From Nitrospira sp. (GTDB lineage: Bacteria > Nitrospirota > Nitrospiria > Nitrospirales > Nitrospiraceae), in contig CP092081.1 in NCBI GenBank assembly GCA_022226935.1, forward strand, positions 3,274,737-3,338,736: DNA of 64,000 nucleotides, read 5' to 3'. Under the pieces are notes generated by a model. It did not search any database and was not told where the DNA came from. It worked only from the letters and a program-made list of their open reading frames with translations. Below are positions 1 to 64,000 of this stretch, one piece after another (within the stretch, counting starts at the first letter, position 1; each line of letters opens with the position of its first letter). The position numbers and the translations under genes are program-made.

Positions 1-9
1 GAGGATTCG

Positions 10-3000
10 ATGAGATCGAGCGGACGCTATTGGAGCCTGCTGCTTCTCGGGGGATGCGTACTTCTGGGGTCGGCCTGTGTGGGAATACACCCTGTTCCGA
101 CGGTTCCCAATGTGTGCAAAGAACGCACGATTAAGGCCGAGGTCGTCGCGTTGGAGCAAGCAATCGTCCTGAATCGTTATGGGGCGTTCAACCCCTCGGG
201 CATGTTGTTCGCGCTGAAACACGATGTGGTGTTTCACGATGGCACTCCCCTAAACGATGCCAACATGAAAGAAGCGCCCGGCAATGTGAGGCTGCGCGAG
301 GATAAGCGGCCCAGACCCCTCGTTTTGCGCGTGAACGAGGGCGATTGTCTGGAAGTACGGTTTCATAATCTCCTGATGCCGGCGGTGCCGGATGAGCGTG
401 TGCAAGGTCCCGAGCAGTATGGGGGAAAAGTGCCGGCTCACATGGAGGACCCGAGCGGTGTGCAATACGGCTCTACAGGCCCAACCGGCAGGAACCTTGT
501 GAAGGCCTCCGCCATCAGTAATGATTGGCCGCACACGCGTGTGGCGTCGTTTCACGTCAATGGTTTGGAATACGTTCCCATGACCGTGGCCGACTGTCCT
601 GTCTCCACACTGGACCGTCAGTGGGTCTGTGGAATGGATGGGGATAACGTCGGATTGAATCGAGGCCTCGTCAATACCGGAGGGAATCCAGCCATAGAGT
701 CGATACGTTTGCAGCTTGAGCAGCAGGGCACGCTTGTGAAGCCCGGGCAGAGCGCCATGTACCGCTATAAGGCTTTTCGAGAAGGGACATATTTCGCCTA
801 TTCGACCGGTGCGACAGTCGGTGGAGAAGGGGACGGCGGGCAACTCGGGATGGGCTTGTTCGGAGCGGTGAATGTTCAGCCGAAGGGGGCAAAATGGTAC
901 CGGTCGCAGGTCAGCTACCGTGATCTCCAAGAAGCGACCGTCCCGCAACCTGGGTCGGAACGTCATCCCTACCGCGTTCTCGATTATGAGAAGCGCTACG
1001 GATCAGGGGCGCATATGAACCGCCCCGTTCTCGCCATATTGGATGGCAACGAAATTGTCCATTCTGATTTAAATGCGGTGGTGGTGCTCGATAACCGGGC
1101 GGGGGACGGGTCCGCGACTGACGGCCACGACACAACCTCACCGGCGAAACACTGCCGCGACTACGTGGATGGTACTTCCTGCGGGAAATCTTACCGCGAG
1201 TTCACCGTGATCATGCACGACGAAGTGAAAGCGATGCAAGCCTTTCCGGAACTCGAAGACGAAGGCAATCCGTTGCACTACGTGAAAGACGGCATGGGCA
1301 TCAATTATGGGGTCGCTGGCCTGGGTGCCATGGTCATGGCGAGAAATCGCCGAGTCGGGCCCGTAAAAGATTGTCCGGAATGTCGAGCCGAAGAGTTCTT
1401 TTTGAGTTCCTGGGCGAACGGAGATCCAGCGTTGATTTTGAAATGGGATAAGGACAATCCTACACGCCCCGTCGGGGCGTTATATCCGGACGATCCTTCG
1501 AACGTCCATCATTCTTATCTCAACGATCCTGTCCGGTTCCGGAACATCCATGCAGGGCCGAAAGAAACACACGTTTTTCATCTGCATGCCCATCAATGGG
1601 TCATGGATCCCAGCGACCCCGGTTCCACGTATCTCGACTCACAGACCATTTCTCCGGGTGCCACTTTCAGTTATGAGGTCGAGTTCGGCGGTTCCGGGAA
1701 TAAAAATCGTTCTCCCGGCGACTCAATTTTTCACTGTCATTTGTATCCACATTTTGCCCAAGGCATGTGGGAACTGTGGCGAGTGCATGACGTCTTCGAA
1801 GATGGAACGCCCGGCCTTTCTCGTGCAACCGATGGGCGTCTGGGGCGCAACTATCCGGATGCCGAGGTAAAAGACGGGGTTGAGAGTCCTGCGCTGGTTC
1901 CTTTGCCTGGCACCGCGCTTCCGCCCATGCCGAGCAAGGTGTTTGAGGGGTATCCATTTTATGTCGCGGGGGAACCGGGCCATCGTCCGCCGCAGCCTCC
2001 GCTGGATATGGATATTGACGGGGGGCTTCCGCGGCATGTGTTGGCGAATGGGGAGAACACGACAAAACCGGCGCGCACGCCTACGCATGCGATCAATGAG
2101 GATGTCGTGGAGGAGGCGTTGCATAAAGGCGGGCTTGTCGCTCGGCTGAATGCCGCGAAAGTCTACAAGCAGAATCCCAATGCCCTTCTCGCGTTGGCTG
2201 AACAATGGGAATCGTTAGGCGCACTGAGGCTGCTCGACAAGGAGGGGGACGAGAGGGAGCGAACGGCCATGGCCTTCCATGAGGGGGAGCTGAAGGTGCC
2301 AGGACTTCACAAGGCCTCTTCCTCCGGCGCGCCTGGTTCCTCGACGAGGTGGGAACAGGAATCTGTCGGCTATGTCACGGATTGGGCCCTATCGAATACC
2401 GGTGGAGGCGCGCCTTCCGGCGATGCCGTATTCTACGTAAACGGGCGTAAGCGCATGCCCGGGGCGCCGTTCGCGGATCCCTGCCCGGCCCGCGCGCCAC
2501 AGCGGCAGTATAAGGCCGGCGTGATTCAAACTGAACTCACGGTGAATCGCCACGGCTGGTTCGACCCGCAGGCGCGCATCCTGGCCCTCGAGCAGGATAT
2601 CAAAGATATCATCGATCCCGATACTCGGACCCATTTGCCGGAACCCTTGTTCGTTCGTGCCAACTCCGGAGACTGCATCACGTTCATGCATTCCAATTTT
2701 CTGCCGAACGCGATGGGGCTGGATGACTTCCAAATTTACACCCCGACCGACACGGTCGGACAACACATCCATCTCGTCAAGTTCGATGTGACCTCATCCG
2801 ACGGGTCCGGGAATGGTTGGAACTATGAAGACGGCACGTTTGCGCCCGAAGAAATACGTGAACGGATCCTGGCCTACAATCGAGCCCAGAAGCAGGCGGG
2901 GAAGCCTGCGAGTGAGTTTCTGGCGTTTCAGACCCATCCCCTGTTTAAGCCAGAGTGCGGGCAGGATTCCAACTGTAAGGCATTACAGGAGCGGGGGACA

Positions 3001-6000
3001 TGCCCAGAGTGGACGACGAGCCGCTCGGAGATGGAGCGGCGCGTGCCGAAATTGACGGGGGCGACCTCCGCCGAGACCGCTGAGATTGTGAGTAAGCTGG
3101 CGGACCTAAAAAAAGAGCTGAGAACGATCAATGAAGAACACCCCTTCTGTGCCGCGCAACGCACTGTGCAGCGATGGTATGCCGACCCGATTCTCGACCC
3201 TAAAACAAAAAAAGATTACACCCTCCGCACCGTATTCACGCACGACCATTTCGGTCCGAGCACCCATCAACAGCATGGGCTCTATGCAGCCCTCGTGGTC
3301 GAGCCGGCCAATTCAGTCTGGTTGCCGCTGGATAGGAACACGCTGACCAAAGAAGACTCGTCGGATCCCCCCAAAATACTCGGAGGGGCCGATCTGTTTC
3401 CCCCTCCATCAACCAATGACCCAGCCACTGAGCTGAGAACGCCGCTTGTCCTGAGAGAGGATGGAGGTCCAACCGCTACCCGGGCAAACATCGTCGCGCC
3501 GAAATGCATCGGCCGAAAAGACTCCAATCCCCTCATGCCTGAAGGAAACGACTGTGCCGGAGCGCACCAGCTGTCTCACGATACGAAGCGTGAGTTCGCG
3601 ATCGCATTTGCCGATTTCGCCATTCTCTACAACACGGCCCTCGAGCCCATCAATCCTGAAGAGCGAGATCTCTCGGCCTTGCGGTTCGGTCATCGCCAGG
3701 TGGCCATCAACCTGCCCAAGCCGTTGGCCATATCATCGGAAGACCCCGGCACACAGCTGATCAACTATCGGAATGAGCCGATACCGCTGCGGATCACCGA
3801 TCGTACCGCCACCCCCGAGCTCGGTGGATTCAGCTATCAGCAGAAGCCCTGCGCTCTCGGCGACTTACGTTGCACAGGAGACATGGCCAACGTCTTCAGT
3901 ACGCTGGCGCATGCGGAGCGTGATCGGAAGCTGGCGATCCTCCCCGATAACGCCACTGTGTCGCCGAGGACGAAGGAAGTGCTTTCAGGTGTTCGTGCCG
4001 ATCAACACGGCTACGCCGACGCCGGAGGTGACGAGACCATGGCCGATCGTTTGCCTGATGCAATGGCCAAGATTGAAGATTGGAGAAAAAACTTTATTTG
4101 CGGGCTCTACCCGACCAAACAAGAGGGCAACGACACGTTGCCTGAAATACGCCACCGATGCCACATCAAAAACCACGAACCGTGGCGTGTCATGGGTGAT
4201 CCGGCGACACCGATTCTACCGGCGTACGAAGGCGACCCCGTCCAGATCCGATTGATCCAGGGCGCGCAGGAAGCGCAGCACGTATTCACCATGAACGGCG
4301 TGAAGTGGCTACGCGAGCCAGGCGTGACGAGTTCCGGATATGTGAATGCACAACCATTGGGGATCTCGGAGCACTTTGAGTTCGACATTAAAGTGAGTCC
4401 GGTGGATGCGAGTCGGACCGACTACCTATATTTCGGCTCATCCGTCGATCAACTCTGGGACGGCATGTGGGGCATCATGCGTGCCTTTGGAACACCCAGG
4501 AATGGAGCGCCTGACGAGGGACACCTCGCCTCTCTGCCGGGTCAAGCGCCGCCGCTCCTTCCGAATGAAACAGTGAAAGGGGCGCAGGTGTGCGACATCG
4601 TGCCTGAGGCGGAGCGGTTGAAGTTCGACATCAGCGCGGTCCGCGTATGCCAGCTTGTCGGGGGGTGTGACCGTATAGATGAACTGGGGCATGCCGGCAT
4701 TCCTTACAATCAACGATTGGGCATCGCTGACCCGAATGCCGTGATGTTTGTGCGGAATAATCGACTGCCCGGCGGGGGTGAGCCTACGCAGTTCAGTCGA
4801 GAAACGAACGAGCAGGTATTGCAACGCCTGAGATCGGAATTTCGCGGAGGCCGCCGGCGGGTCGAGCCGTTGGTGCTGCGCGCGCCGGCCGGGGCTTGTA
4901 TGGAAGTCCAGGTCCGGAATCACTTGCCTCTAATCTTTCCGGATGGCCCTGCTCTGGAGCAGAGCAACGGGGAGTCGATGACCGGTCATTTTTCCGATAA
5001 CTTCATGTCGATGACGGTGGACGGCTTTAACTACAATCAAGTGCGAATGTCGTCGACTGTAGGGCTATCTGCGCCCTTGGTTGCGCAGTTTGTCCGGACG
5101 GCCGACGGGACACACGTCGGCAGAAACAGTGCGCCTGCACAGAGCGATTCGATTGCCGAGGGGCAAGGTGGCTTGACTCCTCCCTGCGCTGCAGGCCCGG
5201 CGGAAAATCCCTTTCAGTGCAAGCCCGTGCCGTTTTATTGGTACGCAGGCGACTATCAATTGCGGCATCAGGACGGCAACGCGGAAGGGATCGGGAACCA
5301 AGTATCGGTTCCGATCGAGTTTGGGGCGATTCCTCTGCGCAGTTTCGGAGATGTGATCAAGCAGCCCGCGCACGGGGCCATCGGCGCTCTCATTATCGGA
5401 CCTCAAGGGAGTACGGTCTGCCAATCGGAGGACTCTCGTGAACAAAGCGCGGATGCCGGGACGGATGTCAGCGCCACCATCTGCAAGGCCGACGGGACGC
5501 GCTACCGTGATTTTGTTCTGGTCCTTCAAGATGCCGTAGACGCGAAGCAAGCGGGCTGGCCCATTCCCAATCTCAAGGGGGCCGAAGAGCCGGACGACTA
5601 TGGTGTGAAAGCGGTCAATTACCGGACCGAACCGATCTGGGGGCGACGCGGCGGCGATCCTTCGATCGAGTTCGAAGAGCGAAATGAATTCGATTACGCG
5701 CATGTGCTGAGCTCCAAAGCGGATGCCTCCGATCCCACCCGTTGCCAAGCCGGGATTCGACCGCTCCTGGAATTGCACCAGCGAGGGTATGAGGCGTGCG
5801 ATCCGGAAACGCCGATCTTCGTCGCGAAGGCAGGAAGCGAGGTCCGCTTGCGAATCGTGCATCCCGGAGGGCACACGCGTCAGCAAGCGATTACGCTGCA
5901 TGGTCACCACTGGAATCCGTTCCCCTGGAAACCAGGCTCCTCGGAGATGTATGCCGATAGCAACGCATCGCTCGCGGAGAGTTGGCTGGTCCAGGGAAGT

Positions 6001-6162
6001 TATAACGGGGTGGGCCCAATGATGGCAGCGAACCTGCTGGTGAAAGCCGGCGGTTCATCCGCGAGCCCGGGAGACTATTTATTCCGAAGCCAAGCCAGTT
6101 TTGTGTATGACGGCGGCATCTGGGGATTGATGCGAGTGCTTGGGCCGGATGCACATCAATAG
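10..6162 (+). CDS. Giant MofA/MnxG-like multicopper oxidase, exported
   Basis: A 2050-residue protein built from several cupredoxin-like domains, likely oxidising a substrate outside the cytoplasm and passing electrons through copper centres. The N-terminus is a signal peptide (hydrophobic residues 10-22) with cysteines at 16 and 23; LGGC ending at C16 resembles a lipobox, so it may be a lipoprotein. Copper motifs visible are HLHAHQW (H524, H526, H528), HCHLYPH followed by GM (H575, C576, H577, H581, M586), HIH (H919, H921), HDH (H1078, H1080) and HQQHG (H1086, H1089). A late HGHHW (H1964-H1967) and a weak HVFTMNG region suggest further degenerate domains. The HxHxH and HCH motifs precede the two HxH motifs, the reverse of ordinary laccases. 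Size and the motif neighbourhoods around residues 919 and 1078 resemble the manganese oxidases MofA and MnxG; substrate is inferred only. GAGG precedes the ATG. First gene of a packed operon with SCO and cytochrome c genes. Confidence 0.85.
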   Translation: MRSSGRYWSLLLLGGCVLLGSACVGIHPVPTVPNVCKERTIKAEVVALEQAIVLNRYGAFNPSGMLFALKHDVVFHDGTPLNDANMKEAPGNVRLREDKRPRPLVLRVNEGDCLEVRFHNLLMPAVPDERVQGPEQYGGKVPAHMEDPSGVQYGSTGPTGRNLVKASAISNDWPHTRVASFHVNGLEYVPMTVADCPVSTLDRQWVCGMDGDNVGLNRGLVNTGGNPAIESIRLQLEQQGTLVKPGQSAMYRYKAFREGTYFAYSTGATVGGEGDGGQLGMGLFGAVNVQPKGAKWYRSQVSYRDLQEATVPQPGSERHPYRVLDYEKRYGSGAHMNRPVLAILDGNEIVHSDLNAVVVLDNRAGDGSATDGHDTTSPAKHCRDYVDGTSCGKSYREFTVIMHDEVKAMQAFPELEDEGNPLHYVKDGMGINYGVAGLGAMVMARNRRVGPVKDCPECRAEEFFLSSWANGDPALILKWDKDNPTRPVGALYPDDPSNVHHSYLNDPVRFRNIHAGPKETHVFHLHAHQWVMDPSDPGSTYLDSQTISPGATFSYEVEFGGSGNKNRSPGDSIFHCHLYPHFAQGMWELWRVHDVFEDGTPGLSRATDGRLGRNYPDAEVKDGVESPALVPLPGTALPPMPSKVFEGYPFYVAGEPGHRPPQPPLDMDIDGGLPRHVLANGENTTKPARTPTHAINEDVVEEALHKGGLVARLNAAKVYKQNPNALLALAEQWESLGALRLLDKEGDERERTAMAFHEGELKVPGLHKASSSGAPGSSTRWEQESVGYVTDWALSNTGGGAPSGDAVFYVNGRKRMPGAPFADPCPARAPQRQYKAGVIQTELTVNRHGWFDPQARILALEQDIKDIIDPDTRTHLPEPLFVRANSGDCITFMHSNFLPNAMGLDDFQIYTPTDTVGQHIHLVKFDVTSSDGSGNGWNYEDGTFAPEEIRERILAYNRAQKQAGKPASEFLAFQTHPLFKPECGQDSNCKALQERGTCPEWTTSRSEMERRVPKLTGATSAETAEIVSKLADLKKELRTINEEHPFCAAQRTVQRWYADPILDPKTKKDYTLRTVFTHDHFGPSTHQQHGLYAALVVEPANSVWLPLDRNTLTKEDSSDPPKILGGADLFPPPSTNDPATELRTPLVLREDGGPTATRANIVAPKCIGRKDSNPLMPEGNDCAGAHQLSHDTKREFAIAFADFAILYNTALEPINPEERDLSALRFGHRQVAINLPKPLAISSEDPGTQLINYRNEPIPLRITDRTATPELGGFSYQQKPCALGDLRCTGDMANVFSTLAHAERDRKLAILPDNATVSPRTKEVLSGVRADQHGYADAGGDETMADRLPDAMAKIEDWRKNFICGLYPTKQEGNDTLPEIRHRCHIKNHEPWRVMGDPATPILPAYEGDPVQIRLIQGAQEAQHVFTMNGVKWLREPGVTSSGYVNAQPLGISEHFEFDIKVSPVDASRTDYLYFGSSVDQLWDGMWGIMRAFGTPRNGAPDEGHLASLPGQAPPLLPNETVKGAQVCDIVPEAERLKFDISAVRVCQLVGGCDRIDELGHAGIPYNQRLGIADPNAVMFVRNNRLPGGGEPTQFSRETNEQVLQRLRSEFRGGRRRVEPLVLRAPAGACMEVQVRNHLPLIFPDGPALEQSNGESMTGHFSDNFMSMTVDGFNYNQVRMSSTVGLSAPLVAQFVRTADGTHVGRNSAPAQSDSIAEGQGGLTPPCAAGPAENPFQCKPVPFYWYAGDYQLRHQDGNAEGIGNQVSVPIEFGAIPLRSFGDVIKQPAHGAIGALIIGPQGSTVCQSEDSREQSADAGTDVSATICKADGTRYRDFVLVLQDAVDAKQAGWPIPNLKGAEEPDDYGVKAVNYRTEPIWGRRGGDPSIEFEERNEFDYAHVLSSKADASDPTRCQAGIRPLLELHQRGYEACDPETPIFVAKAGSEVRLRIVHPGGHTRQQAITLHGHHWNPFPWKPGSSEMYADSNASLAESWLVQGSYNGVGPMMAANLLVKAGGSSASPGDYLFRSQASFVYDGGIWGLMRVLGPDAHQ

Positions 6163-6204
6163 GGGTCCAGCGGGACCACCCAACACGAACGAAGGAGCGG
6201 CTCC

Positions 6205-6813
6205 ATGGGCGACCCTGAAGCAATGAGCAGTAAACAGGATATTGAGCATCTTTCGGGATGCCAAGTGTTGAAGTGGTTCGATCATCCTCTATCTCCCGGA
6301 CGGCCTCTGCCGTCGGGGATGCCTCTTGAGGAATGGGACGGCACCAATATTTACAGCCTCAAGGGGCAAAGCATCGGCATTGATTTGGCGGACATCAAAG
6401 CGAAAGTGTATCGCTGCTCCAGAAACGATTTCGATGCCAGTTTCAGCGAGGGGAGCAGTGTCTTGAATTTTGAGGCGGACCCGCTCGTGAATCTCGTGCA
6501 TCTGCGATTCAATCCTCCTGTCCAAGCGGTTGGCACGCATGTGGCGGGGGCGAAGCGAGATGGTCGCGAGTATAAAGTCTCGTTCATGCTCTTGCTCGCC
6601 GACGGCTCGAAGTCGACGCCTTTTGCAGTCTCTCAAAAGGGAACATTCAGCTCAAATCGGGATACGGCTCCTTTTGTAGGGGCGAAAGCGGATACGGCGA
6701 ATCCGATTGTTGAGATGTATTGCGATATTTATCCGACAGGCAACCGGGACGAAGATACGGAGGCCGATGTCGCGATCGGGGATCTCTATTTCGTGTCGAG
6801 TCTGCAAGGGTGA
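6205..6813 (+). CDS. Conserved-looking hypothetical protein in the multicopper oxidase operon
   Basis: 202 residues, not recognised. The ATG follows GAAGGAG with about 8 bases of spacing; a second ATG at 6223 is possible. No signal peptide or membrane segment is evident, unlike all its neighbours. The sequence alternates short hydrophobic stretches with polar turns (for example VSFMLLLADG, VEMYCDIYPTG, IGDLYFVSS), which suggests a beta-sandwich fold. It lies 42 bases after the multicopper oxidase and 5 bases before the propeller gene, so it is almost certainly cotranscribed with them. It could be an accessory or assembly factor, but nothing in the sequence gives a reaction. Confidence 0.7.
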   Translation: MGDPEAMSSKQDIEHLSGCQVLKWFDHPLSPGRPLPSGMPLEEWDGTNIYSLKGQSIGIDLADIKAKVYRCSRNDFDASFSEGSSVLNFEADPLVNLVHLRFNPPVQAVGTHVAGAKRDGREYKVSFMLLLADGSKSTPFAVSQKGTFSSNRDTAPFVGAKADTANPIVEMYCDIYPTGNRDEDTEADVAIGDLYFVSSLQG

Positions 6814-6818
6814 CGCCC

Positions 6819-8774
6819 ATGGATGCCAGTCTCACGCGCCTCAGCGCCATCGTTATTATCCTGGTATGCCTGTTCGATACGGTGGGAGCAGAAGAAGCCG
6901 CTATCGTTCAGAAGCAGCAACATGGCGGCGTCGCCGTCGAGTTTCAGTTCGAGCCGCAACAGCCGCCGGCCTCATCGCCGAAGAATCCTGTTGGGCCCCC
7001 GCAAGGGATTGCAAGCTTTCGTTTCACCGATTCGGTAAGCGGTCGCGCGTATGAAGGCCTTCGCCCCGCTGCCTGGATGGTTGCGCGGCGCTCGCAGCAG
7101 GTGGCCGATGAGCTGTCCTGCGAAGAGAAGGCTCGACAATTCGCCAGTGGCTCATTGGGCTCGCGGGCCGATATCGATCTGAATGCCTATCGTCTTGTGA
7201 CGATCAATCAGGACAATACCGTCGCATTTATCAATCCTTTCGTGAGTCTGCAGAACAGCAAGCTGGAGTCGATCGTTCAGTTGCCGAGTCGGGGATATGA
7301 TTGGGCGCTCGTCCCTGCGTCGCATCGCCTTCTGGTGAGTTTGCGAGAGGCGGATATGGTGGCCGTGATCGATACGGATTTGCGTCGTCTCATGGGGGTC
7401 ATTTCGTTTGAAACCGGCAGTCGGCCGACTCGGCTGGTGCCTGATCCGGACGGCCGTCGCCTGTGGGTTGGGTTGGACGGCCGAGACGAAGTGGCCGTTG
7501 TCGATCCGACTGCGAGCGTCGAACTGGCGCGGGTTCCCGTGGGGCGAGGGCTTCACACATTCGCCGTCGCGGATGACCTGGCCTGGATATTCGTGACAAA
7601 CACAGAGGACGATACCGTGAGCGTGCTCGATCGGCGGCGACAGGCGAAGATTGCCGATGTTCACGTCGGAAAGACCCCGGTGGCCATGGCGTGGAGCGCT
7701 ATGGCCAAACGATTGCTGGTGGCAGGGCTCAATGGAAACACCCTCGATATCGTCGATCCAGAACGAGGACAGGTTGTGGCACAGGTGCCGCTCGCCCAGG
7801 GCATCGTTGCTCTCGGGTTGTTCGATCAAGGCCGGTACGCGTTCGCCGTGAATCAGCTGCAGAGCCGAGTGACGTTGCTCGATCTTGCGTCGGCGACCGT
7901 CAAAGGGAGTATTGCGGTGGCAACGAAGCCGGACCATATCGCCTTTACGCGAGAGTTTGCCTATGTGCGAGGACAGGGAACTGCCAATATCAGCGTCATT
8001 AATCTTGGAGAAGCCCGCCAGGGACGATTGCAGGCCGTCGCTGTTCCGATCGGACAGTCTCCGCCACAAGATGCGCCGGAGAGTATCAATATCGCCGGGA
8101 TCATGGCTGCTGCGCCGGAAGGCGATGGCCTCTATGTGGCGAACGGGCCGGATCGGATCCTCTATCGATATGTGGAAGGATTGATGGTCCCCGCGGGGAG
8201 TTTCAGTAATTACCGCCGAATGGCGCGCGGCCTTCTGGTGCTCGATACCAGTTTGTTCGAGCAGCGGCCTGGCCTATTTGCGGCGCCCGCCTCGTTCCCC
8301 TTCGGCGGGGAGTACGATGTCATCGTGAAAAGTGTGCGGCCGGCAGTGACGGCATGTTTTGCCGTCACCGTCGCCGGTCCACTCCGACGTCCTCATACCG
8401 CCGGCGTTGCCAAAACAGTGTCTGTGACGTTGGAGCGCGTGACGTCTCCGAATCATGGCTCCGATCGGTCGGTCCATCTACGGTTGAGCGATCGCAACGG
8501 CCAGCCGGTAGATGGCGTCCGTGATGGAGTACTGCTGGCGCTTCAATTGCAGAGTCGGTGGCAGCGGCGTGTCCCCATTCATGACCGTGGAGCAGGGCAG
8601 TATGAGGCCCACCTGATCTTTCCAGAGTCCGGGGAGGTGGAGTTGCTCGTCGCGATCCCATCGCAGGGGGTGGAGTTTACCGCAGGACATCTCGGCCAAG
8701 TCAGCGCGTCTTCGAACATTTCAGCCGTGGAAATCAAGGGGGAGAACAAAGGAGTCCCGCATGCGGAGCGTTAG
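6819..8774 (+). CDS. Exported YVTN-type beta-propeller protein
   Basis: About 651 residues from the ATG at 6819; the frame is open upstream to 6720 but that part overlaps the previous gene, and a signal peptide (hydrophobic stretch SAIVIILVCLF) begins only at this ATG. The middle of the protein repeats the pattern of YVTN/cytochrome d1-like propeller blades, for example MVAVIDTDLRRLMGVISF, EVAVVDPTASVELARVPVG, TVSVLDRRRQAKIADVHVG and TLDIVDPERGQVVAQVPL. The C-terminal third looks like an immunoglobulin-like or other beta-rich module. Such propellers act in the periplasm as interaction platforms or redox-enzyme partners. The stop overlaps the start of the SCO gene by 14 bases, which implies translational coupling. 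No CxxCH motif is present, so it is not a cytochrome itself. Confidence 0.8.
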   Translation: MDASLTRLSAIVIILVCLFDTVGAEEAAIVQKQQHGGVAVEFQFEPQQPPASSPKNPVGPPQGIASFRFTDSVSGRAYEGLRPAAWMVARRSQQVADELSCEEKARQFASGSLGSRADIDLNAYRLVTINQDNTVAFINPFVSLQNSKLESIVQLPSRGYDWALVPASHRLLVSLREADMVAVIDTDLRRLMGVISFETGSRPTRLVPDPDGRRLWVGLDGRDEVAVVDPTASVELARVPVGRGLHTFAVADDLAWIFVTNTEDDTVSVLDRRRQAKIADVHVGKTPVAMAWSAMAKRLLVAGLNGNTLDIVDPERGQVVAQVPLAQGIVALGLFDQGRYAFAVNQLQSRVTLLDLASATVKGSIAVATKPDHIAFTREFAYVRGQGTANISVINLGEARQGRLQAVAVPIGQSPPQDAPESINIAGIMAAAPEGDGLYVANGPDRILYRYVEGLMVPAGSFSNYRRMARGLLVLDTSLFEQRPGLFAAPASFPFGGEYDVIVKSVRPAVTACFAVTVAGPLRRPHTAGVAKTVSVTLERVTSPNHGSDRSVHLRLSDRNGQPVDGVRDGVLLALQLQSRWQRRVPIHDRGAGQYEAHLIFPESGEVELLVAIPSQGVEFTAGHLGQVSASSNISAVEIKGENKGVPHAER

Positions 8775-9351
8775 TCCTCGACGCCTTCCTGTTTGGTTGC
8801 CTTTCATGCTGTGCGCGGGGTTGAATAGCGCCGCACCGGCGCTGGCAACTTCTTGGATTGATCCTCCTCTCGTGCCCGATGTCGTGGTTCAAGATCAAGA
8901 TGGGCGGTCCCTCAATTTCTACCGGGATCTCCTCCAGGGGCGTACCGTCCTCATCAATTTCATCTTTACGGGATGCCGGTCAGTGTGTCCCACTCAAACA
9001 GCCATCTTGCGCGATGTGAAGCAGCGCTGGACCGATCTGCCGGCCGGGCAGAGCGCTGTGCTGCTTATTTCTATTACGGTCGATCCCAAACATGACGGCC
9101 CGCAACAATTGCGAGACTATGCTCGGCGTTTCGACATCGATCCCGGGATGCCTCAAGGCTGGGTGTTCGTGACCGGTGAGACGCGTGAAATCAACACGTT
9201 GCTGTCCTCTTTCAGTAGCCGTGCCGCGCAGCCTGCCGACCATTCGAATGTCGTGTGGGTCGGCAATGAACCGCGCCGGCGCTGGTCTCGCGCCGCAGCG
9301 TTGAACACTCCACCGCAGATCGCTCAACTGCTTCGGGAGATTCTGCAATGA
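8761..9351 (+). CDS. SCO1/SenC-type copper chaperone
   Basis: 196 residues with an N-terminal signal sequence and a thioredoxin-like fold. The copper-binding pair is seen in FTGCRSVCPTQT (C72 and C76), and the third ligand expected in SCO proteins is the histidine of DHSNVVW (H161). SCO proteins load copper into extracytoplasmic enzymes, classically the CuA site of cytochrome oxidase. Here no oxidase subunit is nearby, whereas a giant multicopper oxidase is the first gene of the same operon, so delivery of copper to that enzyme is the likely job. AAAGGAG lies just before the ATG. The start overlaps the propeller gene and the stop overlaps the next gene by 4 bases. Confidence 0.88.
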   Translation: MRSVSPRRLPVWLPFMLCAGLNSAAPALATSWIDPPLVPDVVVQDQDGRSLNFYRDLLQGRTVLINFIFTGCRSVCPTQTAILRDVKQRWTDLPAGQSAVLLISITVDPKHDGPQQLRDYARRFDIDPGMPQGWVFVTGETREINTLLSSFSSRAAQPADHSNVVWVGNEPRRRWSRAAALNTPPQIAQLLREILQ

Positions 9352-10823
9352 ATGTCATGCGCGTGGCGGTCATTGGATTGGCGGCGTGCCTTCCGGTGGC
9401 GGCGGTGGCTCATGGGCAGTCGGTCTCCTTCGATGAGGCTGCTGCTCGAGGCCATGCGCTGTACCATGGGGTAATCGCATTAGACGGACCGGCGCACGTC
9501 GGAGGCGCGATGCTGCCGGCTTCAGCCGGTGCCTGCGTGAATTGCCACGGTGCCCGTGGGCAAGGGGGGATTGAAGCGGGCGTGAAGGTGCCTGGCATCA
9601 GTTGGCGCATGCTCACCCAGCCGAATGCTGATCGGCCTGCGTATGAGTCGGGTCTGCATATCCTGCAAGCCATTGAAGGCGGACGGAGCGCACATGGTCA
9701 TCGGTTGGCTCCTCCGATGCCGGCATTTGCGTTAACCGACGCTGAAAAAGAGGCATTGAGCGCGTATCTGCAGGTGATCGGGACAGAGGCAGATCAGGCG
9801 CAAGGTGTATTGCAAGATCATCTGAAAATTGGAGCTGTGCTTCCGCTGCAAGGCGCCGGGCGCTCGCGGGGCGAACGGATTCAAGCCGGCTTGCGGGAGC
9901 GGTTTGCCGCCATCAATGATGCGGGGGGAATCTATGGTCGACGGCTTGAATTGATCGTCGAAGAGGCCGGTGCTAGCCCGGACAGCGTCGTGCAGGCCGT
10001 CGATCGCATTATCGAGCAGCAGCAGGTTTTTGCGCTCGTGGGCAGTTTTCTTCCGGAGCTTCCCGCGGCGAGCTTGCAGACCATCAAACGCCATCGAACT
10101 CCGGTGGTCGCCACGCTCGGGGTTCCGCTACATGACGCGACAGAACGCGACCTTACCTACCTGCTGCCCAGTATCGAATCGCAACTGCGGCAGCTGGGAG
10201 GCGAGGTCAGAGCGCAGTGCGACACGGAGAAGGGGCTGTATGTGTTGCATGCGCCGATGCCAGGCCTTGCTGAGGTCATCCGGGCAACAGTGGCGAACAC
10301 CGCCGGGCGAGCGGGTGCGCTCATGCAAGTCGTTCAGAGCCCCGCCGAGGCCTTGGCCGTGCTGAGGGAGCCGACTGAGCGAACGGTCATCGCATTGGCC
10401 TCGAAAGGCACGGTGCAGACGATTCGGGCCCAGATGCAGGGAACGGCTGCGCCTATTTGTCTGGCGACCCTGGCCGCGTTTTCTGGTCTGCCGCAGCCGG
10501 CTCTCAATGATTCTCCGGATGCCTCCACGATGATCCGGGAAGTCGTGGGACTTCCTCTGCCCGTGGTCGCGCTCTCCTCCGACCCCGCGATCGAAGGAGA
10601 CGCTCTATGGACGGTCCTGGCGGATGTGTCTGCTCGCATCCTGGCGGAGGCGCTCGCACGGACGGGTCGCGTCGTGGACTATGAGGCGTTCGATCGCGCG
10701 CTGCATTCGTTGCAGGGATTTGAACCGATCAATGGCTTGCCGGTGAGGGTGACATCGCAGCAGCGGCATGGAGTGGCCGCGGCCTACATCTGGAGAGGAG
10801 TGTCGCATGTACGCACGGAATAA
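9348..10823 (+). CDS. Cytochrome c fused to a periplasmic ligand-binding domain
   Basis: 491 residues with a signal peptide (ending near AVAHGQS). An N-terminal cytochrome c domain carries a single haem motif CVNCH (C63, C66, H67), with a likely axial methionine in the PPMPAF segment. From about residue 159 (LKIGAVLPLQG) the protein continues as a type-1 periplasmic binding fold of the branched-chain amino acid receptor family: GLRERFAAINDAGGIYGRR and a VGSF hinge-like segment are typical. The combination joins a one-haem electron carrier to a small-molecule receptor in one exported polypeptide. It follows the SCO gene with a 4-base overlap and overlaps the next gene by 17 bases. The cytochrome could accept electrons from the multicopper oxidase partner; the ligand is unknown. 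Confidence 0.8.
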   Translation: MNVMRVAVIGLAACLPVAAVAHGQSVSFDEAAARGHALYHGVIALDGPAHVGGAMLPASAGACVNCHGARGQGGIEAGVKVPGISWRMLTQPNADRPAYESGLHILQAIEGGRSAHGHRLAPPMPAFALTDAEKEALSAYLQVIGTEADQAQGVLQDHLKIGAVLPLQGAGRSRGERIQAGLRERFAAINDAGGIYGRRLELIVEEAGASPDSVVQAVDRIIEQQQVFALVGSFLPELPAASLQTIKRHRTPVVATLGVPLHDATERDLTYLLPSIESQLRQLGGEVRAQCDTEKGLYVLHAPMPGLAEVIRATVANTAGRAGALMQVVQSPAEALAVLREPTERTVIALASKGTVQTIRAQMQGTAAPICLATLAAFSGLPQPALNDSPDASTMIREVVGLPLPVVALSSDPAIEGDALWTVLADVSARILAEALARTGRVVDYEAFDRALHSLQGFEPINGLPVRVTSQQRHGVAAAYIWRGVSHVRTE

Positions 10824-12324
10824 ATTTATCGGGAGCGTGGCGCTCGTGGGATTGTTCGTGTCCTTTGGATTCGACAGGGTCGGCGCGCAAACGCCCACGC
10901 CCTCATTCGCTTTTGTGGGACATCTGGAACGACTTGAGATCGCAGACTTGGCCGATCCTCTATCCGCCGGCAGTATGGTGGTCAGCGGGACGCGCATCAC
11001 GTTGCCGAGAAATCTCTTGGTGAAGCTGCCCGGTCAATACATGACGGTCAATGACCTGTTCCGGGGGAAGCATCCGGGCAAAGTCCCCGCACTGTCCGCA
11101 GCCAGTAGGCCGAGCGGGCTCGCACTGCTCGACTCGCCGCCTCAGAAGCCGGCACTCCCGTTTGAGGTGGAAGTCATCGGGAATATCGTCGGCGCGGAAT
11201 ACATTGCAGGGTGGGTGTCGATTGCACAGGTAGGGCTACAAACCGGTGCGGGCTTTATTCAATCCATAGACTATGCCACTGGCGCATTAATGGTCGGCTC
11301 GGGGAGCGGAGCTTCAATGGTCAAGGTGCGCATCAACGATTCTCGTGGTACCTATGGCAAGCCGAATGCGGCAAAGGGTGCTGGGAGCGTGATGGATGAT
11401 CGCTTTGCGGCGGACCCTGGTAATGCGCCCATCGTCTCACAGACCGGATTTCCGATGTGTATACCGTTGTCGGCTGCAGGGGATCCGAATTGTCCCCTCG
11501 CGAATCGCGGCAGCGGGAATGAGAGTCGGTTCACATGTGGTCCGGCCAGCGTTGATCCCACCGCTCCGGCCAGGCCGACGTGCGATCCTGGCAGGAAGGC
11601 GCCGGTGGTCGTCGGCGACTATATCACCTATTCCGGCATGTTGACCGAAGAAACCCCTGGCGCAGGCAATTTCTTCATCGCCGCGCATGCGATCAGTACG
11701 TTGACGGGAATTTACACTTCTCCCGGAGCGAACCCTGCCTATGTCTTCATTGAGGAGGCTCTTGTCGGCACGCTGGGCGCCCCGTTCCCTCCCCCCAACG
11801 ACAATCAAGAGCAGACGTCTCGCTTTCGCCTCGTTGGTTTTACAACGGACCCCACGAGACGGGTCGACATCTTTCTTATCGACACGTCCCAAGGTAATCC
11901 CGACGAACAAGAGCGTCGTCTTACCACGCTTGACCCACAACGTGTGGGGCAAATTGGCCGTATACGCGTTACGCTTCCGGCTAAGGCTAACTTTTTGCCC
12001 GTGACCCGCGATGTCCGAATTCGGATTGAGGGCCACAGTTCAATCAAGGTCGCAAATGGGTTGGATTCCGGCCAATACACCGCGCCGGTCGCTGAATATA
12101 TCTATCCGGAGAACACTCGCTGGGGTGTCCCTCGATTCCCCATTGCCATCCCTTTTGAGAATTTTTGTTTCCTGAAACAAGGCGGTGGGACGCTTGGAAC
12201 ATTGGGCCGTGACGAGTTACCCAATCCGCACCCGCTCCGGCCGGCCATCGGCGCACTCCTGCCCTTTCCGAACTCGGGGCAGGCGACGCAGGTGAAGGCC
12301 GATGGAACATCGGCCTGTCCATGA
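10807..12324 (+). CDS. Exported protein of unknown function, last gene of the multicopper oxidase operon
   Basis: 505 residues from the ATG at 10807, preceded by GAGAGGAG; the frame extends upstream to 10768 but that part lies inside the preceding gene. A clear signal peptide (GSVALVGLFVSFGF, cleavage near VGAQ) is followed by a beta-rich protein with no motif I recognise. Residues just after the signal, with GHLERLEIADL and SAGSMVVSGTRITLP, look like an OB-like or DUF5666-like beta module. Several cysteines in the middle (MCIPLSAAGDPNCPLANRG, FTCGPASVDP, TCDPG) could form disulphides. The 17-base overlap with the cytochrome fusion gene ties it to the operon. A structural or carrier role at the cell surface is possible, but this is a guess. 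Confidence 0.75.
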   Translation: MYARNKFIGSVALVGLFVSFGFDRVGAQTPTPSFAFVGHLERLEIADLADPLSAGSMVVSGTRITLPRNLLVKLPGQYMTVNDLFRGKHPGKVPALSAASRPSGLALLDSPPQKPALPFEVEVIGNIVGAEYIAGWVSIAQVGLQTGAGFIQSIDYATGALMVGSGSGASMVKVRINDSRGTYGKPNAAKGAGSVMDDRFAADPGNAPIVSQTGFPMCIPLSAAGDPNCPLANRGSGNESRFTCGPASVDPTAPARPTCDPGRKAPVVVGDYITYSGMLTEETPGAGNFFIAAHAISTLTGIYTSPGANPAYVFIEEALVGTLGAPFPPPNDNQEQTSRFRLVGFTTDPTRRVDIFLIDTSQGNPDEQERRLTTLDPQRVGQIGRIRVTLPAKANFLPVTRDVRIRIEGHSSIKVANGLDSGQYTAPVAEYIYPENTRWGVPRFPIAIPFENFCFLKQGGGTLGTLGRDELPNPHPLRPAIGALLPFPNSGQATQVKADGTSACP

Positions 12325-12375
12325 GGGGTGCAGGCTCTACATGGGCAGGGCTTCTTGAAGCGCGGTTGTATCCGT

Positions 12376-12413
12376 CGCACCCCTATCGTGCCACATGGCA
12401 CGATAGGGGTGTG
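12376..12413 (+). terminator. Strong hairpin ending the multicopper oxidase operon
   Basis: A perfect 15-base inverted repeat (12378-12392 and 12397-12411) with a 4-base loop, extendable by a G-T and a C-G pair. It lies 52 bases after the last stop codon and 23 bases before the rpsF promoter. No long T run follows, so it may be an mRNA-end-stabilising or weak terminator structure. Confidence 0.6.
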
Positions 12414-12435
12414 CCGCATTAGCCGTGAATGATGT

Positions 12436-12465
12436 TTGACAGCCTTTCCGGTCCTGTGCTATTTT
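12436..12465 (+). promoter_or_regulatory. Sigma70-type promoter for rpsF operon
   Basis: TTGACA at 12436-12441, an 18-base spacer, and TATTTT at 12460-12465 with an extended -10 TG at 12457-12458. The predicted start is near 12472, giving a leader of about 75 bases before rpsF. Confidence 0.6.
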
Positions 12466-12473
12466 CCCCGGCT

Positions 12474-12493
12474 CATGTCGGCTGTCCGACATG
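12474..12493 (+). promoter_or_regulatory. Perfect hairpin in the rpsF leader
   Basis: CATGTCGG and CCGACATG pair perfectly around a CTGT loop, directly after the predicted transcription start. Ribosomal protein S6 (with S18) is known to bind a leader structure in its own mRNA in many bacteria; whether this hairpin is that element is not established here. Confidence 0.4.
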
Positions 12494-12545
12494 CCTACAC
12501 CTCGCTCCCGTCTGTGATGGGGGCCAATGTCCAGGAGGAATCTGC

Positions 12546-12905
12546 ATGGAGCTCTACGAGTCCCTGTTCATTATTCGTCCGACTTTAAGCGACGAAGAAA
12601 CGACAGCGTTGATTGAAAAAATGAAGGGCACCGTCACCAAGAACGGCGCCACCCTCGTGCGGGCCGAGAATTGGGGCCGCAAGAAGCTTGCGTATGAAAT
12701 CAAGCGTGAGCGGAAGGGGACCTACGTCTATTTTTATTTCCAGGGTCCCGGCACGACGATCGCCGAGCTGGAGCGCGCCTATCGGCTTGAAGATTCGATC
12801 ATCAAATTTCTCACCGTGAAGTTGGAGCAGGAGCCTGCTCCGCCCAGGGGCGCACCTGTGGCAGCACCAGCCGCACAAGGAGCGACCGTTGGCGGGGTTC
12901 AATAA
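12546..12905 (+). CDS. rpsF: Small ribosomal subunit protein bS6
   Basis: 119 residues starting at the ATG at 12546, preceded by CAGGAGGAA; the frame is open upstream to 12429 but the family begins here with MELYESLFIIRP. The body shows the S6 signatures ENWGRKKLAYEIK and GTYVYFYFQGPG, then a proline/alanine-rich tail. S6 pairs with S18 on the platform of the 30S subunit. It is the first gene of the rpsF-ssb-rpsR order found in many bacteria, and its end overlaps ssb by 17 bases. A consensus promoter and a leader hairpin lie upstream. Confidence 0.96.
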   Translation: MELYESLFIIRPTLSDEETTALIEKMKGTVTKNGATLVRAENWGRKKLAYEIKRERKGTYVYFYFQGPGTTIAELERAYRLEDSIIKFLTVKLEQEPAPPRGAPVAAPAAQGATVGGVQ

Positions 12906-13287
12906 AGTCATTCTGGTCGGCAATCTGACCCGGAATCCGGAGCTGCGGTATACGCCCAGCGGGACGCCGGTCGCCAGCTTCGGCTTGGCGACGAGCCGGC
13001 GCTTCAAGCAGGGTGATGAACTCAAAGAAGAAGTCTGTTTCATCGATATCGTCGTGTTCGGCAAGCAAGCGGAACACTGCGGGCAGTACCTGAGCAAAGG
13101 CAACGGCGTGATTATCGATGGGCGACTTCAGCAGCGCCGTTGGGAGACAGAAGACGGCCAGAAACGTAGCAAGCACGAAGTCGTGGCGCAAGGCGTGACC
13201 TTTCTGCCGAAGCGGGGCGAAGCCGGAGCCGGAGCGGACAGCGGCCTGCACGACGAACCACCTTCATACGAAGACGAACAGTTCTAG
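12889..13287 (+). CDS. ssb: Single-stranded DNA-binding protein
   Basis: 132 residues with an OB fold: FNKVILVGNLTRNPELRYTP at the N-terminus, then FIDIVVFGKQAEHC and GVIIDGRLQQRRW. The tail is acidic and ends DEQF, a variant of the usual DDIPF-type tip that recruits repair and replication partners. The start codon is TTG at 12889, placed after AAGGAG and inside the 3' end of rpsF, so translation is probably coupled to S6. The linker between fold and tail is short compared with E. coli SSB. It binds single-stranded DNA during replication, repair and recombination. Confidence 0.94.
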   Translation: MAGFNKVILVGNLTRNPELRYTPSGTPVASFGLATSRRFKQGDELKEEVCFIDIVVFGKQAEHCGQYLSKGNGVIIDGRLQQRRWETEDGQKRSKHEVVAQGVTFLPKRGEAGAGADSGLHDEPPSYEDEQF

Positions 13288-13302
13288 GAGACGGAGGCGA
13301 TC

Positions 13303-13563
13303 ATGGAACGAGGAGATCGTGGAAATAGCGGAGGGGGCGGAGGTGGCCGGTTTTTTCAGCGCCGCAAGCCCTGCCGGTTTTGTGTAGATAAGGCCCCGAT
13401 CGATTTCAAAGATGTCGGCCTGTTGCGGAATTTTCTGACCGAGCGTGGACGTATCGTCCCCCGTCGCATTTCCGGCAATTGTTTGCAGCATCAGCGGGTG
13501 TTGACGGTCGCCGTGAAGCGGGCTCGCCAGATCGCTCTGGTGAGTTTCGCCGAAGAGCGATAA
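13303..13563 (+). CDS. rpsR: Small ribosomal subunit protein bS18
   Basis: 86 residues; ATG preceded by GGAGACGGAGG. After a glycine-rich N-terminus come [20 protein letters not shown] and the conserved core [13 protein letters not shown] with [19 protein letters not shown], all diagnostic of S18. The CRFC pair is the cysteine-containing form found in zinc-independent and zinc-binding S18 alike; other expected cysteines are mostly absent. S18 sits with S6 on the 30S platform. rplI, which often follows rpsR, is missing here; a DUF177 gene follows instead. Confidence 0.95.
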
Positions 13564-13646
13564 GGCAGGGATAGGTTTTGGTGAGTGTTGAGTCAAGTGG
13601 CCCGGCAGCCTGTCTCCTGATCGATACGGGGGAGGGTCGTCTCGTC

Positions 13647-14252
13647 ATGACGGTGCCCATGGATATGCTCAACCCAGCGATTGTTGATATCGGGCCGGAA
13701 GGCCTGCCCCTGTCATGCTCGGCCTCGGGGCCTCAGCTGGGTTTGGATGGGCCGGAAGATAGGTTTGATGGCCCGCTGACAATCCAGCTTGAGCTCCTGC
13801 AGCAAGAGGGGCGGATTTCGGTCACCGGCACGTTGGAAGGCACCGCCATCCGTCAATGCGTGCGTTGTCTCGCGGAATATGCCGATCCGCTGCTGGTCTC
13901 CCTCTATGCAGAATATCTTCCGCAGGCCACTGGCGCTGCTAAATCAGCCCAGGCGGAACAGGGGAGACGAACCGCCAGACGCGCACCTCAACCAGTCGAG
14001 CCGGAGGAAGAGGCGGACGAAGAGGATGAACTGTACTGGTATCAAGGCGATCACCTTGATCTGGCTCCGATGCTGCGCGAGCAGGTGATTCTGGCCGCTC
14101 CGATGCAGCCGATATGCCGCGAGGATTGCCTGGGGCTCTGTCCTCAGTGCGGACAGAATCTCAATGAGCGCCGCTGCGGCTGTCCTCCGGCGCAAGCGCC
14201 GAGTCCGTTCCGTGTGTTGCGAGGGCGCGGGTCCAAAGGTGAAAACGCATAG
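13647..14252 (+). CDS. yceD: YceD/DUF177 family protein
   Basis: About 201 residues if translation starts at the ATG at 13647, which follows GGAGGG with good spacing and lets the family-like segment IVDIGPEGLPL fall near the N-terminus. A GTG at 13578 would add 23 residues. The core contains IRQCVRCLAEYADPL, the cysteine pair typical of DUF177, then an acidic stretch and a C-terminal cysteine-rich end (CREDCLGLCPQCGQNLNERR) that resembles a zinc-binding site. Members are widely encoded directly upstream of rpmF, as here, and in E. coli and plants are linked to 23S rRNA processing. The precise activity is not visible in the sequence. Confidence 0.85.
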   Translation: MTVPMDMLNPAIVDIGPEGLPLSCSASGPQLGLDGPEDRFDGPLTIQLELLQQEGRISVTGTLEGTAIRQCVRCLAEYADPLLVSLYAEYLPQATGAAKSAQAEQGRRTARRAPQPVEPEEEADEEDELYWYQGDHLDLAPMLREQVILAAPMQPICREDCLGLCPQCGQNLNERRCGCPPAQAPSPFRVLRGRGSKGENA

Positions 14253-14290
14253 TCTGTTAACCGGGTCATGTGCCCGTTGAAGGAGTCGTC

Positions 14291-14476
14291 ATGCCAAATC
14301 CAAAACACAAACATTCACGATCCCGGCGCGACATGCGGCGAACGGCGAAGACCCGGCTGGTGCCTCCAGGATTTTCGCTTTGCCCGCAGTGCCACGAATT
14401 GAAGTTGCCGCACTATACGTGCATGAATTGTGGAACCTACAAAGGCAAGGCCGTCATCGTCGTCGAGGAATCCTAG
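14291..14476 (+). CDS. rpmF: Large ribosomal subunit protein bL32
   Basis: 61 residues starting at the ATG at 14291 (GGAG upstream); a start at 14270 would add seven non-family residues. [18 protein letters not shown] is the usual L32 beginning, and [18 protein letters not shown] provides two CxxC pairs for a zinc ribbon, so this is the zinc-binding form. It lies between yceD and plsX, the arrangement seen in many bacteria that joins ribosome production to fatty acid synthesis. Confidence 0.95.
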
Positions 14477-14483
14477 TCGCGTT

Positions 14484-14512
14484 TTATTTTTTCGACGTGA
14501 TTCGGGTACAAT
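14484..14512 (+). promoter_or_regulatory. Possible promoter for plsX-fab genes
   Basis: TACAAT at 14507-14512 is a good -10 box; the -35 position with 17-base spacing is only TTATTT. It sits in the 151-base gap between rpmF and plsX, where an internal promoter is plausible. Confidence 0.3.
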
Positions 14513-14627
14513 TGCCCACCGTGATCACGATCCGACGCTATGTCATGCGTGAGGCCGTTCAGGTCCTAGCCGGCAGGGCGTCTCTGCACGACTCTTCATT
14601 TCTCTATCCGTGGACCGCTAACCGCAC

Positions 14628-15659
14628 ATGAAGATTGCCGTCGATGCGATGGGCGGAGACCACGGACCGGCCCCGGTCATTGAAGGCGCGATGCACGCCG
14701 CGCAGGAACTGGGTGTCGGGATCATTCTGGTCGGCAAGCAAGACGAGCTGACCGCCGCCTGCCGCAAACTCAACTGCAACGATACGCGGATTACGATCCG
14801 GCACGCGCCGCAAGTGGTGGAGATGCACGAGTCGCCCGCCGCCGTGGCCCGGAAGAAGCGGGACTCGTCTATCTGGGTGGCGACGGAACTCGTCAAATCC
14901 GGTGAAGCTGACGCCGTGGTCAGTCCCGGCAATACCGGCGCGAGCATGGTGGCCTCGTTCTTTGTCTTGGGATTGATCAAGGGGGTCGAACGGCCGGCGA
15001 TTGCCACGATGTTGCCCACGTTGACGGGGAGCGCGGTCATGCTCGATGTGGGCGCGAATGTCGATTGTTCGGCGCAACATCTCGAACAATTTGCCTTGAT
15101 GGGCAATGAATTTGCCCGGCATGTCTATGCCAAGCCCAATCCGCGCGTGGGCCTCTTGAGCATCGGCGAGGAAGACAGCAAAGGGAACGAGGTCACCAAG
15201 GAAGCCTTCAAGCTGTTGAAAGCCAGCCCGTTGAATTTTATCGGGAACATCGAGGGGCGGGATGTCTACAGCGGGAGTGCGGACGTGGTGGTGTGCGACG
15301 GGTTTATCGGCAATGTGGCCCTCAAGATTTCGGAAGGCGTCGCAGACGTCATTAAGAAGTTGCTGATGAAGGAGCTCTCGGGATCTTGGCTCGGACGGTT
15401 GGCCTACCCGTTGATTGCAAAGCCGCTGCTGAACTTGAAGCGAAAAATCGACTATGCGGAATTCGGCGGGGCGCCGCTGTTGGGGGTGAACGGGACGACC
15501 ATGATTTGCCATGGCCGCTCGTCCGCCAAGGCCATCAAAAATGCGATTCGACGGGCGAAGGGGTTGGCCGAAACGCGTTTGGATGAGCTGATTCAACGCG
15601 ACATCGAGGAGAGTCTGAGGCGGCATCAAGACGAGCGGTTGGAGGGCGAGCAAGCGTGA
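14628..15659 (+). CDS. plsX: Phosphate acyltransferase PlsX
   Basis: 343 residues. MKIAVDAMGGDHGPAPVIEG is the hallmark N-terminus, and VSPGNTGASM, GLLSIGEEDSKGNE and DVVVCDGFIGNVALK follow in family order. PlsX converts acyl-ACP and phosphate into acyl phosphate, the acyl donor for PlsY in phospholipid synthesis, as a peripheral membrane enzyme. The ATG has no obvious ribosome-binding site. Its stop overlaps the fabH start by 4 bases, a coupling seen in many genomes. Length is normal for the family. Confidence 0.96.
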   Translation: MKIAVDAMGGDHGPAPVIEGAMHAAQELGVGIILVGKQDELTAACRKLNCNDTRITIRHAPQVVEMHESPAAVARKKRDSSIWVATELVKSGEADAVVSPGNTGASMVASFFVLGLIKGVERPAIATMLPTLTGSAVMLDVGANVDCSAQHLEQFALMGNEFARHVYAKPNPRVGLLSIGEEDSKGNEVTKEAFKLLKASPLNFIGNIEGRDVYSGSADVVVCDGFIGNVALKISEGVADVIKKLLMKELSGSWLGRLAYPLIAKPLLNLKRKIDYAEFGGAPLLGVNGTTMICHGRSSAKAIKNAIRRAKGLAETRLDELIQRDIEESLRRHQDERLEGEQA

Positions 15660-16633
15660 TACGGGGGCGGATCACAGGAACCGGGTCGTATGCCCCCGAA
15701 CGGGTGATGACCAATAGTGATCTGGAACAGCTGGTCGCGACGTCGGATGAATGGATTCGCGAACGCACCGGAATCCGGGAGCGACGTATCGCGGCTCCAG
15801 GACAGGCTTGTTCAGACTTGGGCCTGATTGCCGCGGAACGGGCGTTAAAAGCTGCCGGCGTTTCTGGGAGCGATCTCGACCTGATTCTCCTGGCCACTTG
15901 CACGGGCGACATGCCGTTGCCGTCGACGGCCTGTCTGCTTCAACACCGCCTGGGTGCGACCCGAGCGGCGGCCTGCGACATCTCGGCCGCGTGCTGCGGA
16001 TTCGTCTACGCGTTAGGCGTCGCCGACGCCTATGTTCGAACCGGGATGCGCCATGTCCTTGTCGTGGGATCGGAAGTGATGTCGACGATTACGGATTGGA
16101 CGGATCGCAATACCTGTATTTTATTCGGCGATGGTGCCGGCGCCGCAGTGGTGAGCGCTGCCGAGGGAGAACGCGGAATCCTCTCCACCCACCTGCATTC
16201 GGACGGCAGTTTGTCCGATCTGATCGTGGTGCCAGGGGGCGGGACGCGGATTCCTCCGTCTGGGGCCATGATGAGCGAACGGTCACAGTACATCAAGATG
16301 AAGGGCAACGAAACGTTCAAGGTCGCGGTACGGACTCTGGAGGAAGTGGCGCGCGAAACGCTCGCGGCGCACCAGCTGTCTGTCGATGATCTTGATCTGT
16401 ACATTCCTCATCAAGCGAATCTGCGCATTATTAAAGCGGTGACCGATCGTCTCGGCCTTCCGCTGGAAAAAGTCGTCTTGAATATGGATCGGTACGGCAA
16501 CACATCGGCAGCCTCCATTCCGATCGCCTTGGACGAAGCCGTGCGGGACGGACGAGTCAAGGATGGACAATTGGTGATGTTCGGAGCATTCGGCGCGGGG
16601 CTGACCTGGGCGTCGAGCTTGATCCGTTGGTGA
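15656..16633 (+). CDS. fabH: 3-oxoacyl-ACP synthase III
   Basis: 325 residues starting at a GTG that overlaps the plsX stop and follows GGAGGG. The thiolase-fold triad is visible: C113 in DISAACCGF, H252 in IPHQAN and N282 in GNTSAAS. Two adjacent cysteines occur at 113-114; alignment with the family points to the first as the nucleophile. FabH condenses an acyl-CoA primer (usually acetyl-CoA) with malonyl-ACP to start type II fatty acid synthesis in the cytoplasm. It is followed by a hairpin and a promoter-like sequence before fabD. Confidence 0.96.
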   Translation: MIRGRITGTGSYAPERVMTNSDLEQLVATSDEWIRERTGIRERRIAAPGQACSDLGLIAAERALKAAGVSGSDLDLILLATCTGDMPLPSTACLLQHRLGATRAAACDISAACCGFVYALGVADAYVRTGMRHVLVVGSEVMSTITDWTDRNTCILFGDGAGAAVVSAAEGERGILSTHLHSDGSLSDLIVVPGGGTRIPPSGAMMSERSQYIKMKGNETFKVAVRTLEEVARETLAAHQLSVDDLDLYIPHQANLRIIKAVTDRLGLPLEKVVLNMDRYGNTSAASIPIALDEAVRDGRVKDGQLVMFGAFGAGLTWASSLIRW

Positions 16634-16649
16634 GCGCGGGGCCACTGAC

Positions 16650-16698
16650 CGGCAGCCGGGATTGAAGCTCCGGCGGTGCCGAATGTGTCCGGCTTTTT
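16650..16698 (+). terminator. Possible terminator between fabH and fabD
   Basis: Nested short inverted repeats (CGGCA 16650-16654 with TGCCG 16677-16681; CCGG 16656-16659 with CCGG 16670-16673) followed by TTTTT at 16694-16698. The T run is 12 bases from the stem, and an alternative GCCG/CGGC stem ends right at it. Confidence 0.35.
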
Positions 16699-16701
16699 CC
16701 G

Positions 16702-16730
16702 TTGACATTGAGCCTGGTTTCTACGATACC
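16702..16730 (+). promoter_or_regulatory. Possible fabD promoter giving a near-leaderless mRNA
   Basis: TTGACA at 16702-16707, a 17-base spacer and GATACC at 16725-16730, just 10 bases before the fabD ATG at 16741. The -35 is perfect; the -10 matches three of six positions. Confidence 0.35.
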
Positions 16731-16740
16731 TTACGCGGTT

Positions 16741-17694
16741 ATGACAGCTTCAGCCATCGGATTTTTATTCCCCGGACAGGGGTCGCAATCAGTAGGGATG
16801 GGACGCGGGTTATATGATGCGTTCCCGGCCGTGAGGGCGGTGTATGAGGAAGCCTCGTCCATCCTCGGCTACGATGTGGCACAGCTCTGTTTTGAGGGAC
16901 CGGTCGAACGACTGAATCTCACGGAACATACTCAGCCGGCCTTGCTGGTGAGCAGTGCAGCGGCTCTTAAGGCATTGGAACCGGCCGGGCTGACACCCCT
17001 GGCCGTTGCCGGGCATAGTCTCGGAGAATATTCAGCGATCTTTGCCGCCGCCGGCCTATCGTTTCGGGATGCGGTGGCGCTGGTGCAAAAGCGTGGGCGG
17101 TATATGGCCGAAGCCGTGCCGCCGGGGACAGGGCTAGTTGCCGCGTTGCTGGGTCTTTCGGCGGAGGTCGTGAAAGCCGTGTGCCAGGAGGCGGCATCCG
17201 TCGGCGTGGTCGCCGCCGCGAATTTCAACTCTCCCGGTCAGGTGGTCATTGCGGGCGAGAAGGCTGCGGTCGAACGAGCGATCGAACTTGCTAAATCGAA
17301 GGGATGCAAAAAAGCGATTCCGCTGCCGGTGAGTGTGCCGGTTCACACGCCCTTGATGCAGGGCGCCGCAGACCGGCTGGCCGCGGAATTCGGCGGAGTC
17401 GTGTGGCGGGATTTGACGGTGCCCTTGATCAATAATGCCGAGGCGGCGGCCCTGCAGCGATCGGAAGACATCCGGGCATCGCTGGTGCGGCAGTTGCCCT
17501 CGTCCGTACGATGGGAAGAATCGGTGCACACGATGGCCAAAATGGGTGTGACGACCTTTGTGGAAATCGGGCCGGGGACCGTCTTGACGGGCTTGGTCAA
17601 GCGAATACTTCCCGGCGCGGTCACGGCCAATGTCCATGATCAGAAGTCATTGGACGCGACCCTTACCACTGTGGGCGTGAACAGGCAGGCATAA
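16741..17694 (+). CDS. fabD: Malonyl-CoA:ACP transacylase
   Basis: 317 residues from the ATG at 16741; the frame opens upstream at a TTG (16702), but that TTG is part of a perfect TTGACA promoter element and the family begins IGFLFPGQGSQ. The active-site serine lies in GHSLGE (S93) and the histidine in PVHTPLM (H202). FabD moves malonyl groups from CoA to ACP for chain elongation. No ribosome-binding site precedes the ATG. The gene is followed after 30 bases by fabG. Confidence 0.95.
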   Translation: MTASAIGFLFPGQGSQSVGMGRGLYDAFPAVRAVYEEASSILGYDVAQLCFEGPVERLNLTEHTQPALLVSSAAALKALEPAGLTPLAVAGHSLGEYSAIFAAAGLSFRDAVALVQKRGRYMAEAVPPGTGLVAALLGLSAEVVKAVCQEAASVGVVAAANFNSPGQVVIAGEKAAVERAIELAKSKGCKKAIPLPVSVPVHTPLMQGAADRLAAEFGGVVWRDLTVPLINNAEAAALQRSEDIRASLVRQLPSSVRWEESVHTMAKMGVTTFVEIGPGTVLTGLVKRILPGAVTANVHDQKSLDATLTTVGVNRQA

Positions 17695-17724
17695 GCGGCG
17701 TCGAGATTGCACGGGAGTAGACTG

Positions 17725-18468
17725 ATGTCATTACAGGGAAAAGTGGCGATTGTCACCGGCGGGGCCCAGGGAATCGGGCGCGCGATTGCGGAAGGGTTGG
17801 CTGAGGATGGCGCGGATATCGCGGTGGCAGACCTCGATCCGGCGCGCTCGCAGGATGCGGTTGCGGCGATTCAGAAACTGGGGCGACGGGCCCTCAGTGT
17901 CAAAGTGAATGTGTCCGATTGGAATGATGCCAAGGCCATGGCCGATCAGGTCATGCAGGAATGGGGTCGGATCGATATCCTGGTCAATAACGCCGGGATC
18001 ACCCGAGATGGGTTGCTGCTTCGGATGAAGGAAGAAGACTGGAGCCTGGTTCTGCAGGTCAATTTGAACGGGACCTTCCATTGCACCAAAGCCGTGCTGC
18101 TCCCCATGACGAAGCAACGGTTTGGCCGCATCGTCAATATCGCGTCGATCGTCGGGGCGATGGGGAACGTGGGGCAGGCGAACTATGCGGCGTCAAAAGC
18201 CGCGGTCATCGGGTTTACGAAAACGGCCGCGCGCGAATATGCCAGTCGCGCAGTGACGGTCAACGCGGTGGCGCCGGGCTTCATCGATACGGCGATGACG
18301 CAGGGGTTGTCGCCGGAGGTGAAGGAAGCGTTGCAGAAGCAGATCCCGCTGGGACGATTGGGTCTTCCTTCCGATATTGCCGCGGCGGTGCGGTTTCTGG
18401 TGTCGGATGCAGCGTCGTATATCACGGGGCAGGTGTTGCACGTGAACGGCGGTATGCTCATGGTATAA
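17725..18468 (+). CDS. fabG: 3-oxoacyl-ACP reductase
   Basis: 247 residues from the ATG at 17725 (GGGAG upstream); an in-frame TTG at 17707 is less likely. Short-chain dehydrogenase features are clear: the cofactor motif TGGAQGIG near the N-terminus, NNAG, the catalytic S141 in VNIASIVG, and Y154/K158 in NYAASKAA. FabG reduces 3-oxoacyl-ACP with NADPH in the fatty acid elongation cycle. Placed between fabD and acpP as in many bacteria. Confidence 0.96.
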   Translation: MSLQGKVAIVTGGAQGIGRAIAEGLAEDGADIAVADLDPARSQDAVAAIQKLGRRALSVKVNVSDWNDAKAMADQVMQEWGRIDILVNNAGITRDGLLLRMKEEDWSLVLQVNLNGTFHCTKAVLLPMTKQRFGRIVNIASIVGAMGNVGQANYAASKAAVIGFTKTAAREYASRAVTVNAVAPGFIDTAMTQGLSPEVKEALQKQIPLGRLGLPSDIAAAVRFLVSDAASYITGQVLHVNGGMLMV

Positions 18469-18566
18469 GTGAGTCGGACCTGGGGCTCGATCGATTCCGG
18501 TCGAACCGGATGTTCCGGCAAAGAATGTGGCGGATGCGATAAGATAGGAAGGAGGTGGGCAAGTCC

Positions 18567-18800
18567 ATGGCAACAGTAGATGAACGGGTGAAGAAAATTA
18601 TTGCCGAGCAGTTGGGGGTGGAAGAAGAAGAAGTGACGCTGGAGGCGCATTTCGTTGAGGATTTGGGTGCGGATTCGCTCGATACGGTCGAGTTGGTGAT
18701 GGCCCTCGAAGAAGAGTTCGAAATTGAAATCCCCGATGAGGATGCAGAAAAGATCCTCACCGTTGGGAAAGCGCTGGATTATATTAAAGAGAAAGCGTAA
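18567..18800 (+). CDS. acpP: Acyl carrier protein
   Basis: 77 residues, highly acidic. The start is the ATG at 18567; a GTG at 18555 lies inside the strong AAGGAGGTG ribosome-binding site. S37 in [10 protein letters not shown] is the 4'-phosphopantetheine attachment site. ACP carries the growing acyl chain to the Fab enzymes encoded on both sides. The 98-base gap after fabG holds a perfect small inverted repeat (18496-18501 with 18505-18510, loop CGA) that may stabilise or attenuate the mRNA. Confidence 0.96.
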
Positions 18801-18811
18801 CGGACGAGAGT

Positions 18812-20062
18812 ATGCACGAGCGACCCGTCAGACGTGTGGTAGTGACCGGTCTTGGCCTGGTGACGCCTCTTGGAACCGGCGTCGACAAGACGTGGAAAGC
18901 GCTTTGCGCCGGCGAGTCCGGCGTCGGCCGAATCACGCGATTCGATCCGACCGGATACGATGCGCAGATTGCCGCGGAGGTCAAGGATTTCGACCCGGCG
19001 CAGTTCATCGAGAAAAAAGAAATCAAGAAGATGGACACCTTCATCCACTACGCGGTGGGGGCGAGCCAACTGGCGGTGGACGACGCCGGCCTGAAAGTTT
19101 CGCCTGAAGAGGCGACGAGGGTCGGGGTTTACATTGGGTCCGGTATCGGCGGGCTGGGATCGATCGAACATTACCATGACGTGCTGAAGGACAAGGGGCC
19201 TGGTCGGGTCTCGCCCTTTTTCATTCCGATGACGATCATCAACCTGGCCTCTGGGCAAGTGGCGATTCGAGTCGGCGCGAAAGGTCCGAATTCCTGCGCG
19301 GTCACGGCCTGCGCCACCGGGAATCATTGCATCGGCGATGCCTATCGGCTCATTCAACGGAATGATGCAGATGTGATGATCGCCGGAGGCGCCGAAGCGG
19401 CGATCACCCCGCTCGGTGTCGCCGGATTTGCGTCGGCCAAAGCCCTTTCATTCAGGAATACCGAACCGACGAAGGCCAGCCGTCCTTTCGATAAGGATCG
19501 CGACGGATTCGTATTGGGAGAAGGGGCCGGCGTGGTCGTACTCGAGGAATTGGAGCATGCCCGCGCGCGCGGCGCGCGCATCTATGCCGAAGTCATCGGG
19601 TATGCCATGAATAGTGACGCCTACCATATTACGGCGCCGCCCGAAGAAGGGGAGGGTGCGGTGCGTTGTATGGAAATGGCGCTCAAGGACGCCGCGGTAG
19701 CCAAGACCGACATCGGCTATATCAATGCCCACGGCACTTCGACGATGGCCGATGCCATCGAAACCAAGGCGATCAAACACGTGTTTGGAGAGCAAGCCTA
19801 CAAGATTCCGGTCAGTTCGACGAAATCGATGACGGGCCATCTCTTGGGCGCCGCCGGTGGGATTGAGGCGGTGTTCAGTATCCTTGCGTTACACCACGGC
19901 ATCTTGCCTCCCACGATCAACCTTGATCATCCTGATCCCGCCTGCGACCTGGATTATGTCCCGAATAAGGCTCGCGCGACCAAGACGCAGGTGGTCCTGT
20001 CGAATTCATTCGGCTTCGGCGGGGTCAACGCCTGCCTGCTTTTTCGCCGGTGTGACCAATAA
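18812..20062 (+). CDS. fabF: 3-oxoacyl-ACP synthase II
   Basis: 416 residues, 11 bases after acpP. The N-terminus [13 protein letters not shown] and the catalytic triad are intact: C167 in [10 protein letters not shown]307 in NAHGTST and H343 in [11 protein letters not shown]. FabF elongates acyl-ACP with malonyl-ACP by two carbons. The usual acpP-fabF order is kept, and rnc follows as in many proteobacteria and Gram-positives. Confidence 0.96.
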
Positions 20063-20089
20063 TCCTCCTCAGAGCACGAGTCAGGTCGT

Positions 20090-20797
20090 ATGACGTCGGC
20101 AACGTCAATCGAGGCGGTCCAGCGCCTTTTGGGCTACCGTTTCCGTCAGCCGCGTCTGCTCGAAGAAGCCCTGACCCACAAATCCTACTCCAACGAGCGA
20201 CGTACCAAAGACCGCACCCAAAACGAGCGACTGGAATTTCTTGGCGACGCGGTCCTGTCGCTGGTTATGAGTGAGTATCTCGCCGCTGAATTTCCCGGCA
20301 GCAACGAAGGCGGGTTGTCTAAACTAAAAGCGCATTTGGTCAGTGAGGCATCTCTGGCCAAGGCTGCGCGCCGCATGAAGCTCGGCCGCCTGTTACGATT
20401 GGGAAAGGGGGAGGAACTCTCGAAGGGACGCGAAAAACACTCGTTGTTGGCGGATGCGCTCGAAGCGTTGATCGCCGCCGTCTATCTGGATGGTGGTCTT
20501 GAGGCGAGTCGGACGTTTACCTTGCGGGTGTTGGAAGAGGAATTGCTGGCGGCGCGTGCAGAACGGGCCCGACCGGGGATGGACGATTACAAGACGCAAT
20601 TACAGGAACTCTGTCAGAAGCGGTTTGAAAGTTTGCCGCAATATGCGACGGTTCGAGAATCCGGCCCGGACCATGAAAAGGTGTTTGAAGTCGAGCTGAC
20701 AATTCAGGGCGTGATGCGGGGCGTGGGATGCGGTCACAGCAAAAAAGAAGCGGAGCAGATGGCCGCGCGGGAAGCGCTGACACAATTAACGACATGA
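20090..20797 (+). CDS. rnc: Ribonuclease III
   Basis: 235 residues. The catalytic signature NERLEFLGDAVLSLV and the second acidic cluster HSLLADALEALIAAVYLDGG are present in the N-terminal nuclease domain; the last 70 or so residues form a double-stranded RNA-binding domain ending CGHSKKEAEQMAAREAL. It cleaves double-stranded RNA in rRNA precursors and structured mRNAs. Starts 27 bases after fabF. Confidence 0.95.
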   Translation: MTSATSIEAVQRLLGYRFRQPRLLEEALTHKSYSNERRTKDRTQNERLEFLGDAVLSLVMSEYLAAEFPGSNEGGLSKLKAHLVSEASLAKAARRMKLGRLLRLGKGEELSKGREKHSLLADALEALIAAVYLDGGLEASRTFTLRVLEEELLAARAERARPGMDDYKTQLQELCQKRFESLPQYATVRESGPDHEKVFEVELTIQGVMRGVGCGHSKKEAEQMAAREALTQLTT

Positions 20798-20832
20798 GTT
20801 GCTCTTCAGTGAACCGACAAGAAGGAGGCACA

Positions 20833-21483
20833 ATGACACAATCACGATGGCACAATCGATGTGGGTGCGCGGCAGTGATGAGCCTGGTCCTGGCCTTCGG
20901 CATGGCTGGAACTGGTTTGGCGGCTGATGCTCCTGCCAAGGCAGGCGATTCCGTCAATGCGAGTAATGCGCGAGCGGTCATCAAGACCAAGCTCGGCGAC
21001 ATTGAAATCAAGTTTTTGCCGGACGTTGCCCCCAAGCATGTCGAAAATTTCATCAAGCTGGCCAAATCCGGATTTTATAACGGCACGATATTTCATCGCG
21101 TCATCCCAGGGTTTATGATTCAGGGGGGCGACCCAAACACCAAGGACTCGTTGAGAAAAGACGCTTATGGTCAAGGCGGTCCCGGGCACAATGTCAAAGC
21201 AGAATTCAGCGACCTGCCACACAAGCGAGGCGTCGTCTCGATGGCGCGGGCGCAGGACCCCGATAGCGCAGGGTCGCAATTTTTTGTCGTCGTTGAGGAA
21301 TCGCGTTTCTTGGACCGGAAATACACCATTTTTGGTGAAGTGGTGAAAGGCATCGGAGTCGCGGACAAGATTGTGGCACTACCGAGAGTCATGTGCCAAA
21401 CAGGTGCCCCGAGTCCTGCGGATAAGGGCCCCTGCGATAATCCGATCGATCGCGTCGAGATGACGGTGACGATTATCGAGTGA
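20833..21483 (+). CDS. Secreted cyclophilin-type peptidyl-prolyl isomerase
   Basis: 216 residues from the ATG at 20833, which follows AAGGAGG; the frame is open upstream inside rnc. An N-terminal signal peptide (VMSLVLAFGMAGTGLA) precedes a cyclophilin domain starting AVIKTKLGDIEIKFLPDVAP. The core FHRVIPGFMIQGGDP, the GSQFFVV segment and the TIFGEVVKG end are typical. It catalyses cis-trans isomerisation of prolyl bonds, here most likely in the periplasm. The last plus-strand gene before a convergent minus-strand gene. Confidence 0.93.
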   Translation: MTQSRWHNRCGCAAVMSLVLAFGMAGTGLAADAPAKAGDSVNASNARAVIKTKLGDIEIKFLPDVAPKHVENFIKLAKSGFYNGTIFHRVIPGFMIQGGDPNTKDSLRKDAYGQGGPGHNVKAEFSDLPHKRGVVSMARAQDPDSAGSQFFVVVEESRFLDRKYTIFGEVVKGIGVADKIVALPRVMCQTGAPSPADKGPCDNPIDRVEMTVTIIE

Positions 21484-21492
21484 GCCGCGAGG

Positions 21493-21541
21493 CGTCAGCA
21501 CCAGGGCCGATCCTCTTTGCACGATCTGCCCGGTGCTGACG
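21493..21541. terminator. Long hairpin between convergent genes, probable bidirectional terminator
   Basis: GTCAGCACC (21494-21502) pairs with GGTGCTGAC (21532-21540), GGGC (21504-21507) with GCCC (21528-21531), and GATC (21509-21512) with GATC (21523-21526), leaving a 10-base loop and small bulges. It fills most of the 65-base gap between two convergent genes. No T run is seen on either side. Confidence 0.6.
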
Positions 21542-21548
21542 ATCCTGA

Positions 21549-22124
21549 TTAGAAGGGTTGATTCTGTTGCTGGGCGCGGACGAGCGTCAGGAAGTGAGAG
21601 AGGGCTTTGGTCATGCGCTCTGCGTGGGAGGCGGAGCGAAAGAGCAATGTGTCCTCAGGAAATTGGCCTTTCACTTCCGTGACTGCTCCGGTGCAGAAGC
21701 TGGTTTTCAAAATGCAGGGGCCGTTGCTATTACATGATATGCGGACTCCGTAAAGGACCAGGTTGTTCTCACGAGTGTCCTGGCCCTGGTATGCAAAGCT
21801 GTCGATGTCCTGCAAATTGAAATGAGTGAAGCCGGTGTTGACCTCGTCGTGCCCGTGGTTCAACTCGATCGTGCCGAGTCTGGTTCCCGTCGGAATGACA
21901 CTATAGACTTCGGTCACCTTGGTTGGTTTGACGGCTTTCGGATTCCGGCAACTGAGGCTTCGCACGAAGCCGTGTGTATTGGTCATGTCGCTGATGAACT
22001 GCACGGTGTCTTCGATGGTTTGACCGAAGCCTGTGGCTGGCAAGAGCACGCCACAGATCAATGCCATGGTCAGACTCACCTTCTTGAGCCATCCGCCACA
22101 TAAATTCATATGTCTCTTCTGCAT
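21549..22124 (-). CDS. Small exported protein of unknown function
   Basis: 191 residues; ATG preceded on its strand by AAGGGAGAGG. A signal peptide (LTMALICGVLLPATGFG, cleavage before QTIED) is followed by a soluble domain with four cysteines. The pattern SFAYQGQ, LVLYGVRISC and LLFRSASHAERMTKALSHFL suggests a pleckstrin-homology-like or other beta-sandwich fold closed by a helix, since the last helix aligns with known small lipid- or peptide-binding modules only in general shape. No enzyme motif is visible. It is transcribed towards the cyclophilin gene and separated from it by a long hairpin. Confidence 0.75.
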   Translation of the reverse strand: MQKRHMNLCGGWLKKVSLTMALICGVLLPATGFGQTIEDTVQFISDMTNTHGFVRSLSCRNPKAVKPTKVTEVYSVIPTGTRLGTIELNHGHDEVNTGFTHFNLQDIDSFAYQGQDTRENNLVLYGVRISCNSNGPCILKTSFCTGAVTEVKGQFPEDTLLFRSASHAERMTKALSHFLTLVRAQQQNQPF

Positions 22125-22287
22125 GGTCCCTCTCCCTTATAGCCTGGAATAGCCTTGTCCCTGAGGTGGGTACGGTACTGAACCTGCCCAGGCAGTGCAA
22201 TCCTTACTTTTGCACAGCAATGCGACCGCTTGTGCACCGCCTAGGCGGCAGTTCCATCACGTGTCTGAGGCTTCACGGAAGTGGGGA

Positions 22288-23187
22288 TCACACGACGTCT
22301 TGAACGATTTCGGCCGGAGTAGAAGGGAAGACAGCGGGATCGATAGGCAAAATCGGCGAAAGATCGATGTGTTCAGCGATGGACCCGAACCGGAAGGTGT
22401 TCACGACGGTGGAGATGCGAAACTCCATCTTGTCCAGGTTCAAATAATGGAACATTTTTGAAAGGAACGGGCCTTCCATGTGCGGTTGGTAGGGATCGAG
22501 TTCCCATGGATGGAAATACATGACGAGAGGCCGGCCTTTTTGTTCGATCCTCCGCATCAGTCCGCACAAGGCCGGGAATGGCAACAGCCGAAAATAGCTT
22601 CCTCCTGCGATGGGAATCCGAACTCCGCCGAGATTTACCGTAGACGGAGGAACTTCCCAGATGGGGCCCGACGAGGTTTGTTTGAGATGTTGCCAGGGAT
22701 CTGATCCAGGTAGACCACAATGATCGTGCCGGATAGGAACGATGCTGGAGTCGTAGGTGTAACCTTCTTCTGCCAGAATCGGTAACGCCCACAGTGTTTC
22801 ACGTGTAATGGTGAAGCCGGGTGCGCGATATCCTTGGACCGGAGACCCCGTGAGGTCTTCCAAAATCTGTTTGGCTTGTCTTACATCGGCGCGGAACAAC
22901 TCCGGTGTTTGGGCCGTAACCAATTCATGGCCGTAGCCATGCGAAGCAATTTCATGCCCGCATTCGGCAATCTGCTTGATCAGACCAGGATGGCGCTCGG
23001 CGACCCACCCGAGGACAAAAAAAGTGGCTTTGGTTTCATACCGCGCCAGAAGATCGAGCACTTTGCAGGTATTGGCCGTCACCCGGCTTTCAAAGGCCCC
23101 CCAGTGTCGCCGGCGAATGGGCGAATCAAATCGTGAGACTTGAAAATGTTCTTCAATGTCGAATGTCAGGCAATGCACAGATGTCAT
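22288..23187 (-). CDS. XrtA/PEP-CTERM-type polysaccharide deacetylase
   Basis: About 299 residues if translation starts at the ATG at 23187; the frame continues upstream to 23448 but the family begins CLTFDIEEHFQV. This metal-binding DxE-type motif, the ATFFVLGWVAERHP segment, the HEIASHGYGHELV zinc motif and the YRAPGFTIT motif are those of NodB-like carbohydrate esterases of the subfamily linked to exosortase/PEP-CTERM exopolysaccharide loci. A C-terminal half with YFHPWELDP matches the DUF3473 extension. It removes acetyl groups from a polysaccharide. No exosortase or other exopolysaccharide genes lie in the window, so here it stands alone. Confidence 0.88.
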   Translation of the reverse strand: MTSVHCLTFDIEEHFQVSRFDSPIRRRHWGAFESRVTANTCKVLDLLARYETKATFFVLGWVAERHPGLIKQIAECGHEIASHGYGHELVTAQTPELFRADVRQAKQILEDLTGSPVQGYRAPGFTITRETLWALPILAEEGYTYDSSIVPIRHDHCGLPGSDPWQHLKQTSSGPIWEVPPSTVNLGGVRIPIAGGSYFRLLPFPALCGLMRRIEQKGRPLVMYFHPWELDPYQPHMEGPFLSKMFHYLNLDKMEFRISTVVNTFRFGSIAEHIDLSPILPIDPAVFPSTPAEIVQDVV

Positions 23188-23272
23188 CCTTGGGTGTATG
23201 GATTTCCCTACTAGCTGGGATGGGTAAGGGTTTGCATGCTGACGTTGGAGAGGTGCCCCTATCGACCCGCTT

Positions 23273-23319
23273 TGTATACTATGTGTACGCCATGAAGTAA
23301 AGCAAAGTTTACGCCATGA
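23273..23319 (-). promoter_or_regulatory. Promoter with two direct repeats before the deacetylase gene
   Basis: On the minus strand TTTACT (23296-23301) and TATACA (23273-23278) are 17 bases apart. The 10-base repeat TACGCCATGA (plus-strand reading) occurs at 23286-23295 inside the spacer and again at 23310-23319 upstream of the -35, a 24-base period that suggests regulator binding. Confidence 0.4.
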
Positions 23320-23401
23320 CTTTTCAGTAGGGATTTCAATGGGATAATCAGTTTGTGCGAAGGGCTGACAATGGAGGTGTATCAGAGAACTCTTACGGGA
23401 G

Positions 23402-23417
23402 GTATCTGAAAAGATAC
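23402..23417. repeat. Small perfect hairpin in a 288-base noncoding gap
   Basis: GTATCT, loop GAAA, AGATAC. It lies 59 bases beyond the stop of the response-regulator/kinase gene (minus strand). No T run follows; it could be a weak terminator or chance. Confidence 0.3.
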
Positions 23418-23475
23418 AGGCGTGTCTCTTCCAGGCATTGAAGCGCACACGATGGTAGAAGAGGAGATGTATTTG

Positions 23476-24723
23476 TCAGGCAGCTGTTCTGTTTTCTTGG
23501 CTATCCGCGATCTGTTGTTGGAGCGGCACGGTGAACCGGAAGATGGATCCTGAGCCCGGCTCACTTTCCGCTCCGATATGTCCTCCCATCAGTTCTACGA
23601 GTTGCTTGCAAATGGCGAGTCCCAATCCAGTTCCTCCATACTTCCTGGTCGTGGATCCGTCTGCCTGCACGAAGGGCTGAAACAACTTCGCAAATGCGCT
23701 CGGCGCAATCCCGATACCGTTATCGGCGACGGAGAAGCGGACATGACTAATGCGGTCGATATTCGATGACGATTCGCCATATGTAGTCGTGGGAAACTCC
23801 AGCCGCTGTTCAGGAGGCCGTTGGTCCAGATCCACCAGCAGCGAAACCGTTCCGCGATCGCTGAATTTGATGGCGTTTGCCAGCAAATTGCTGAGCACCT
23901 GCTGCAGTCTGGTCGGATCTCCACATAAGGCGGCCGGTACATCGTCCGCAATGTGAGAGTGAAGCAGGAGACCTTTTCGCTGCGCTCGCTCGGCGAACAA
24001 TACCAGGACTCGATCAATAAACTTCGGCAGGTCAAAGTCCAGGAGCTCGAGCGACAGTTTGCCGGACTCAATTTTGGAAAAATCGAGAATGTCATTGATG
24101 ATGACCATCAAGGAATCGCCCGAAGAACGGATCGTTTGCGCGCAATCCAGCTGTTCTGGCGTCAGGTCGGTTTCCAACAGCCAGTCGGTCATGCCGAGTA
24201 CGCCGTTCATCGGGGTGCGGATTTCATGACTCATCGTCGCAAGAAACTCAGATTTGAGCCGAGCGCCCTCCATGGCCGCATCCCGGGCTTGCGTCAGGGT
24301 CGCCTGGCTGGCGCGCAGTTCCTGGAGCACCTGGTTGGCTCGAACCATGTACCGGATGCGGTGGGTCAACAGCATGGCGTTCAAAGGCTTCACGATAAAA
24401 TCCGTGGCGCCGGCATCATAGGCTTTCGTGATCGATTCAAAATCGTCCAGACCGGTCATGATGAGAATCGGGGTATGTTCGCCGCCTGGTAACTGTCGCA
24501 AAGCGGCACAGGTCTGAAAGCCGTCCATTTCCGGCATCATGACGTCGAGGAGTACGACATCCGGAGGGCATTGCTGAAACGCTGCGCAGGCTTCGCGTCC
24601 ATTCTCAGCCTCTTCGACCACCCATCCCGCTTGTTCCAAGGCCTCGCGTGCAAACATGCGGATGATGATGTCGTCGTCGGTGACTAATGCGTAGGGTGAT
24701 CGTCCCGAGGTGAGCGGGTTCAT
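23476..24723 (-). CDS. Response-regulator/histidine-kinase hybrid
   Basis: 415 residues from the ATG at 24723 (GGAG upstream), overlapping the stop of the preceding kinase gene by 4 bases (ATGA). Order of domains: receiver at about 10-130 with phosphoacceptor D60 in [13 protein letters not shown], a short coiled coil, a HisKA domain with H166 in [11 protein letters not shown], and a HATPase domain with the N, G1 and G2 boxes ([24 protein letters not shown]). No membrane segment, so it is cytoplasmic. It probably receives a phosphate from a partner such as the Hpt domain of the upstream kinase and passes on a signal by its own kinase core. No DNA-binding domain. Confidence 0.92.
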
Positions 24724-27700
24724 GATGATTTCTCCTTGGCGATCTCGTTTCGAAAGACGGCACAAGCGGCAGCATAGTCGGACTGTAATTCGGCCAGAAT
24801 CCGATCGGCTTCGATCAGATTTTTTTGAGCGCCGAGCGCCTCCAGTTCCTTACAGCGCGCGGCCACCGCAAGGGCCCCAAGCTGAGCGCTGCTCGATTTC
24901 AGGCGGTGCGCCACCGCTTGCAGCCCCGTGGGATCGTTCGCGCGTATCGCGTCCTGTAGGGTATTCACACTGTCTCGTGAATTATCGAGATACTTGCGAA
25001 GAACCGACGCCAGCACATCAGGCCGGTTTGGCCGTTGCAACGCCCGGATGCCGTCGAGGGCTTTAGGATCCATGCTGGGAGTGGGTGGGGCTGGAGCGAT
25101 TGCGGCGGGGGCCGATTCGCTAGAGAACGCCTGCGTTGAGCCTATGACTGGGGCGAGTGCTTGGTCAGGTGATGCCTTGTCCAGCCATTTCTGCACGACG
25201 GCCTGCAATTGCATCTGCGTGTAGGGTTTGGTCAGATAGTCATCCATCCCCGCCGCGAGACATTGTTCACGGTCTCCTTGCATGGCATTGGCGGTCAAGG
25301 CGATGATGGTGAGCCTTCGCTGCCCGGATGATGCTTCACGGCGGCGAATTTCTCCTGTGGCCGTCAAGCCATCCATCTCAGGCATCTGACAATCCATGAG
25401 CACGAGATCAAACTGGCTGCGCCCGGCCAGTTCCAATGCTTGCCGGCCATTTTCCGCCATCTCGACCTGGTAGCCGAGTATGTCCAACATGCCGACGGCG
25501 ACCTCCCGATTCACCGGGCTGTCTTCAGCAACGAGAATCCTGGCCACACGATGTTCCGTTCCCTTAGCCTCCGTCCCCCCGGCCGACGGGAATGGTTGCG
25601 AGGGCCCGTTCGCATGTTCGAGGGGCAGGTGCGACGTCGGAACAGGAGAATAGGGTATCTGGCCCGATACCGTTCCTGCGTCAAGTGGTTGCCGTTCGAA
25701 TCGCGCCGTAAACGAAAACGTCGAGCCGCGACCGGGTTCACTTTCAACCGTGATCGTTCCGCTCATAAGCCCAACCAATTGTTTGGCAATCGACAGCCCG
25801 AGTCCTGTTCCGCCGTACCGTCTGGTGGTTGAACCATCCGCCTGCGCAAAGGCATCAAAAATTCGAAGCTTCGCTGCCGGCGGAATGCCGATGCCGGTGT
25901 CGGTGACTGAAATGCGGAGCTGCGCATGGGTGGGAGTGCCGCTCACATAGTCGGCCGTCAGCGAAACTCCCCCCGTTTCAGTGAACTTCATGGCATTGCT
26001 CAAAAGATTCATGAGGATTTGACGGAATCTGACCGGGTCGCCCTTCAAATAGCGGGGGACCCGGTCGTCGACCTGTTGAGTCAGGCGAAGGTGTTTCCGG
26101 CGTGCGGCCTCCATGAAGAGCTCGAGTGATTCGTCGAGGAGTTGCAACAGGTCGAATCCGACACATTCCAAATCCAGTTTGCCCGCTTCGATTTTTGAGA
26201 AATCGAGAATATCGTTAATGATGGCGAGCAGAGTTCTCCCCGACCGGTGAACGGTCGACGCGAGATGTCGCTGCTTGTCCGTAAGGGTGCTGTTCAGTAA
26301 CAGCTCGGTCGTGCCGAGTACGCCGTTCATTGGCGTGCGGATTTCGTGGCTCATATTGGCGAGAAACTCGCTCTTGGCCTTGCTCGCTGCTTCAGCGGCT
26401 TCTTTGGCTGTGCGAAGTTCCTCTTCGGTGCGTTTGCGATCGGTGGTATCGATATGGATGCCGACCATTCGCGCGGCCACACCATACACGTCGCGGATGA
26501 GGCTGCCTCGGGATAAAATCCAACGGTACGAACCATCCCGATGCCGCAGGCGATGTTCCAGTTCGAATTGAGATCGGTCGCCGTCCAGGCAGGATTGGAT
26601 GATCGTCTGGACCAGCGTTTGGTCTTCCGGATGAATGCGGGATCGCCACTCCTCGAATGCATTAGGCAATGTGGCATCGTCATGGCCGAGCTGGCTTTTC
26701 CATTGGGGAGAGAAATAGATCGAGCCGGTCGTGAGGTTCCAGTCCCAGATGCCGATGTGAGATCCCTGCACCGTCATCGTGAGACGAGCCTCGCTGGTGC
26801 GTAAGGCCTCTTCCGCCTGCTTGCGTTCCGAAATATCCACGACGAAGGCGGTGAAGGTATAGGCATTTTCCAGACGGAGGGGGGTGATCGCGAGTTCGAT
26901 CGGAAATTCTGTCCCGTCCCTTCGCAGGGCGCTGATTTCGATGCGTTTGTTGAGGATCGGCCCTTCTCCGGTTTTGATGAACCGCATCAGCCCGCGCTGG
27001 TGAGCTTCTCGTTGAGCGGGGGGAATAATGGTGTCGGCCAGCAAGCGGCCGACGGCTTCTTGGCGAGTCCACCCGAATGTCTGTTCTGCCTGAGTATTCC
27101 AGCCGATAATGCGTCCCTGCTCGTCCATGCTGATCACTGAGCTGAGAGCCGTGTCGATAATCAGCCTGGTCCGCCCCTCGCTCTTGCGCAGCGCGCCTTC
27201 GGCGTGGAGCCGCTCGACCGCTTCTAGAGCCAAGGACACCAATGAGGCGACGGCATAACTGAATTGTTGCTCTTCGAGCATCCATGAGCGTGGCGTGCCC
27301 ACATGCTCACTGCAGAGCACCCCGACCAGCTTGCCCTTGAAACGGATCGGAATATCGAGCAGGGCGCCGATCCCGAGCGGGGTCAGGTAGGTGTCAGTGA
27401 ACTCGGACGTGCGAGGATCGGTCCGCGCGTCGGAGGCGTCAATGACGCGTTCCGTGAGAAGCTCCCGGAAGTATGTGGGAAATTGTGCGGCGAAGAGTTC
27501 CATGCCGCAGGAATGGCTGTTACTAGAAGCGTCGTAGAGATCCTTGCAGGTGATGGCGCTGTGATCGTCCCGCAGAAGCCAGATGCTGCATCGGCGCACA
27601 CCGAGAGTCGCGGCGGTGGCGCGGGTCATTTCCCGCAGGGCCGGCTCGAGCACGCCGCTTTGAATGATACTGTTGCTGGTCAGACCAAAAAGCGCGGCCT

Positions 27701-28343
27701 GATGTTGCCGCAATAAACTCTCCGTATGCCGACGAACATCTTCGGCCTGCTTGCGCTCCGAAATGTCCCGAAAGACCAGCACGGCTCCGCTGGCCTGCCC
27801 CTCCCGCACGATAGGAGCCAACACGCAGGAAACGGGAAATGAACGGCCCGTGAGCGAGGTGAGAAGGCCGTCGTCGGTCCTGAACGAATGTCCTTGGGCG
27901 GTTTCATCCAGCAGCATCTGGGTGAAGATCGGCTCCGTCAGGTTCGTGCCGTACGAAAGGGAAATCATATCGGGCAGGCGTCGTCCCACGACCTCCGCTT
28001 CGGTGAGTCCCCACAAACGCTGCCCTTCAGGATTGAGCAGCACGATGTCCCAGTTTCGATCCACGACGCAGAGTCCGTCGCCCATGGAACGAAGGACGGT
28101 GTGGAGTTTGTCCCGCTCCTCGGCCAACCGGCTTTCGGAGGTGCGACGGAGCTGCTCGTTCAGTTCCTGCATTTCGCTCGCGGAAAGCGCAATCGAGCGT
28201 TCGAGCAGTTCACGTCCCTGATCGGATTCGATATAGCTCCGGCTGACCCGCTCAAGCAGTTGCTGCCAGGCCTCGAGCGAGACGGGGGCGGAGGCATGCT
28301 CCAGTCCCAACCGCTTGAGTTGTCGTGTGAGCAGCGGATGCAT
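24720..28343 (-). CDS. Large hybrid histidine kinase, PAS-GAF-PAS-PAS-HisKA-HATPase-REC-Hpt
   Basis: 1207 residues without membrane segments. After an N-terminal coiled coil come a PAS domain (from about residue 75), a GAF domain (about 210-370, with [19 protein letters not shown]), two further PAS domains (the last with the PAC-like [13 protein letters not shown]), HisKA with H666 in [12 protein letters not shown], HATPase, a receiver with D984 in [11 protein letters not shown], and an Hpt domain with H1146 in [12 protein letters not shown]. This is a full phosphorelay in one chain. It starts 5 bases after the FIST gene and overlaps the next response-regulator gene, so sensing by FIST or GAF/PAS and relay to that neighbour are likely. 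Signals are unknown. Confidence 0.93.
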
Positions 28344-28348
28344 AGAGA

Positions 28349-29497
28349 TTACAGTTCGGTAATCGTCGTCACAGTCATGGTTTGGTTATGGAGATCGCAG
28401 GCTCTACTGGCATAGGGAGAGATTTCCCCATACGAATAAAAGCCGACTTGGCGGCTTCCGTTCGGCAGAATATCCAACGTCGCTTCGATTTCTTCTTCCG
28501 TCCGTTCTCCGAGCACCAAACGCCGTCCGACGCAACTGATCGCGATCGACAGCGTAGGGGAAGAACTGTTCGCAGGCTCACGATTGTCGAGGGTGAGGGT
28601 TGCCGCTTCAGACGCTCCCTGAATCAAACGGTCAAAGTTGGCGCGCATCAATTGGGCGAGCATGCCTTCCGGCAAATCCCCCGCGAAGGTCATGGATTGC
28701 GCCGCTTCATCGACCGCCAGGATAGTCCGCACCAGGACTTTCCCATCCGTGTTCGAAGATCTGATGGCGAGAGGGAAGAGCAGACCGGTGGCCGGGAGCC
28801 CGGCGGCGCGGTCACCGAGATACTCTTTGTAGAGCTGCAGGGCGGGGCGGCCATCCAGTTCATAGAGAATGTTTCCCGCCGATTTGGTCACTCGGCGCTC
28901 AGGGCCGAACTTATCCCATCCGCCCTTTGAGCCATGGCCTAAGCGGACGTGGTCGCCATAGAACCCAATGGCGGTCACATACCCGCTTTGCGGCGCACGG
29001 TCCTTGATGACCCATGTCCGCTTGAAGTCGGTTCCATCGCCCGCCAGACCGCCGGTCACGACGACGGCGCCTCCCAGTGTGTCGTTCAGTCCCTTCACGA
29101 GTTCGCTGCCGTTGACGTTCAGCCCATCAGAGAGCACCAGCAGGCCTCGAAGCGCGGGCTGACGGAGGCTGGCGGCAATGGCCCGCCCTGCCGCGTACGA
29201 ATCTTTGGGGCTGTGAACCGCCGCATGAGTGGTGAGGAGGCGCGTTTTCTCAAAGCGCACTGCCGCGACGACCAGGCTGCCATCCGAGATTTGAGCACCA
29301 TGAATTTCTCCCGCCGTCGAGCAGCCCATCACATGGCTTCGAGGGCAAGCGGCCATCACGTGCTGCATGAGGTCTGGTCGATCAATGAGACGTGAGGATC
29401 CGAACAGCAGGAGAAGACTGTTTTCCGAATCTTGGGCGGCCAGTTCAGCAGGAACACCGGAATGACCGGTTTTGAGACAGGTCGTCGTGACATGCAT
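28349..29497 (-). CDS. FIST domain sensory protein
   Basis: 382 residues; AAGGAG precedes the ATG. The N-terminal FIST domain is recognised from LLLLFGSSRLIDRPDL, VMGCSTAGEIHGAQISDGS and LRGLLVLSDGLNVNGSELV, with AVVTGGLAGDGTDFKRTWV and GFYGDHVRLGHGSKGGWD; the FIST_C domain follows, ending GFYSYGEISPYA. FIST domains occur in signalling proteins and are thought to bind small ligands such as amino acids. It lies between two kinase genes with gaps of 5 and 15 bases, so it is probably the ligand-sensing partner of one of them. Confidence 0.92.
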   Translation of the reverse strand: MHVTTTCLKTGHSGVPAELAAQDSENSLLLLFGSSRLIDRPDLMQHVMAACPRSHVMGCSTAGEIHGAQISDGSLVVAAVRFEKTRLLTTHAAVHSPKDSYAAGRAIAASLRQPALRGLLVLSDGLNVNGSELVKGLNDTLGGAVVVTGGLAGDGTDFKRTWVIKDRAPQSGYVTAIGFYGDHVRLGHGSKGGWDKFGPERRVTKSAGNILYELDGRPALQLYKEYLGDRAAGLPATGLLFPLAIRSSNTDGKVLVRTILAVDEAAQSMTFAGDLPEGMLAQLMRANFDRLIQGASEAATLTLDNREPANSSSPTLSIAISCVGRRLVLGERTEEEIEATLDILPNGSRQVGFYSYGEISPYASRACDLHNQTMTVTTITEL

Positions 29498-29512
29498 GGG
29501 GTGGTCTCCTTG

Positions 29513-30217
29513 CTAACCGTGCAGGCGCCGCAGCGCCTCCGTGGAAGAGGTGGATGAATCGGAGGCAGTCGATCGTGCTGCGGCGGCAGACGCTAAGATC
29601 GTAAACCAGAAGGTGGATCCCTCTCCGGGCACACTGGTAACTTCGATATGCCCGCCCATCATGCCGACTAATTGCTTCACGATGGCGAGGCCGAGTCCGG
29701 TCCCGCCATATTTTCTCGTGGTCGACCCGTCAGCTTGCGCAAAGGAGTCGAAGATTCGAGCCTGCGCGTCTTGTGAAATGCCGATCCCCGTGTCGGACAC
29801 CTCGATCCGCACATGTTCAGGCTGGGCCTGATCTATGGCTGCCGAGACGGAAATCCGCCCGCTCGCCGTGAATTTGAGGGCATTGCTGATGAGGTTCGTC
29901 AGGATCTGACGGAGTCGGTGGGGGTCTCCGTGGAGGGTCACGGGGATGTCTTGCGCAATGGCCAGGGTGAGCGTCAGCCCTTTTTTTCGGGCCTGTTCGT
30001 GAAAAATCGTTGAGGTTTCAGCCAGGAGCTGCCGCGGGTCGTAGGAGATGTGCTCCAAGGCTAAACGCCCGGCTTCGATCTTCCAAAAATCCAGAATGTC
30101 ATTGATGATGTGCAGTAAGTTGGTTCCGGATGTGTGCACGGTATCGGCATACCGTCGTTGCCGCTCGTTGAGCGGGGTCGCGAGGAGTAACTCCGTCATG
30201 CCGAGCACGCCGTTCAT
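29513..30217 (-). pseudogene. C-terminal part of a frameshifted histidine kinase (HisKA end plus HATPase)
   Basis: 234 residues beginning [12 protein letters not shown], which is the second half of a HisKA H-box; the phosphoacceptor histidine itself is encoded at the end of the upstream open frame. A complete HATPase domain follows ([24 protein letters not shown]). The ATG at 30217 overlaps the stop of the upstream piece (ATGA), so coupled translation is possible. Comparison with the four other kinases in the window shows one base missing near 30227: restoring an A there on the plus strand gives the standard [10 protein letters not shown]. Alone this piece could bind ATP but has no histidine to phosphorylate. 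Confidence 0.8.
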
Positions 30218-31248
30218 CGGGGTCCGGTCTCATGACTCATGTTGGCCAGAAATTGAGACTTGGCTTGGCTGGCCGCTTCGGCCGCCTCCTTTGCCCGGCG
30301 GAGAACTTCCTCATGCTGCTTGCGTTCGGAAATATTCTGAATGAAGGTGGTGAACTGCTGAGTTCCTCCGATGGCTAGGCAACTGGTGGCGAGTTCGACG
30401 GGAAATTCTTGGCCGGAACCGGTCCGGCCGACACTCTCCACCCGGCGATTGAGAATCGCGCCGGGAATAAGCCCGGGACGCACTATGCCGGCCTCGGCCA
30501 CGGATGAAGAATGGGTAGTGGATAGATAGGTGGTCAGGGGTTGTCCGATGGCTTCGGTACGGGCCACGTCAAACATGAATTCAGCTTGGGTGTTCCAGTC
30601 GGTGATGATGCCGGAGGCGTTCGTGGTGACCACGGCGTCGAGGGCGGTTTCGATGATCATCCTGGTGCGGGCCTCACTCTGCAGGGCTTCCTCCCGGGCA
30701 ACCTCGTTGACACGCCAAAAATAGAGGAGCGCTGCGCATTGAGCCAGAATGAAGCTGCCGTGAATCAGTGCCCAGGTCCATGGGTGGGTCTGCCCTTCCG
30801 CATGGACGTACACCATGCTCGGCATCAGCGTGCCCACGATCCCATGATCGATGACAATGAATTGCAGTCCGACCAAAAAGGGCAGCCAATCCTGGTACAG
30901 CACGATCACGGACATCATGACGAAGAAATGAAAATGCAGTTCGATTCGTCCCCCGGAGAGGTGCACGAGAAGGGCCGAGGCTGCCACTAACCCATAGGTG
31001 GCTATGGCCGCTTGGAGCCGACGGCCGACCAGGGGAAGCCGTGCGGCGATGGCAATGATCCCGAGAAGGGCTCCGCCGCCGAGATAGAGATTAGGTCCGC
31101 CTCCCATATAGGCACCGTAGAGGGGAACCCCTAGAACGTGCAACCAGAGGATGTAAAGAATCCCCCGATGACGGACGGACCAAGCCGACTCGTCCAGCGC
31201 ATCTCCCTTCGGCAAGGCGGCTAAGAGATTACTGAGAAATGAATGCAT
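30214..31248 (-). pseudogene. N-terminal part of a frameshifted membrane histidine kinase (sensor, PAS, H-box start)
   Basis: 344 residues. About five or six membrane helices (for example GALLGIIAIAARLPLVG, ATYGLVAASALLVHL and a helix near FILAQCAALLYFW) carry the HFHFFVM motif of a known membrane sensor module; a PAS domain follows (TALDAVVTTNASGIITDWN). The chain ends [12 protein letters not shown], just after the phosphoacceptor H339, where the family has SHEIRTP. A single-base deletion near 30227 explains the break. It is the first gene of the minus-strand signalling operon that continues with the kinase C-terminal part, FIST, and two more kinases. Confidence 0.8.
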
Positions 31249-31438
31249 GGAATTTCAATGCGTTGCGCGTGCGGTCCGGATTCTGCCTCGTGCGCAGGTG
31301 TAAGTCCTGGCCCGCTTGTATCGGCAGAAACGCGATGTAACTAAAGGGAAAATGAGGAAAAGAGAAGGAATCTAACGGTGCGCAGCTTGTTGGAAGGGGG
31401 AGCGGGAGTCTCTCGCGATCATGTGTAGCCGTATGTGA

Positions 31439-32140
31439 TCAGTGGTGGTGGTGACGGCACTCGGGGCTATGGACATGGGGCGGCGGTTCATGGGTCTGGG
31501 GAGTCAGTTGACCGGGGAGCACAATTCGACCGGCTTCATGCTGCTTGGTCAGATGTTCTGCAATTTCAGGGTGGAAGGTTTTGACATAGCCGATCATACC
31601 AAGGAGAAAGCGGCGCGATTGGAAGCCCTGGCCGGAAAATTCCGTCAGCAGCGCCAATGCTCGATCGAGAATTTCCGGCGCCGAGCCGGCGTCCGCGATC
31701 TGCTGAGGTTGCTGTTTGACGAACGTGTCATATTCTTTTTTGAGACGTTCCGCAAACACCGGCATCGGCGCGGCCGGCACATGGAGCGGGCTGAGAGTGC
31801 GGCGCAACGCTTGGATGGCCGCAAATACTTCGGCATCCTGGCCATCCCGCCGGTCATGGAAATAGCCGAAGGTCACGACTTCGATCAGGTTGAACAATGC
31901 GGCCGCTTTTTCGCCGCCGGCGACGCTGAGCTGACGATAGAGTTCCCGCCGGACGGGGGCGAACTGTTCCCCGAGCCGTTTCTGTTGATAGTCGCTTCCC
32001 GCATCGAGGTACTCGCAATCAGGAGGGCAGGAGATGCGCGCGAGGCGATGCTCCCCGCAACATTGGCTGCAAATCAGTCCGGTAAGGGCGGGGCAGGAAC
32101 GTTTCCCTTTGCGTTGTTTACAATAGACACACTGGCTCAT
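31439..32140 (-). CDS. Cysteine-rich zinc-ribbon-like protein with a histidine tail
   Basis: 233 residues, function unknown. The first 45 residues hold a dense cysteine cluster (CVYCKQRKGKRSCPA, ICSQCCGEHR, CPPDCEYL) that should bind zinc; the rest is predicted helical. The C-terminus ends HSPECRHHHH, another metal-binding-looking segment. The ATG at 32140 overlaps the stop of the propeller gene by 4 bases, so the two are translated together. A regulatory or metal-handling role is possible but not shown by the sequence. Confidence 0.75.
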   Translation of the reverse strand: MSQCVYCKQRKGKRSCPALTGLICSQCCGEHRLARISCPPDCEYLDAGSDYQQKRLGEQFAPVRRELYRQLSVAGGEKAAALFNLIEVVTFGYFHDRRDGQDAEVFAAIQALRRTLSPLHVPAAPMPVFAERLKKEYDTFVKQQPQQIADAGSAPEILDRALALLTEFSGQGFQSRRFLLGMIGYVKTFHPEIAEHLTKQHEAGRIVLPGQLTPQTHEPPPHVHSPECRHHHH

Positions 32141-33159
32141 TTGCGGGACGATCCTTCCTTTTCAGACTTTTTGGGCTCCACGAATCCGTAGTCCGCCAAC
32201 GTGCGTTTGGCGCGGTCGCCTGTCGTCACGGTGGGAGATTCGAGGCCGTTCACTTCGGCAGCATTCGAGTCCTGGTAGGGGACGAGAATCAAGTGGTTTA
32301 CACGGTCGATGCCAAGATCCGAAGGCCCTGGCAAATATTCCGCGATGACTTGAAATTTATTGTTCGGCAGCATGCGCCAGATCTTGCCCTTGGTCGCGTC
32401 GGACACATACATGCTCCCCCAGCGGTCGAAATCGACGCCGCTGAGGTTTTGAAATCGTCCGGTGAAAAATCCGTTGGAGGCCAATTCGGTGAGAGTTCCT
32501 TCCGGGGTAATGTCGAAGATCTTGCCGGAATCATAACTGACCACGACGATATGTCCGGTTTTGGGATGCACGGCCACTCCCGAGGGGCCGGCCAAGTGGG
32601 CGCCGGACACATAGAGAGACAGGGTCAAAGGTGTAGTCAGATCTACGCGATAGATCGCATTGCCACCTTGATCGGCGAGATACAGATGGCCCTGCCCATC
32701 GGCCGCCACGTCCACAAGCGACTGGGTGGCTTTGCCGTCGGCGGGCCGCGGAAGCACTAATGTCGCGAGGGGTTTTCCCGTGGACTTATCGAAGGCGCGC
32801 AGGGTGTCGACATCGGTGACATACAGCACGTGATCGACGATGGCCATGCCTTTGGGGGCATGGAGTGTGACGTTCTCGCGGCCGCCTTCGATGAACTTGA
32901 AGGCCGTAATGCGCCCGTCGTCGCTCAGCTTTGTAATGAAGCCATTGTTATCCCGGGCATTGCTGTCCCCATTGATGTTCGAAATGAAGTAGGACCTCGA
33001 CGGGGGGTCGGCCAGAAAGCTGTGCGGAGATTCCAGTCCGCTGACTTGCAGGGCCCACGCCCATGTGGAAGCAAACAACATTCCCGTGGCGCTGGCAAGA
33101 GCCAATCCAAGGTTGCGACGGCGTCTCGGCCGTTCAGAGGAGAAGGAAAAGATGGTCAT
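32137..33159 (-). CDS. Exported NHL/SMP-30-like beta-propeller protein
   Basis: About 340 residues from the ATG at 33159 (an ATG at 33168 is equally possible; the open frame reaches 33330). An arginine-rich N-terminus and hydrophobic stretch LGLALASATGMLFA form a signal peptide, cleaved near AWA. Blades of NHL/YWTD type recur: LYVTDVDTLRAFD, GHLYLADQGGNAIYRVD, GHIVVVSYDSGKIFDIT and GSMYVSDATKGKIWRM. Such proteins bind partners or act on lactones; no catalytic residues can be assigned. It is divergent from folD. Confidence 0.82.
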   Translation of the reverse strand: MTIFSFSSERPRRRRNLGLALASATGMLFASTWAWALQVSGLESPHSFLADPPSRSYFISNINGDSNARDNNGFITKLSDDGRITAFKFIEGGRENVTLHAPKGMAIVDHVLYVTDVDTLRAFDKSTGKPLATLVLPRPADGKATQSLVDVAADGQGHLYLADQGGNAIYRVDLTTPLTLSLYVSGAHLAGPSGVAVHPKTGHIVVVSYDSGKIFDITPEGTLTELASNGFFTGRFQNLSGVDFDRWGSMYVSDATKGKIWRMLPNNKFQVIAEYLPGPSDLGIDRVNHLILVPYQDSNAAEVNGLESPTVTTGDRAKRTLADYGFVEPKKSEKEGSSRK

Positions 33160-33352
33160 GGGAATCATCAACGAAGATGTCGCACAGCTTGTCCTGATGC
33201 ATCGTAGCCAAGGGTCTCGGAGACTGTCAAGGAAGCAGTGGAATCGCATGTGAAACGCAACGAGAAGACCGGATGGACACGCGGCCGCACGATCCTGCGA
33301 GGACCCTGTTGTATCCAGGGCTTCCATCAAGAGTGTCCTGCCGCCTCCAGCG

Positions 33353-33382
33353 TTGACTTGTTGAAAAATTGCCTGCTATGGT
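33353..33382 (+). promoter_or_regulatory. Promoter for folD
   Basis: TTGACT at 33353-33358, an 18-base spacer and TATGGT at 33377-33382. The GTG start of folD follows 39 bases later after GGGAGGAT. Confidence 0.5.
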
Positions 33383-33420
33383 GCCCTCACTTTTCGCTTC
33401 TTCAGGCTAGGGAGGATATT

Positions 33421-34281
33421 GTGGCGGCACGAATTATCGACGGGAAAGCATTGGCGCAACAGGTGCGTGAGCGGCTGGCGGTGGAGTCGGCCGCGGTGCT
33501 GGCCAAAACAGGGGTGAAGCCAGGACTGGCGACCATTTTAGTGGGGGACGATCCCGCATCGCACGTGTATGTGAGGAACAAGCAAAAGGCCTGTGAATTG
33601 GCCGGGATCTATGTGGATGATCATAAGTTGCCCGCCAGCACGTCCCAGGCGGAGCTGCTGGCATTGATCGAAAAGAAAAATGCGGACCCGAAGATTCACG
33701 GCATCTTGGTGCAGCTGCCGCTGCCCAAGCATATCGAGAGTCGCGTCGTGCTGGAGGCGGTGTCGCCGAACAAGGATGCTGATGGGTTCCATCCCTACAA
33801 CTTCGGCCGGTTGGTCGAAGGCAATCCGGTCTTTGAAGCTTGTACGCCGAAAGGGGTCATCAAGATGATCGAGTCGGCCGGCGTTTCGATCGAGGGCAAG
33901 CGGGCGGTCGTCGTCGGGCGAAGCAACATCGTGGGAAAACCGCTGGCCTTGATGTTGCTCCAGCGAAATGCCACCGTGACGATTTGCCATTCAAAGACGA
34001 AAGATCTCGCGGCGGTCTGTCGTGAAGCCGATCTGCTGTTGGTGGCAATCGGGAAGGCCAAGTTCGTCACGGCAGACATGGTTCGGGAAGGGGCGGTGGT
34101 CATCGACGTGGGCACCAACAAGTTGCCCGACGGAAAGCTCTGCGGCGACGTGGATTATGAACCGGTGAGTCAGAAGGCCGGCTGGATCAGCCCGGTGCCG
34201 GGCGGCGTCGGGCCGATGACGATTGCGATGTTGCTCGACAATACCGTTGAATCTGCTAAGAGAATGGCAGGGATGAAATAG
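33421..34281 (+). CDS. folD: Bifunctional methylenetetrahydrofolate dehydrogenase/cyclohydrolase
   Basis: 286 residues starting at a GTG at 33421, chosen because GGGAGGAT precedes it and the family begins AARIIDGKALAQ; the longer open frame from 33238 is not family-like. Motifs: HVYVRNKQKAC with the catalytic lysine, VQLPLPKHIE, DADGFHPYNFGRL, the cofactor loop GRSNIVGKPLALMLL and the end PVPGGVGPMTIAMLL. FolD interconverts 5,10-methylene-, methenyl- and 10-formyl-tetrahydrofolate. It opens a one-carbon cluster with metF and panB. Confidence 0.95.
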   Translation: MAARIIDGKALAQQVRERLAVESAAVLAKTGVKPGLATILVGDDPASHVYVRNKQKACELAGIYVDDHKLPASTSQAELLALIEKKNADPKIHGILVQLPLPKHIESRVVLEAVSPNKDADGFHPYNFGRLVEGNPVFEACTPKGVIKMIESAGVSIEGKRAVVVGRSNIVGKPLALMLLQRNATVTICHSKTKDLAAVCREADLLLVAIGKAKFVTADMVREGAVVIDVGTNKLPDGKLCGDVDYEPVSQKAGWISPVPGGVGPMTIAMLLDNTVESAKRMAGMK

Positions 34282-34443
34282 GTCGAATCGGGACGCGCCC
34301 GTTGCTCGCAGACCGCGCACGATCAGAATGTGCTCGGTCGATGCGCGCACTCGGGACGTCCCAATCCGCCCTCTTTCAAGTTAGGTAGGGGGAAAGATGG
34401 TTCGGAGGATAGGGAGACTACAAACCATGCAGGGAAGATCTCG

Positions 34444-35334
34444 ATGAGCCGGGAGCCGCGGCGACTCAAGGATGTGCTGGCGCAAGGGCAGTTTGCCGTG
34501 ACGGTGGAATATAACCCGCCGAAGGGCACCAACCTCACCCATGTGGTCGAGAGCGCAAAGTCGCTGGTCGGCCGTGTACATGGGGTCAACGTCACGGACA
34601 ATACCGCCGCGATCGTGCGGGCCGGGTCCCTGCCCGTGTGCCGGATCTTGTATGAGTTGGGCCATGATCCCGTCATGCAGTTGACCTGCCGAGATCGTAA
34701 TCGCATTGCGATGCAGTCCGATCTCATGGGCGCGCATATGCTGGGGATCCGGAATATCCTGTGCTTGACTGGGGATTATCCCACCGTGGGGGACCATAAA
34801 GACGCCAAGCCGGTGTATGACCTAGATTCCGTCCAAGTCATGCAGTTGGTAACCGGTTTGAATAATGGCAAGGATTATGCGGGCAACAAGCTCGATGGCT
34901 CTACCGATTTTACGATCGGCGGCGCGGTCACGCCGGAAGCGGATCCGCTGGGGCCGATGCTGGTCAAGTTTGAGGTCAAGGTGCGCGCCGGGGCGCAATT
35001 TTTCCAGACCCAGGCAATTTATCAGCCGGAACAATTCAAGAAGTTCATGGACGCCGTGCGCCCGTTCAAGATGAAGGTGCTTGCGGGAATTCTGCTGCTG
35101 CGTAATGCCAAGATGGCGGAATTCATGAACGCCAATATCCCCGGCGTCTGTGTGCCGCAGGAAATGATCGACGAAATGCGCGCTGCCGGTGATAAGCGCG
35201 CGCTCGACGCGGGCGTGGAGATTGCCGTGCGAACGATCAAGGCCGTCCGTCCCTACTGCGATGGCGTCCACATCATGGCCATCAAATCAACCGAACGATT
35301 GCCGGAAATTCTGACGAAAGCCGAGCTCGGGTGA
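34444..35334 (+). CDS. metF: 5,10-methylenetetrahydrofolate reductase, short MetF type
   Basis: 296 residues from the ATG at 34444 (GGGAAG upstream). The barrel fold is seen in FAVTVEYNPPKGTN, VNVTDNTAAIVRAG, HDPVMQLTCRDRN, NILCLTGDYP and FFQTQAIYQPEQF. It reduces methylene- to methyl-tetrahydrofolate. The protein lacks the cysteine-rich MTHFR C-terminal domain that accompanies MetF in MetVF-type enzymes; a stand-alone version of that domain is encoded at 47862-48110. Its stop overlaps the panB start (TGATG), so the two are coupled. Confidence 0.88.
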   Translation: MSREPRRLKDVLAQGQFAVTVEYNPPKGTNLTHVVESAKSLVGRVHGVNVTDNTAAIVRAGSLPVCRILYELGHDPVMQLTCRDRNRIAMQSDLMGAHMLGIRNILCLTGDYPTVGDHKDAKPVYDLDSVQVMQLVTGLNNGKDYAGNKLDGSTDFTIGGAVTPEADPLGPMLVKFEVKVRAGAQFFQTQAIYQPEQFKKFMDAVRPFKMKVLAGILLLRNAKMAEFMNANIPGVCVPQEMIDEMRAAGDKRALDAGVEIAVRTIKAVRPYCDGVHIMAIKSTERLPEILTKAELG

Positions 35335-36122
35335 TGACTGTCCCGGACTTGCAGAAGTGCAAGCGCGACGGACGCAAGATCACGGTGGTGACGGCCTATG
35401 ATGCGCTCTTCGCGCGCATCGTCGAACAGGCAGGGATCGACGTCATGCTGGTGGGCGATTCGCTGGGCGTAGTCGTGCAAGGCAAGTCGAACACGCTCTC
35501 GGTGACCATGGACGAGATGCTGTACCACACCAGGCTGGTGGCGGGAGCTGTCCAGCGCTCATTGGTCATCGGCGACATGCCGTTTCTTTCGTATCAAGTC
35601 AGCCAGGAAGACGCGGTGCGAAATGCGGGGCGACTCCTTCAAGCCGGAGCCCATGCGGTGAAACTGGAAGGTGGTGCGGCGGTGACTGATCGTGTGACGG
35701 CGATGACGAACGTCGGTATTCCGGTGATCGGGCATCTCGGAATGACGCCTCAGTCCGTCCAGCAGTATGGAGGATACAGGGTGCAGGGAAAGGGGAAAGA
35801 CCGCGCGCAACAGCTGCTGGAGGATGCTCGGGCGCTCGAAGCGGCCGGTGCTGCCGGCATCGTCCTGGAAGCGATTCCAGCGGGATTGGCGAAGACGGTG
35901 ACAGAGGCCCTCACGATACCCACCATCGGGATTGGCGCAGGACCGCACTGCGATGGGCAAGTGCTGGTACTCTACGATCTGTTGGGATTGTTTGACGAGT
36001 TCGTGCCGAAGTTTGTGAAGCCGTACGGGCATCTCAAGGTGGATGCGCTCCAGGCTCTCCGTCGGTACAAGGAGGACGTGGAGAAGGGTGTGTTTCCGTC
36101 CGATTCCGAAAGTTACCACTGA
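35334..36122 (+). CDS. panB: 3-methyl-2-oxobutanoate hydroxymethyltransferase
   Basis: 262 residues from the ATG at 35334; a GTG three bases earlier is also possible. ITVVTAYDALFARIVEQAG, MLVGDSLG, VTMDEMLYHTRLV and VIGHLGMTPQSV are PanB signatures, with metal and ketoacid ligands in the DSLG and KLEGG segments. The enzyme transfers a hydroxymethyl group from methylenetetrahydrofolate to 2-oxoisovalerate in pantothenate synthesis, which suits its place after folD and metF. The stop codon abuts, base to base, the stop of the convergent DUF309 gene. Confidence 0.95.
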   Translation: MTVPDLQKCKRDGRKITVVTAYDALFARIVEQAGIDVMLVGDSLGVVVQGKSNTLSVTMDEMLYHTRLVAGAVQRSLVIGDMPFLSYQVSQEDAVRNAGRLLQAGAHAVKLEGGAAVTDRVTAMTNVGIPVIGHLGMTPQSVQQYGGYRVQGKGKDRAQQLLEDARALEAAGAAGIVLEAIPAGLAKTVTEALTIPTIGIGAGPHCDGQVLVLYDLLGLFDEFVPKFVKPYGHLKVDALQALRRYKEDVEKGVFPSDSESYH

Positions 36123-36677
36123 TTAGTCTTCACCCCTTCCTTTCTCAACGGTCACAAGTCTGCCATGTTCCTCCGATAGCTCCAACAAGATGTGCACGTC
36201 CGGTGCCCCCTGGTTCAGCCACTGCATGAACTGTTCAGCGATGGCCGCGGTCTCCAAGCCCATATACTGAACGGGGCACTCCCGTAAGCGGGAGAGCGCC
36301 CGTGACACGAGGTTTCGCGTCGCCTGCTCGTGACCGAGTTCACGTTTAAGGTTAGCGGCGGCGCATTGAATGAGCGCTTGAAAGAAGTTACCGGCCGGTG
36401 TATTCCGCCCGTACGCATGCCAGAAGGCCTCAAAGATTTCGTGCGCTTCCCACCAATAGGTCCAGTTGTAGAGATCGATGCCGTAGAGATAGTCCTCGGA
36501 CGTCATCCATTGTTCCGGCTCAAACGGGCGGAGCTGAGGGTCTGGCTGTGCGAACGAATGGCCCTGCGGGTGACGGCGAGGATGTGGGGTGTGACCTGGA
36601 AGGAATCGGTAGGCGGGAAGGCTTCTCTTGGTATACCGCGGCCACTCGGCCATCGCCGGCCGGTCACCTTCTGCCAC
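36123..36677 (-). CDS. DUF309 family protein
   Basis: 184 residues if the GTG at 36677 is used (GAGGA six bases upstream); an ATG at 36653 with AAGGTG upstream is an alternative. The DUF309 core is clear in DLYNWTYWWEAHEIFEAFW and FFQALIQCAAANLKRELG. The conserved glutamate and histidine of the EAHE segment suggest a metal or nucleic acid site, but the family's function is unknown to me. The N-terminal 40 residues are basic and proline-rich. The GTG start lies inside the 3' end of apaH. Confidence 0.85.
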   Translation of the reverse strand: MAEGDRPAMAEWPRYTKRSLPAYRFLPGHTPHPRRHPQGHSFAQPDPQLRPFEPEQWMTSEDYLYGIDLYNWTYWWEAHEIFEAFWHAYGRNTPAGNFFQALIQCAAANLKRELGHEQATRNLVSRALSRLRECPVQYMGLETAAIAEQFMQWLNQGAPDVHILLELSEEHGRLVTVEKGRGED

Positions 36678-37482
36678 GAGTGTCCTCGCAGGCGACCTGA
36701 AAAATTTTCCGATCTTCCAGACGCACTGCCGTCAGTTGTCTGCCGTACACGCAGCCGCTATCCAGTGCCAACATGTTCGGCGTGAGCCTCAAGCCCATGG
36801 CGGCCCAGTGTCCAAAGACAATCGTGGCCATCGCATTGCGCCGGTGAGGCACGTCGAACCAGGGGTAAAACCCATCCGGGGTCCGATCGGGTGGTCCCGA
36901 GAAGGAAGATTCCATGACGCCTTCATCTGAGCAGGCTCTCAAACGGGTCAGTACTTTGATGATGGTCGCCACCCGAATCGGGCCCGTGAGGTCGGGGCGC
37001 CATTGCAACGAGCCGCTTGGATGGAGCGCTCGCAAGGTCGTCACAAATTGGTCTCCCCGTATCGCGTTGTGCGCCTCGTCGGCCAATTCCTCGGCCTGTT
37101 CGACAGTCCAGGCCGGTAGCAGTCCCGCATGAACCAACAGGAAGTCGCCCTCTCGATACAGGAGCGGTTGCTGACGTAACCACTGCGTCAGTTCGCGGGA
37201 GTCCGGCGCCTCCAGAATCGGTGTCAATGTGTCAGTGGGGCGAGGGGGTGCCAGCCCGGCGGCCACGGCGAGCAGGAAGATGTCGTGATTACCGAGAACC
37301 GTGACCGCAGCGAGGCCGAGATCACGAATATAGCGCAGAACCTTGAGAGAGTCGGGGCCTCGGTTGACGAGATCTCCGACAAACCAGAGCCGGTCCTGTT
37401 TCGGGTCAAAATGAATAATCTTCGTGAGCTGTGTGAGGGAGTTGAAGCAGCCCTGCACGTCGCCGATCGCATAGGTAGCCAT
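36664..37482 (-). CDS. apaH: Symmetrical bis(5'-nucleosyl)-tetraphosphatase
   Basis: 272 residues from the ATG at 37482; the frame opens further upstream to 37521. Metallophosphatase motifs are complete: YAIGDVQGCFNSL, GDLVNRGPDSL, VLGNHD and a later HAGLLPAW and FGHWA. ApaH cleaves Ap4A to two ADP, and can remove Np4-type caps from RNA. It is cytoplasmic. Its 3' end overlaps the DUF309 gene by 14 bases, and a kinase gene ends 66 bases upstream on the same strand. Confidence 0.94.
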   Translation of the reverse strand: MATYAIGDVQGCFNSLTQLTKIIHFDPKQDRLWFVGDLVNRGPDSLKVLRYIRDLGLAAVTVLGNHDIFLLAVAAGLAPPRPTDTLTPILEAPDSRELTQWLRQQPLLYREGDFLLVHAGLLPAWTVEQAEELADEAHNAIRGDQFVTTLRALHPSGSLQWRPDLTGPIRVATIIKVLTRLRACSDEGVMESSFSGPPDRTPDGFYPWFDVPHRRNAMATIVFGHWAAMGLRLTPNMLALDSGCVYGRQLTAVRLEDRKIFQVACEDTRGRR

Positions 37483-37548
37483 CAATGCGTTCAGACTAGC
37501 GCGGACCGGCTCAGTTCGCAAGTCACGAACGGATGGGCGGGCGACGGC

Positions 37549-40452
37549 TCAAGCAGCGGTACGCTGCAAGAGCTCGCTGGTCATCGCGGCGCAGGCGGTC
37601 TGATGGGCGTCCGTGAGCTGCGCCAGCAGGGCGGGAGCACTGTCGAGGCTGGCGAGGCGTCCCAGCTGTTCCAATTCTTTGCAGTGGGCCGCCGTGGCCA
37701 AGGCGCCGAGTTGCGCGCTGCTGGACTTTAACCGATGGGCTGCCTTGGCAAGGGCATCCGCATTTTGGGTCTGGACGGCAGTGCGAATCTCTTCGACCAG
37801 TGTGCGGGAATCGTTTAGATAGGCCGTCAGCACTTTTGCCAGGATATCGGGACGTCCAGGCCGTTGAAGCGCGAGGATCGAGTCCCAGGCCGTCTTGTCC
37901 ATCTCGGCAGGAGCGGGAGGCGGGGGCTGATCAGACGGCGACTGGTCCGGGCCGGCCGCGGGAGCAGAGACTGGCTCCGTTGGCTCAGTAGCTGTCTGTA
38001 CTCTCAGCCATTGCGTCAATATCTCACTCAGCTGCGCCATGGTGAAGGGTTTCGCCAGGTAATCGTCCATACCGGCGGCCAGGCACCGGGTGCGATCACC
38101 TTCCATCGCATTGGCGGTGAGGGCAATGATGGGCACGTGGCGATGGTCTGCCGATTCCCGTTCCTGTTGTCGTATCGTGGCGGTGGCGGTAAAGCCGTCC
38201 ATCTCCGGCATCTGACAATCCATGAGAATGAGGTCGAATCGTTCCCGCGCGACCGCCTCGACGGCGAGGCGTCCGTTTTCAACGGCCTGGGCGACGTGTC
38301 CGAGCATGTCCAACATGCCGAGGGCGACCTCCCGATTGACGGGGGTGTCTTCGACCAGCAGGAGACGGGCGGCTTGAAACGGAATCGGGCCGGGCGCTGC
38401 GGGACGCGGAGCAGGCGGTTGAATGGGCGTGCGATGCCTGGTTTGGAGCAGGCCGAGCAGGGCTTGGCGAAGCAGGGTGTTCCGGACGGGCTTGGTCACC
38501 CAGGCATCCAGATCAGGCGTGCCGGGCGTATTGGCGTCATACCCCACCGACGTGAGCATCAAGAGCGGCAAGCCGGCGATGCGCGGATCAGTGCGAATGG
38601 CTTTGGCCAACTCCAGCCCGTCCATGTCCGGCATGTGCAGATCGAGAATGGCCAAGTCGAACGATTGCGGCGAGTTGGGGCTGGTGCCGAGCAAGACCAA
38701 TGCTTCTTGTGCCGAAGCGGCCAAAGTCGGAAGCGCGCCCCAGGTGCGGAGATGTTCATACAGGATTTCGCGATTGGCGGGCGTGTCATCGACGACCAGG
38801 ATTCGTTTCTTGAGTAAGGCTTGTTCAGAAGCCTGTTCCTGCCTCAGAGCCACTGCGGGTTGCCGCTCGAAGATCGCCGTAAACCAGAAGGTGGAGCCTT
38901 GCCCCACCTGGCTCTCAACGCCTATCCGGCCTTGCATGAGGGCGACAAGCTCTTTCACGATCGTGAGGCCGAGCCCCGTTCCGCCGAAGCGTCTGGTGGT
39001 CGTGCCGTCGGCTTGAGAAAAGGCCTCGAAAATGCGCTGATGGGCCTCAGCCGGAATACCGACGCCGGAATCCTTCACCTCGAATCGAAGGGTGACGGTC
39101 GTATTCGTCTCCGTGACCGCATAGACGCGCACGTTGATCTCCCCTTTCGCCGTGAACTTCAAGGCGTTACTGATCAGATTGAGCAACGCCTGGCGCAGGC
39201 GAATGGGGTCGCCGCGAAGGGCATGCGTGAAAGAGCCCAGCAGCTGACAGGTCAACTCGATCTGTTTCCGTTGGGCGGGGCCAGCAAACAGCTCCACGGC
39301 GTTTTCGACGGTGTCTTGCACATCAAAATCCAATTGCTCCAGCTGGAGCTTGCCCGCTTCGATTTTGGAGAAGTCGAGAATGTCATTGATGATCGCCAGA
39401 AGTGCTTCGCCTGATTGTTGAATGGTCCTGGTCAGATGGCGTTGACGGGTGTCGAGGGTGGTCGTCAGCAGGAGCTCGGTCATGCCCAGGACGCCGTTCA
39501 TTGGCGTGCGGATCTCATGGCTCATGTTCGCTAAAAATTGCGATTTGGCCCGGCTGGCCGCCTGCGCTTCTTCGGCGAGCCGCTGGGCTTCTTGCGACGC
39601 GAGTTCCAGTTGCCTCGTTCGTTGAGCCACTTTGTCTTCCAAGCTCTGTTGGTATTCCTTCACCTGAGCCTGTGACAGCCGTAACCGGCTCGTCATTCGG
39701 TTGAAGGCGTCAGCCAGCTGGTCTACTTCATCATGGGTGCCTGCGGCGACATCCACATCGAGCCGTCCTTCTGCGATGTGCCCCGCGGCTTCCACCAGGG
39801 CCAGAATGGGTTTGGTGATGCTCCGCGTCAAAATCAAGGACATGGAGAGTCCGACCATCAATACGACCCCGATGACGAGTCCCGTGATGAGGACAAATTG
39901 CTGGAGGTTCTTGCGCAACCGTTCCTGGCTCAGGCCGAGCTGAATGTAACCGATGACCGTGCCTGGGGCCGACCCCGCATTGGACTCGAGAAACAGCGGG
40001 TCGGCGGCCGCTGCCGGCCGACTCACGACGGGAACCAGAATATCGATATAGGCCGGATGTCCCGGCTGGATGGCCACCTCCTCAAACAGCACGTCTCCTG
40101 CCGCGGGTATGCGTGTTCTCAGCGCCATGGGGATGGCGATCTTGGCGCCCCAGGTTTCTTCCAGGAGCGGCTGCCGCTCTTTGCTGAGCACGGCGGCATA
40201 GGCGATATCCGGCAGGGCATGAAGTCCACCGACCACGCGCCGCACGGCATCTTGGTTTTCCGTATACACGGCGTATTCGCTGTTCTGCGCGATCATGGCG
40301 GCGGTGGTGAGACCGGTGTTCACCAGATCCTGATAGCGAGTGGTGATTTCCCGATGCACGACGAATGTCGCGATGCCGATGGCCGTGAGGACGACGAGCC
40401 CGATGCTTAGGAGATTGAGCTTGTCCCGTAGTCCGAGTCCTTTCTTCATCAT
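37549..40452 (-). CDS. Membrane hybrid histidine kinase, HAMP-HisKA-HATPase-REC-REC-Hpt
   Basis: 967 residues from the ATG at 40452, six bases after GAGG (ATGs at 40458 and 40449 are alternatives; the open frame to 40695 runs inside the neighbouring gene). A first membrane helix ([19 protein letters not shown]), an extracytoplasmic sensor of about 150 residues, and a second helix ([16 protein letters not shown]) lead to HAMP, a coiled coil, HisKA with H312 in [12 protein letters not shown], HATPase, two receivers (D604 in [14 protein letters not shown]745 in [11 protein letters not shown]) and Hpt with H906 in [12 protein letters not shown]. The plan is BarA-like with an extra receiver. It follows the ABC-type binding protein by 17 bases, so that protein may present the ligand. 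A close paralogue lies at 43689-46649. Confidence 0.92.
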
Positions 40453-40469
40453 CGTCATCCTCGCCGCAG

Positions 40470-41420
40470 TTATTGGAAAATATGCGTGGCGCCGCGTACG
40501 ACGTCCTGGGGCAATTCCAGGTTCATGGCGCCGGCTGTTTTCAGATTCACCGAGTAGGTCACTTTGCGAGGGAATGTCGGCGCAAGGGACGAGGCACTGG
40601 TCCCCCCGAGAATTTTCCCGGCGAGCTCTCCGCATTGACTGCCGATGTCGAGGTAGTCCCGATCGAGCGCGTACAGTGCGCCTGCCTTGACCCACGACGC
40701 CGACAACCCCGCGAGCGGGATCTTGTTCCGAAGCGTACTCAGCAGAATCGGCTCGGCGGTTTGAGGGGTCATCACGACCGAATCCGAGATGCCCCAGAGT
40801 GCATCGACATGGCGTGAAATGTTATCCAACGCATCGGGAAGGGCGCGAGGTGTGTCTACCGCTTGAGTCACAAGACTCAGGCCGTTTTCTTTGGCGATGC
40901 GGAGGGCATGGCTCACCTTGGGCTGATTTTCCTTGGGATTGAAGAGCACGCCGACGGTATTGGCGGCGGGGACGATACGGTGAAGCCACTGCATTTGGAG
41001 ATCCAGGGGAAAGTCGAGCAAGACGGCTGTCGCGTTGGAGGCAGCCTTGATGTCATCGGCCGCGACAATCATGGTCGCGATGATGGGCACCTGTCCCACT
41101 TCACGCACGGCGGCTTGTGTGGCGGCACTTCCCAGCGTCACCACCAACCGGGCGCCGTGTTTCTTCACTTCACTCAACACCTCTTGCGTCTTGGCGGCAT
41201 TGCCTTGAAGCGGATAGACCTCGATGGTTGTGGTCATACCTTGTTTCGCCAGTGATTGCTGAAACCCTGCGAGTACGTCCTGATAAGGTTTGAGATCCTG
41301 CCCGCTCAACACCACGATACGGCCCGATTCAGCGCCTGCCGAATCGGGGCTCGCCATGAGCTTCAGGAGGCTCAGGATCGCGATCCCTAGTGCCGCTATG
41401 AGGTGGACGAGTCGACGCAT
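40470..41420 (-). CDS. ABC-type substrate-binding protein without transporter genes
   Basis: 316 residues with a signal peptide ([13 protein letters not shown], cleavage near AGAE). The ABC_sub_bind (TrpX/DUF534-like) fold is seen in [45 protein letters not shown] and [11 protein letters not shown]. No permease or ATPase gene is nearby. It sits between a TonB-dependent receptor (16 bases upstream) and a membrane hybrid kinase (17 bases downstream), which argues for a sensing role: a periplasmic receptor that reports an imported ligand to the kinase. Confidence 0.88.
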
Positions 41421-41436
41421 CGGTGGTGACAGTTCC

Positions 41437-43554
41437 TTAGAAGCGGTACTTCAGCTTGACCCAGAATGTCCGGCCATCCTGATCGATGACATCCTGCACG
41501 TGCTCACCCGAGCCGGGATAACCGTATTTCTGATTCATGAGGTTATTGATATGCCCGGACAGCTCCCACCCTTTGACGATCCGCTGACTGAAGAGCGACA
41601 TATTCAGGATGTAAAAGGAGTTGGCGCTGTTACCGGCGAGCGTGAGGCGCGAACTGGTGTACCGCCCTTCGAAGCCGGCAAAGAGCTTGTCCGCGATCAC
41701 CGGGACGATCACATTGGCCTTCGCCAAATGCTGAGGGGAGTTCGTCAACTGTTGTTTGAGGTCATCGTTTTCGGTGCGCTGGAGGGCGTAACTCAATCGC
41801 CCTTCGAGGCCTGAAGACCATTTGCCTTCCATCGCCAACTCCACGCCGCGAGCGGTGATGTTGTCAACGTTGCTGTAAAACAACTTTCCGTCTGTCGGGT
41901 CTGTGGTCTGACTGATCAGTCCGGAGATGTTGTATTGATACAGGCTGCCGAGGGCGCGGAGGTGATCTCCCAGGTACTGCTCGACCACCAGTTCATACGT
42001 TTTGATGCGCTCGGGTTTGATGTCTGCATTCGCCTTGAACGTGGACGCCGTCACATAGAATTGTTCGTACGGATTCGGTGCGCGAAAGGCCTGGCCGTAC
42101 AACAATTTCACCGTGGTCTTGGCCCACGTCGAAATGAGGCCGGCGCGCGGGTTGGTGGTGCCGCCAAACGTGCTGTACTGATCGTGGCGGAGACCGGCGG
42201 TCAAGACGAGATGGTCGGTGATGGCCCATTCATCCTGCACGTAGGCCGCGATAAAGCTCGATCGACGTTTATCGTCGAGGTATGTGCTGGGCGGCGCAAT
42301 ATCGGCGTTGGCTTGATTGAGGCGAAACTGGTCTCGATACTCTGAGCCGATGGTGAATTTATGATGGTCGAATAGCCGCTTGGTGATCGTCAGTTCCGCT
42401 CCCCACCAATCGGCCTCGGTTGAGTCTTTGTTGATGGTAAACGGCGGTGTGCCGGTTCCGGCATAGTCGTACGGAAGGTGCGCACGGTAATAGTAGCGGT
42501 CGTAGTAGACCCGCGCCTTCACGTTGAGCTGGTTGACGAATTCGTGCTGATAGACGAGGTCGAGATAAGTCCGTTCGTCGAGCGTGTTCTGTCGATTGTC
42601 GTTGAACACCGTGCCGAAGGCTGCCGTCGGCACGTTCTTCTTGCGCCACTGGTGGCCGCCCAAGAGGGTCAAATCTCCGTACGAGAGCTTGCCGGTGTAA
42701 TAGTACAGGTTGTCTCGATCCGCATCCTTGGCGATGCCGTTATTGATGGAGGAAAAAGCCGGGTAGGACAACTCGCGGTGCCCTTCGCTATCCGAGAAGG
42801 AGCCGGACAGGAGCATTTCGATGCCGTTTGAAAACTTATTGCCGTAACTGAGGCGACTTCGGTACGTGTTGAAGCTGCTGGCTTCCCCGGAGACCTCCGC
42901 GCCTTTGAGATCGCGTCCCCGCTTCGTGATCACATTCACAACGCCAAAAAATGCGTTGGTGCCATACAACGCCGACCCGGGACCTTTGATGATTTCGACG
43001 CGGTCGATCAAATCCACGTCGATCGGCATTTCGGTGCCGGCTCCGCCTTGATCGTAGACGGCATCGTTGAGCCGGTGATTATCGATCAAGAGCAGGACAC
43101 GAGACGTGTAATCGCCGGGCCGGTTGAACCCACGGATTCCCAGGTAGCCATAGTTTCGGTCGTTGCTGGTAAACAAGCCCGGCACGCTGTCGAGAATCTG
43201 CGCAAAATTTCTGTAGCCGTATTTCTTGATTTGGTCGGCGGTGATGATGATGACGGCCGCCGGCGCCTCATTCACCTTCTGGTCATACTTGGCCGCACCA
43301 TAGACCGAGGGAATTTCTTGGAAGAGCGTACTCTCCTTCCCGACGGTCTCCTGACCGTCCGATGTGGCCGGCATGGGCAGGTCGGGGAGATCCAACAAGG
43401 CATCCGTTTGCACCGAGGGAACATTCTCAATGGGCGAGGCCGCATGGGATGCGATGAGTGGGAGTGCCAGGATCGTGGCCGCTAACAGGCAGCCCGTCGT
43501 TGCGGGACGCATCAAGTTGCAGGTTCTGGTCAGGCAGCGCATGTGCGGCTCCAT
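41437..43554 (-). CDS. TonB-dependent outer membrane receptor
   Basis: 705 residues with a signal peptide (LLAATILALPLIASHA). The plug domain is clear from APAAVIIITADQIKKYGYRN, ILDSVPGL, YLGIRGFNRPGDY, RVEIIKGPGSALYGTNAF and GVVNVITKRG; the rest forms the beta-barrel and ends in the aromatic residue F (LKYRF). It resembles siderophore/cobalamin-type receptors, but the ligand cannot be read from the sequence. The gene leads the receptor, binding protein, kinase series and has 134 noncoding bases upstream. Confidence 0.93.
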   Translation of the reverse strand: MEPHMRCLTRTCNLMRPATTGCLLAATILALPLIASHAASPIENVPSVQTDALLDLPDLPMPATSDGQETVGKESTLFQEIPSVYGAAKYDQKVNEAPAAVIIITADQIKKYGYRNFAQILDSVPGLFTSNDRNYGYLGIRGFNRPGDYTSRVLLLIDNHRLNDAVYDQGGAGTEMPIDVDLIDRVEIIKGPGSALYGTNAFFGVVNVITKRGRDLKGAEVSGEASSFNTYRSRLSYGNKFSNGIEMLLSGSFSDSEGHRELSYPAFSSINNGIAKDADRDNLYYYTGKLSYGDLTLLGGHQWRKKNVPTAAFGTVFNDNRQNTLDERTYLDLVYQHEFVNQLNVKARVYYDRYYYRAHLPYDYAGTGTPPFTINKDSTEADWWGAELTITKRLFDHHKFTIGSEYRDQFRLNQANADIAPPSTYLDDKRRSSFIAAYVQDEWAITDHLVLTAGLRHDQYSTFGGTTNPRAGLISTWAKTTVKLLYGQAFRAPNPYEQFYVTASTFKANADIKPERIKTYELVVEQYLGDHLRALGSLYQYNISGLISQTTDPTDGKLFYSNVDNITARGVELAMEGKWSSGLEGRLSYALQRTENDDLKQQLTNSPQHLAKANVIVPVIADKLFAGFEGRYTSSRLTLAGNSANSFYILNMSLFSQRIVKGWELSGHINNLMNQKYGYPGSGEHVQDVIDQDGRTFWVKLKYRF

Positions 43555-43688
43555 GGAATAAGGCTTATCCCTCCGTTATCGGTCGAGGCCGTAGGTAACT
43601 TGACGATTCCACAAGGGAAATGGTTAACGACGAATGCCGTGTGGGGAAGAATGTGGGGGCCGGAAAGCGGTCGCGGAATTCCCGGCGG

Positions 43689-46649
43689 TCAGGTCGTGGA
43701 GCGGCTTCGAAGTTCAGCGGCGATGGCCGCGCAAGCGGCCTGATGCGTATCAGCCAGTTGGGCCAGCAGGCGAGCGGCGTCGTCGAGGCAGGCGAGTCGT
43801 CCCAGGTGTTCCAGCTCTTTGCAGTGGGCCGCTGTGGCCAAGACCCCGAGCTGCGCGCTGCTGGACTTCAATCGATGCGCGGCTTTGGCGAGGGTGCCGG
43901 GATCGCGAGCCTCAACTGCCGCACGAATCTCTTCCACGAGAATCCGGGAGTCGTTCAAATAGGTCGTGAGGACCTTCGCAAGAATATCGGGACGCCCCGG
44001 CCGTTGAAGCGATCGAATTGCCTCCCATGCGGTCTTGTCGATTGCCGGGTTTGCGGCCGGGTGAGTTTGGTCGTGCGTTGATTCACGGGGCGCAGCAAGC
44101 GAGAGCGTAGGTGCTGCCTCGTTGTCAGCCAGGTTCGGTGTCAGCCATTGCGAGAGGATCGTGCCAAGCTGCGACACGGTAAACGGCTTGGCCAGATAAT
44201 CGTCCATGCCGGCCGCGAGACAGCGGGTGCGATCGCCGTCCATCGCATTCGCGGTCAGGGCGATGATCGGGACGCGGTGACGACCACCCGACTGATTCTC
44301 CTGTTGTCGGATGGCGGCGGTAGCGGTGAAGCCGTCCATTTCCGGCATCTGGCAATCCATCAGAATGAGATCGAATCGTTCTCGGGCGACGGCCTCGAGG
44401 GCGAGACGCCCATTCTCAACCGCGTGTACGGAATATCCGAGGATGTCCAACATCCCGGCGGCCACCTCCCGGTTGACCGGTGTGTCTTCGACTAAAAGGA
44501 GACGTGCTGAGGGGAAGCCAGTCATCACTGGTTCCGCTACCACGGACTCCGGCCGGCGAATCGGTACACGCTGTCCGGTCCGGAGGAGGCCGAGGATGGC
44601 CTGTTGCAGCATGGTTTTCCGCACGGGTTTGGTGACCCAGCCATCGACGGCGGGCACTCCAGGAGCCCCGGCGTCGTATCCTACCGACGTGAGCATCAAG
44701 AGGGGCAGCGTGGCCAATTGCGGGTCGGCTCGGATCGCGTGCGCCAGCTGCATGCCGTCCATATCCGGCATCTGGAAATCCAGTATGGCCAACTCGAACG
44801 GGTGTTGCGCGGCGGCCGCTCGAAGTTGCATCAGCGCCTCGGCGGCGGATGCCGTCAGCGCGGGGATCGCTCCCCAGGAACGGAGATGGTCATCCAAAAT
44901 CTCGCGATTCGCGGCGGTATCGTCGACAACTAGAATCCGCCGTTGCAGCAAGGCATGTTCCGGATACGGATCGCCGGTGGTGGGCGGTTGTCGCTCGAAG
45001 ACGGCGGTAAACCAAAAGGTAGAGCCCTGGCCAACCTGGCTTTCCACGCCGATCTGTCCCTGCATGAGGGACACGAGTTCCTTGACGATCGTCAATCCGA
45101 GGCCTGTGCCGCCGAAGCGGCGGGTCGTCGTGCCATCGGCTTGTGAGAAGGCTTCGAAGATGCGCTGATGGGCTTCGGCTGGAATACCGAGGCCGGAATC
45201 TTTCACGGCGAACCGCAGGGTGACAGTGGTGTCCGTCTCGGCCACCGCGTCGATGCGCACGTTGATTTCGCCGGCCTCGGTGAACTTCAATGCATTGCTG
45301 ATCAGATTCAGCAGCGCCTGCCGCAGCCTGATGGGGTCGCCGCGAAGAGTTCTTGGAATCGAACTCGGCATGTGGCAGGTGAGCTCCAGTCCTTTGCGTT
45401 GGGCCGGGGTGGCAAACAGCTCCACGGCGTTTTCGACGGTGTCCTGGAGGTCGAAGTCCAGCCGTTCCAGCTGAAGTTTGCCTGCTTCGATTTTGGAAAA
45501 ATCGAGGATGTCGTTGATGATGGCCAACAAGGCTTCACCGGATTGCTGAATGGTGTGCGCCAGGTGACGCTGCCTGGTGTCCAATGCGGTGGTGAGCAAG
45601 AGTTCGGTCATGCCGAGGACGCCGTTCATTGGTGTCCGGATCTCATGGCTCATGTTGGCGAGGAATTGTGACTTGGTGCGGCTGGCGGCCTCCGCAGCTT
45701 CCTTCGCCAGCAGCAGTTCCTGTGCCGTGCGTTTGAGCGGGGTGACGTCGGAGGCCACGCCAAGGTAGCCCGTGATGTTCCCATCGGTGTCCCGCAATGC
45801 CGTAATATTGAGCAGCACCGTTCTCCTGGTGCCGTCCTTTCGAATGTAAGTCCATTCATGCTCATTGGACAGATTACGCCGGCATTTTTCCACGAAGACG
45901 TCGAAGCCTGGGGCGATGGTCGTGCCGAATTGTTCGGAGAGTTGTCCGGCCCGTTCCACGATTTCCTCGGGAAGGTGAAAGATGCCCGGGTGCTGGCGGC
46001 CGATCAGTTCGTCGGCTTTGTACCCCAGCAAGGCTTCCGCCGCGGGGTTGAAGAGTTGAATCATGCCGTCGGGTCGGCAGGAAATAATCGCATAGCCGGC
46101 ATTGTCCAGGATGGCCCGTTGAAACGTTGCATAGGCGCGTAGTTCGGTTTCGGCCCGGCGTTGCTCGGTAATGTCGCGAACGGTGGCCTGCAATCCTTCG
46201 ACACCCTGGAGCGTGATGCGGGTTAGTTGTACAGTCGCCAAAAAGTTCGGCCCGCTGATGCGTTTGTGCATCCATTCGAAGAGATGGAAGCCTTCCCGCA
46301 TGGCTGCCTCGATAGCCTTGGGCGCCTTGACCATGGACAACTCGCCGTCCGGTTGATATTCGGGAGATACGTCGCCAGGGCCGAGGGATGTAAAGTGCGC
46401 TTCGTCTCTGGCCCCGAACAGGGTGACCGTGGCCGGGTTGCAGGCAATGAAATTCCAGTTGGGCGGATACAAAATCATGATTGCATCGCGCGACGATTCG
46501 AAGAGGCGCCGGTATTTCTCTTCGCTCTCATGCAGACTCGACTCGTACAGCTGCCGCGCGGTGGTCTGTTCGCTCCCGGCGCGGAACTGCATCGCTTCCC
46601 TTTGCTGCAGCCATGGCAACAGCCGTTGGAACATCCGGCGGATGGTCAT
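43689..46649 (-). CDS. Soluble hybrid histidine kinase, PAS-PAS-HisKA-HATPase-REC-REC-Hpt
   Basis: 986 residues, no membrane helix. A first PAS-like domain (SEEKYRRLFESSRDAIMILY), a second PAS with PAC (ILDNAGYAIISCRPDGMI), HisKA with H335 in [12 protein letters not shown], HATPase, receivers with D624 (ILDFQMPDMDG) and D765 ([11 protein letters not shown]), and Hpt with H925 in [12 protein letters not shown]. From HisKA to the end it is very similar to the kinase at 37549-40452, so the two are likely a recent duplication. The ATG overlaps the stop of a short exported protein gene by 4 bases; GGAG lies upstream. Confidence 0.92.
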   Translation of the reverse strand: MTIRRMFQRLLPWLQQREAMQFRAGSEQTTARQLYESSLHESEEKYRRLFESSRDAIMILYPPNWNFIACNPATVTLFGARDEAHFTSLGPGDVSPEYQPDGELSMVKAPKAIEAAMREGFHLFEWMHKRISGPNFLATVQLTRITLQGVEGLQATVRDITEQRRAETELRAYATFQRAILDNAGYAIISCRPDGMIQLFNPAAEALLGYKADELIGRQHPGIFHLPEEIVERAGQLSEQFGTTIAPGFDVFVEKCRRNLSNEHEWTYIRKDGTRRTVLLNITALRDTDGNITGYLGVASDVTPLKRTAQELLLAKEAAEAASRTKSQFLANMSHEIRTPMNGVLGMTELLLTTALDTRQRHLAHTIQQSGEALLAIINDILDFSKIEAGKLQLERLDFDLQDTVENAVELFATPAQRKGLELTCHMPSSIPRTLRGDPIRLRQALLNLISNALKFTEAGEINVRIDAVAETDTTVTLRFAVKDSGLGIPAEAHQRIFEAFSQADGTTTRRFGGTGLGLTIVKELVSLMQGQIGVESQVGQGSTFWFTAVFERQPPTTGDPYPEHALLQRRILVVDDTAANREILDDHLRSWGAIPALTASAAEALMQLRAAAAQHPFELAILDFQMPDMDGMQLAHAIRADPQLATLPLLMLTSVGYDAGAPGVPAVDGWVTKPVRKTMLQQAILGLLRTGQRVPIRRPESVVAEPVMTGFPSARLLLVEDTPVNREVAAGMLDILGYSVHAVENGRLALEAVARERFDLILMDCQMPEMDGFTATAAIRQQENQSGGRHRVPIIALTANAMDGDRTRCLAAGMDDYLAKPFTVSQLGTILSQWLTPNLADNEAAPTLSLAAPRESTHDQTHPAANPAIDKTAWEAIRSLQRPGRPDILAKVLTTYLNDSRILVEEIRAAVEARDPGTLAKAAHRLKSSSAQLGVLATAAHCKELEHLGRLACLDDAARLLAQLADTHQAACAAIAAELRSRSTT

Positions 46650-47140
46650 GGCGCATGCTCCAAGGCATGGATGCTTTCACCCATGACGTCCAATTGTTGG
46701 CGGAGGGTGGAAAAGGAAAAAGCTCCGAAAGGATCGATCCTCCCGACGCGGATATTGGCGATGGTCTCACCTCCAATACCATTGAAGGTAATGAAGGCCT
46801 GCTCAATTCCTGTGCGCGATTTTTCGAGGTTGGATGCCAGCTCGGCAAAAAATCTGATGTTCTTGGCTAGGGTGCCGCCGGTGAAAAGGCTGAACACTTC
46901 GGGGAAGACCAAGTCGTTTGTGTTGTGGGTCGTGCCCCCCTCTGCCCCTGGTGGAGGTGGCTGTTTGAACTGGTGACTTCGCAATACATTGCCGCGCCGC
47001 CGGACACCGGCGTAGTGCGAACAATCGGCCAGGTTCAAATCACCCTTGCGGACAAATGAGGAGGTGGCGTCTGCAGCGGGAACGGACACGGCATATATTC
47101 CTACAATGAAGACCAGAACCGTCATCGTCAGTCGGACCAT
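46646..47140 (-). CDS. Short exported protein, likely a truncated outer-membrane porin-like protein
   Basis: 164 residues from the ATG at 47140 (GAGAG upstream; the frame opens at 47167). A signal peptide (TMTVLVFIVGIYAVSVPAAD) is followed by segments such as FSLFTGGTLAKNIRFFAELA, IEQAFITFNGIGGETIANI and RVGRIDPFGAFSFSTLRQQ. These resemble the start of outer membrane beta-barrel proteins of several hundred residues, sometimes with haem motifs; the usual C-terminal strands are missing and a single CSHYAG segment stands where a CxxCH would be. It may be a remnant or a shortened partner. The stop overlaps the kinase start (ATGA), which suggests coupling. Confidence 0.6.
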   Translation of the reverse strand: MVRLTMTVLVFIVGIYAVSVPAADATSSFVRKGDLNLADCSHYAGVRRRGNVLRSHQFKQPPPPGAEGGTTHNTNDLVFPEVFSLFTGGTLAKNIRFFAELASNLEKSRTGIEQAFITFNGIGGETIANIRVGRIDPFGAFSFSTLRQQLDVMGESIHALEHAP

Positions 47141-47408
47141 GACAGCTCTCACATCGTGTGCAATCAAGCCACACCCTTTTCGTGCCCGAGCGTGGTCGTG
47201 TGACGATGCGCCCGTACTACACCTCGACTGTCCGATGTCGGTGGATTCGAAGCGAGACTTTAGGTCCCAAGGTAATTAGACCGGCTGTGAAAGCACCATG
47301 ATATGTAGCCGGAGGTAACAGGAGCCGCTTCGAACTGTTTGGGGAAAGCCGAGTACAACCGATGGAGAATTTCGACTGAGAACGGGTGGGTTGATGAAGG
47401 GAGGGAAT

Positions 47409-47837
47409 TTATTCGGGATATTTTGCCTCGATCACGCTGCGCAGTCCTCCGCGAGCCGCAAACTCACCGGTTACCTTGGCCCAAGTCGGGCGGCAGGCTC
47501 GAACTATGTCTTGGAGAATGCGGTTGACGGCATTTTCATAGAATATACCGATGTTTCTGTAGGCGTGGATATACATTTTGAGCGCTTTGAGTTCTAGGCA
47601 CTGGTTATTCGGCTTATAGTGAAGAGTAATCGTTCCAAAGTCGGGCAGATTAGTTTTGGGGCAGATGGCCGTATACTCGGGAATCACGATGGTAATTTCG
47701 TAACCCTTGTATTGATTTGGAAAGGTTTCAATGTCGGGTAAAGGAGCGGCGATCCCACTCCGTGCATGCCGCTCGTTATAGCCGAGCTTAGTCGTGAAGT
47801 TCCCGGCCTTTAATTTTTTCTTGTTCTGGTCTCTCAC
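47409..47837 (-). CDS. queF: NADPH-dependent preQ0 reductase
   Basis: 142 residues starting at the GTG at 47837, which AAGGAG precedes by 8 bases; a TTG at 47858 would be upstream of that site. Type I QueF (B. subtilis-like) motifs: EYTAICPKTNLPDFG with the nucleophile C59 and D66, then ELKALKMYIHAYRN and GIFYENAVNRIL. It reduces 7-cyano-7-deazaguanine to preQ1 in queuosine biosynthesis. No other que genes are in the window. Confidence 0.95.
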   Translation of the reverse strand: MRDQNKKKLKAGNFTTKLGYNERHARSGIAAPLPDIETFPNQYKGYEITIVIPEYTAICPKTNLPDFGTITLHYKPNNQCLELKALKMYIHAYRNIGIFYENAVNRILQDIVRACRPTWAKVTGEFAARGGLRSVIEAKYPE

Positions 47838-47861
47838 CCCATCACTCCTTACCGGCAATCG

Positions 47862-48110
47862 TCACACTTGTTTCATCCATTCCAGCTGGCCCAGCTCATT
47901 GAGCTTGTTGTACAGGGTGACCCACGGACAGGTCATGTCCGGATAAACTTCGCAAAACCCACCTTTGCGGACCCCTCCGCAGGGGCCGTGGCTCATGAAT
48001 TTTGGGCATTCGGCCTTGAGCGAGCCATCAGGGATCGGCGGACGCTTGTGCACGCCTCCGACACGTTGATCGCCCTGTTCTTCCCCCGGCACCAGAACTC
48101 GTATTGCCAT
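47862..48110 (-). CDS. Stand-alone MTHFR C-terminal domain (MetV-like)
   Basis: 82 residues from the ATG at 48110 (an ATG at 48119 would add three). The segment CPKFMSHGPCGGV with GFCEVYPDMTCPWVTLY carries four cysteines and matches the methylenetetrahydrofolate reductase C-terminal family, which in MetVF-type reductases is part of the MetV subunit and binds metal or iron-sulphur clusters. Here it is about the size of the domain alone. The short metF at 34444 lacks this domain, so the two products may form one enzyme. It precedes queF by 24 bases on the same strand. Confidence 0.75.
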   Translation of the reverse strand: MAIRVLVPGEEQGDQRVGGVHKRPPIPDGSLKAECPKFMSHGPCGGVRKGGFCEVYPDMTCPWVTLYNKLNELGQLEWMKQV

Positions 48111-48575
48111 AGATGTCATGAAGTCTACTATGTTAAGCGATAATTTTTACGCGCTTCTCAGCTGAACTGCAACTGAATTGAATCTTATTTCCAGTTTGTT
48201 CATCGGCCAAAATCTTTGCGTTCAAGCGGATTTAGGGCCAAGGGCCTAACAAGGCCGCATCTACTAGGCCTTCTTTCGTTCAGTGTGGGCCTTCTGTAAA
48301 GTTGCAATGCTTTTGTGGACTCTATAGACTTGCCGTTATCGTGGATTGACGGGTTCTTCCTAATTTCTAGCGCCGACTTGATTGACAGATTTTTTTGCGC
48401 TTTGCTACACTCGGCGGCATCGGATAGTTAGGTCGTAAGTCGACATTCCTTTCCGCTTCAGGAACACAGTCCAGTACTTAGTTCGAACAACGTCGATATA
48501 ATTTGCACTTGGCTTTCTCCAGCCATTTTTGAATGACGGAAGAAAGTCACCAGAGCATAAAGGGAGGGAATCCTT
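48111..48575. other. 465-base intergenic region, divergent promoter area
   Basis: It separates the minus-strand MTHFR_C gene from the plus-strand oxidoreductase operon. A clear plus-strand promoter is at 48382-48411. A small hairpin (AAGGCC 48251-48256, GGCCTT 48267-48272) may terminate or bind a regulator. I see no open frame or RNA gene in it. Confidence 0.6.
48382..48411 (+). promoter_or_regulatory. Promoter for the five-subunit oxidoreductase operon
   Basis: TTGACA at 48382-48387, an 18-base spacer and TACACT at 48406-48411. A leader of about 155 bases follows before the first gene at 48576. Confidence 0.55.
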
Positions 48576-49475
48576 ATGAGTCTTGATTACGTCAAGTTCT
48601 CGAGCGGCTTTGAAAAGTTTATGCCGAAAGAATATCGGGACATGGTTGAGCACGGCCCGTTTGGCAAAAAGGTCTCTGTTTCGCAGATGGGTTCCTTTAA
48701 GGAAGTGCTGGAAGAGCACCCCATGTGCGCAGGATGTGCCATGACCCTCTTTATTCGCCTCGCCATGATCGCATTCCCGAATCCTGAAGACACCATTACC
48801 GTTGGTACGGCTGGCTGTGGACGTTTGGCAATTTCGCAAGCAGCCATTCCGTTTGTGTACGGTAACTATGGCGACCAAAATGGTGTGGCCAGCGGGTTGT
48901 CCCGTGGATTGCGGCTTCGGTTCGGTGATAAGCCCAAGGACGTGGTCGTTATGGCGGGTGACGGCGGCACGGCCGATATCGGATTCCAGCAAGTTCTTCA
49001 CTCCTGGTTCCGGAAGGAACGATTTACCACGATTATGTTAGACAACGAAGTCTATGGGAATACTGGTGGGCAGGAAAGCGGTATGACAAACCGTGGTGCC
49101 GTGCTGAAGATGGCTCCATTGGGGAAAAAGTTTGAAAAAATGGACATGCTGCAGATGGCGAAGGTCGCTGGCTGCGCGTACGTTGCCACGGTCGTCCCGA
49201 ACAATCCGCGCCGCGTTGAGAGCGTGATCAAGAAGGCTGTGCTGATCGCCAGAGAGGTCGGATCGACCTATATCCAAGCCTATACCTCCTGCAACATTGA
49301 ATACGCCATTCCAACCGACAAGGTCATGGAAGACGCCAAGAACGTTGAAAACGATCGCTATCAGTTCTCCGAATACATTACCGACGAAGCAAAGCAATTT
49401 CTCACGGAGCGCTATGGGTATAAGGAGTTTCTCCCGAAGCCCGCTGCTCCCGCTCCTGGGCTGCCGAAAGCCTGA
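48576..49475 (+). CDS. 2-oxoacid:ferredoxin oxidoreductase, beta subunit
   Basis: 299 residues; GGGAGG precedes the ATG. This is the thiamine-diphosphate and iron-sulphur subunit: an early HPMCAGC (C51, C54), the cofactor motif AGDGGTADIG (around 128-135) and LDNEVYGNTGGQESGMT. With the subunits encoded downstream it forms a five-subunit enzyme that reductively carboxylates acetyl-CoA or succinyl-CoA with reduced ferredoxin, a key step of the reductive TCA cycle. Such five-subunit forms are known from Hydrogenobacter, where both pyruvate and 2-oxoglutarate types occur; the substrate cannot be told apart here. Confidence 0.92.
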   Translation: MSLDYVKFSSGFEKFMPKEYRDMVEHGPFGKKVSVSQMGSFKEVLEEHPMCAGCAMTLFIRLAMIAFPNPEDTITVGTAGCGRLAISQAAIPFVYGNYGDQNGVASGLSRGLRLRFGDKPKDVVVMAGDGGTADIGFQQVLHSWFRKERFTTIMLDNEVYGNTGGQESGMTNRGAVLKMAPLGKKFEKMDMLQMAKVAGCAYVATVVPNNPRRVESVIKKAVLIAREVGSTYIQAYTSCNIEYAIPTDKVMEDAKNVENDRYQFSEYITDEAKQFLTERYGYKEFLPKPAAPAPGLPKA

Positions 49476-49498
49476 GCAACGTTTAAGGAGGATTCAGT

Positions 49499-50212
49499 AT
49501 GGCGACACGGTTCAATATTCGTATGGCAGGTGTGGGTGGCCAGGGCGTTGTGACCGGCTCGCATATTCTGAGCACGGCGGTCATTCATGCTGGCGGCGAG
49601 AGTACAATCGTACCGTTTTATGGGTCTGAAAAGCGCATGGCACCGGTTGAGAGCTATGTCCGGGTCTCGGATGAGCCTATTTACGAAATCGGTGAAATCA
49701 CCTTCCCTCACATCATTATCATTTTTCACCCCCAGGTTATTACGCACGGCAAGTCATATACGATGCCATTCTATTTCGGCTTAAAAGAGAATGGTATCGC
49801 CTTGATCAATAATGACGGTCCGATGAAATTGCACCGAGATCAGGCTCGGGAGCTCGAAGAGCGTCATGCAAAGCTTTATTACTTCCCTGCTACCAAACTC
49901 TCGCTTGAGGTTGCGGGGATGGACCTTGCCACGAATATGGCGTTGATGGGGTGTATCGGCGCTATTACGGGTCTCACATCAGTAGAGGCGCTAGAGCAGT
50001 CCGTCAAGGATCGGTTCCTCGGAAAGGGCTTTGTCGTATCTGGAGGAACCGCAGCCTTAGATAGTGTCGTCGAGCGAAAGTTTAAGAAGAAACAAGAATT
50101 GATTGAGAAGAATGTGGCCGTTATTCGAGCGGGCTGGAATTATGCTGTTGACCATGGATGGGCCGCACCATCCGTGAAACGTTCGGAAGCGACCGAGAGC
50201 GTCACGGCGTAA
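49499..50212 (+). CDS. 2-oxoacid:ferredoxin oxidoreductase, gamma subunit
   Basis: 237 residues; AAGGAGG precedes the ATG. IRMAGVGGQGVVTGSHIL is the gamma-subunit signature, followed by STIVPFYGSEKRMAPVESYV. The gamma subunit contributes to CoA binding in this enzyme family. It lies 23 bases after the beta subunit gene. The C-terminal third is longer than in four-subunit enzymes. Confidence 0.92.
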   Translation: MATRFNIRMAGVGGQGVVTGSHILSTAVIHAGGESTIVPFYGSEKRMAPVESYVRVSDEPIYEIGEITFPHIIIIFHPQVITHGKSYTMPFYFGLKENGIALINNDGPMKLHRDQARELEERHAKLYYFPATKLSLEVAGMDLATNMALMGCIGAITGLTSVEALEQSVKDRFLGKGFVVSGGTAALDSVVERKFKKKQELIEKNVAVIRAGWNYAVDHGWAAPSVKRSEATESVTA

Positions 50213-50237
50213 TCCGGATCACCGACAAGGAGTTCTC

Positions 50238-50561
50238 ATGTATCTCGTAGCCGATATTAGTGTTGAGATCTGTGCCGCAAAAAGTTGCAAACTCTGCACA
50301 CAGTATTGCCCCGAAGCTAATACCATTCTTTACAGTGATGAAATGGGTAAGGATAAGGGGTTTAAGTATGGCTCAGCATATGTGGCGGTAGATCGATGCA
50401 AGGGCTGCGCGCAATGCGTGTGGGTTTGCGACAATATGGCAAAAAATAATGCCATTAAAATGATTATGATCGACCAGTTGCCGGTGGCGGCATTGACGGA
50501 CAATATTACCTATGGGGAAAAGAGTACGACGGCGACATTGGTCAGCCCTGTAGTTGGGTAA
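50238..50561 (+). CDS. 2-oxoacid:ferredoxin oxidoreductase, delta (ferredoxin-like) subunit
   Basis: 107 residues with two four-cysteine sets: C12, C17, C20, C24 (spacing x4-x2-x3, ending CTQYCP) and C54, C57, C60, C64 (CKGCAQCVWVC). They should hold two [4Fe-4S] clusters that pass electrons between ferredoxin and the thiamine site. The first set departs from the usual CxxCxxCxxxC. AAGGAG lies upstream. Confidence 0.9.
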   Translation: MYLVADISVEICAAKSCKLCTQYCPEANTILYSDEMGKDKGFKYGSAYVAVDRCKGCAQCVWVCDNMAKNNAIKMIMIDQLPVAALTDNITYGEKSTTATLVSPVVG

Positions 50562-50582
50562 TTGGACGAAAGGGGAACGGGC

Positions 50583-51347
50583 GTGGGAACGACGCAAGAT
50601 ACGAGAGAACGGATTATCGTGCCGGGGCCCGCAGGGTTCCATCCACCGTCAGCAGCTCAGATGGGAGTGTCACTGCCTGATCCTGGGCAGGGACTATATT
50701 ACGGCCTCCTCGAACCTAATGAAGACACAGTGATCGAAGAAATGGCTCGGAAAATGCTGACGAGCCCGAATGCAACGATCTTCCCGGGACCTCTCGTCTT
50801 GTGGGCGTGGAACAACCATGCAGTTGAAAAAGCCAAGGCAGTTCTGGAGATTGCGGCGCAGATCCCCGATGTCATGATTATTCCTATGCCTGATTATCGC
50901 CCCAAGTATCCGAAGATCGATCCTGAAGAAGTGATCAATCCGAATCATCCCAACCTTACGATTTGGGGTAACAAGATCGAGGCCTGTATTTTCATTGGCG
51001 TGCATTGTCATTACGCCAATCTGACCCTCAAAATGATCCGGGCAGGGACGAATTGCTGCACAATGGCTATTTGCGCAGAGCAGGGCCATGAAGACGCCAT
51101 GTTGACGATTCGGGACTCCGATACCATAAAGCTGAAAAAAACCGCGCAGATCTTCAAAAAAGTTCGTGAAGAAATGGGCATTAAATTGCCTGACAATGGC
51201 GAGAATGTCCGCTTCACGGGGACTCAGTCGAAGGTCCACGATGGCAAGACGCATACAAACCCTATGACTTTTATGCCTTCCACTGCCGGTGCAGGTAGTG
51301 CCGCTGCGTTTGGTCACTCGCCTGATCAGATGAAGCGAGAAGGCTAG
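50583..51347 (+). CDS. 2-oxoacid:ferredoxin oxidoreductase, epsilon subunit
   Basis: 254 residues starting at the GTG at 50583, preceded by AAAGGGG; a TTG at 50562 directly after the previous stop is an alternative. It lacks known catalytic motifs but its content (KIEACIFIGVHCHYANLTL, MIRAGTNCCTMAICAEQG, RDSDTIKLKKTAQIF) and its place between delta and alpha fit the small fifth subunit found only in the five-subunit enzymes. Two adjacent cysteines (NCCTM) are of unknown role. It ends 38 bases before the alpha subunit. Confidence 0.8.
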   Translation: MGTTQDTRERIIVPGPAGFHPPSAAQMGVSLPDPGQGLYYGLLEPNEDTVIEEMARKMLTSPNATIFPGPLVLWAWNNHAVEKAKAVLEIAAQIPDVMIIPMPDYRPKYPKIDPEEVINPNHPNLTIWGNKIEACIFIGVHCHYANLTLKMIRAGTNCCTMAICAEQGHEDAMLTIRDSDTIKLKKTAQIFKKVREEMGIKLPDNGENVRFTGTQSKVHDGKTHTNPMTFMPSTAGAGSAAAFGHSPDQMKREG

Positions 51348-51385
51348 GGGTTTTAGGCTAAGGCAATAAGTCGAGAGGTGTGATG

Positions 51386-52720
51386 ATGAGCGAAGCACAA
51401 AAGACCGGTCCCCAGAGCGAGCCAGCCACGAGCGTTTCGCCTGCAAAAGCAGAGACCAAGAAAGACCCTCATGCGGCGGCAAAGCAACAGAAAGTTGTAA
51501 CGCCGGAATATATGTTTCTGGAAGCTCCTCGGACCAAAGAATTTATTACTGGCAGTGAGGCGGCAAAGGAAGCCATCCGTCGCTCCAACGTTGATCTCGC
51601 TATCGCCTATCCGATTACCCCGCAAAGTGAAACCATGCAGCTGGTCGGTGTGCTGTATGGAGAAGGGTATGTGAAGGAATATTACCGTGGCGAGGAAGAG
51701 GTTGGCGTCATGGCCGCTATTGCTGGCGGTTCGCGAGCTGGCGTTCGATGCTATACCGCCACCGCAGGTCCTGGGACCTTGAGAGGACTTGAAGGGATCG
51801 CTTCATGGCCTGGCCACCGGCTGCCCGTTGTGGCTATGTTCACCTGTCGAGTCGTGAACGCACCATTGGCCATTCAGCCTGACAATATCGAAGTGTCATA
51901 TTTGCTCAACTGCGGCATGATTGTGTTCCATGCCGAAAATCAACAAGACATGTATGATTTCACGCTGGCGGGATTTGTCATCAGCGAAAAAAATGATGTG
52001 ACTCTTCCTGTTGGTGTATGTTGCGACGGGTTTTTCGTGACGCATGCGCGAGGGTATGTCCGCATGCAAGATCGTGATATGAAGCTTCCGCCGCGTGAGC
52101 CGTGGCGTGGAGCTGTCCCAGTTTTGGATGCCGAGAATCCTCCGGCGCGTCTTTCTCGCGATGCCCCCGTCCAGAAGTCAAACTTTATGGCGTACAACAT
52201 TCACGCTGTCTGGCAACAGGAAGTGTGGGCTGCGGTCGAACGTTCTCGAAAGTACATTAATCAGTATATGGGTGGGCTGCTTACTGCTGAAAATGTCGAG
52301 GATGCTGAGGCAATCATCATTGCTTCAGGTAGCGCAGCGGCTCAATCGCGTGAAGCGGTGCGTATTTGCGCGGAAAAGGGCATAAAGATTGGCCTGATCA
52401 AGGTTCGGTCGCTTCGTCCGTTCCCGACTCAAGAGTTGCGTAAACTCTGTGGAAAAGCCAAGCTAATTGTGGTGCCAGAATTCAACTACGTCGGATGGTT
52501 GGCAAAAGAAGTGGCGACAGCAATCTACGGATTCTCGAATGCGAAGATTATCGGTGGGCCACGGGTTTACGGTGGACAATCCATGCCGGTAGAATTGATC
52601 GTTGACGAAGTTGAATCCGGCTTAACTGGAAAAAAGTCGACGAACGTCGCGATGTCTCAAGTTATGGGGGCCTCGGCTGCGGATCACGAAGCCATGGGGC
52701 ATTTCATGCGCAGCATCTAA
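51386..52720 (+). CDS. 2-oxoacid:ferredoxin oxidoreductase, alpha subunit
   Basis: 444 residues from the third of three adjacent start codons (GTG 51380, ATG 51383, ATG 51386); GAGAGGT gives the best spacing to the last. After a lysine- and alanine-rich leader of about 45 residues come EFITGSEAAKEAIRRSNVDL, AYPITPQSE and the EEEVGVMAAIAGGSRAGVR segment with the thiamine-activating glutamate, then RCYTATAGPGTL. A later domain (IIIASGSAAAQSREAVRICA, LIKVRSLRPFP) completes the fold. It provides the catalytic core with the beta subunit. A perfect terminator follows. Confidence 0.92.
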   Translation: MSEAQKTGPQSEPATSVSPAKAETKKDPHAAAKQQKVVTPEYMFLEAPRTKEFITGSEAAKEAIRRSNVDLAIAYPITPQSETMQLVGVLYGEGYVKEYYRGEEEVGVMAAIAGGSRAGVRCYTATAGPGTLRGLEGIASWPGHRLPVVAMFTCRVVNAPLAIQPDNIEVSYLLNCGMIVFHAENQQDMYDFTLAGFVISEKNDVTLPVGVCCDGFFVTHARGYVRMQDRDMKLPPREPWRGAVPVLDAENPPARLSRDAPVQKSNFMAYNIHAVWQQEVWAAVERSRKYINQYMGGLLTAENVEDAEAIIIASGSAAAQSREAVRICAEKGIKIGLIKVRSLRPFPTQELRKLCGKAKLIVVPEFNYVGWLAKEVATAIYGFSNAKIIGGPRVYGGQSMPVELIVDEVESGLTGKKSTNVAMSQVMGASAADHEAMGHFMRSI

Positions 52721-52750
52721 ATTGTAGCGGCGCAATCCTCGTCAGATAGC

Positions 52751-52783
52751 AGGGCCCGTTCGGCGAACCCGAACGGGCCTTTT
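52751..52783. terminator. Rho-independent terminator of the oxidoreductase operon
   Basis: An 11-base perfect stem (GGCCCGTTCGG 52753-52763 with 52769-52779), a 5-base loop CGAAC and TTTT at 52780-52783. The A at 52751 extends pairing, so it may also serve the convergent gene at 52806. Confidence 0.85.
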
Positions 52784-52805
52784 GCATTTTCTGATGTACG
52801 CAAGT

Positions 52806-53054
52806 TCAGCCCTGAAGATCTTCTTCCACGAGATCAGGGCTTTCTGGCATACCGTGAGCCACGTATTTGGCGTAGGACAAGTAGATTGATGCACTGTCGC
52901 GCATGGCTTTGGTGCCATTGGCCATGCGATGCAGCTTATCTGAGCCAGGGGCCTCGGTCTTCCGGAGATGATCGACATGGTCATGAAGAACTAACGTAAA
53001 GCGTTCCATCGCCATTTCTACTTCTCGGTAGGCTTGCAAAATGGGGTCAGTCAT
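52806..53054 (-). CDS. Small helical hypothetical protein
   Basis: 82 residues from the ATG at 53054, with GAGGAG eight bases upstream; an ATG at 53078 would lie upstream of that site. The sequence is predicted mostly helical, rich in methionine and acidic residues, with AYREVEMAMERFTLVLHDHV and a tyrosine-rich middle (SIYLSYAKYVAHGM). No cysteines, signal peptide or known domain. It converges on the oxidoreductase operon and is divergent from the Rsm22-like gene. Confidence 0.6.
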   Translation of the reverse strand: MTDPILQAYREVEMAMERFTLVLHDHVDHLRKTEAPGSDKLHRMANGTKAMRDSASIYLSYAKYVAHGMPESPDLVEEDLQG

Positions 53055-53122
53055 GTGAAGTACTCCTCTTGCATCCAAGATACCGCAGCAGTCTTTAGAG
53101 GGTCAACCAAGAGACGGACTCT

Positions 53123-54328
53123 ATGTACCAACTATCATCGGCAGTGTTAAGCACGATTGCAACAGTGGCTAAGCTCAGTAATCCTAAAGAGTATCCAGGA
53201 CCTTCAGCGTCGCTCTTAAGTGGTGTGAGAAATCTTTCAGAAATGTTCACGAGGGGAGCCACAGCTGCTGCGACAGCCTATCTTAAAGATGAAACGTTAC
53301 GTGCCAGCTACCTAAACTATTATGTACCGGTTAACGTGGGCAAGGTCCAGATGCTTTTGGAAGAGTTGCGTCCGCTCCTTCCATCGCGTTCTGATGAAGA
53401 ATTCCGAGTGTTGGATGTAGGGGGCGGACCTGGCACTGGCTCAATAGCCCTCCTGGATTGGTGCTGCTCACAGTCCCTGCCACCCGTAGGCACTCTCCGC
53501 ATGACAGTGGTTGACCATTCGGTCGATGCGATGAAACTGTCCGCCCAGCTCTGGCAGGAATATGCAAGGCAGAGCCATATCCCTTCTATTCAGCCATTGC
53601 AGACCGCTGTGTGCGATCTTGAGCAATCCCTTCCTCCAGTTCTTCGAATGGTTGGTGAGGAAAACGGCTATCACCTGATCATTGTTCAGAATGTGCTATC
53701 GGAATTGTTTGTCGGAAGTTCCGATTGTATTACTCGACGGACGGCACTGATCAATCACTTGATGAATTGCCTGGCAAAAGACGGAAGTGTGATGTTGATT
53801 GAGCCGGCATCGAGGTCTGCATCACGTGCGTTGCATCAGGTACGGGATAATCTCTTGGCTGGAGTGCAATGCTCCATTTACAGCCCCTGCCTCCATGAAC
53901 AACCCTGTCCCGCGTTGCTCAAACCGGATGATTGGTGCCATGAAGAACGTGAGTGGCATACTCCTTCATGGATTAGTCAGATCGATCGAGAAGTGGGATT
54001 TATTAAGGATGCTCTCAAATTTTCTTATGTCATCGTCCGTAAAGACGGAAAATCCTTGGTGCCTCGAAAGCCGGACTATCACCGAGTCGTGAGCGAGTTG
54101 CGGGAGATGAAGGGTGAAAAGCGGGTGTGGTTGTGCGATCAGGCGGGGAGGTCTGAAGTTGGTCGACAAGATAAGGAGCGATCAACGACCAACGCGGCAT
54201 TCGACACGTGGCATCGAGGGGCCATTGTTCGTGTCGACGAGATTGTTCGAAAAGAACGGAAAGGTCGGCCAGCAATGGTCGGTCGAATTCTTTCCTCCGG
54301 AGTTGCGGAAGTCATTCGGCCTGCGTGA
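53123..54328 (+). CDS. Rsm22-like SAM-dependent methyltransferase
   Basis: 401 residues. The SAM-binding motif VLDVGGGPGTGSIALL and the second motif NVLSELF are present, with a conserved cysteine set CSIYSPCLHEQPCP and DWCHEE that in Rsm22/METTL17-type proteins binds an iron-sulphur cluster. The C-terminus (GAIVRVDEIVRKE, GRPAMVGRI) resembles an added RNA-binding module. Family members act on the small ribosomal subunit during assembly. The N-terminal 60 residues are predicted helical. The likely target is rRNA; not shown directly. Confidence 0.82.
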   Translation: MYQLSSAVLSTIATVAKLSNPKEYPGPSASLLSGVRNLSEMFTRGATAAATAYLKDETLRASYLNYYVPVNVGKVQMLLEELRPLLPSRSDEEFRVLDVGGGPGTGSIALLDWCCSQSLPPVGTLRMTVVDHSVDAMKLSAQLWQEYARQSHIPSIQPLQTAVCDLEQSLPPVLRMVGEENGYHLIIVQNVLSELFVGSSDCITRRTALINHLMNCLAKDGSVMLIEPASRSASRALHQVRDNLLAGVQCSIYSPCLHEQPCPALLKPDDWCHEEREWHTPSWISQIDREVGFIKDALKFSYVIVRKDGKSLVPRKPDYHRVVSELREMKGEKRVWLCDQAGRSEVGRQDKERSTTNAAFDTWHRGAIVRVDEIVRKERKGRPAMVGRILSSGVAEVIRPA

Positions 54329-54332
54329 AGCG

Positions 54333-54518
54333 CTAATCGGCTTCAGGCTCTGAGGAGCCGTGTTGATGAGAGACGCGGTCCTCATCGAAGAGTGCAGCCA
54401 TTTCCTCTGCAATCATGTCTCGATCGTTGGGGACCGAGACGAGTGGAATTTCCTTGCGAGGCTTGGGTGTGACATCAGCGGCAGGAAGCGGCGGTTTCGG
54501 TTTTTGTGTGTCGGTCAT
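54333..54518 (-). CDS. Small proline-rich hypothetical protein
   Basis: 61 residues with a proline/lysine-rich first half (TQKPKPPLPAADVTPKPRK) and an acidic second half (DRDMIAEEMAALFDEDR). No ribosome-binding site precedes the ATG at 54518, but TATACT lies 7 bases upstream on its strand, which would fit a leaderless mRNA. It ends 4 bases from the convergent methyltransferase gene. Coding status is uncertain. Confidence 0.45.
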   Translation of the reverse strand: MTDTQKPKPPLPAADVTPKPRKEIPLVSVPNDRDMIAEEMAALFDEDRVSHQHGSSEPEAD

Positions 54519-54553
54519 AATAGTTAGTATACACGAAATGCTGGTGGTGAAGG

Positions 54554-54913
54554 TTATTCAAACGCTTCCAAAGAAGAACGCTCAGGAAACTGTGTGTGGC
54601 ATGCGGTGCAAGTAACGAAATAGATTGCCTCTCGGACAGACATCGTGATGCGGAAGTCGAGCGATACGCCCCGATGTTGACAGTTTGGGCAAGAAATTTC
54701 TTTGAGCCGATAAGGAATATCAGGTTGTGTCCGCAGATAAAATTCCATGTCTGTATAGACCGGGAAACTGTAGCGGCATTTTAGGCATACCCCACGGCAC
54801 TCCCCGTCCGATTGCAGTGTCCGTCGATCGATGCCGAAAGTATTCGTTTTGCAGATGGCGCACTGTACGCTGGACAGCCGCTTTTCTACCTGTTCAAGCT
54901 GAATAAGAGCCAT
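54554..54913 (-). CDS. Zinc-ribbon hypothetical protein
   Basis: 119 residues with four CxxC pairs: CAIC, CLKC, CPNC and CTAC. The two ribbons (about residues 18-47 and 75-108) each could bind one zinc. The regular spacing and short basic turns are like transcription- or ribosome-associated zinc ribbons. GGGGTAA lies upstream of the ATG. No function can be assigned. It is 36 bases upstream of the small proline-rich gene on the same strand. Confidence 0.65.
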   Translation of the reverse strand: MALIQLEQVEKRLSSVQCAICKTNTFGIDRRTLQSDGECRGVCLKCRYSFPVYTDMEFYLRTQPDIPYRLKEISCPNCQHRGVSLDFRITMSVREAIYFVTCTACHTQFPERSSLEAFE

Positions 54914-55031
54914 CGTTGTTACCCCACTCGTGGAGTGAGTATACGCACTGCTTTACAGAATCTTCAATCGTCGAGCAGGGAATCGCAGGAATCCTTGACC
55001 CCCTCGTACGGAATTCTATACTACCCTCACA

Positions 55032-55460
55032 ATGCACATGATCAATAAGCGTCTGCTTGTCGGTAATGCCGATGATGCGAAAAACCCCCCGCCCCAGGTT
55101 GGAGCGATTCTCATGGTTGCAGAAGAACAAAATGTGACGGTTCCTGCAAGGGTTATCTATGCCAAGATTCCCATGAAGGAGTTTGGTGAGCCCGCGGTGT
55201 CAGCCCTCTATGAAGCTGTGCAATGGATCGAAGCGCGCTTGCCTGATCATCGGTTGATGGTATGTTGCCGCGCGGGCATGGGGCGCTCAGTCTCCGTAGC
55301 CATCGCCTATCTTTGCTGTGTGGAAGGTATGACATATGCCGATGCACTCAAACTTGCCCTCACAAGGCGTCCCGGCGGTATGCCGTTACCACGCCTTGAT
55401 AAGGTTATCGAGGACGTTTGCCACAGGCGTCGTACTGTAGAGCGACCTTCTCTCTCCTAG
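55032..55460 (+). CDS. Dual-specificity-type protein phosphatase
   Basis: 142 residues; the ATG at 55032 or the one at 55038 may be used. The phosphatase loop CRAGMGRS gives the Cx5R catalytic pair C79 and R85; the following VSVAIAYLCCVEGMTYADAL helix is typical of small dual-specificity phosphatases. The N-terminal half (LLVGNADDAKNP, VIYAKIPM) matches the family fold. It should remove phosphate from serine, threonine or tyrosine residues, or from another small substrate. No kinase of the Ser/Thr type is in the window. Confidence 0.85.
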   Translation: MHMINKRLLVGNADDAKNPPPQVGAILMVAEEQNVTVPARVIYAKIPMKEFGEPAVSALYEAVQWIEARLPDHRLMVCCRAGMGRSVSVAIAYLCCVEGMTYADALKLALTRRPGGMPLPRLDKVIEDVCHRRRTVERPSLS

Positions 55461-55637
55461 ATTCGATTCCTCCAACTTTCGCAGTGTCTTTACCCGGTAA
55501 GCCTCCTCTCCCTTTCCGTATCGATTTCATTGCCAAATCGGTTTGAAGGAACTGTCTCAAGGAGTTGCATTTTCTCTCGTCGCCATGGCGTAATTTAACG
55601 TTTTTTGTGTTATCACCCCGTGTACGGGAATTTTATC

Positions 55638-56552
55638 ATGCCTGAATTGCCGGAAGCTGAAGTAGCTGCGCGCCAGCTGCGCGAGCGAGTGGTCGGAGCC
55701 CAGGTGAGCGATTGCTGGGTGGGACGAGAAGACATCGTACGAGAAGGCTTATCCTCCTTGGAATGGTTTCGCCGCGCGACGATTACAGGGGTGGAACGAA
55801 GAGGGAAAAGCGTCATCATTACGTTTATCCGCGCAGAGGAAATAAAATTTCTGGCTGCCGAATTGGGGATGACCGGCCTGCTCTTGTTTCGGAATACGCT
55901 GACGAAACACCCGCAACATACGCACTTTATCCTGAGGCTTGAAGGAGGAGTGGAATCTGAGATCCGATATTGGAATCCACGTCGATTCGGACGACTCTCG
56001 TTATTAGATCAAGCTGGACTGGATCGATATACCTCTCGTCGATTTGGGCCCGATCCGTTGGTGATAAGTCAAAAGCACTTTGTGCAGTTGCTGTCATCCA
56101 CACGTAGCAGACTAAAATCCTTGTTGATGCATCAACAGGCTATCGCAGGGATTGGAAATATTTACGCCAATGAAATGCTGTTTCGTGCCCGACTTCATCC
56201 AGACCAGATTGCCAACCAGGTGAAGCAGAAGGCCGCGGAGCGGCTGCATGAAATAATGGGAGACGTCTTGCGAGAGGCAATTAATCTGGGTGGTTCCAGC
56301 GTGCGCGATTATTTCGCCCCAGACGGAACAGAGGGGCAGTATAAGCGCCGCCACTTGGTCTATGCCAAGTCGGGCGAACCCTGCCCGAACGATTGTGGGA
56401 CGATGATCAAGCGATCCATCGGCGAGCGAAGCTCATTTTATTGTCCGCGATGCCAACGCCTTCGCGGCCCTCGGCTTGGCTACAATAGAAAGGTCCGCGC
56501 CCGCTATCCAGATGTTTCTCGGGAATATAAGCTTATCAATTGTTTACAGTGA
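55638..56552 (+). CDS. mutM: Formamidopyrimidine-DNA glycosylase family protein
   Basis: 304 residues from the ATG at 55638; the frame opens at 55605 but the catalytic proline must follow the initiator Met (MPELPEAE). Signature segments: VERRGKSVIITF with the conserved lysine, NIYANEMLFRARLHPDQ, and a zinc finger CPNDCGTMIKR with FYCPRCQ. It excises oxidised purines or abasic lesions from DNA. It is about 30 residues longer than E. coli Fpg, with a C-terminal tail after the zinc finger that could add DNA contacts. Endonuclease VIII-like specificity is an alternative. Confidence 0.88.
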   Translation: MPELPEAEVAARQLRERVVGAQVSDCWVGREDIVREGLSSLEWFRRATITGVERRGKSVIITFIRAEEIKFLAAELGMTGLLLFRNTLTKHPQHTHFILRLEGGVESEIRYWNPRRFGRLSLLDQAGLDRYTSRRFGPDPLVISQKHFVQLLSSTRSRLKSLLMHQQAIAGIGNIYANEMLFRARLHPDQIANQVKQKAAERLHEIMGDVLREAINLGGSSVRDYFAPDGTEGQYKRRHLVYAKSGEPCPNDCGTMIKRSIGERSSFYCPRCQRLRGPRLGYNRKVRARYPDVSREYKLINCLQ

Positions 56553-56688
56553 TGAATCTTCAGTGCCTATTATGGTAGGACTTCTGAGCTCGAAGCGTAG
56601 GCCCTTTGGAGGATTGAGCTAATCAGCGGAATTCGGTACTCTGTCGCTCCGTTTCTCTGCCCTATCACACACCAAGGAGTCGTCAATC

Positions 56689-57888
56689 ATGGCGAAAGTG
56701 CTGGAAGGTCCCGGGATGGGGCTGATGAAGAAGTGGGGAATCAACGTTCCCAATTACGTGGTCGTGACTTCAGTTGATGAGCTGACCAAATTGGGGCAAG
56801 CCAATGAATGGTTGAAGAAGTCGAAGCTGGTTGCCAAAGCACATGAAGCGCTCGGCTCGCGGTTTAAACTGGGATTGGTCAAGGTTGATTTAGATTTTAA
56901 GGCTGCAGAAGCCGCCACCAAAGAAATGATTGGCCGCCAGGTCGGTAGCATTACCGTGACCCAGGTCATTGTTTCTGAAATGATTCCGCACAAGGAAGAA
57001 TACTATTGTGCTGTGAAGTCGACGCGCGAAGGCAGTGAGATCCTGGTAGCCAATTGTGGCGGAATTGAGGTTGAGTCTAACTGGGAACGTGTCAAACGGT
57101 TGTGCCTCGAAATCGGGCAATCTCCCTCTCCCGAATCTCTCGAAAAACTCAGCAAGGAAGCAGGATTCTCCGGTGCGCTTGCCAAAAAAATGGCGGAGTT
57201 TGCTGGGAAAATGTTTGCCTGTTTCGATAGCGAAGACGCGCAATACCTTGAAGTGAATCCGGTCGTTCTGCGAGCTGCGGATGATGAACTGGTGGCCCTG
57301 GATGCGGTCACGCTTCTTGACGGTGATGCCAAGTTCAGGCACCCAGATTGGAACTTTGCCTTTGCCGCGGAATTCGGTCGAGCATACTCCAAGCAAGAAC
57401 TTGAGGTAATGGCAGTCGATAGCAAGATCAAGGGGTCGGTCAAATTCATCGAAATCCCTGGCGGCGATACAGCCATGTTGCCTGCCGGCGGGGGCGCCAG
57501 TGTGTATTACTCTGATGCCGTCGTCGCCCGCGGCGGCAAGTTGGCAAATTATGCGGAATACTCCGGAGATCCACCCGACTGGGCCGTCGAGGTTCTCACC
57601 GAGAAAGTCTGCTCCCTTCCTGGTATCCGAAACATCATAGTCGGTGGTGCCATCGCAAATTTTACCGATGTCAAAAAGACCTTCGGCGGCATCATCAACG
57701 GATTCCGGAAAGCAAAGTCGGAAGGCAAACTGAAAAATGTGAAGATCTGGGTACGCCGTGGTGGGCCGCGTGAAAAAGAAGGCCTTGATGCCATGCGCGC
57801 GCTGAAAGACGAGGGCTTTGATATCAATGTCTTCGACCGCAACACACCGCTTACCGACATTGTCGACAAGGCACTTCAAGCAAAGTAG
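56689..57888 (+). CDS. aclB: ATP-citrate lyase, small (beta, ATP-grasp) subunit
   Basis: 399 residues; AAGGAG precedes the ATG. The chain resembles the ATP-grasp half of ATP-citrate lyase and succinyl-CoA synthetase beta: an early GPGMGLMKKWGINVPNYVVV, EVNPVVL, and the end VRRGGPREKEGLDAM with DINVFDRNTPL. Its length matches AclB of green sulphur bacteria. With AclA it cleaves citrate with CoA and ATP to acetyl-CoA and oxaloacetate, the defining reductive TCA step. aclA follows 42 bases later. Confidence 0.95.
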   Translation: MAKVLEGPGMGLMKKWGINVPNYVVVTSVDELTKLGQANEWLKKSKLVAKAHEALGSRFKLGLVKVDLDFKAAEAATKEMIGRQVGSITVTQVIVSEMIPHKEEYYCAVKSTREGSEILVANCGGIEVESNWERVKRLCLEIGQSPSPESLEKLSKEAGFSGALAKKMAEFAGKMFACFDSEDAQYLEVNPVVLRAADDELVALDAVTLLDGDAKFRHPDWNFAFAAEFGRAYSKQELEVMAVDSKIKGSVKFIEIPGGDTAMLPAGGGASVYYSDAVVARGGKLANYAEYSGDPPDWAVEVLTEKVCSLPGIRNIIVGGAIANFTDVKKTFGGIINGFRKAKSEGKLKNVKIWVRRGGPREKEGLDAMRALKDEGFDINVFDRNTPLTDIVDKALQAK

Positions 57889-57930
57889 CCTGCCGCCTAT
57901 GACCAACTGAATATAAGGGGAGATCCCGAG

Positions 57931-59751
57931 ATGAGTATTCTGGCAAACAAAGACACCCGCGTGGTGATCCAGGGTGGTCAAGCCGGTGTCAACGCCGCCC
58001 GTCGCATGGCCGAGTTCTGTTATCTCATCAAGCGTCCGCTGAACGTCGAGGCATTTGTGTATCCGCCAGATGCCGGTAAGACCAATGAGATACCTTACGG
58101 CAGCGGCCTCATCGCAATTCCTGTGTACAAGTCTATTGCCGAAGCGACGAAGAATCATCCGACCCTCAATACCAGTCTGGTATACATTGGCGCAGACCGT
58201 GCGATGAAGGGCGGAATGGAAGCGCTTGATGATTCGCATATCAAGGTGGTCTCAATGATCACCGAGGGTGTACCGGAGAAGGACGCGAAGATCCTCGGGG
58301 CCCATGCGCGCAAGCTGGGTAAGGTGTTCAATGGCCCATCTTCTATCGGTATCATTTCCGCCGGGGCCTGCCGTCTGGGTGTAATCGGCGGTGCATTTGA
58401 CAACCTCGTCCTTTCAAAGCTGTATCGTGAAGGGTCGTTCGGCGTCATTACCAAGTCTGGTGGGCTCTCGAATGAAATCATCTGGATCTGCTCCCAATTT
58501 GCCGATGGCATTACGACGGCGATCGGAATTGGTGGCGATGCTTACCCTGGGACGGATTACGTCAGCTATCTTGAGATGTTTGAAAACGATCCGCAGACAA
58601 AAGCTGTCGTGATTGTGGGCGAAATGGGTGGCGACCTCGAGGAACGCGCGGCTGAATGGTATGGAGCCAAGAAGCGGCGGGTCAAATTAATCGCCGTCGT
58701 GTCTGGTTTCTGTCAAGAGAGTTTGCCTAAGGGAATGAAGTTCGGTCATGCCGGCGCCAAGGAAGGCATGAAAGGCGAAGGATCTGCTCGGTCAAAGTCC
58801 GATGCGCTCAAGAAAGCAGGAGCACTGGTGCCCCCGACCTTTGGCGCGCTCGGTCCAGCCATCAAGGAAACATATGAGGAGTTGCTGAAGTCCGGTCAGG
58901 TCAAGGCGCCAGTCGAACCGGCTGTTCTGCCTCGCTTACCGAAGACCGTTGAAGAAGCAATGAAGGCCGATGAAGTCATGGTTGCGCCACTTATTCGCAC
59001 GACCATCAGCGATGACCGTGGCGATGAACCATGCTACGACGGTTACCCAGCCTCTGAACTTATCAACAAAGGCTATGAAATCCCTCACGTCATCGGACTC
59101 CTGTGGGACAAGCGACTGATTTCCAAGCAAGAAGCCGAAATCATTAAGCGGATTATGATGCTCTCAGCTGATCATGGTCCGTGTGTAAGTGGGGCCTATG
59201 CGACGATTCTAGCTGCCTGTGCTGGTATCGGGCTTTCCCAGTCAGTGGCAGCGGGCATGATCATGATCGGTCCCCGTTTCGGCGGAGCCGTGACCGATGC
59301 CGGTCGTTTCTTTAAGTATGCAGTCGATAATAAGATGTCGGTCGACGAATTCTTGGCCTACATGAAAAAGAACCATGGCCCGGTACCGGGTATCGGCCAT
59401 CGTGTCAAGAGCCTGCGTAATCCGGATAAGCGGGTCAAGGAACTAGTTGGTTATGTTAAGAGCCTGAAAATTAAAACGCCTTGTTTGGATTTTGCACTTG
59501 AGGTGGAAAAGATTACCTCGGTGAAAAAGGATAATCTTATTCTGAACGTCGACGGGACCATGGCGGCTGTACTGGTCGATATCGGGTTCCCGGTTGATAG
59601 TTTGAACGGATTCTTCATCCTTTCCCGCACGATTGGTTTAATTGGCCATTGGGTGGATCAGAAGCGGCAAGATAGTCGCTTGATTCGGTTGTTTGATTAT
59701 CTGGTGAATTATGCGGCCCCAAAACGCCGCGAAGTGCCGCCGCTGAAGTAG
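57931..59751 (+). CDS. aclA: ATP-citrate lyase, large (alpha) subunit
   Basis: 606 residues; AGGGGAG lies upstream. The first half resembles succinyl-CoA synthetase alpha: a nucleotide-binding region with VVIQGGQAGVNAARRM, and the phospho-histidine H273 in FGHAGAKEGMKGEGSA. The C-terminal 250 residues are citrate synthase-like (SADHGPCVSGAYATILAAC, HGPVPGIGHRVKSLRNPD). The subunit carries the phosphohistidine and the citryl-CoA cleavage site. Length is that of AclA of Chlorobium-type enzymes. Confidence 0.96.
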   Translation: MSILANKDTRVVIQGGQAGVNAARRMAEFCYLIKRPLNVEAFVYPPDAGKTNEIPYGSGLIAIPVYKSIAEATKNHPTLNTSLVYIGADRAMKGGMEALDDSHIKVVSMITEGVPEKDAKILGAHARKLGKVFNGPSSIGIISAGACRLGVIGGAFDNLVLSKLYREGSFGVITKSGGLSNEIIWICSQFADGITTAIGIGGDAYPGTDYVSYLEMFENDPQTKAVVIVGEMGGDLEERAAEWYGAKKRRVKLIAVVSGFCQESLPKGMKFGHAGAKEGMKGEGSARSKSDALKKAGALVPPTFGALGPAIKETYEELLKSGQVKAPVEPAVLPRLPKTVEEAMKADEVMVAPLIRTTISDDRGDEPCYDGYPASELINKGYEIPHVIGLLWDKRLISKQEAEIIKRIMMLSADHGPCVSGAYATILAACAGIGLSQSVAAGMIMIGPRFGGAVTDAGRFFKYAVDNKMSVDEFLAYMKKNHGPVPGIGHRVKSLRNPDKRVKELVGYVKSLKIKTPCLDFALEVEKITSVKKDNLILNVDGTMAAVLVDIGFPVDSLNGFFILSRTIGLIGHWVDQKRQDSRLIRLFDYLVNYAAPKRREVPPLK

Positions 59752-59855
59752 CACAAAACGTGACCAGTTGTTTGCGAAAACGGTCCTGCTGGCCCACCTT
59801 CGCAGAGAACGGGTCTCGCAACCTATAGATCGTAATAACAGACGGAGAACCTACT

Positions 59856-62099
59856 ATGTCCATGGATCTCGCCAAAGCGCTCTATGCCAAGATGCCGGAG
59901 GTTTTTGCCAGGGCCAGAAAAAAGTTCGGCCGGGGTTTGACGCTGGCCGAAAAGATTCTTGTCTCCCACGCGGACAATTTTGATAGCCAGACTTGGGAAC
60001 GTGGTAAGGCCATGCTGGCCCTCCGGCCAGATCGTGTGGCCATGCAGGACGCCACAGCCCAGATGGCCGTGTTGCAATTCATGCAAGCCAACAAGAAAAA
60101 AGCGGCGGTGCCCAGCACGATCCATTGCGACCATTTGATCCGTGCCGAAATGGGATCCGAAAAGGATCTCCTTCGCGCGCTCGATGAGAACCAGGAAGTC
60201 TATAATTTCCTCGCCTCTGCGGCGAAAAAATATGGCATTGGGTTTTGGAAGCCTGGCGCCGGAATCATCCACCAGGTCGTATTGGAGAATTACGCCTTTC
60301 CCGGCTGCTTGATCATCGGAACCGACTCACACACTCCCAATGGGGGTGGCTTGGGTGGGCTGGCGATTGGTGTTGGCGGAGCGGATGCCGGCGAAGTCAT
60401 GGCTGGCCTTCCCTGGGAAGTACTGCATCCCAAGCTGATCGGCGTACGCCTGACCGGAAAGCTCAGTGGTTGGGCTTCCCCTAAAGACGTAATTCTCTAT
60501 CTGTGTGGCCTACTTACCGTGAAAGGCGGCACGAACAAGATCGTGGAGTACTTCGGGCCGGGCGCTGAAACCATCAGCGCCACCGGTAAGGGCACTATCT
60601 GCAATATGGGCGCAGAATTAGGTGCTACGACCTCCGTCTTCCCGTTCGATGAGAAGATGGTGGCCTACATGAAAATCACCGACCGCGCCGATCTGGCCAA
60701 CTTCACTCAATCGCACAAAGATCTGCTAGTGGCCGATCCCGAAGTCGCTCAGTCACCCGAAAAATACTACGATCAAATTGTCGAGATCGACCTGTCGAAG
60801 CTGGAACCGCATGTCGTCGGTCCCCACACCCCTGATCTCGCACGGCCCATTTCGAAATTAAAAGCCGAGGCGCAAGAAAAGGGCTATCCGGTCGAGCTGA
60901 AGGCAGCGTTGATCGGTAGCTGCACGAATTCCTCGTATGAGGACATCAGCCGTTCTGCCCACGTGGCTCAACAGGCATTGAAGGCGGGGTTGAAGGCGAA
61001 GGCGTCATTTCTGATCTCGCCGGGCTCTGAACGCATTTATCACACGATGAAGCGGGATGGGTTCATGGATACCTTTGAAAAGCTCGGCGGAACTGTGTTG
61101 TCCAATTCCTGCGGCCCCTGCATTGGACAGTGGAAACGGGCCGATGGAGTCAAGGGGCGTGCGGACTCCATTGTCAGTTCCTTCAATCGCAACTTCCCTG
61201 GACGCAATGACGGAATCAGCGAAACGCTGTCCTTCCTCGCCAGCCCCGAAGTCGTGACCGCGTATGCCATCACGGGTGATTTGGGTTTTGACCCAGTCAA
61301 CCAATCGGTTAAGGGGGCAGACGGGAAGGAGTTTAAGCTTCAGCCGCCGGTGGGTGAGGAATTACCGGCCAAGGGTTTTGCTAAGGGGGAAGAAGGGTTC
61401 GTGGCGCCGGCAGAAGACGGCTCGAATCTGACAGTGGACATTCCGCCGACCAGCGAACGATTGCAATTGTTGCAACCGTTCCCGAAATGGGATGGCAAAG
61501 ATTTCGAGAAATTGCCACTCCTGATCAAGACCAAAGGTAAGACGACGACGGACCATATTTCGCCGGCAGGGCCATGGCTTAAGTTCCGCGGTCACTTGGA
61601 CAAGATCAGCGACAATATGTTCTTGGGGGCCAATAATAGCTTTTCGTCGGAGCCCGGTAAGGGATCCAACGTCCTGACTGGTGAATCCAATCTTACAATG
61701 GCTCAGATTGCACGCGCCTATAAGGCCAAAGGTATCGGGTCTATTGTCGTTGGAGACGAAAACTACGGCGAAGGGAGTAGCCGTGAGCATGCTGCAATGT
61801 CTCCGCGTTTCTTGAATGTCCGGGCTGTTATCACCAAGAGCTTTGCCCGTATTCATGAAACCAATTTAAAGAAGCAGGGCATCCTCCCGCTCACGTTTGC
61901 CGAACCTAAGGACTATGAAAAAATCGAACAAAACGATCGTATCAGCGTGGTGGACCTGGCCAATTTGGCGCCTGGCAAGCCCGTGACAGTGGTCATTCAT
62001 AAGACTGGTGGTGATGTGAAGATTCAGACGAATCACAGCATGACTGCTCAGCAAATCACCTGGTTCAAGGCTGGATCAGCGTTGAATGCTTTGAACTAA
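59856..62099 (+). CDS. Aconitate hydratase, mitochondrial-type
   Basis: 747 residues; the ATG at 59856 follows ACGGAG, and an ATG at 59862 is possible. [4Fe-4S] ligands are C356 in IGSCTNSS and C419 and C422 in SNSCGPCIG. Other family segments are [29 protein letters not shown], the [15 protein letters not shown] substrate-binding motif and [13 protein letters not shown]. Length and motifs fit the eukaryotic mitochondrial aconitase group rather than AcnB. It interconverts citrate and isocitrate. Encoded 104 bases after aclA and 27 before isocitrate dehydrogenase. Confidence 0.95.

Positions 62100-64000
<1,901 letters not shown>

Follow-up and report, generated by a model that had tools for sequence, protein, structure and literature searches.

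Six co-directional genes, called as open reading frames at positions 10-12324 of the window (the whole analysed stretch of 64,000 nucleotides), form one operon in a closed 4.23-Mb Nitrospira genome (Table 1). A sequence-only reading had drawn attention to six closely spaced or overlapping genes on one strand, and this arrangement proves to be real: a homologous gene set recurs in order across many phyla, and the grouping is hence not due to chance. The genes encoding the SCO protein, the cytochrome and p518 each overlap the preceding gene; the operon contains one SCO gene and no gene for SurA, and p518 directly precedes rpsF. That reading was also right in that most of the products carry signal peptides, since inspection by eye reveals a signal peptide or lipobox in five of the six (the exception being p202; the N-terminus of MnxG shows a lipobox-like ...LLGSAC), and its CxxCH protein is indeed a cytochrome c, which can now be described more fully as a fusion with a Peripla_BP_6 binding protein. 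The GC content is level with that of the flanks and GC3 differs only slightly, so that composition gives no signal of transfer. Upstream of the operon, no regulatory RNA such as a manganese riboswitch was matched in Rfam, and the sigma-54 (-24/-12) search near the window gene yielded nothing better than chance; a perfect sigma-54 match lies beside P. putida mnxG, within the numbers expected by chance for that locus. Queries for the AMO family found no match in the window's own genome, where control queries likewise matched nowhere.

Table 1. Features of the operon, of its oxidase and of the chromosomal slot (window positions unless stated otherwise).
Feature	Position	Strand	Remarks
MnxG-like giant multicopper oxidase	10..6162	+	2050 aa; predicted lipoprotein
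MnxG copper motif HVFHLHAH	residues 521-528		
MnxG copper motif HCHLYPHFAQGM	residues 575-586		
MnxG copper motif HIH	residues 919-921		
MnxG copper motif HDH	residues 1078-1080		
p202	6205..6813	+	202 aa; no signal peptide
YVTN-type β-propeller	about 6819..8774	+	weak YtkA/FixH-like C-terminus; first in-frame ATG at ~6819
SCO1/SenC copper chaperone	8761..9351	+	CxxxC = CRSVC
Cytochrome c fused to Peripla_BP_6 binding protein	9348..10823	+	CVNCH
p518	10807..12324	+	secreted β-rich protein with invariant Cys; alternative ATG at 10768
Slot, window part	1..12452	.	alignable flank resumes at ~12452
Shared noncoding stretch	G000:C1:3274210-3274627 (L001 11474-11891)		~110-530 bp before the first base of the window

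The first gene encodes an oxidase of the MnxG type, as had been proposed: against the NCBIfam MnxG model NF041487 it scores 854 bits, spread over seven stretches, and against the solved MnxG of Bacillus (PDB 9bxa) it gives E 2.7e-95; significant homology to the P. putida and Bacillus enzymes covers most of its length. Over aligned positions, the protein is ~40% identical to P. putida MnxG; in the copper core, identity is 52% with this enzyme and 43% with that of the Bacillus type. The laccase-type copper motifs noted earlier are borne out as well, with all ligands intact: the T1 and T2/T3 ligands occur in the permuted order HxxHxHxH, HCHxxxHxxxGM, HxH, HxH, identical in the window, P. putida and Bacillus-type proteins, and in an alignment of 90 sequences the canonical ligands coincide with those in the enzymes of P. 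putida and of the Bacillus type, with zero substitutions in the 86-88 homologues covering them. The score of 854 bits fails the equivalog cutoff of NF041487 (3100 bits), which one P. putida MnxG clears with 3893 bits; the window protein is thus classed as a homologue belonging to a separate clade, and not as an equivalog.

Matches to MnxG were obtained in 56 of 149 Nitrospirota genomes, most of them being due to another multicopper oxidase of ~1,660 aa whose matches span ~100 residues and which is left out of our MnxG counts. This second giant multicopper oxidase (~1,650-1,660 aa, L051 7603-12483) shares ~29-31% identity with MnxG. Many Nitrospira genomes that lack an mnxG operon encode it; at E 1e-10 it went undetected in the genome to which the window belongs. 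On contig C29 of G078 (L032, L033), MnxG is split into parts covering residues 1-370 and 669-2048, which lie ~370 kb apart on opposite strands, reflecting either an inversion break or a misassembly. Another family shows the module in a different arrangement: in G091 (L187 2981-13825), the gene for a 1,718-aa MnxG-like oxidase precedes one for a cytochrome-binding protein fusion of 915 aa, and a propeller gene comes next.

The suggestion that the whole module may be undescribed does not apply to its core. Downstream of P. putida mnxG we find a propeller with YtkA, two SCO proteins, a cytochrome c-Peripla_BP_6 fusion and SurA, and for the P. putida GB-1 operon mnxG, a YVTN propeller, two SCO1/SenC proteins, an ABC binding protein with a cytochrome c domain and SurA have been listed (PMC11409713 Table 4; a similar operon is described in PMC8218464). 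The propeller, SCO and cytochrome c-binding protein fusion sit 3' of mnxG in the order of GB-1, the core thus corresponds gene for gene, and ‘undescribed’ is fitting for p202 and p518 only. As judged from sequence, the window operon is a variant of the mnxG operon already known from bacteria. The association extends far beyond these two genera: in a survey of 104 neighbourhoods (some from the same genomes, and with simple ORF picking that misses some genes), 66 contained the propeller, 53 the cytochrome fusion and 49 an SCO gene, in most cases right next to MnxG. The neighbours travel with the oxidase across phyla, at least one module neighbour accompanying MnxG in Nitrospirota, Proteobacteria, Myxococcota, Acidobacteriota, Planctomycetota, Gemmatimonadota and Chloroflexota (Anaerolineae), in one actinobacterial MAG and in Methanoperedens archaea. 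In the latter (L126, L131), an MnxG-like oxidase is followed by a propeller gene. Another nitrospirotal genome, G081, encodes two MnxG homologues of different clades (L046, L047), one of them in a P. putida-like operon with two SCO genes.

The MnxG enzymes studied so far couple the oxidation of Mn(II) directly to O2. Since all ligands of the O2-reducing site are present in the window protein, the same coupling is the default, and Mn(II) oxidation by direct reduction of O2 is the likeliest function that can be predicted for it. MnxG, probably lipid-anchored outside the cytoplasm, would most likely convert Mn(II) to Mn(III/IV) oxide; its type-1 copper would take up the electrons and relay them to the trinuclear site, where O2 is reduced. 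Loading or retention of copper would probably fall to SCO together with the propeller/YtkA protein, and the cytochrome c-binding protein fusion would be a conserved partner acting in redox transfer, maturation or sensing. An oxidase of the MnxG family might, however, serve another purpose, that is, oxidation of Fe(II) or phenolics or detoxification of Cu(I), its Mn-oxide activity being lost or incidental in the window's clade. Multicopper oxidases are promiscuous, so that Fe(II), Cu(I) and phenols are possible substrates; the copper-handling SCO and YtkA neighbours would equally suit copper resistance; and the protein, besides scoring below the equivalog cutoff, falls into a clade separate from those of P. 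putida and Bacillus, and no activity-proven member of this separate clade turned up. The single SCO gene, the absence of SurA and the lack of a sigma-54 match better than chance likewise count against equating the operon with that of P. putida. Considering that the operon content is that of a Mn-oxidase operon, that the copper core is 52% identical to that of P. putida MnxG, and that the match to the CopA model TIGR01480 is negligible, we regard such a change of substrate as unlikely, albeit not far-fetched.

The cytochrome raises a further possibility. The sequence-only reading had the oxidase feed electrons to a dedicated cytochrome, a hypothetical step that, with the trinuclear-site ligands intact, is not needed. 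In its lithotrophic form, electrons from Mn(II) would flow via MnxG and the operon cytochrome c to a respiratory oxidase, and the nitrifier would gain energy. A cytochrome c domain is indeed built into a conserved operon protein, a multicopper oxidase serving Mn lithotrophy would need to deliver its electrons to a carrier in the periplasm, for instance cytochrome c (PMC9040806), and Nitrospira has been proposed to oxidize Mn in sand filters (PMC12070406). However, the O2-reducing copper ligands are intact, and heterotrophic Pseudomonas possesses the same cytochrome fusion, which thus does not mark lithotrophy; we consider energy gain by this route very improbable. The fusion is of interest in another respect: that P. 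putida needs cytochrome c maturation genes to oxidize Mn has long been known (PMC11409713), and the cytochrome c encoded in the operon is a candidate explanation for this need.

Two members of the operon, p202 and p518, had been said to lack a recognizable family, and we confirm that neither has a match in Pfam or NCBIfam, nor a sequence match in the PDB. They are accessories of the MnxG subclade to which the window belongs. Within the loci examined, p202 was seen only beside MnxG. Its AlphaFold model (pLDDT 82) is a β-sandwich resembling carbohydrate-binding modules (CBM) and galactose-binding domains, the best fold match being carbohydrate-binding-module-like with a Z-score of 10.4; fold likeness is not function, and p202 is probably a small accessory resembling carbohydrate- or surface-binding proteins. 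An assignment to DUF1521 was discarded (1 of 13 members only, below cutoff).

For p518, the co-occurrence check among 149 Nitrospirota genomes gave a match in 14 of the 14 carrying the window MnxG group, with strong matches absent from all others (Fisher p 6e-20, uncorrected for relatedness). A longer and weaker relative exists in five further Nitrospirota genomes, and all four of these relatives that were examined lie near a different multicopper oxidase with SCO. The relatives in L183, L184, L185 and L186 comprise ~820-836 aa, and the loci L183 and L184 also encode a di-haem cytochrome of ~911-914 aa. In loci of the Planctomycetota type (L094, L095, L099, L104, L108), p518 relatives are encoded divergently from MnxG on the opposite strand and comprise ~850 aa and, in most loci, additionally 1,510-1,580 aa; the long relative in L094, the one locus scanned, contains eight cadherin/Big_9 repeats. 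The proximity of p518 relatives to other multicopper oxidases, together with these repeats, suggests that p518 is an extracytoplasmic, surface-related partner of multicopper oxidases, and it would probably act as an extracytoplasmic scaffold for multicopper-oxidase modules. The p518 model is of moderate confidence (pLDDT 75); its best fold match (Z-score 7.3 over 85 residues) is unconvincing, with most of the matches covering an Ig-like stretch.

Phylogenetically, the window MnxG clusters with proteins from Nitrospira RSF1, G078, Hydrogenophilales and Nitrosomonas. This cluster is nested within a proteobacterial clade and separate from the main clade of Nitrospira as well as from the clades of P. 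putida and Bacillus. Gene order shows the same division: MnxG-p202-propeller-SCO-cytochrome-p518 is found in the window, Nitrosomonas and Rhizobiales, and p518-MnxG-propeller-SCO-cytochrome in most Nitrospira. Since tree position and gene order agree, horizontal transfer is likely, and the operon was probably acquired from, or shared with, proteobacteria in this way.

The slot that the operon occupies has its left limit upstream of window position 1, near G000:C1 3274086, where it follows a gene for a glycine-rich lipoprotein (left flank: rplY-pth-(410-aa gene)-(217-aa gene)-lipoprotein gene); on the right it extends almost to rpsF with its leader (right flank: rpsF-ssb-yceD-plsX-fabH). With the same flanks, the slot is empty in 12 Nitrospira genomes (G001, G003, G004, G006, G007, G008, G010, G011, G014, G015, G016, G018), holds the Nitrospira-type operon in six (G002, G005, G012, G017, G021, G042), and in one, G026, harbours an operon of the P. 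putida clade with two SCO genes. Hence, three operon lineages, namely the window, Nitrospira and P. putida types, have come to lie in the same gap. When the filled slots of the window, G002, G005, G021, G026 and G017 were aligned against the empty site of G010, similarity ended on the left at G010 3913-3916 and on the right at 4038-4056 in the first five, and resumed at 4029 in G017; these positions show how far the sequences can be aligned and are not proven points of recombination. The window genome and G026 also share ~420 bp of noncoding sequence (67%) upstream of MnxG, although their operons belong to different lineages. This stretch has no Rfam match and occurs in no other of the 149 genomes, except for a 41-bp match in G114. 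In a quick tree, a single clade of slot-holders was rejected (p-AU 1.5e-82, for a group named after a first tree had been inspected). This is most simply read as one permissive site into which operons were repeatedly inserted or in which they were replaced, and sequence comparison well supports the view that this Nitrospira slot exchanges whole mnxG-type operons of different phylogenetic origin. Taken together, we think it fairly probable that the locus is a variant mnxG operon whose lipid-anchored MnxG oxidizes Mn(II) with O2 and which was probably transferred into the slot between the lipoprotein gene and rpsF. That the slot swaps candidate manganese-oxidase operons whose cytochrome, in addition, provides nitrifiers with usable electrons from Mn(II) appears highly doubtful.

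Studies of water works have suspected Nitrospira of manganese oxidation without a tested gene set, and the window now offers a defined operon, to which two uncharacterised partner families, p202 and p518, can be added as being tied to MnxG. Since related Nitrospira differ in whether the slot is filled and by which operon, they also constitute a natural comparison of presence and absence. The occurrence of MnxG in Nitrospira is in itself not new: MnxG homologues with a possible role in Mn oxidation are common to the window, to sand-filter Nitrospira MAGs, for which a role in manganese removal has been suggested (PMC12070406), and to many nitrifier MAGs (PMC11995701, with the caution that activity is untested). 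An analysis of the operon, of its accessory genes or of slot exchange was not found in the consulted passages of the two reports, and the operon correspondence, the association with p518 and p202 and the exchange at the slot are, as far as seen in related literature, new here.

Among other systems, Leptothrix MofABC and McoA likewise feature large multicopper oxidases that are proposed to oxidize Mn(II), but mofA is followed by mofB, encoding a Mip-like protein, and the cytochrome gene mofC (PMC8218464), a set unlike that of the window; no recognizable MofA match was obtained in 81 genomes of the Caldimonas family at E 1e-8. Bacillus MnxG (MnxEFG, PDB 9bxa) is a homologous oxidase with the same copper ligands and the additional His of the HxxHxHxH motif, as judged from a relative from Priestia (L055), but the Bacillus protein comprises ~1,220 aa instead of 2,050 aa and has small MnxE/MnxF subunits in place of the window's accessory set; within the window operon, no genes of ~100 aa were recognized. 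Bacillus MnxG is, moreover, spore-associated. The P. putida GB-1 operon shares with the window (i) the giant MnxG in first position, followed by a YVTN propeller with a YtkA-like end, (ii) SCO and the fusion of cytochrome c with an ABC binding protein, and (iii) the copper motifs in identical order. It differs in possessing two SCO genes instead of one and SurA, which the window operon lacks, and a sigma-54-like site, such a promoter under MnxR control being a mark of the GB-1 type; near the window gene no site better than chance was seen. The window operon adds p202 and p518.
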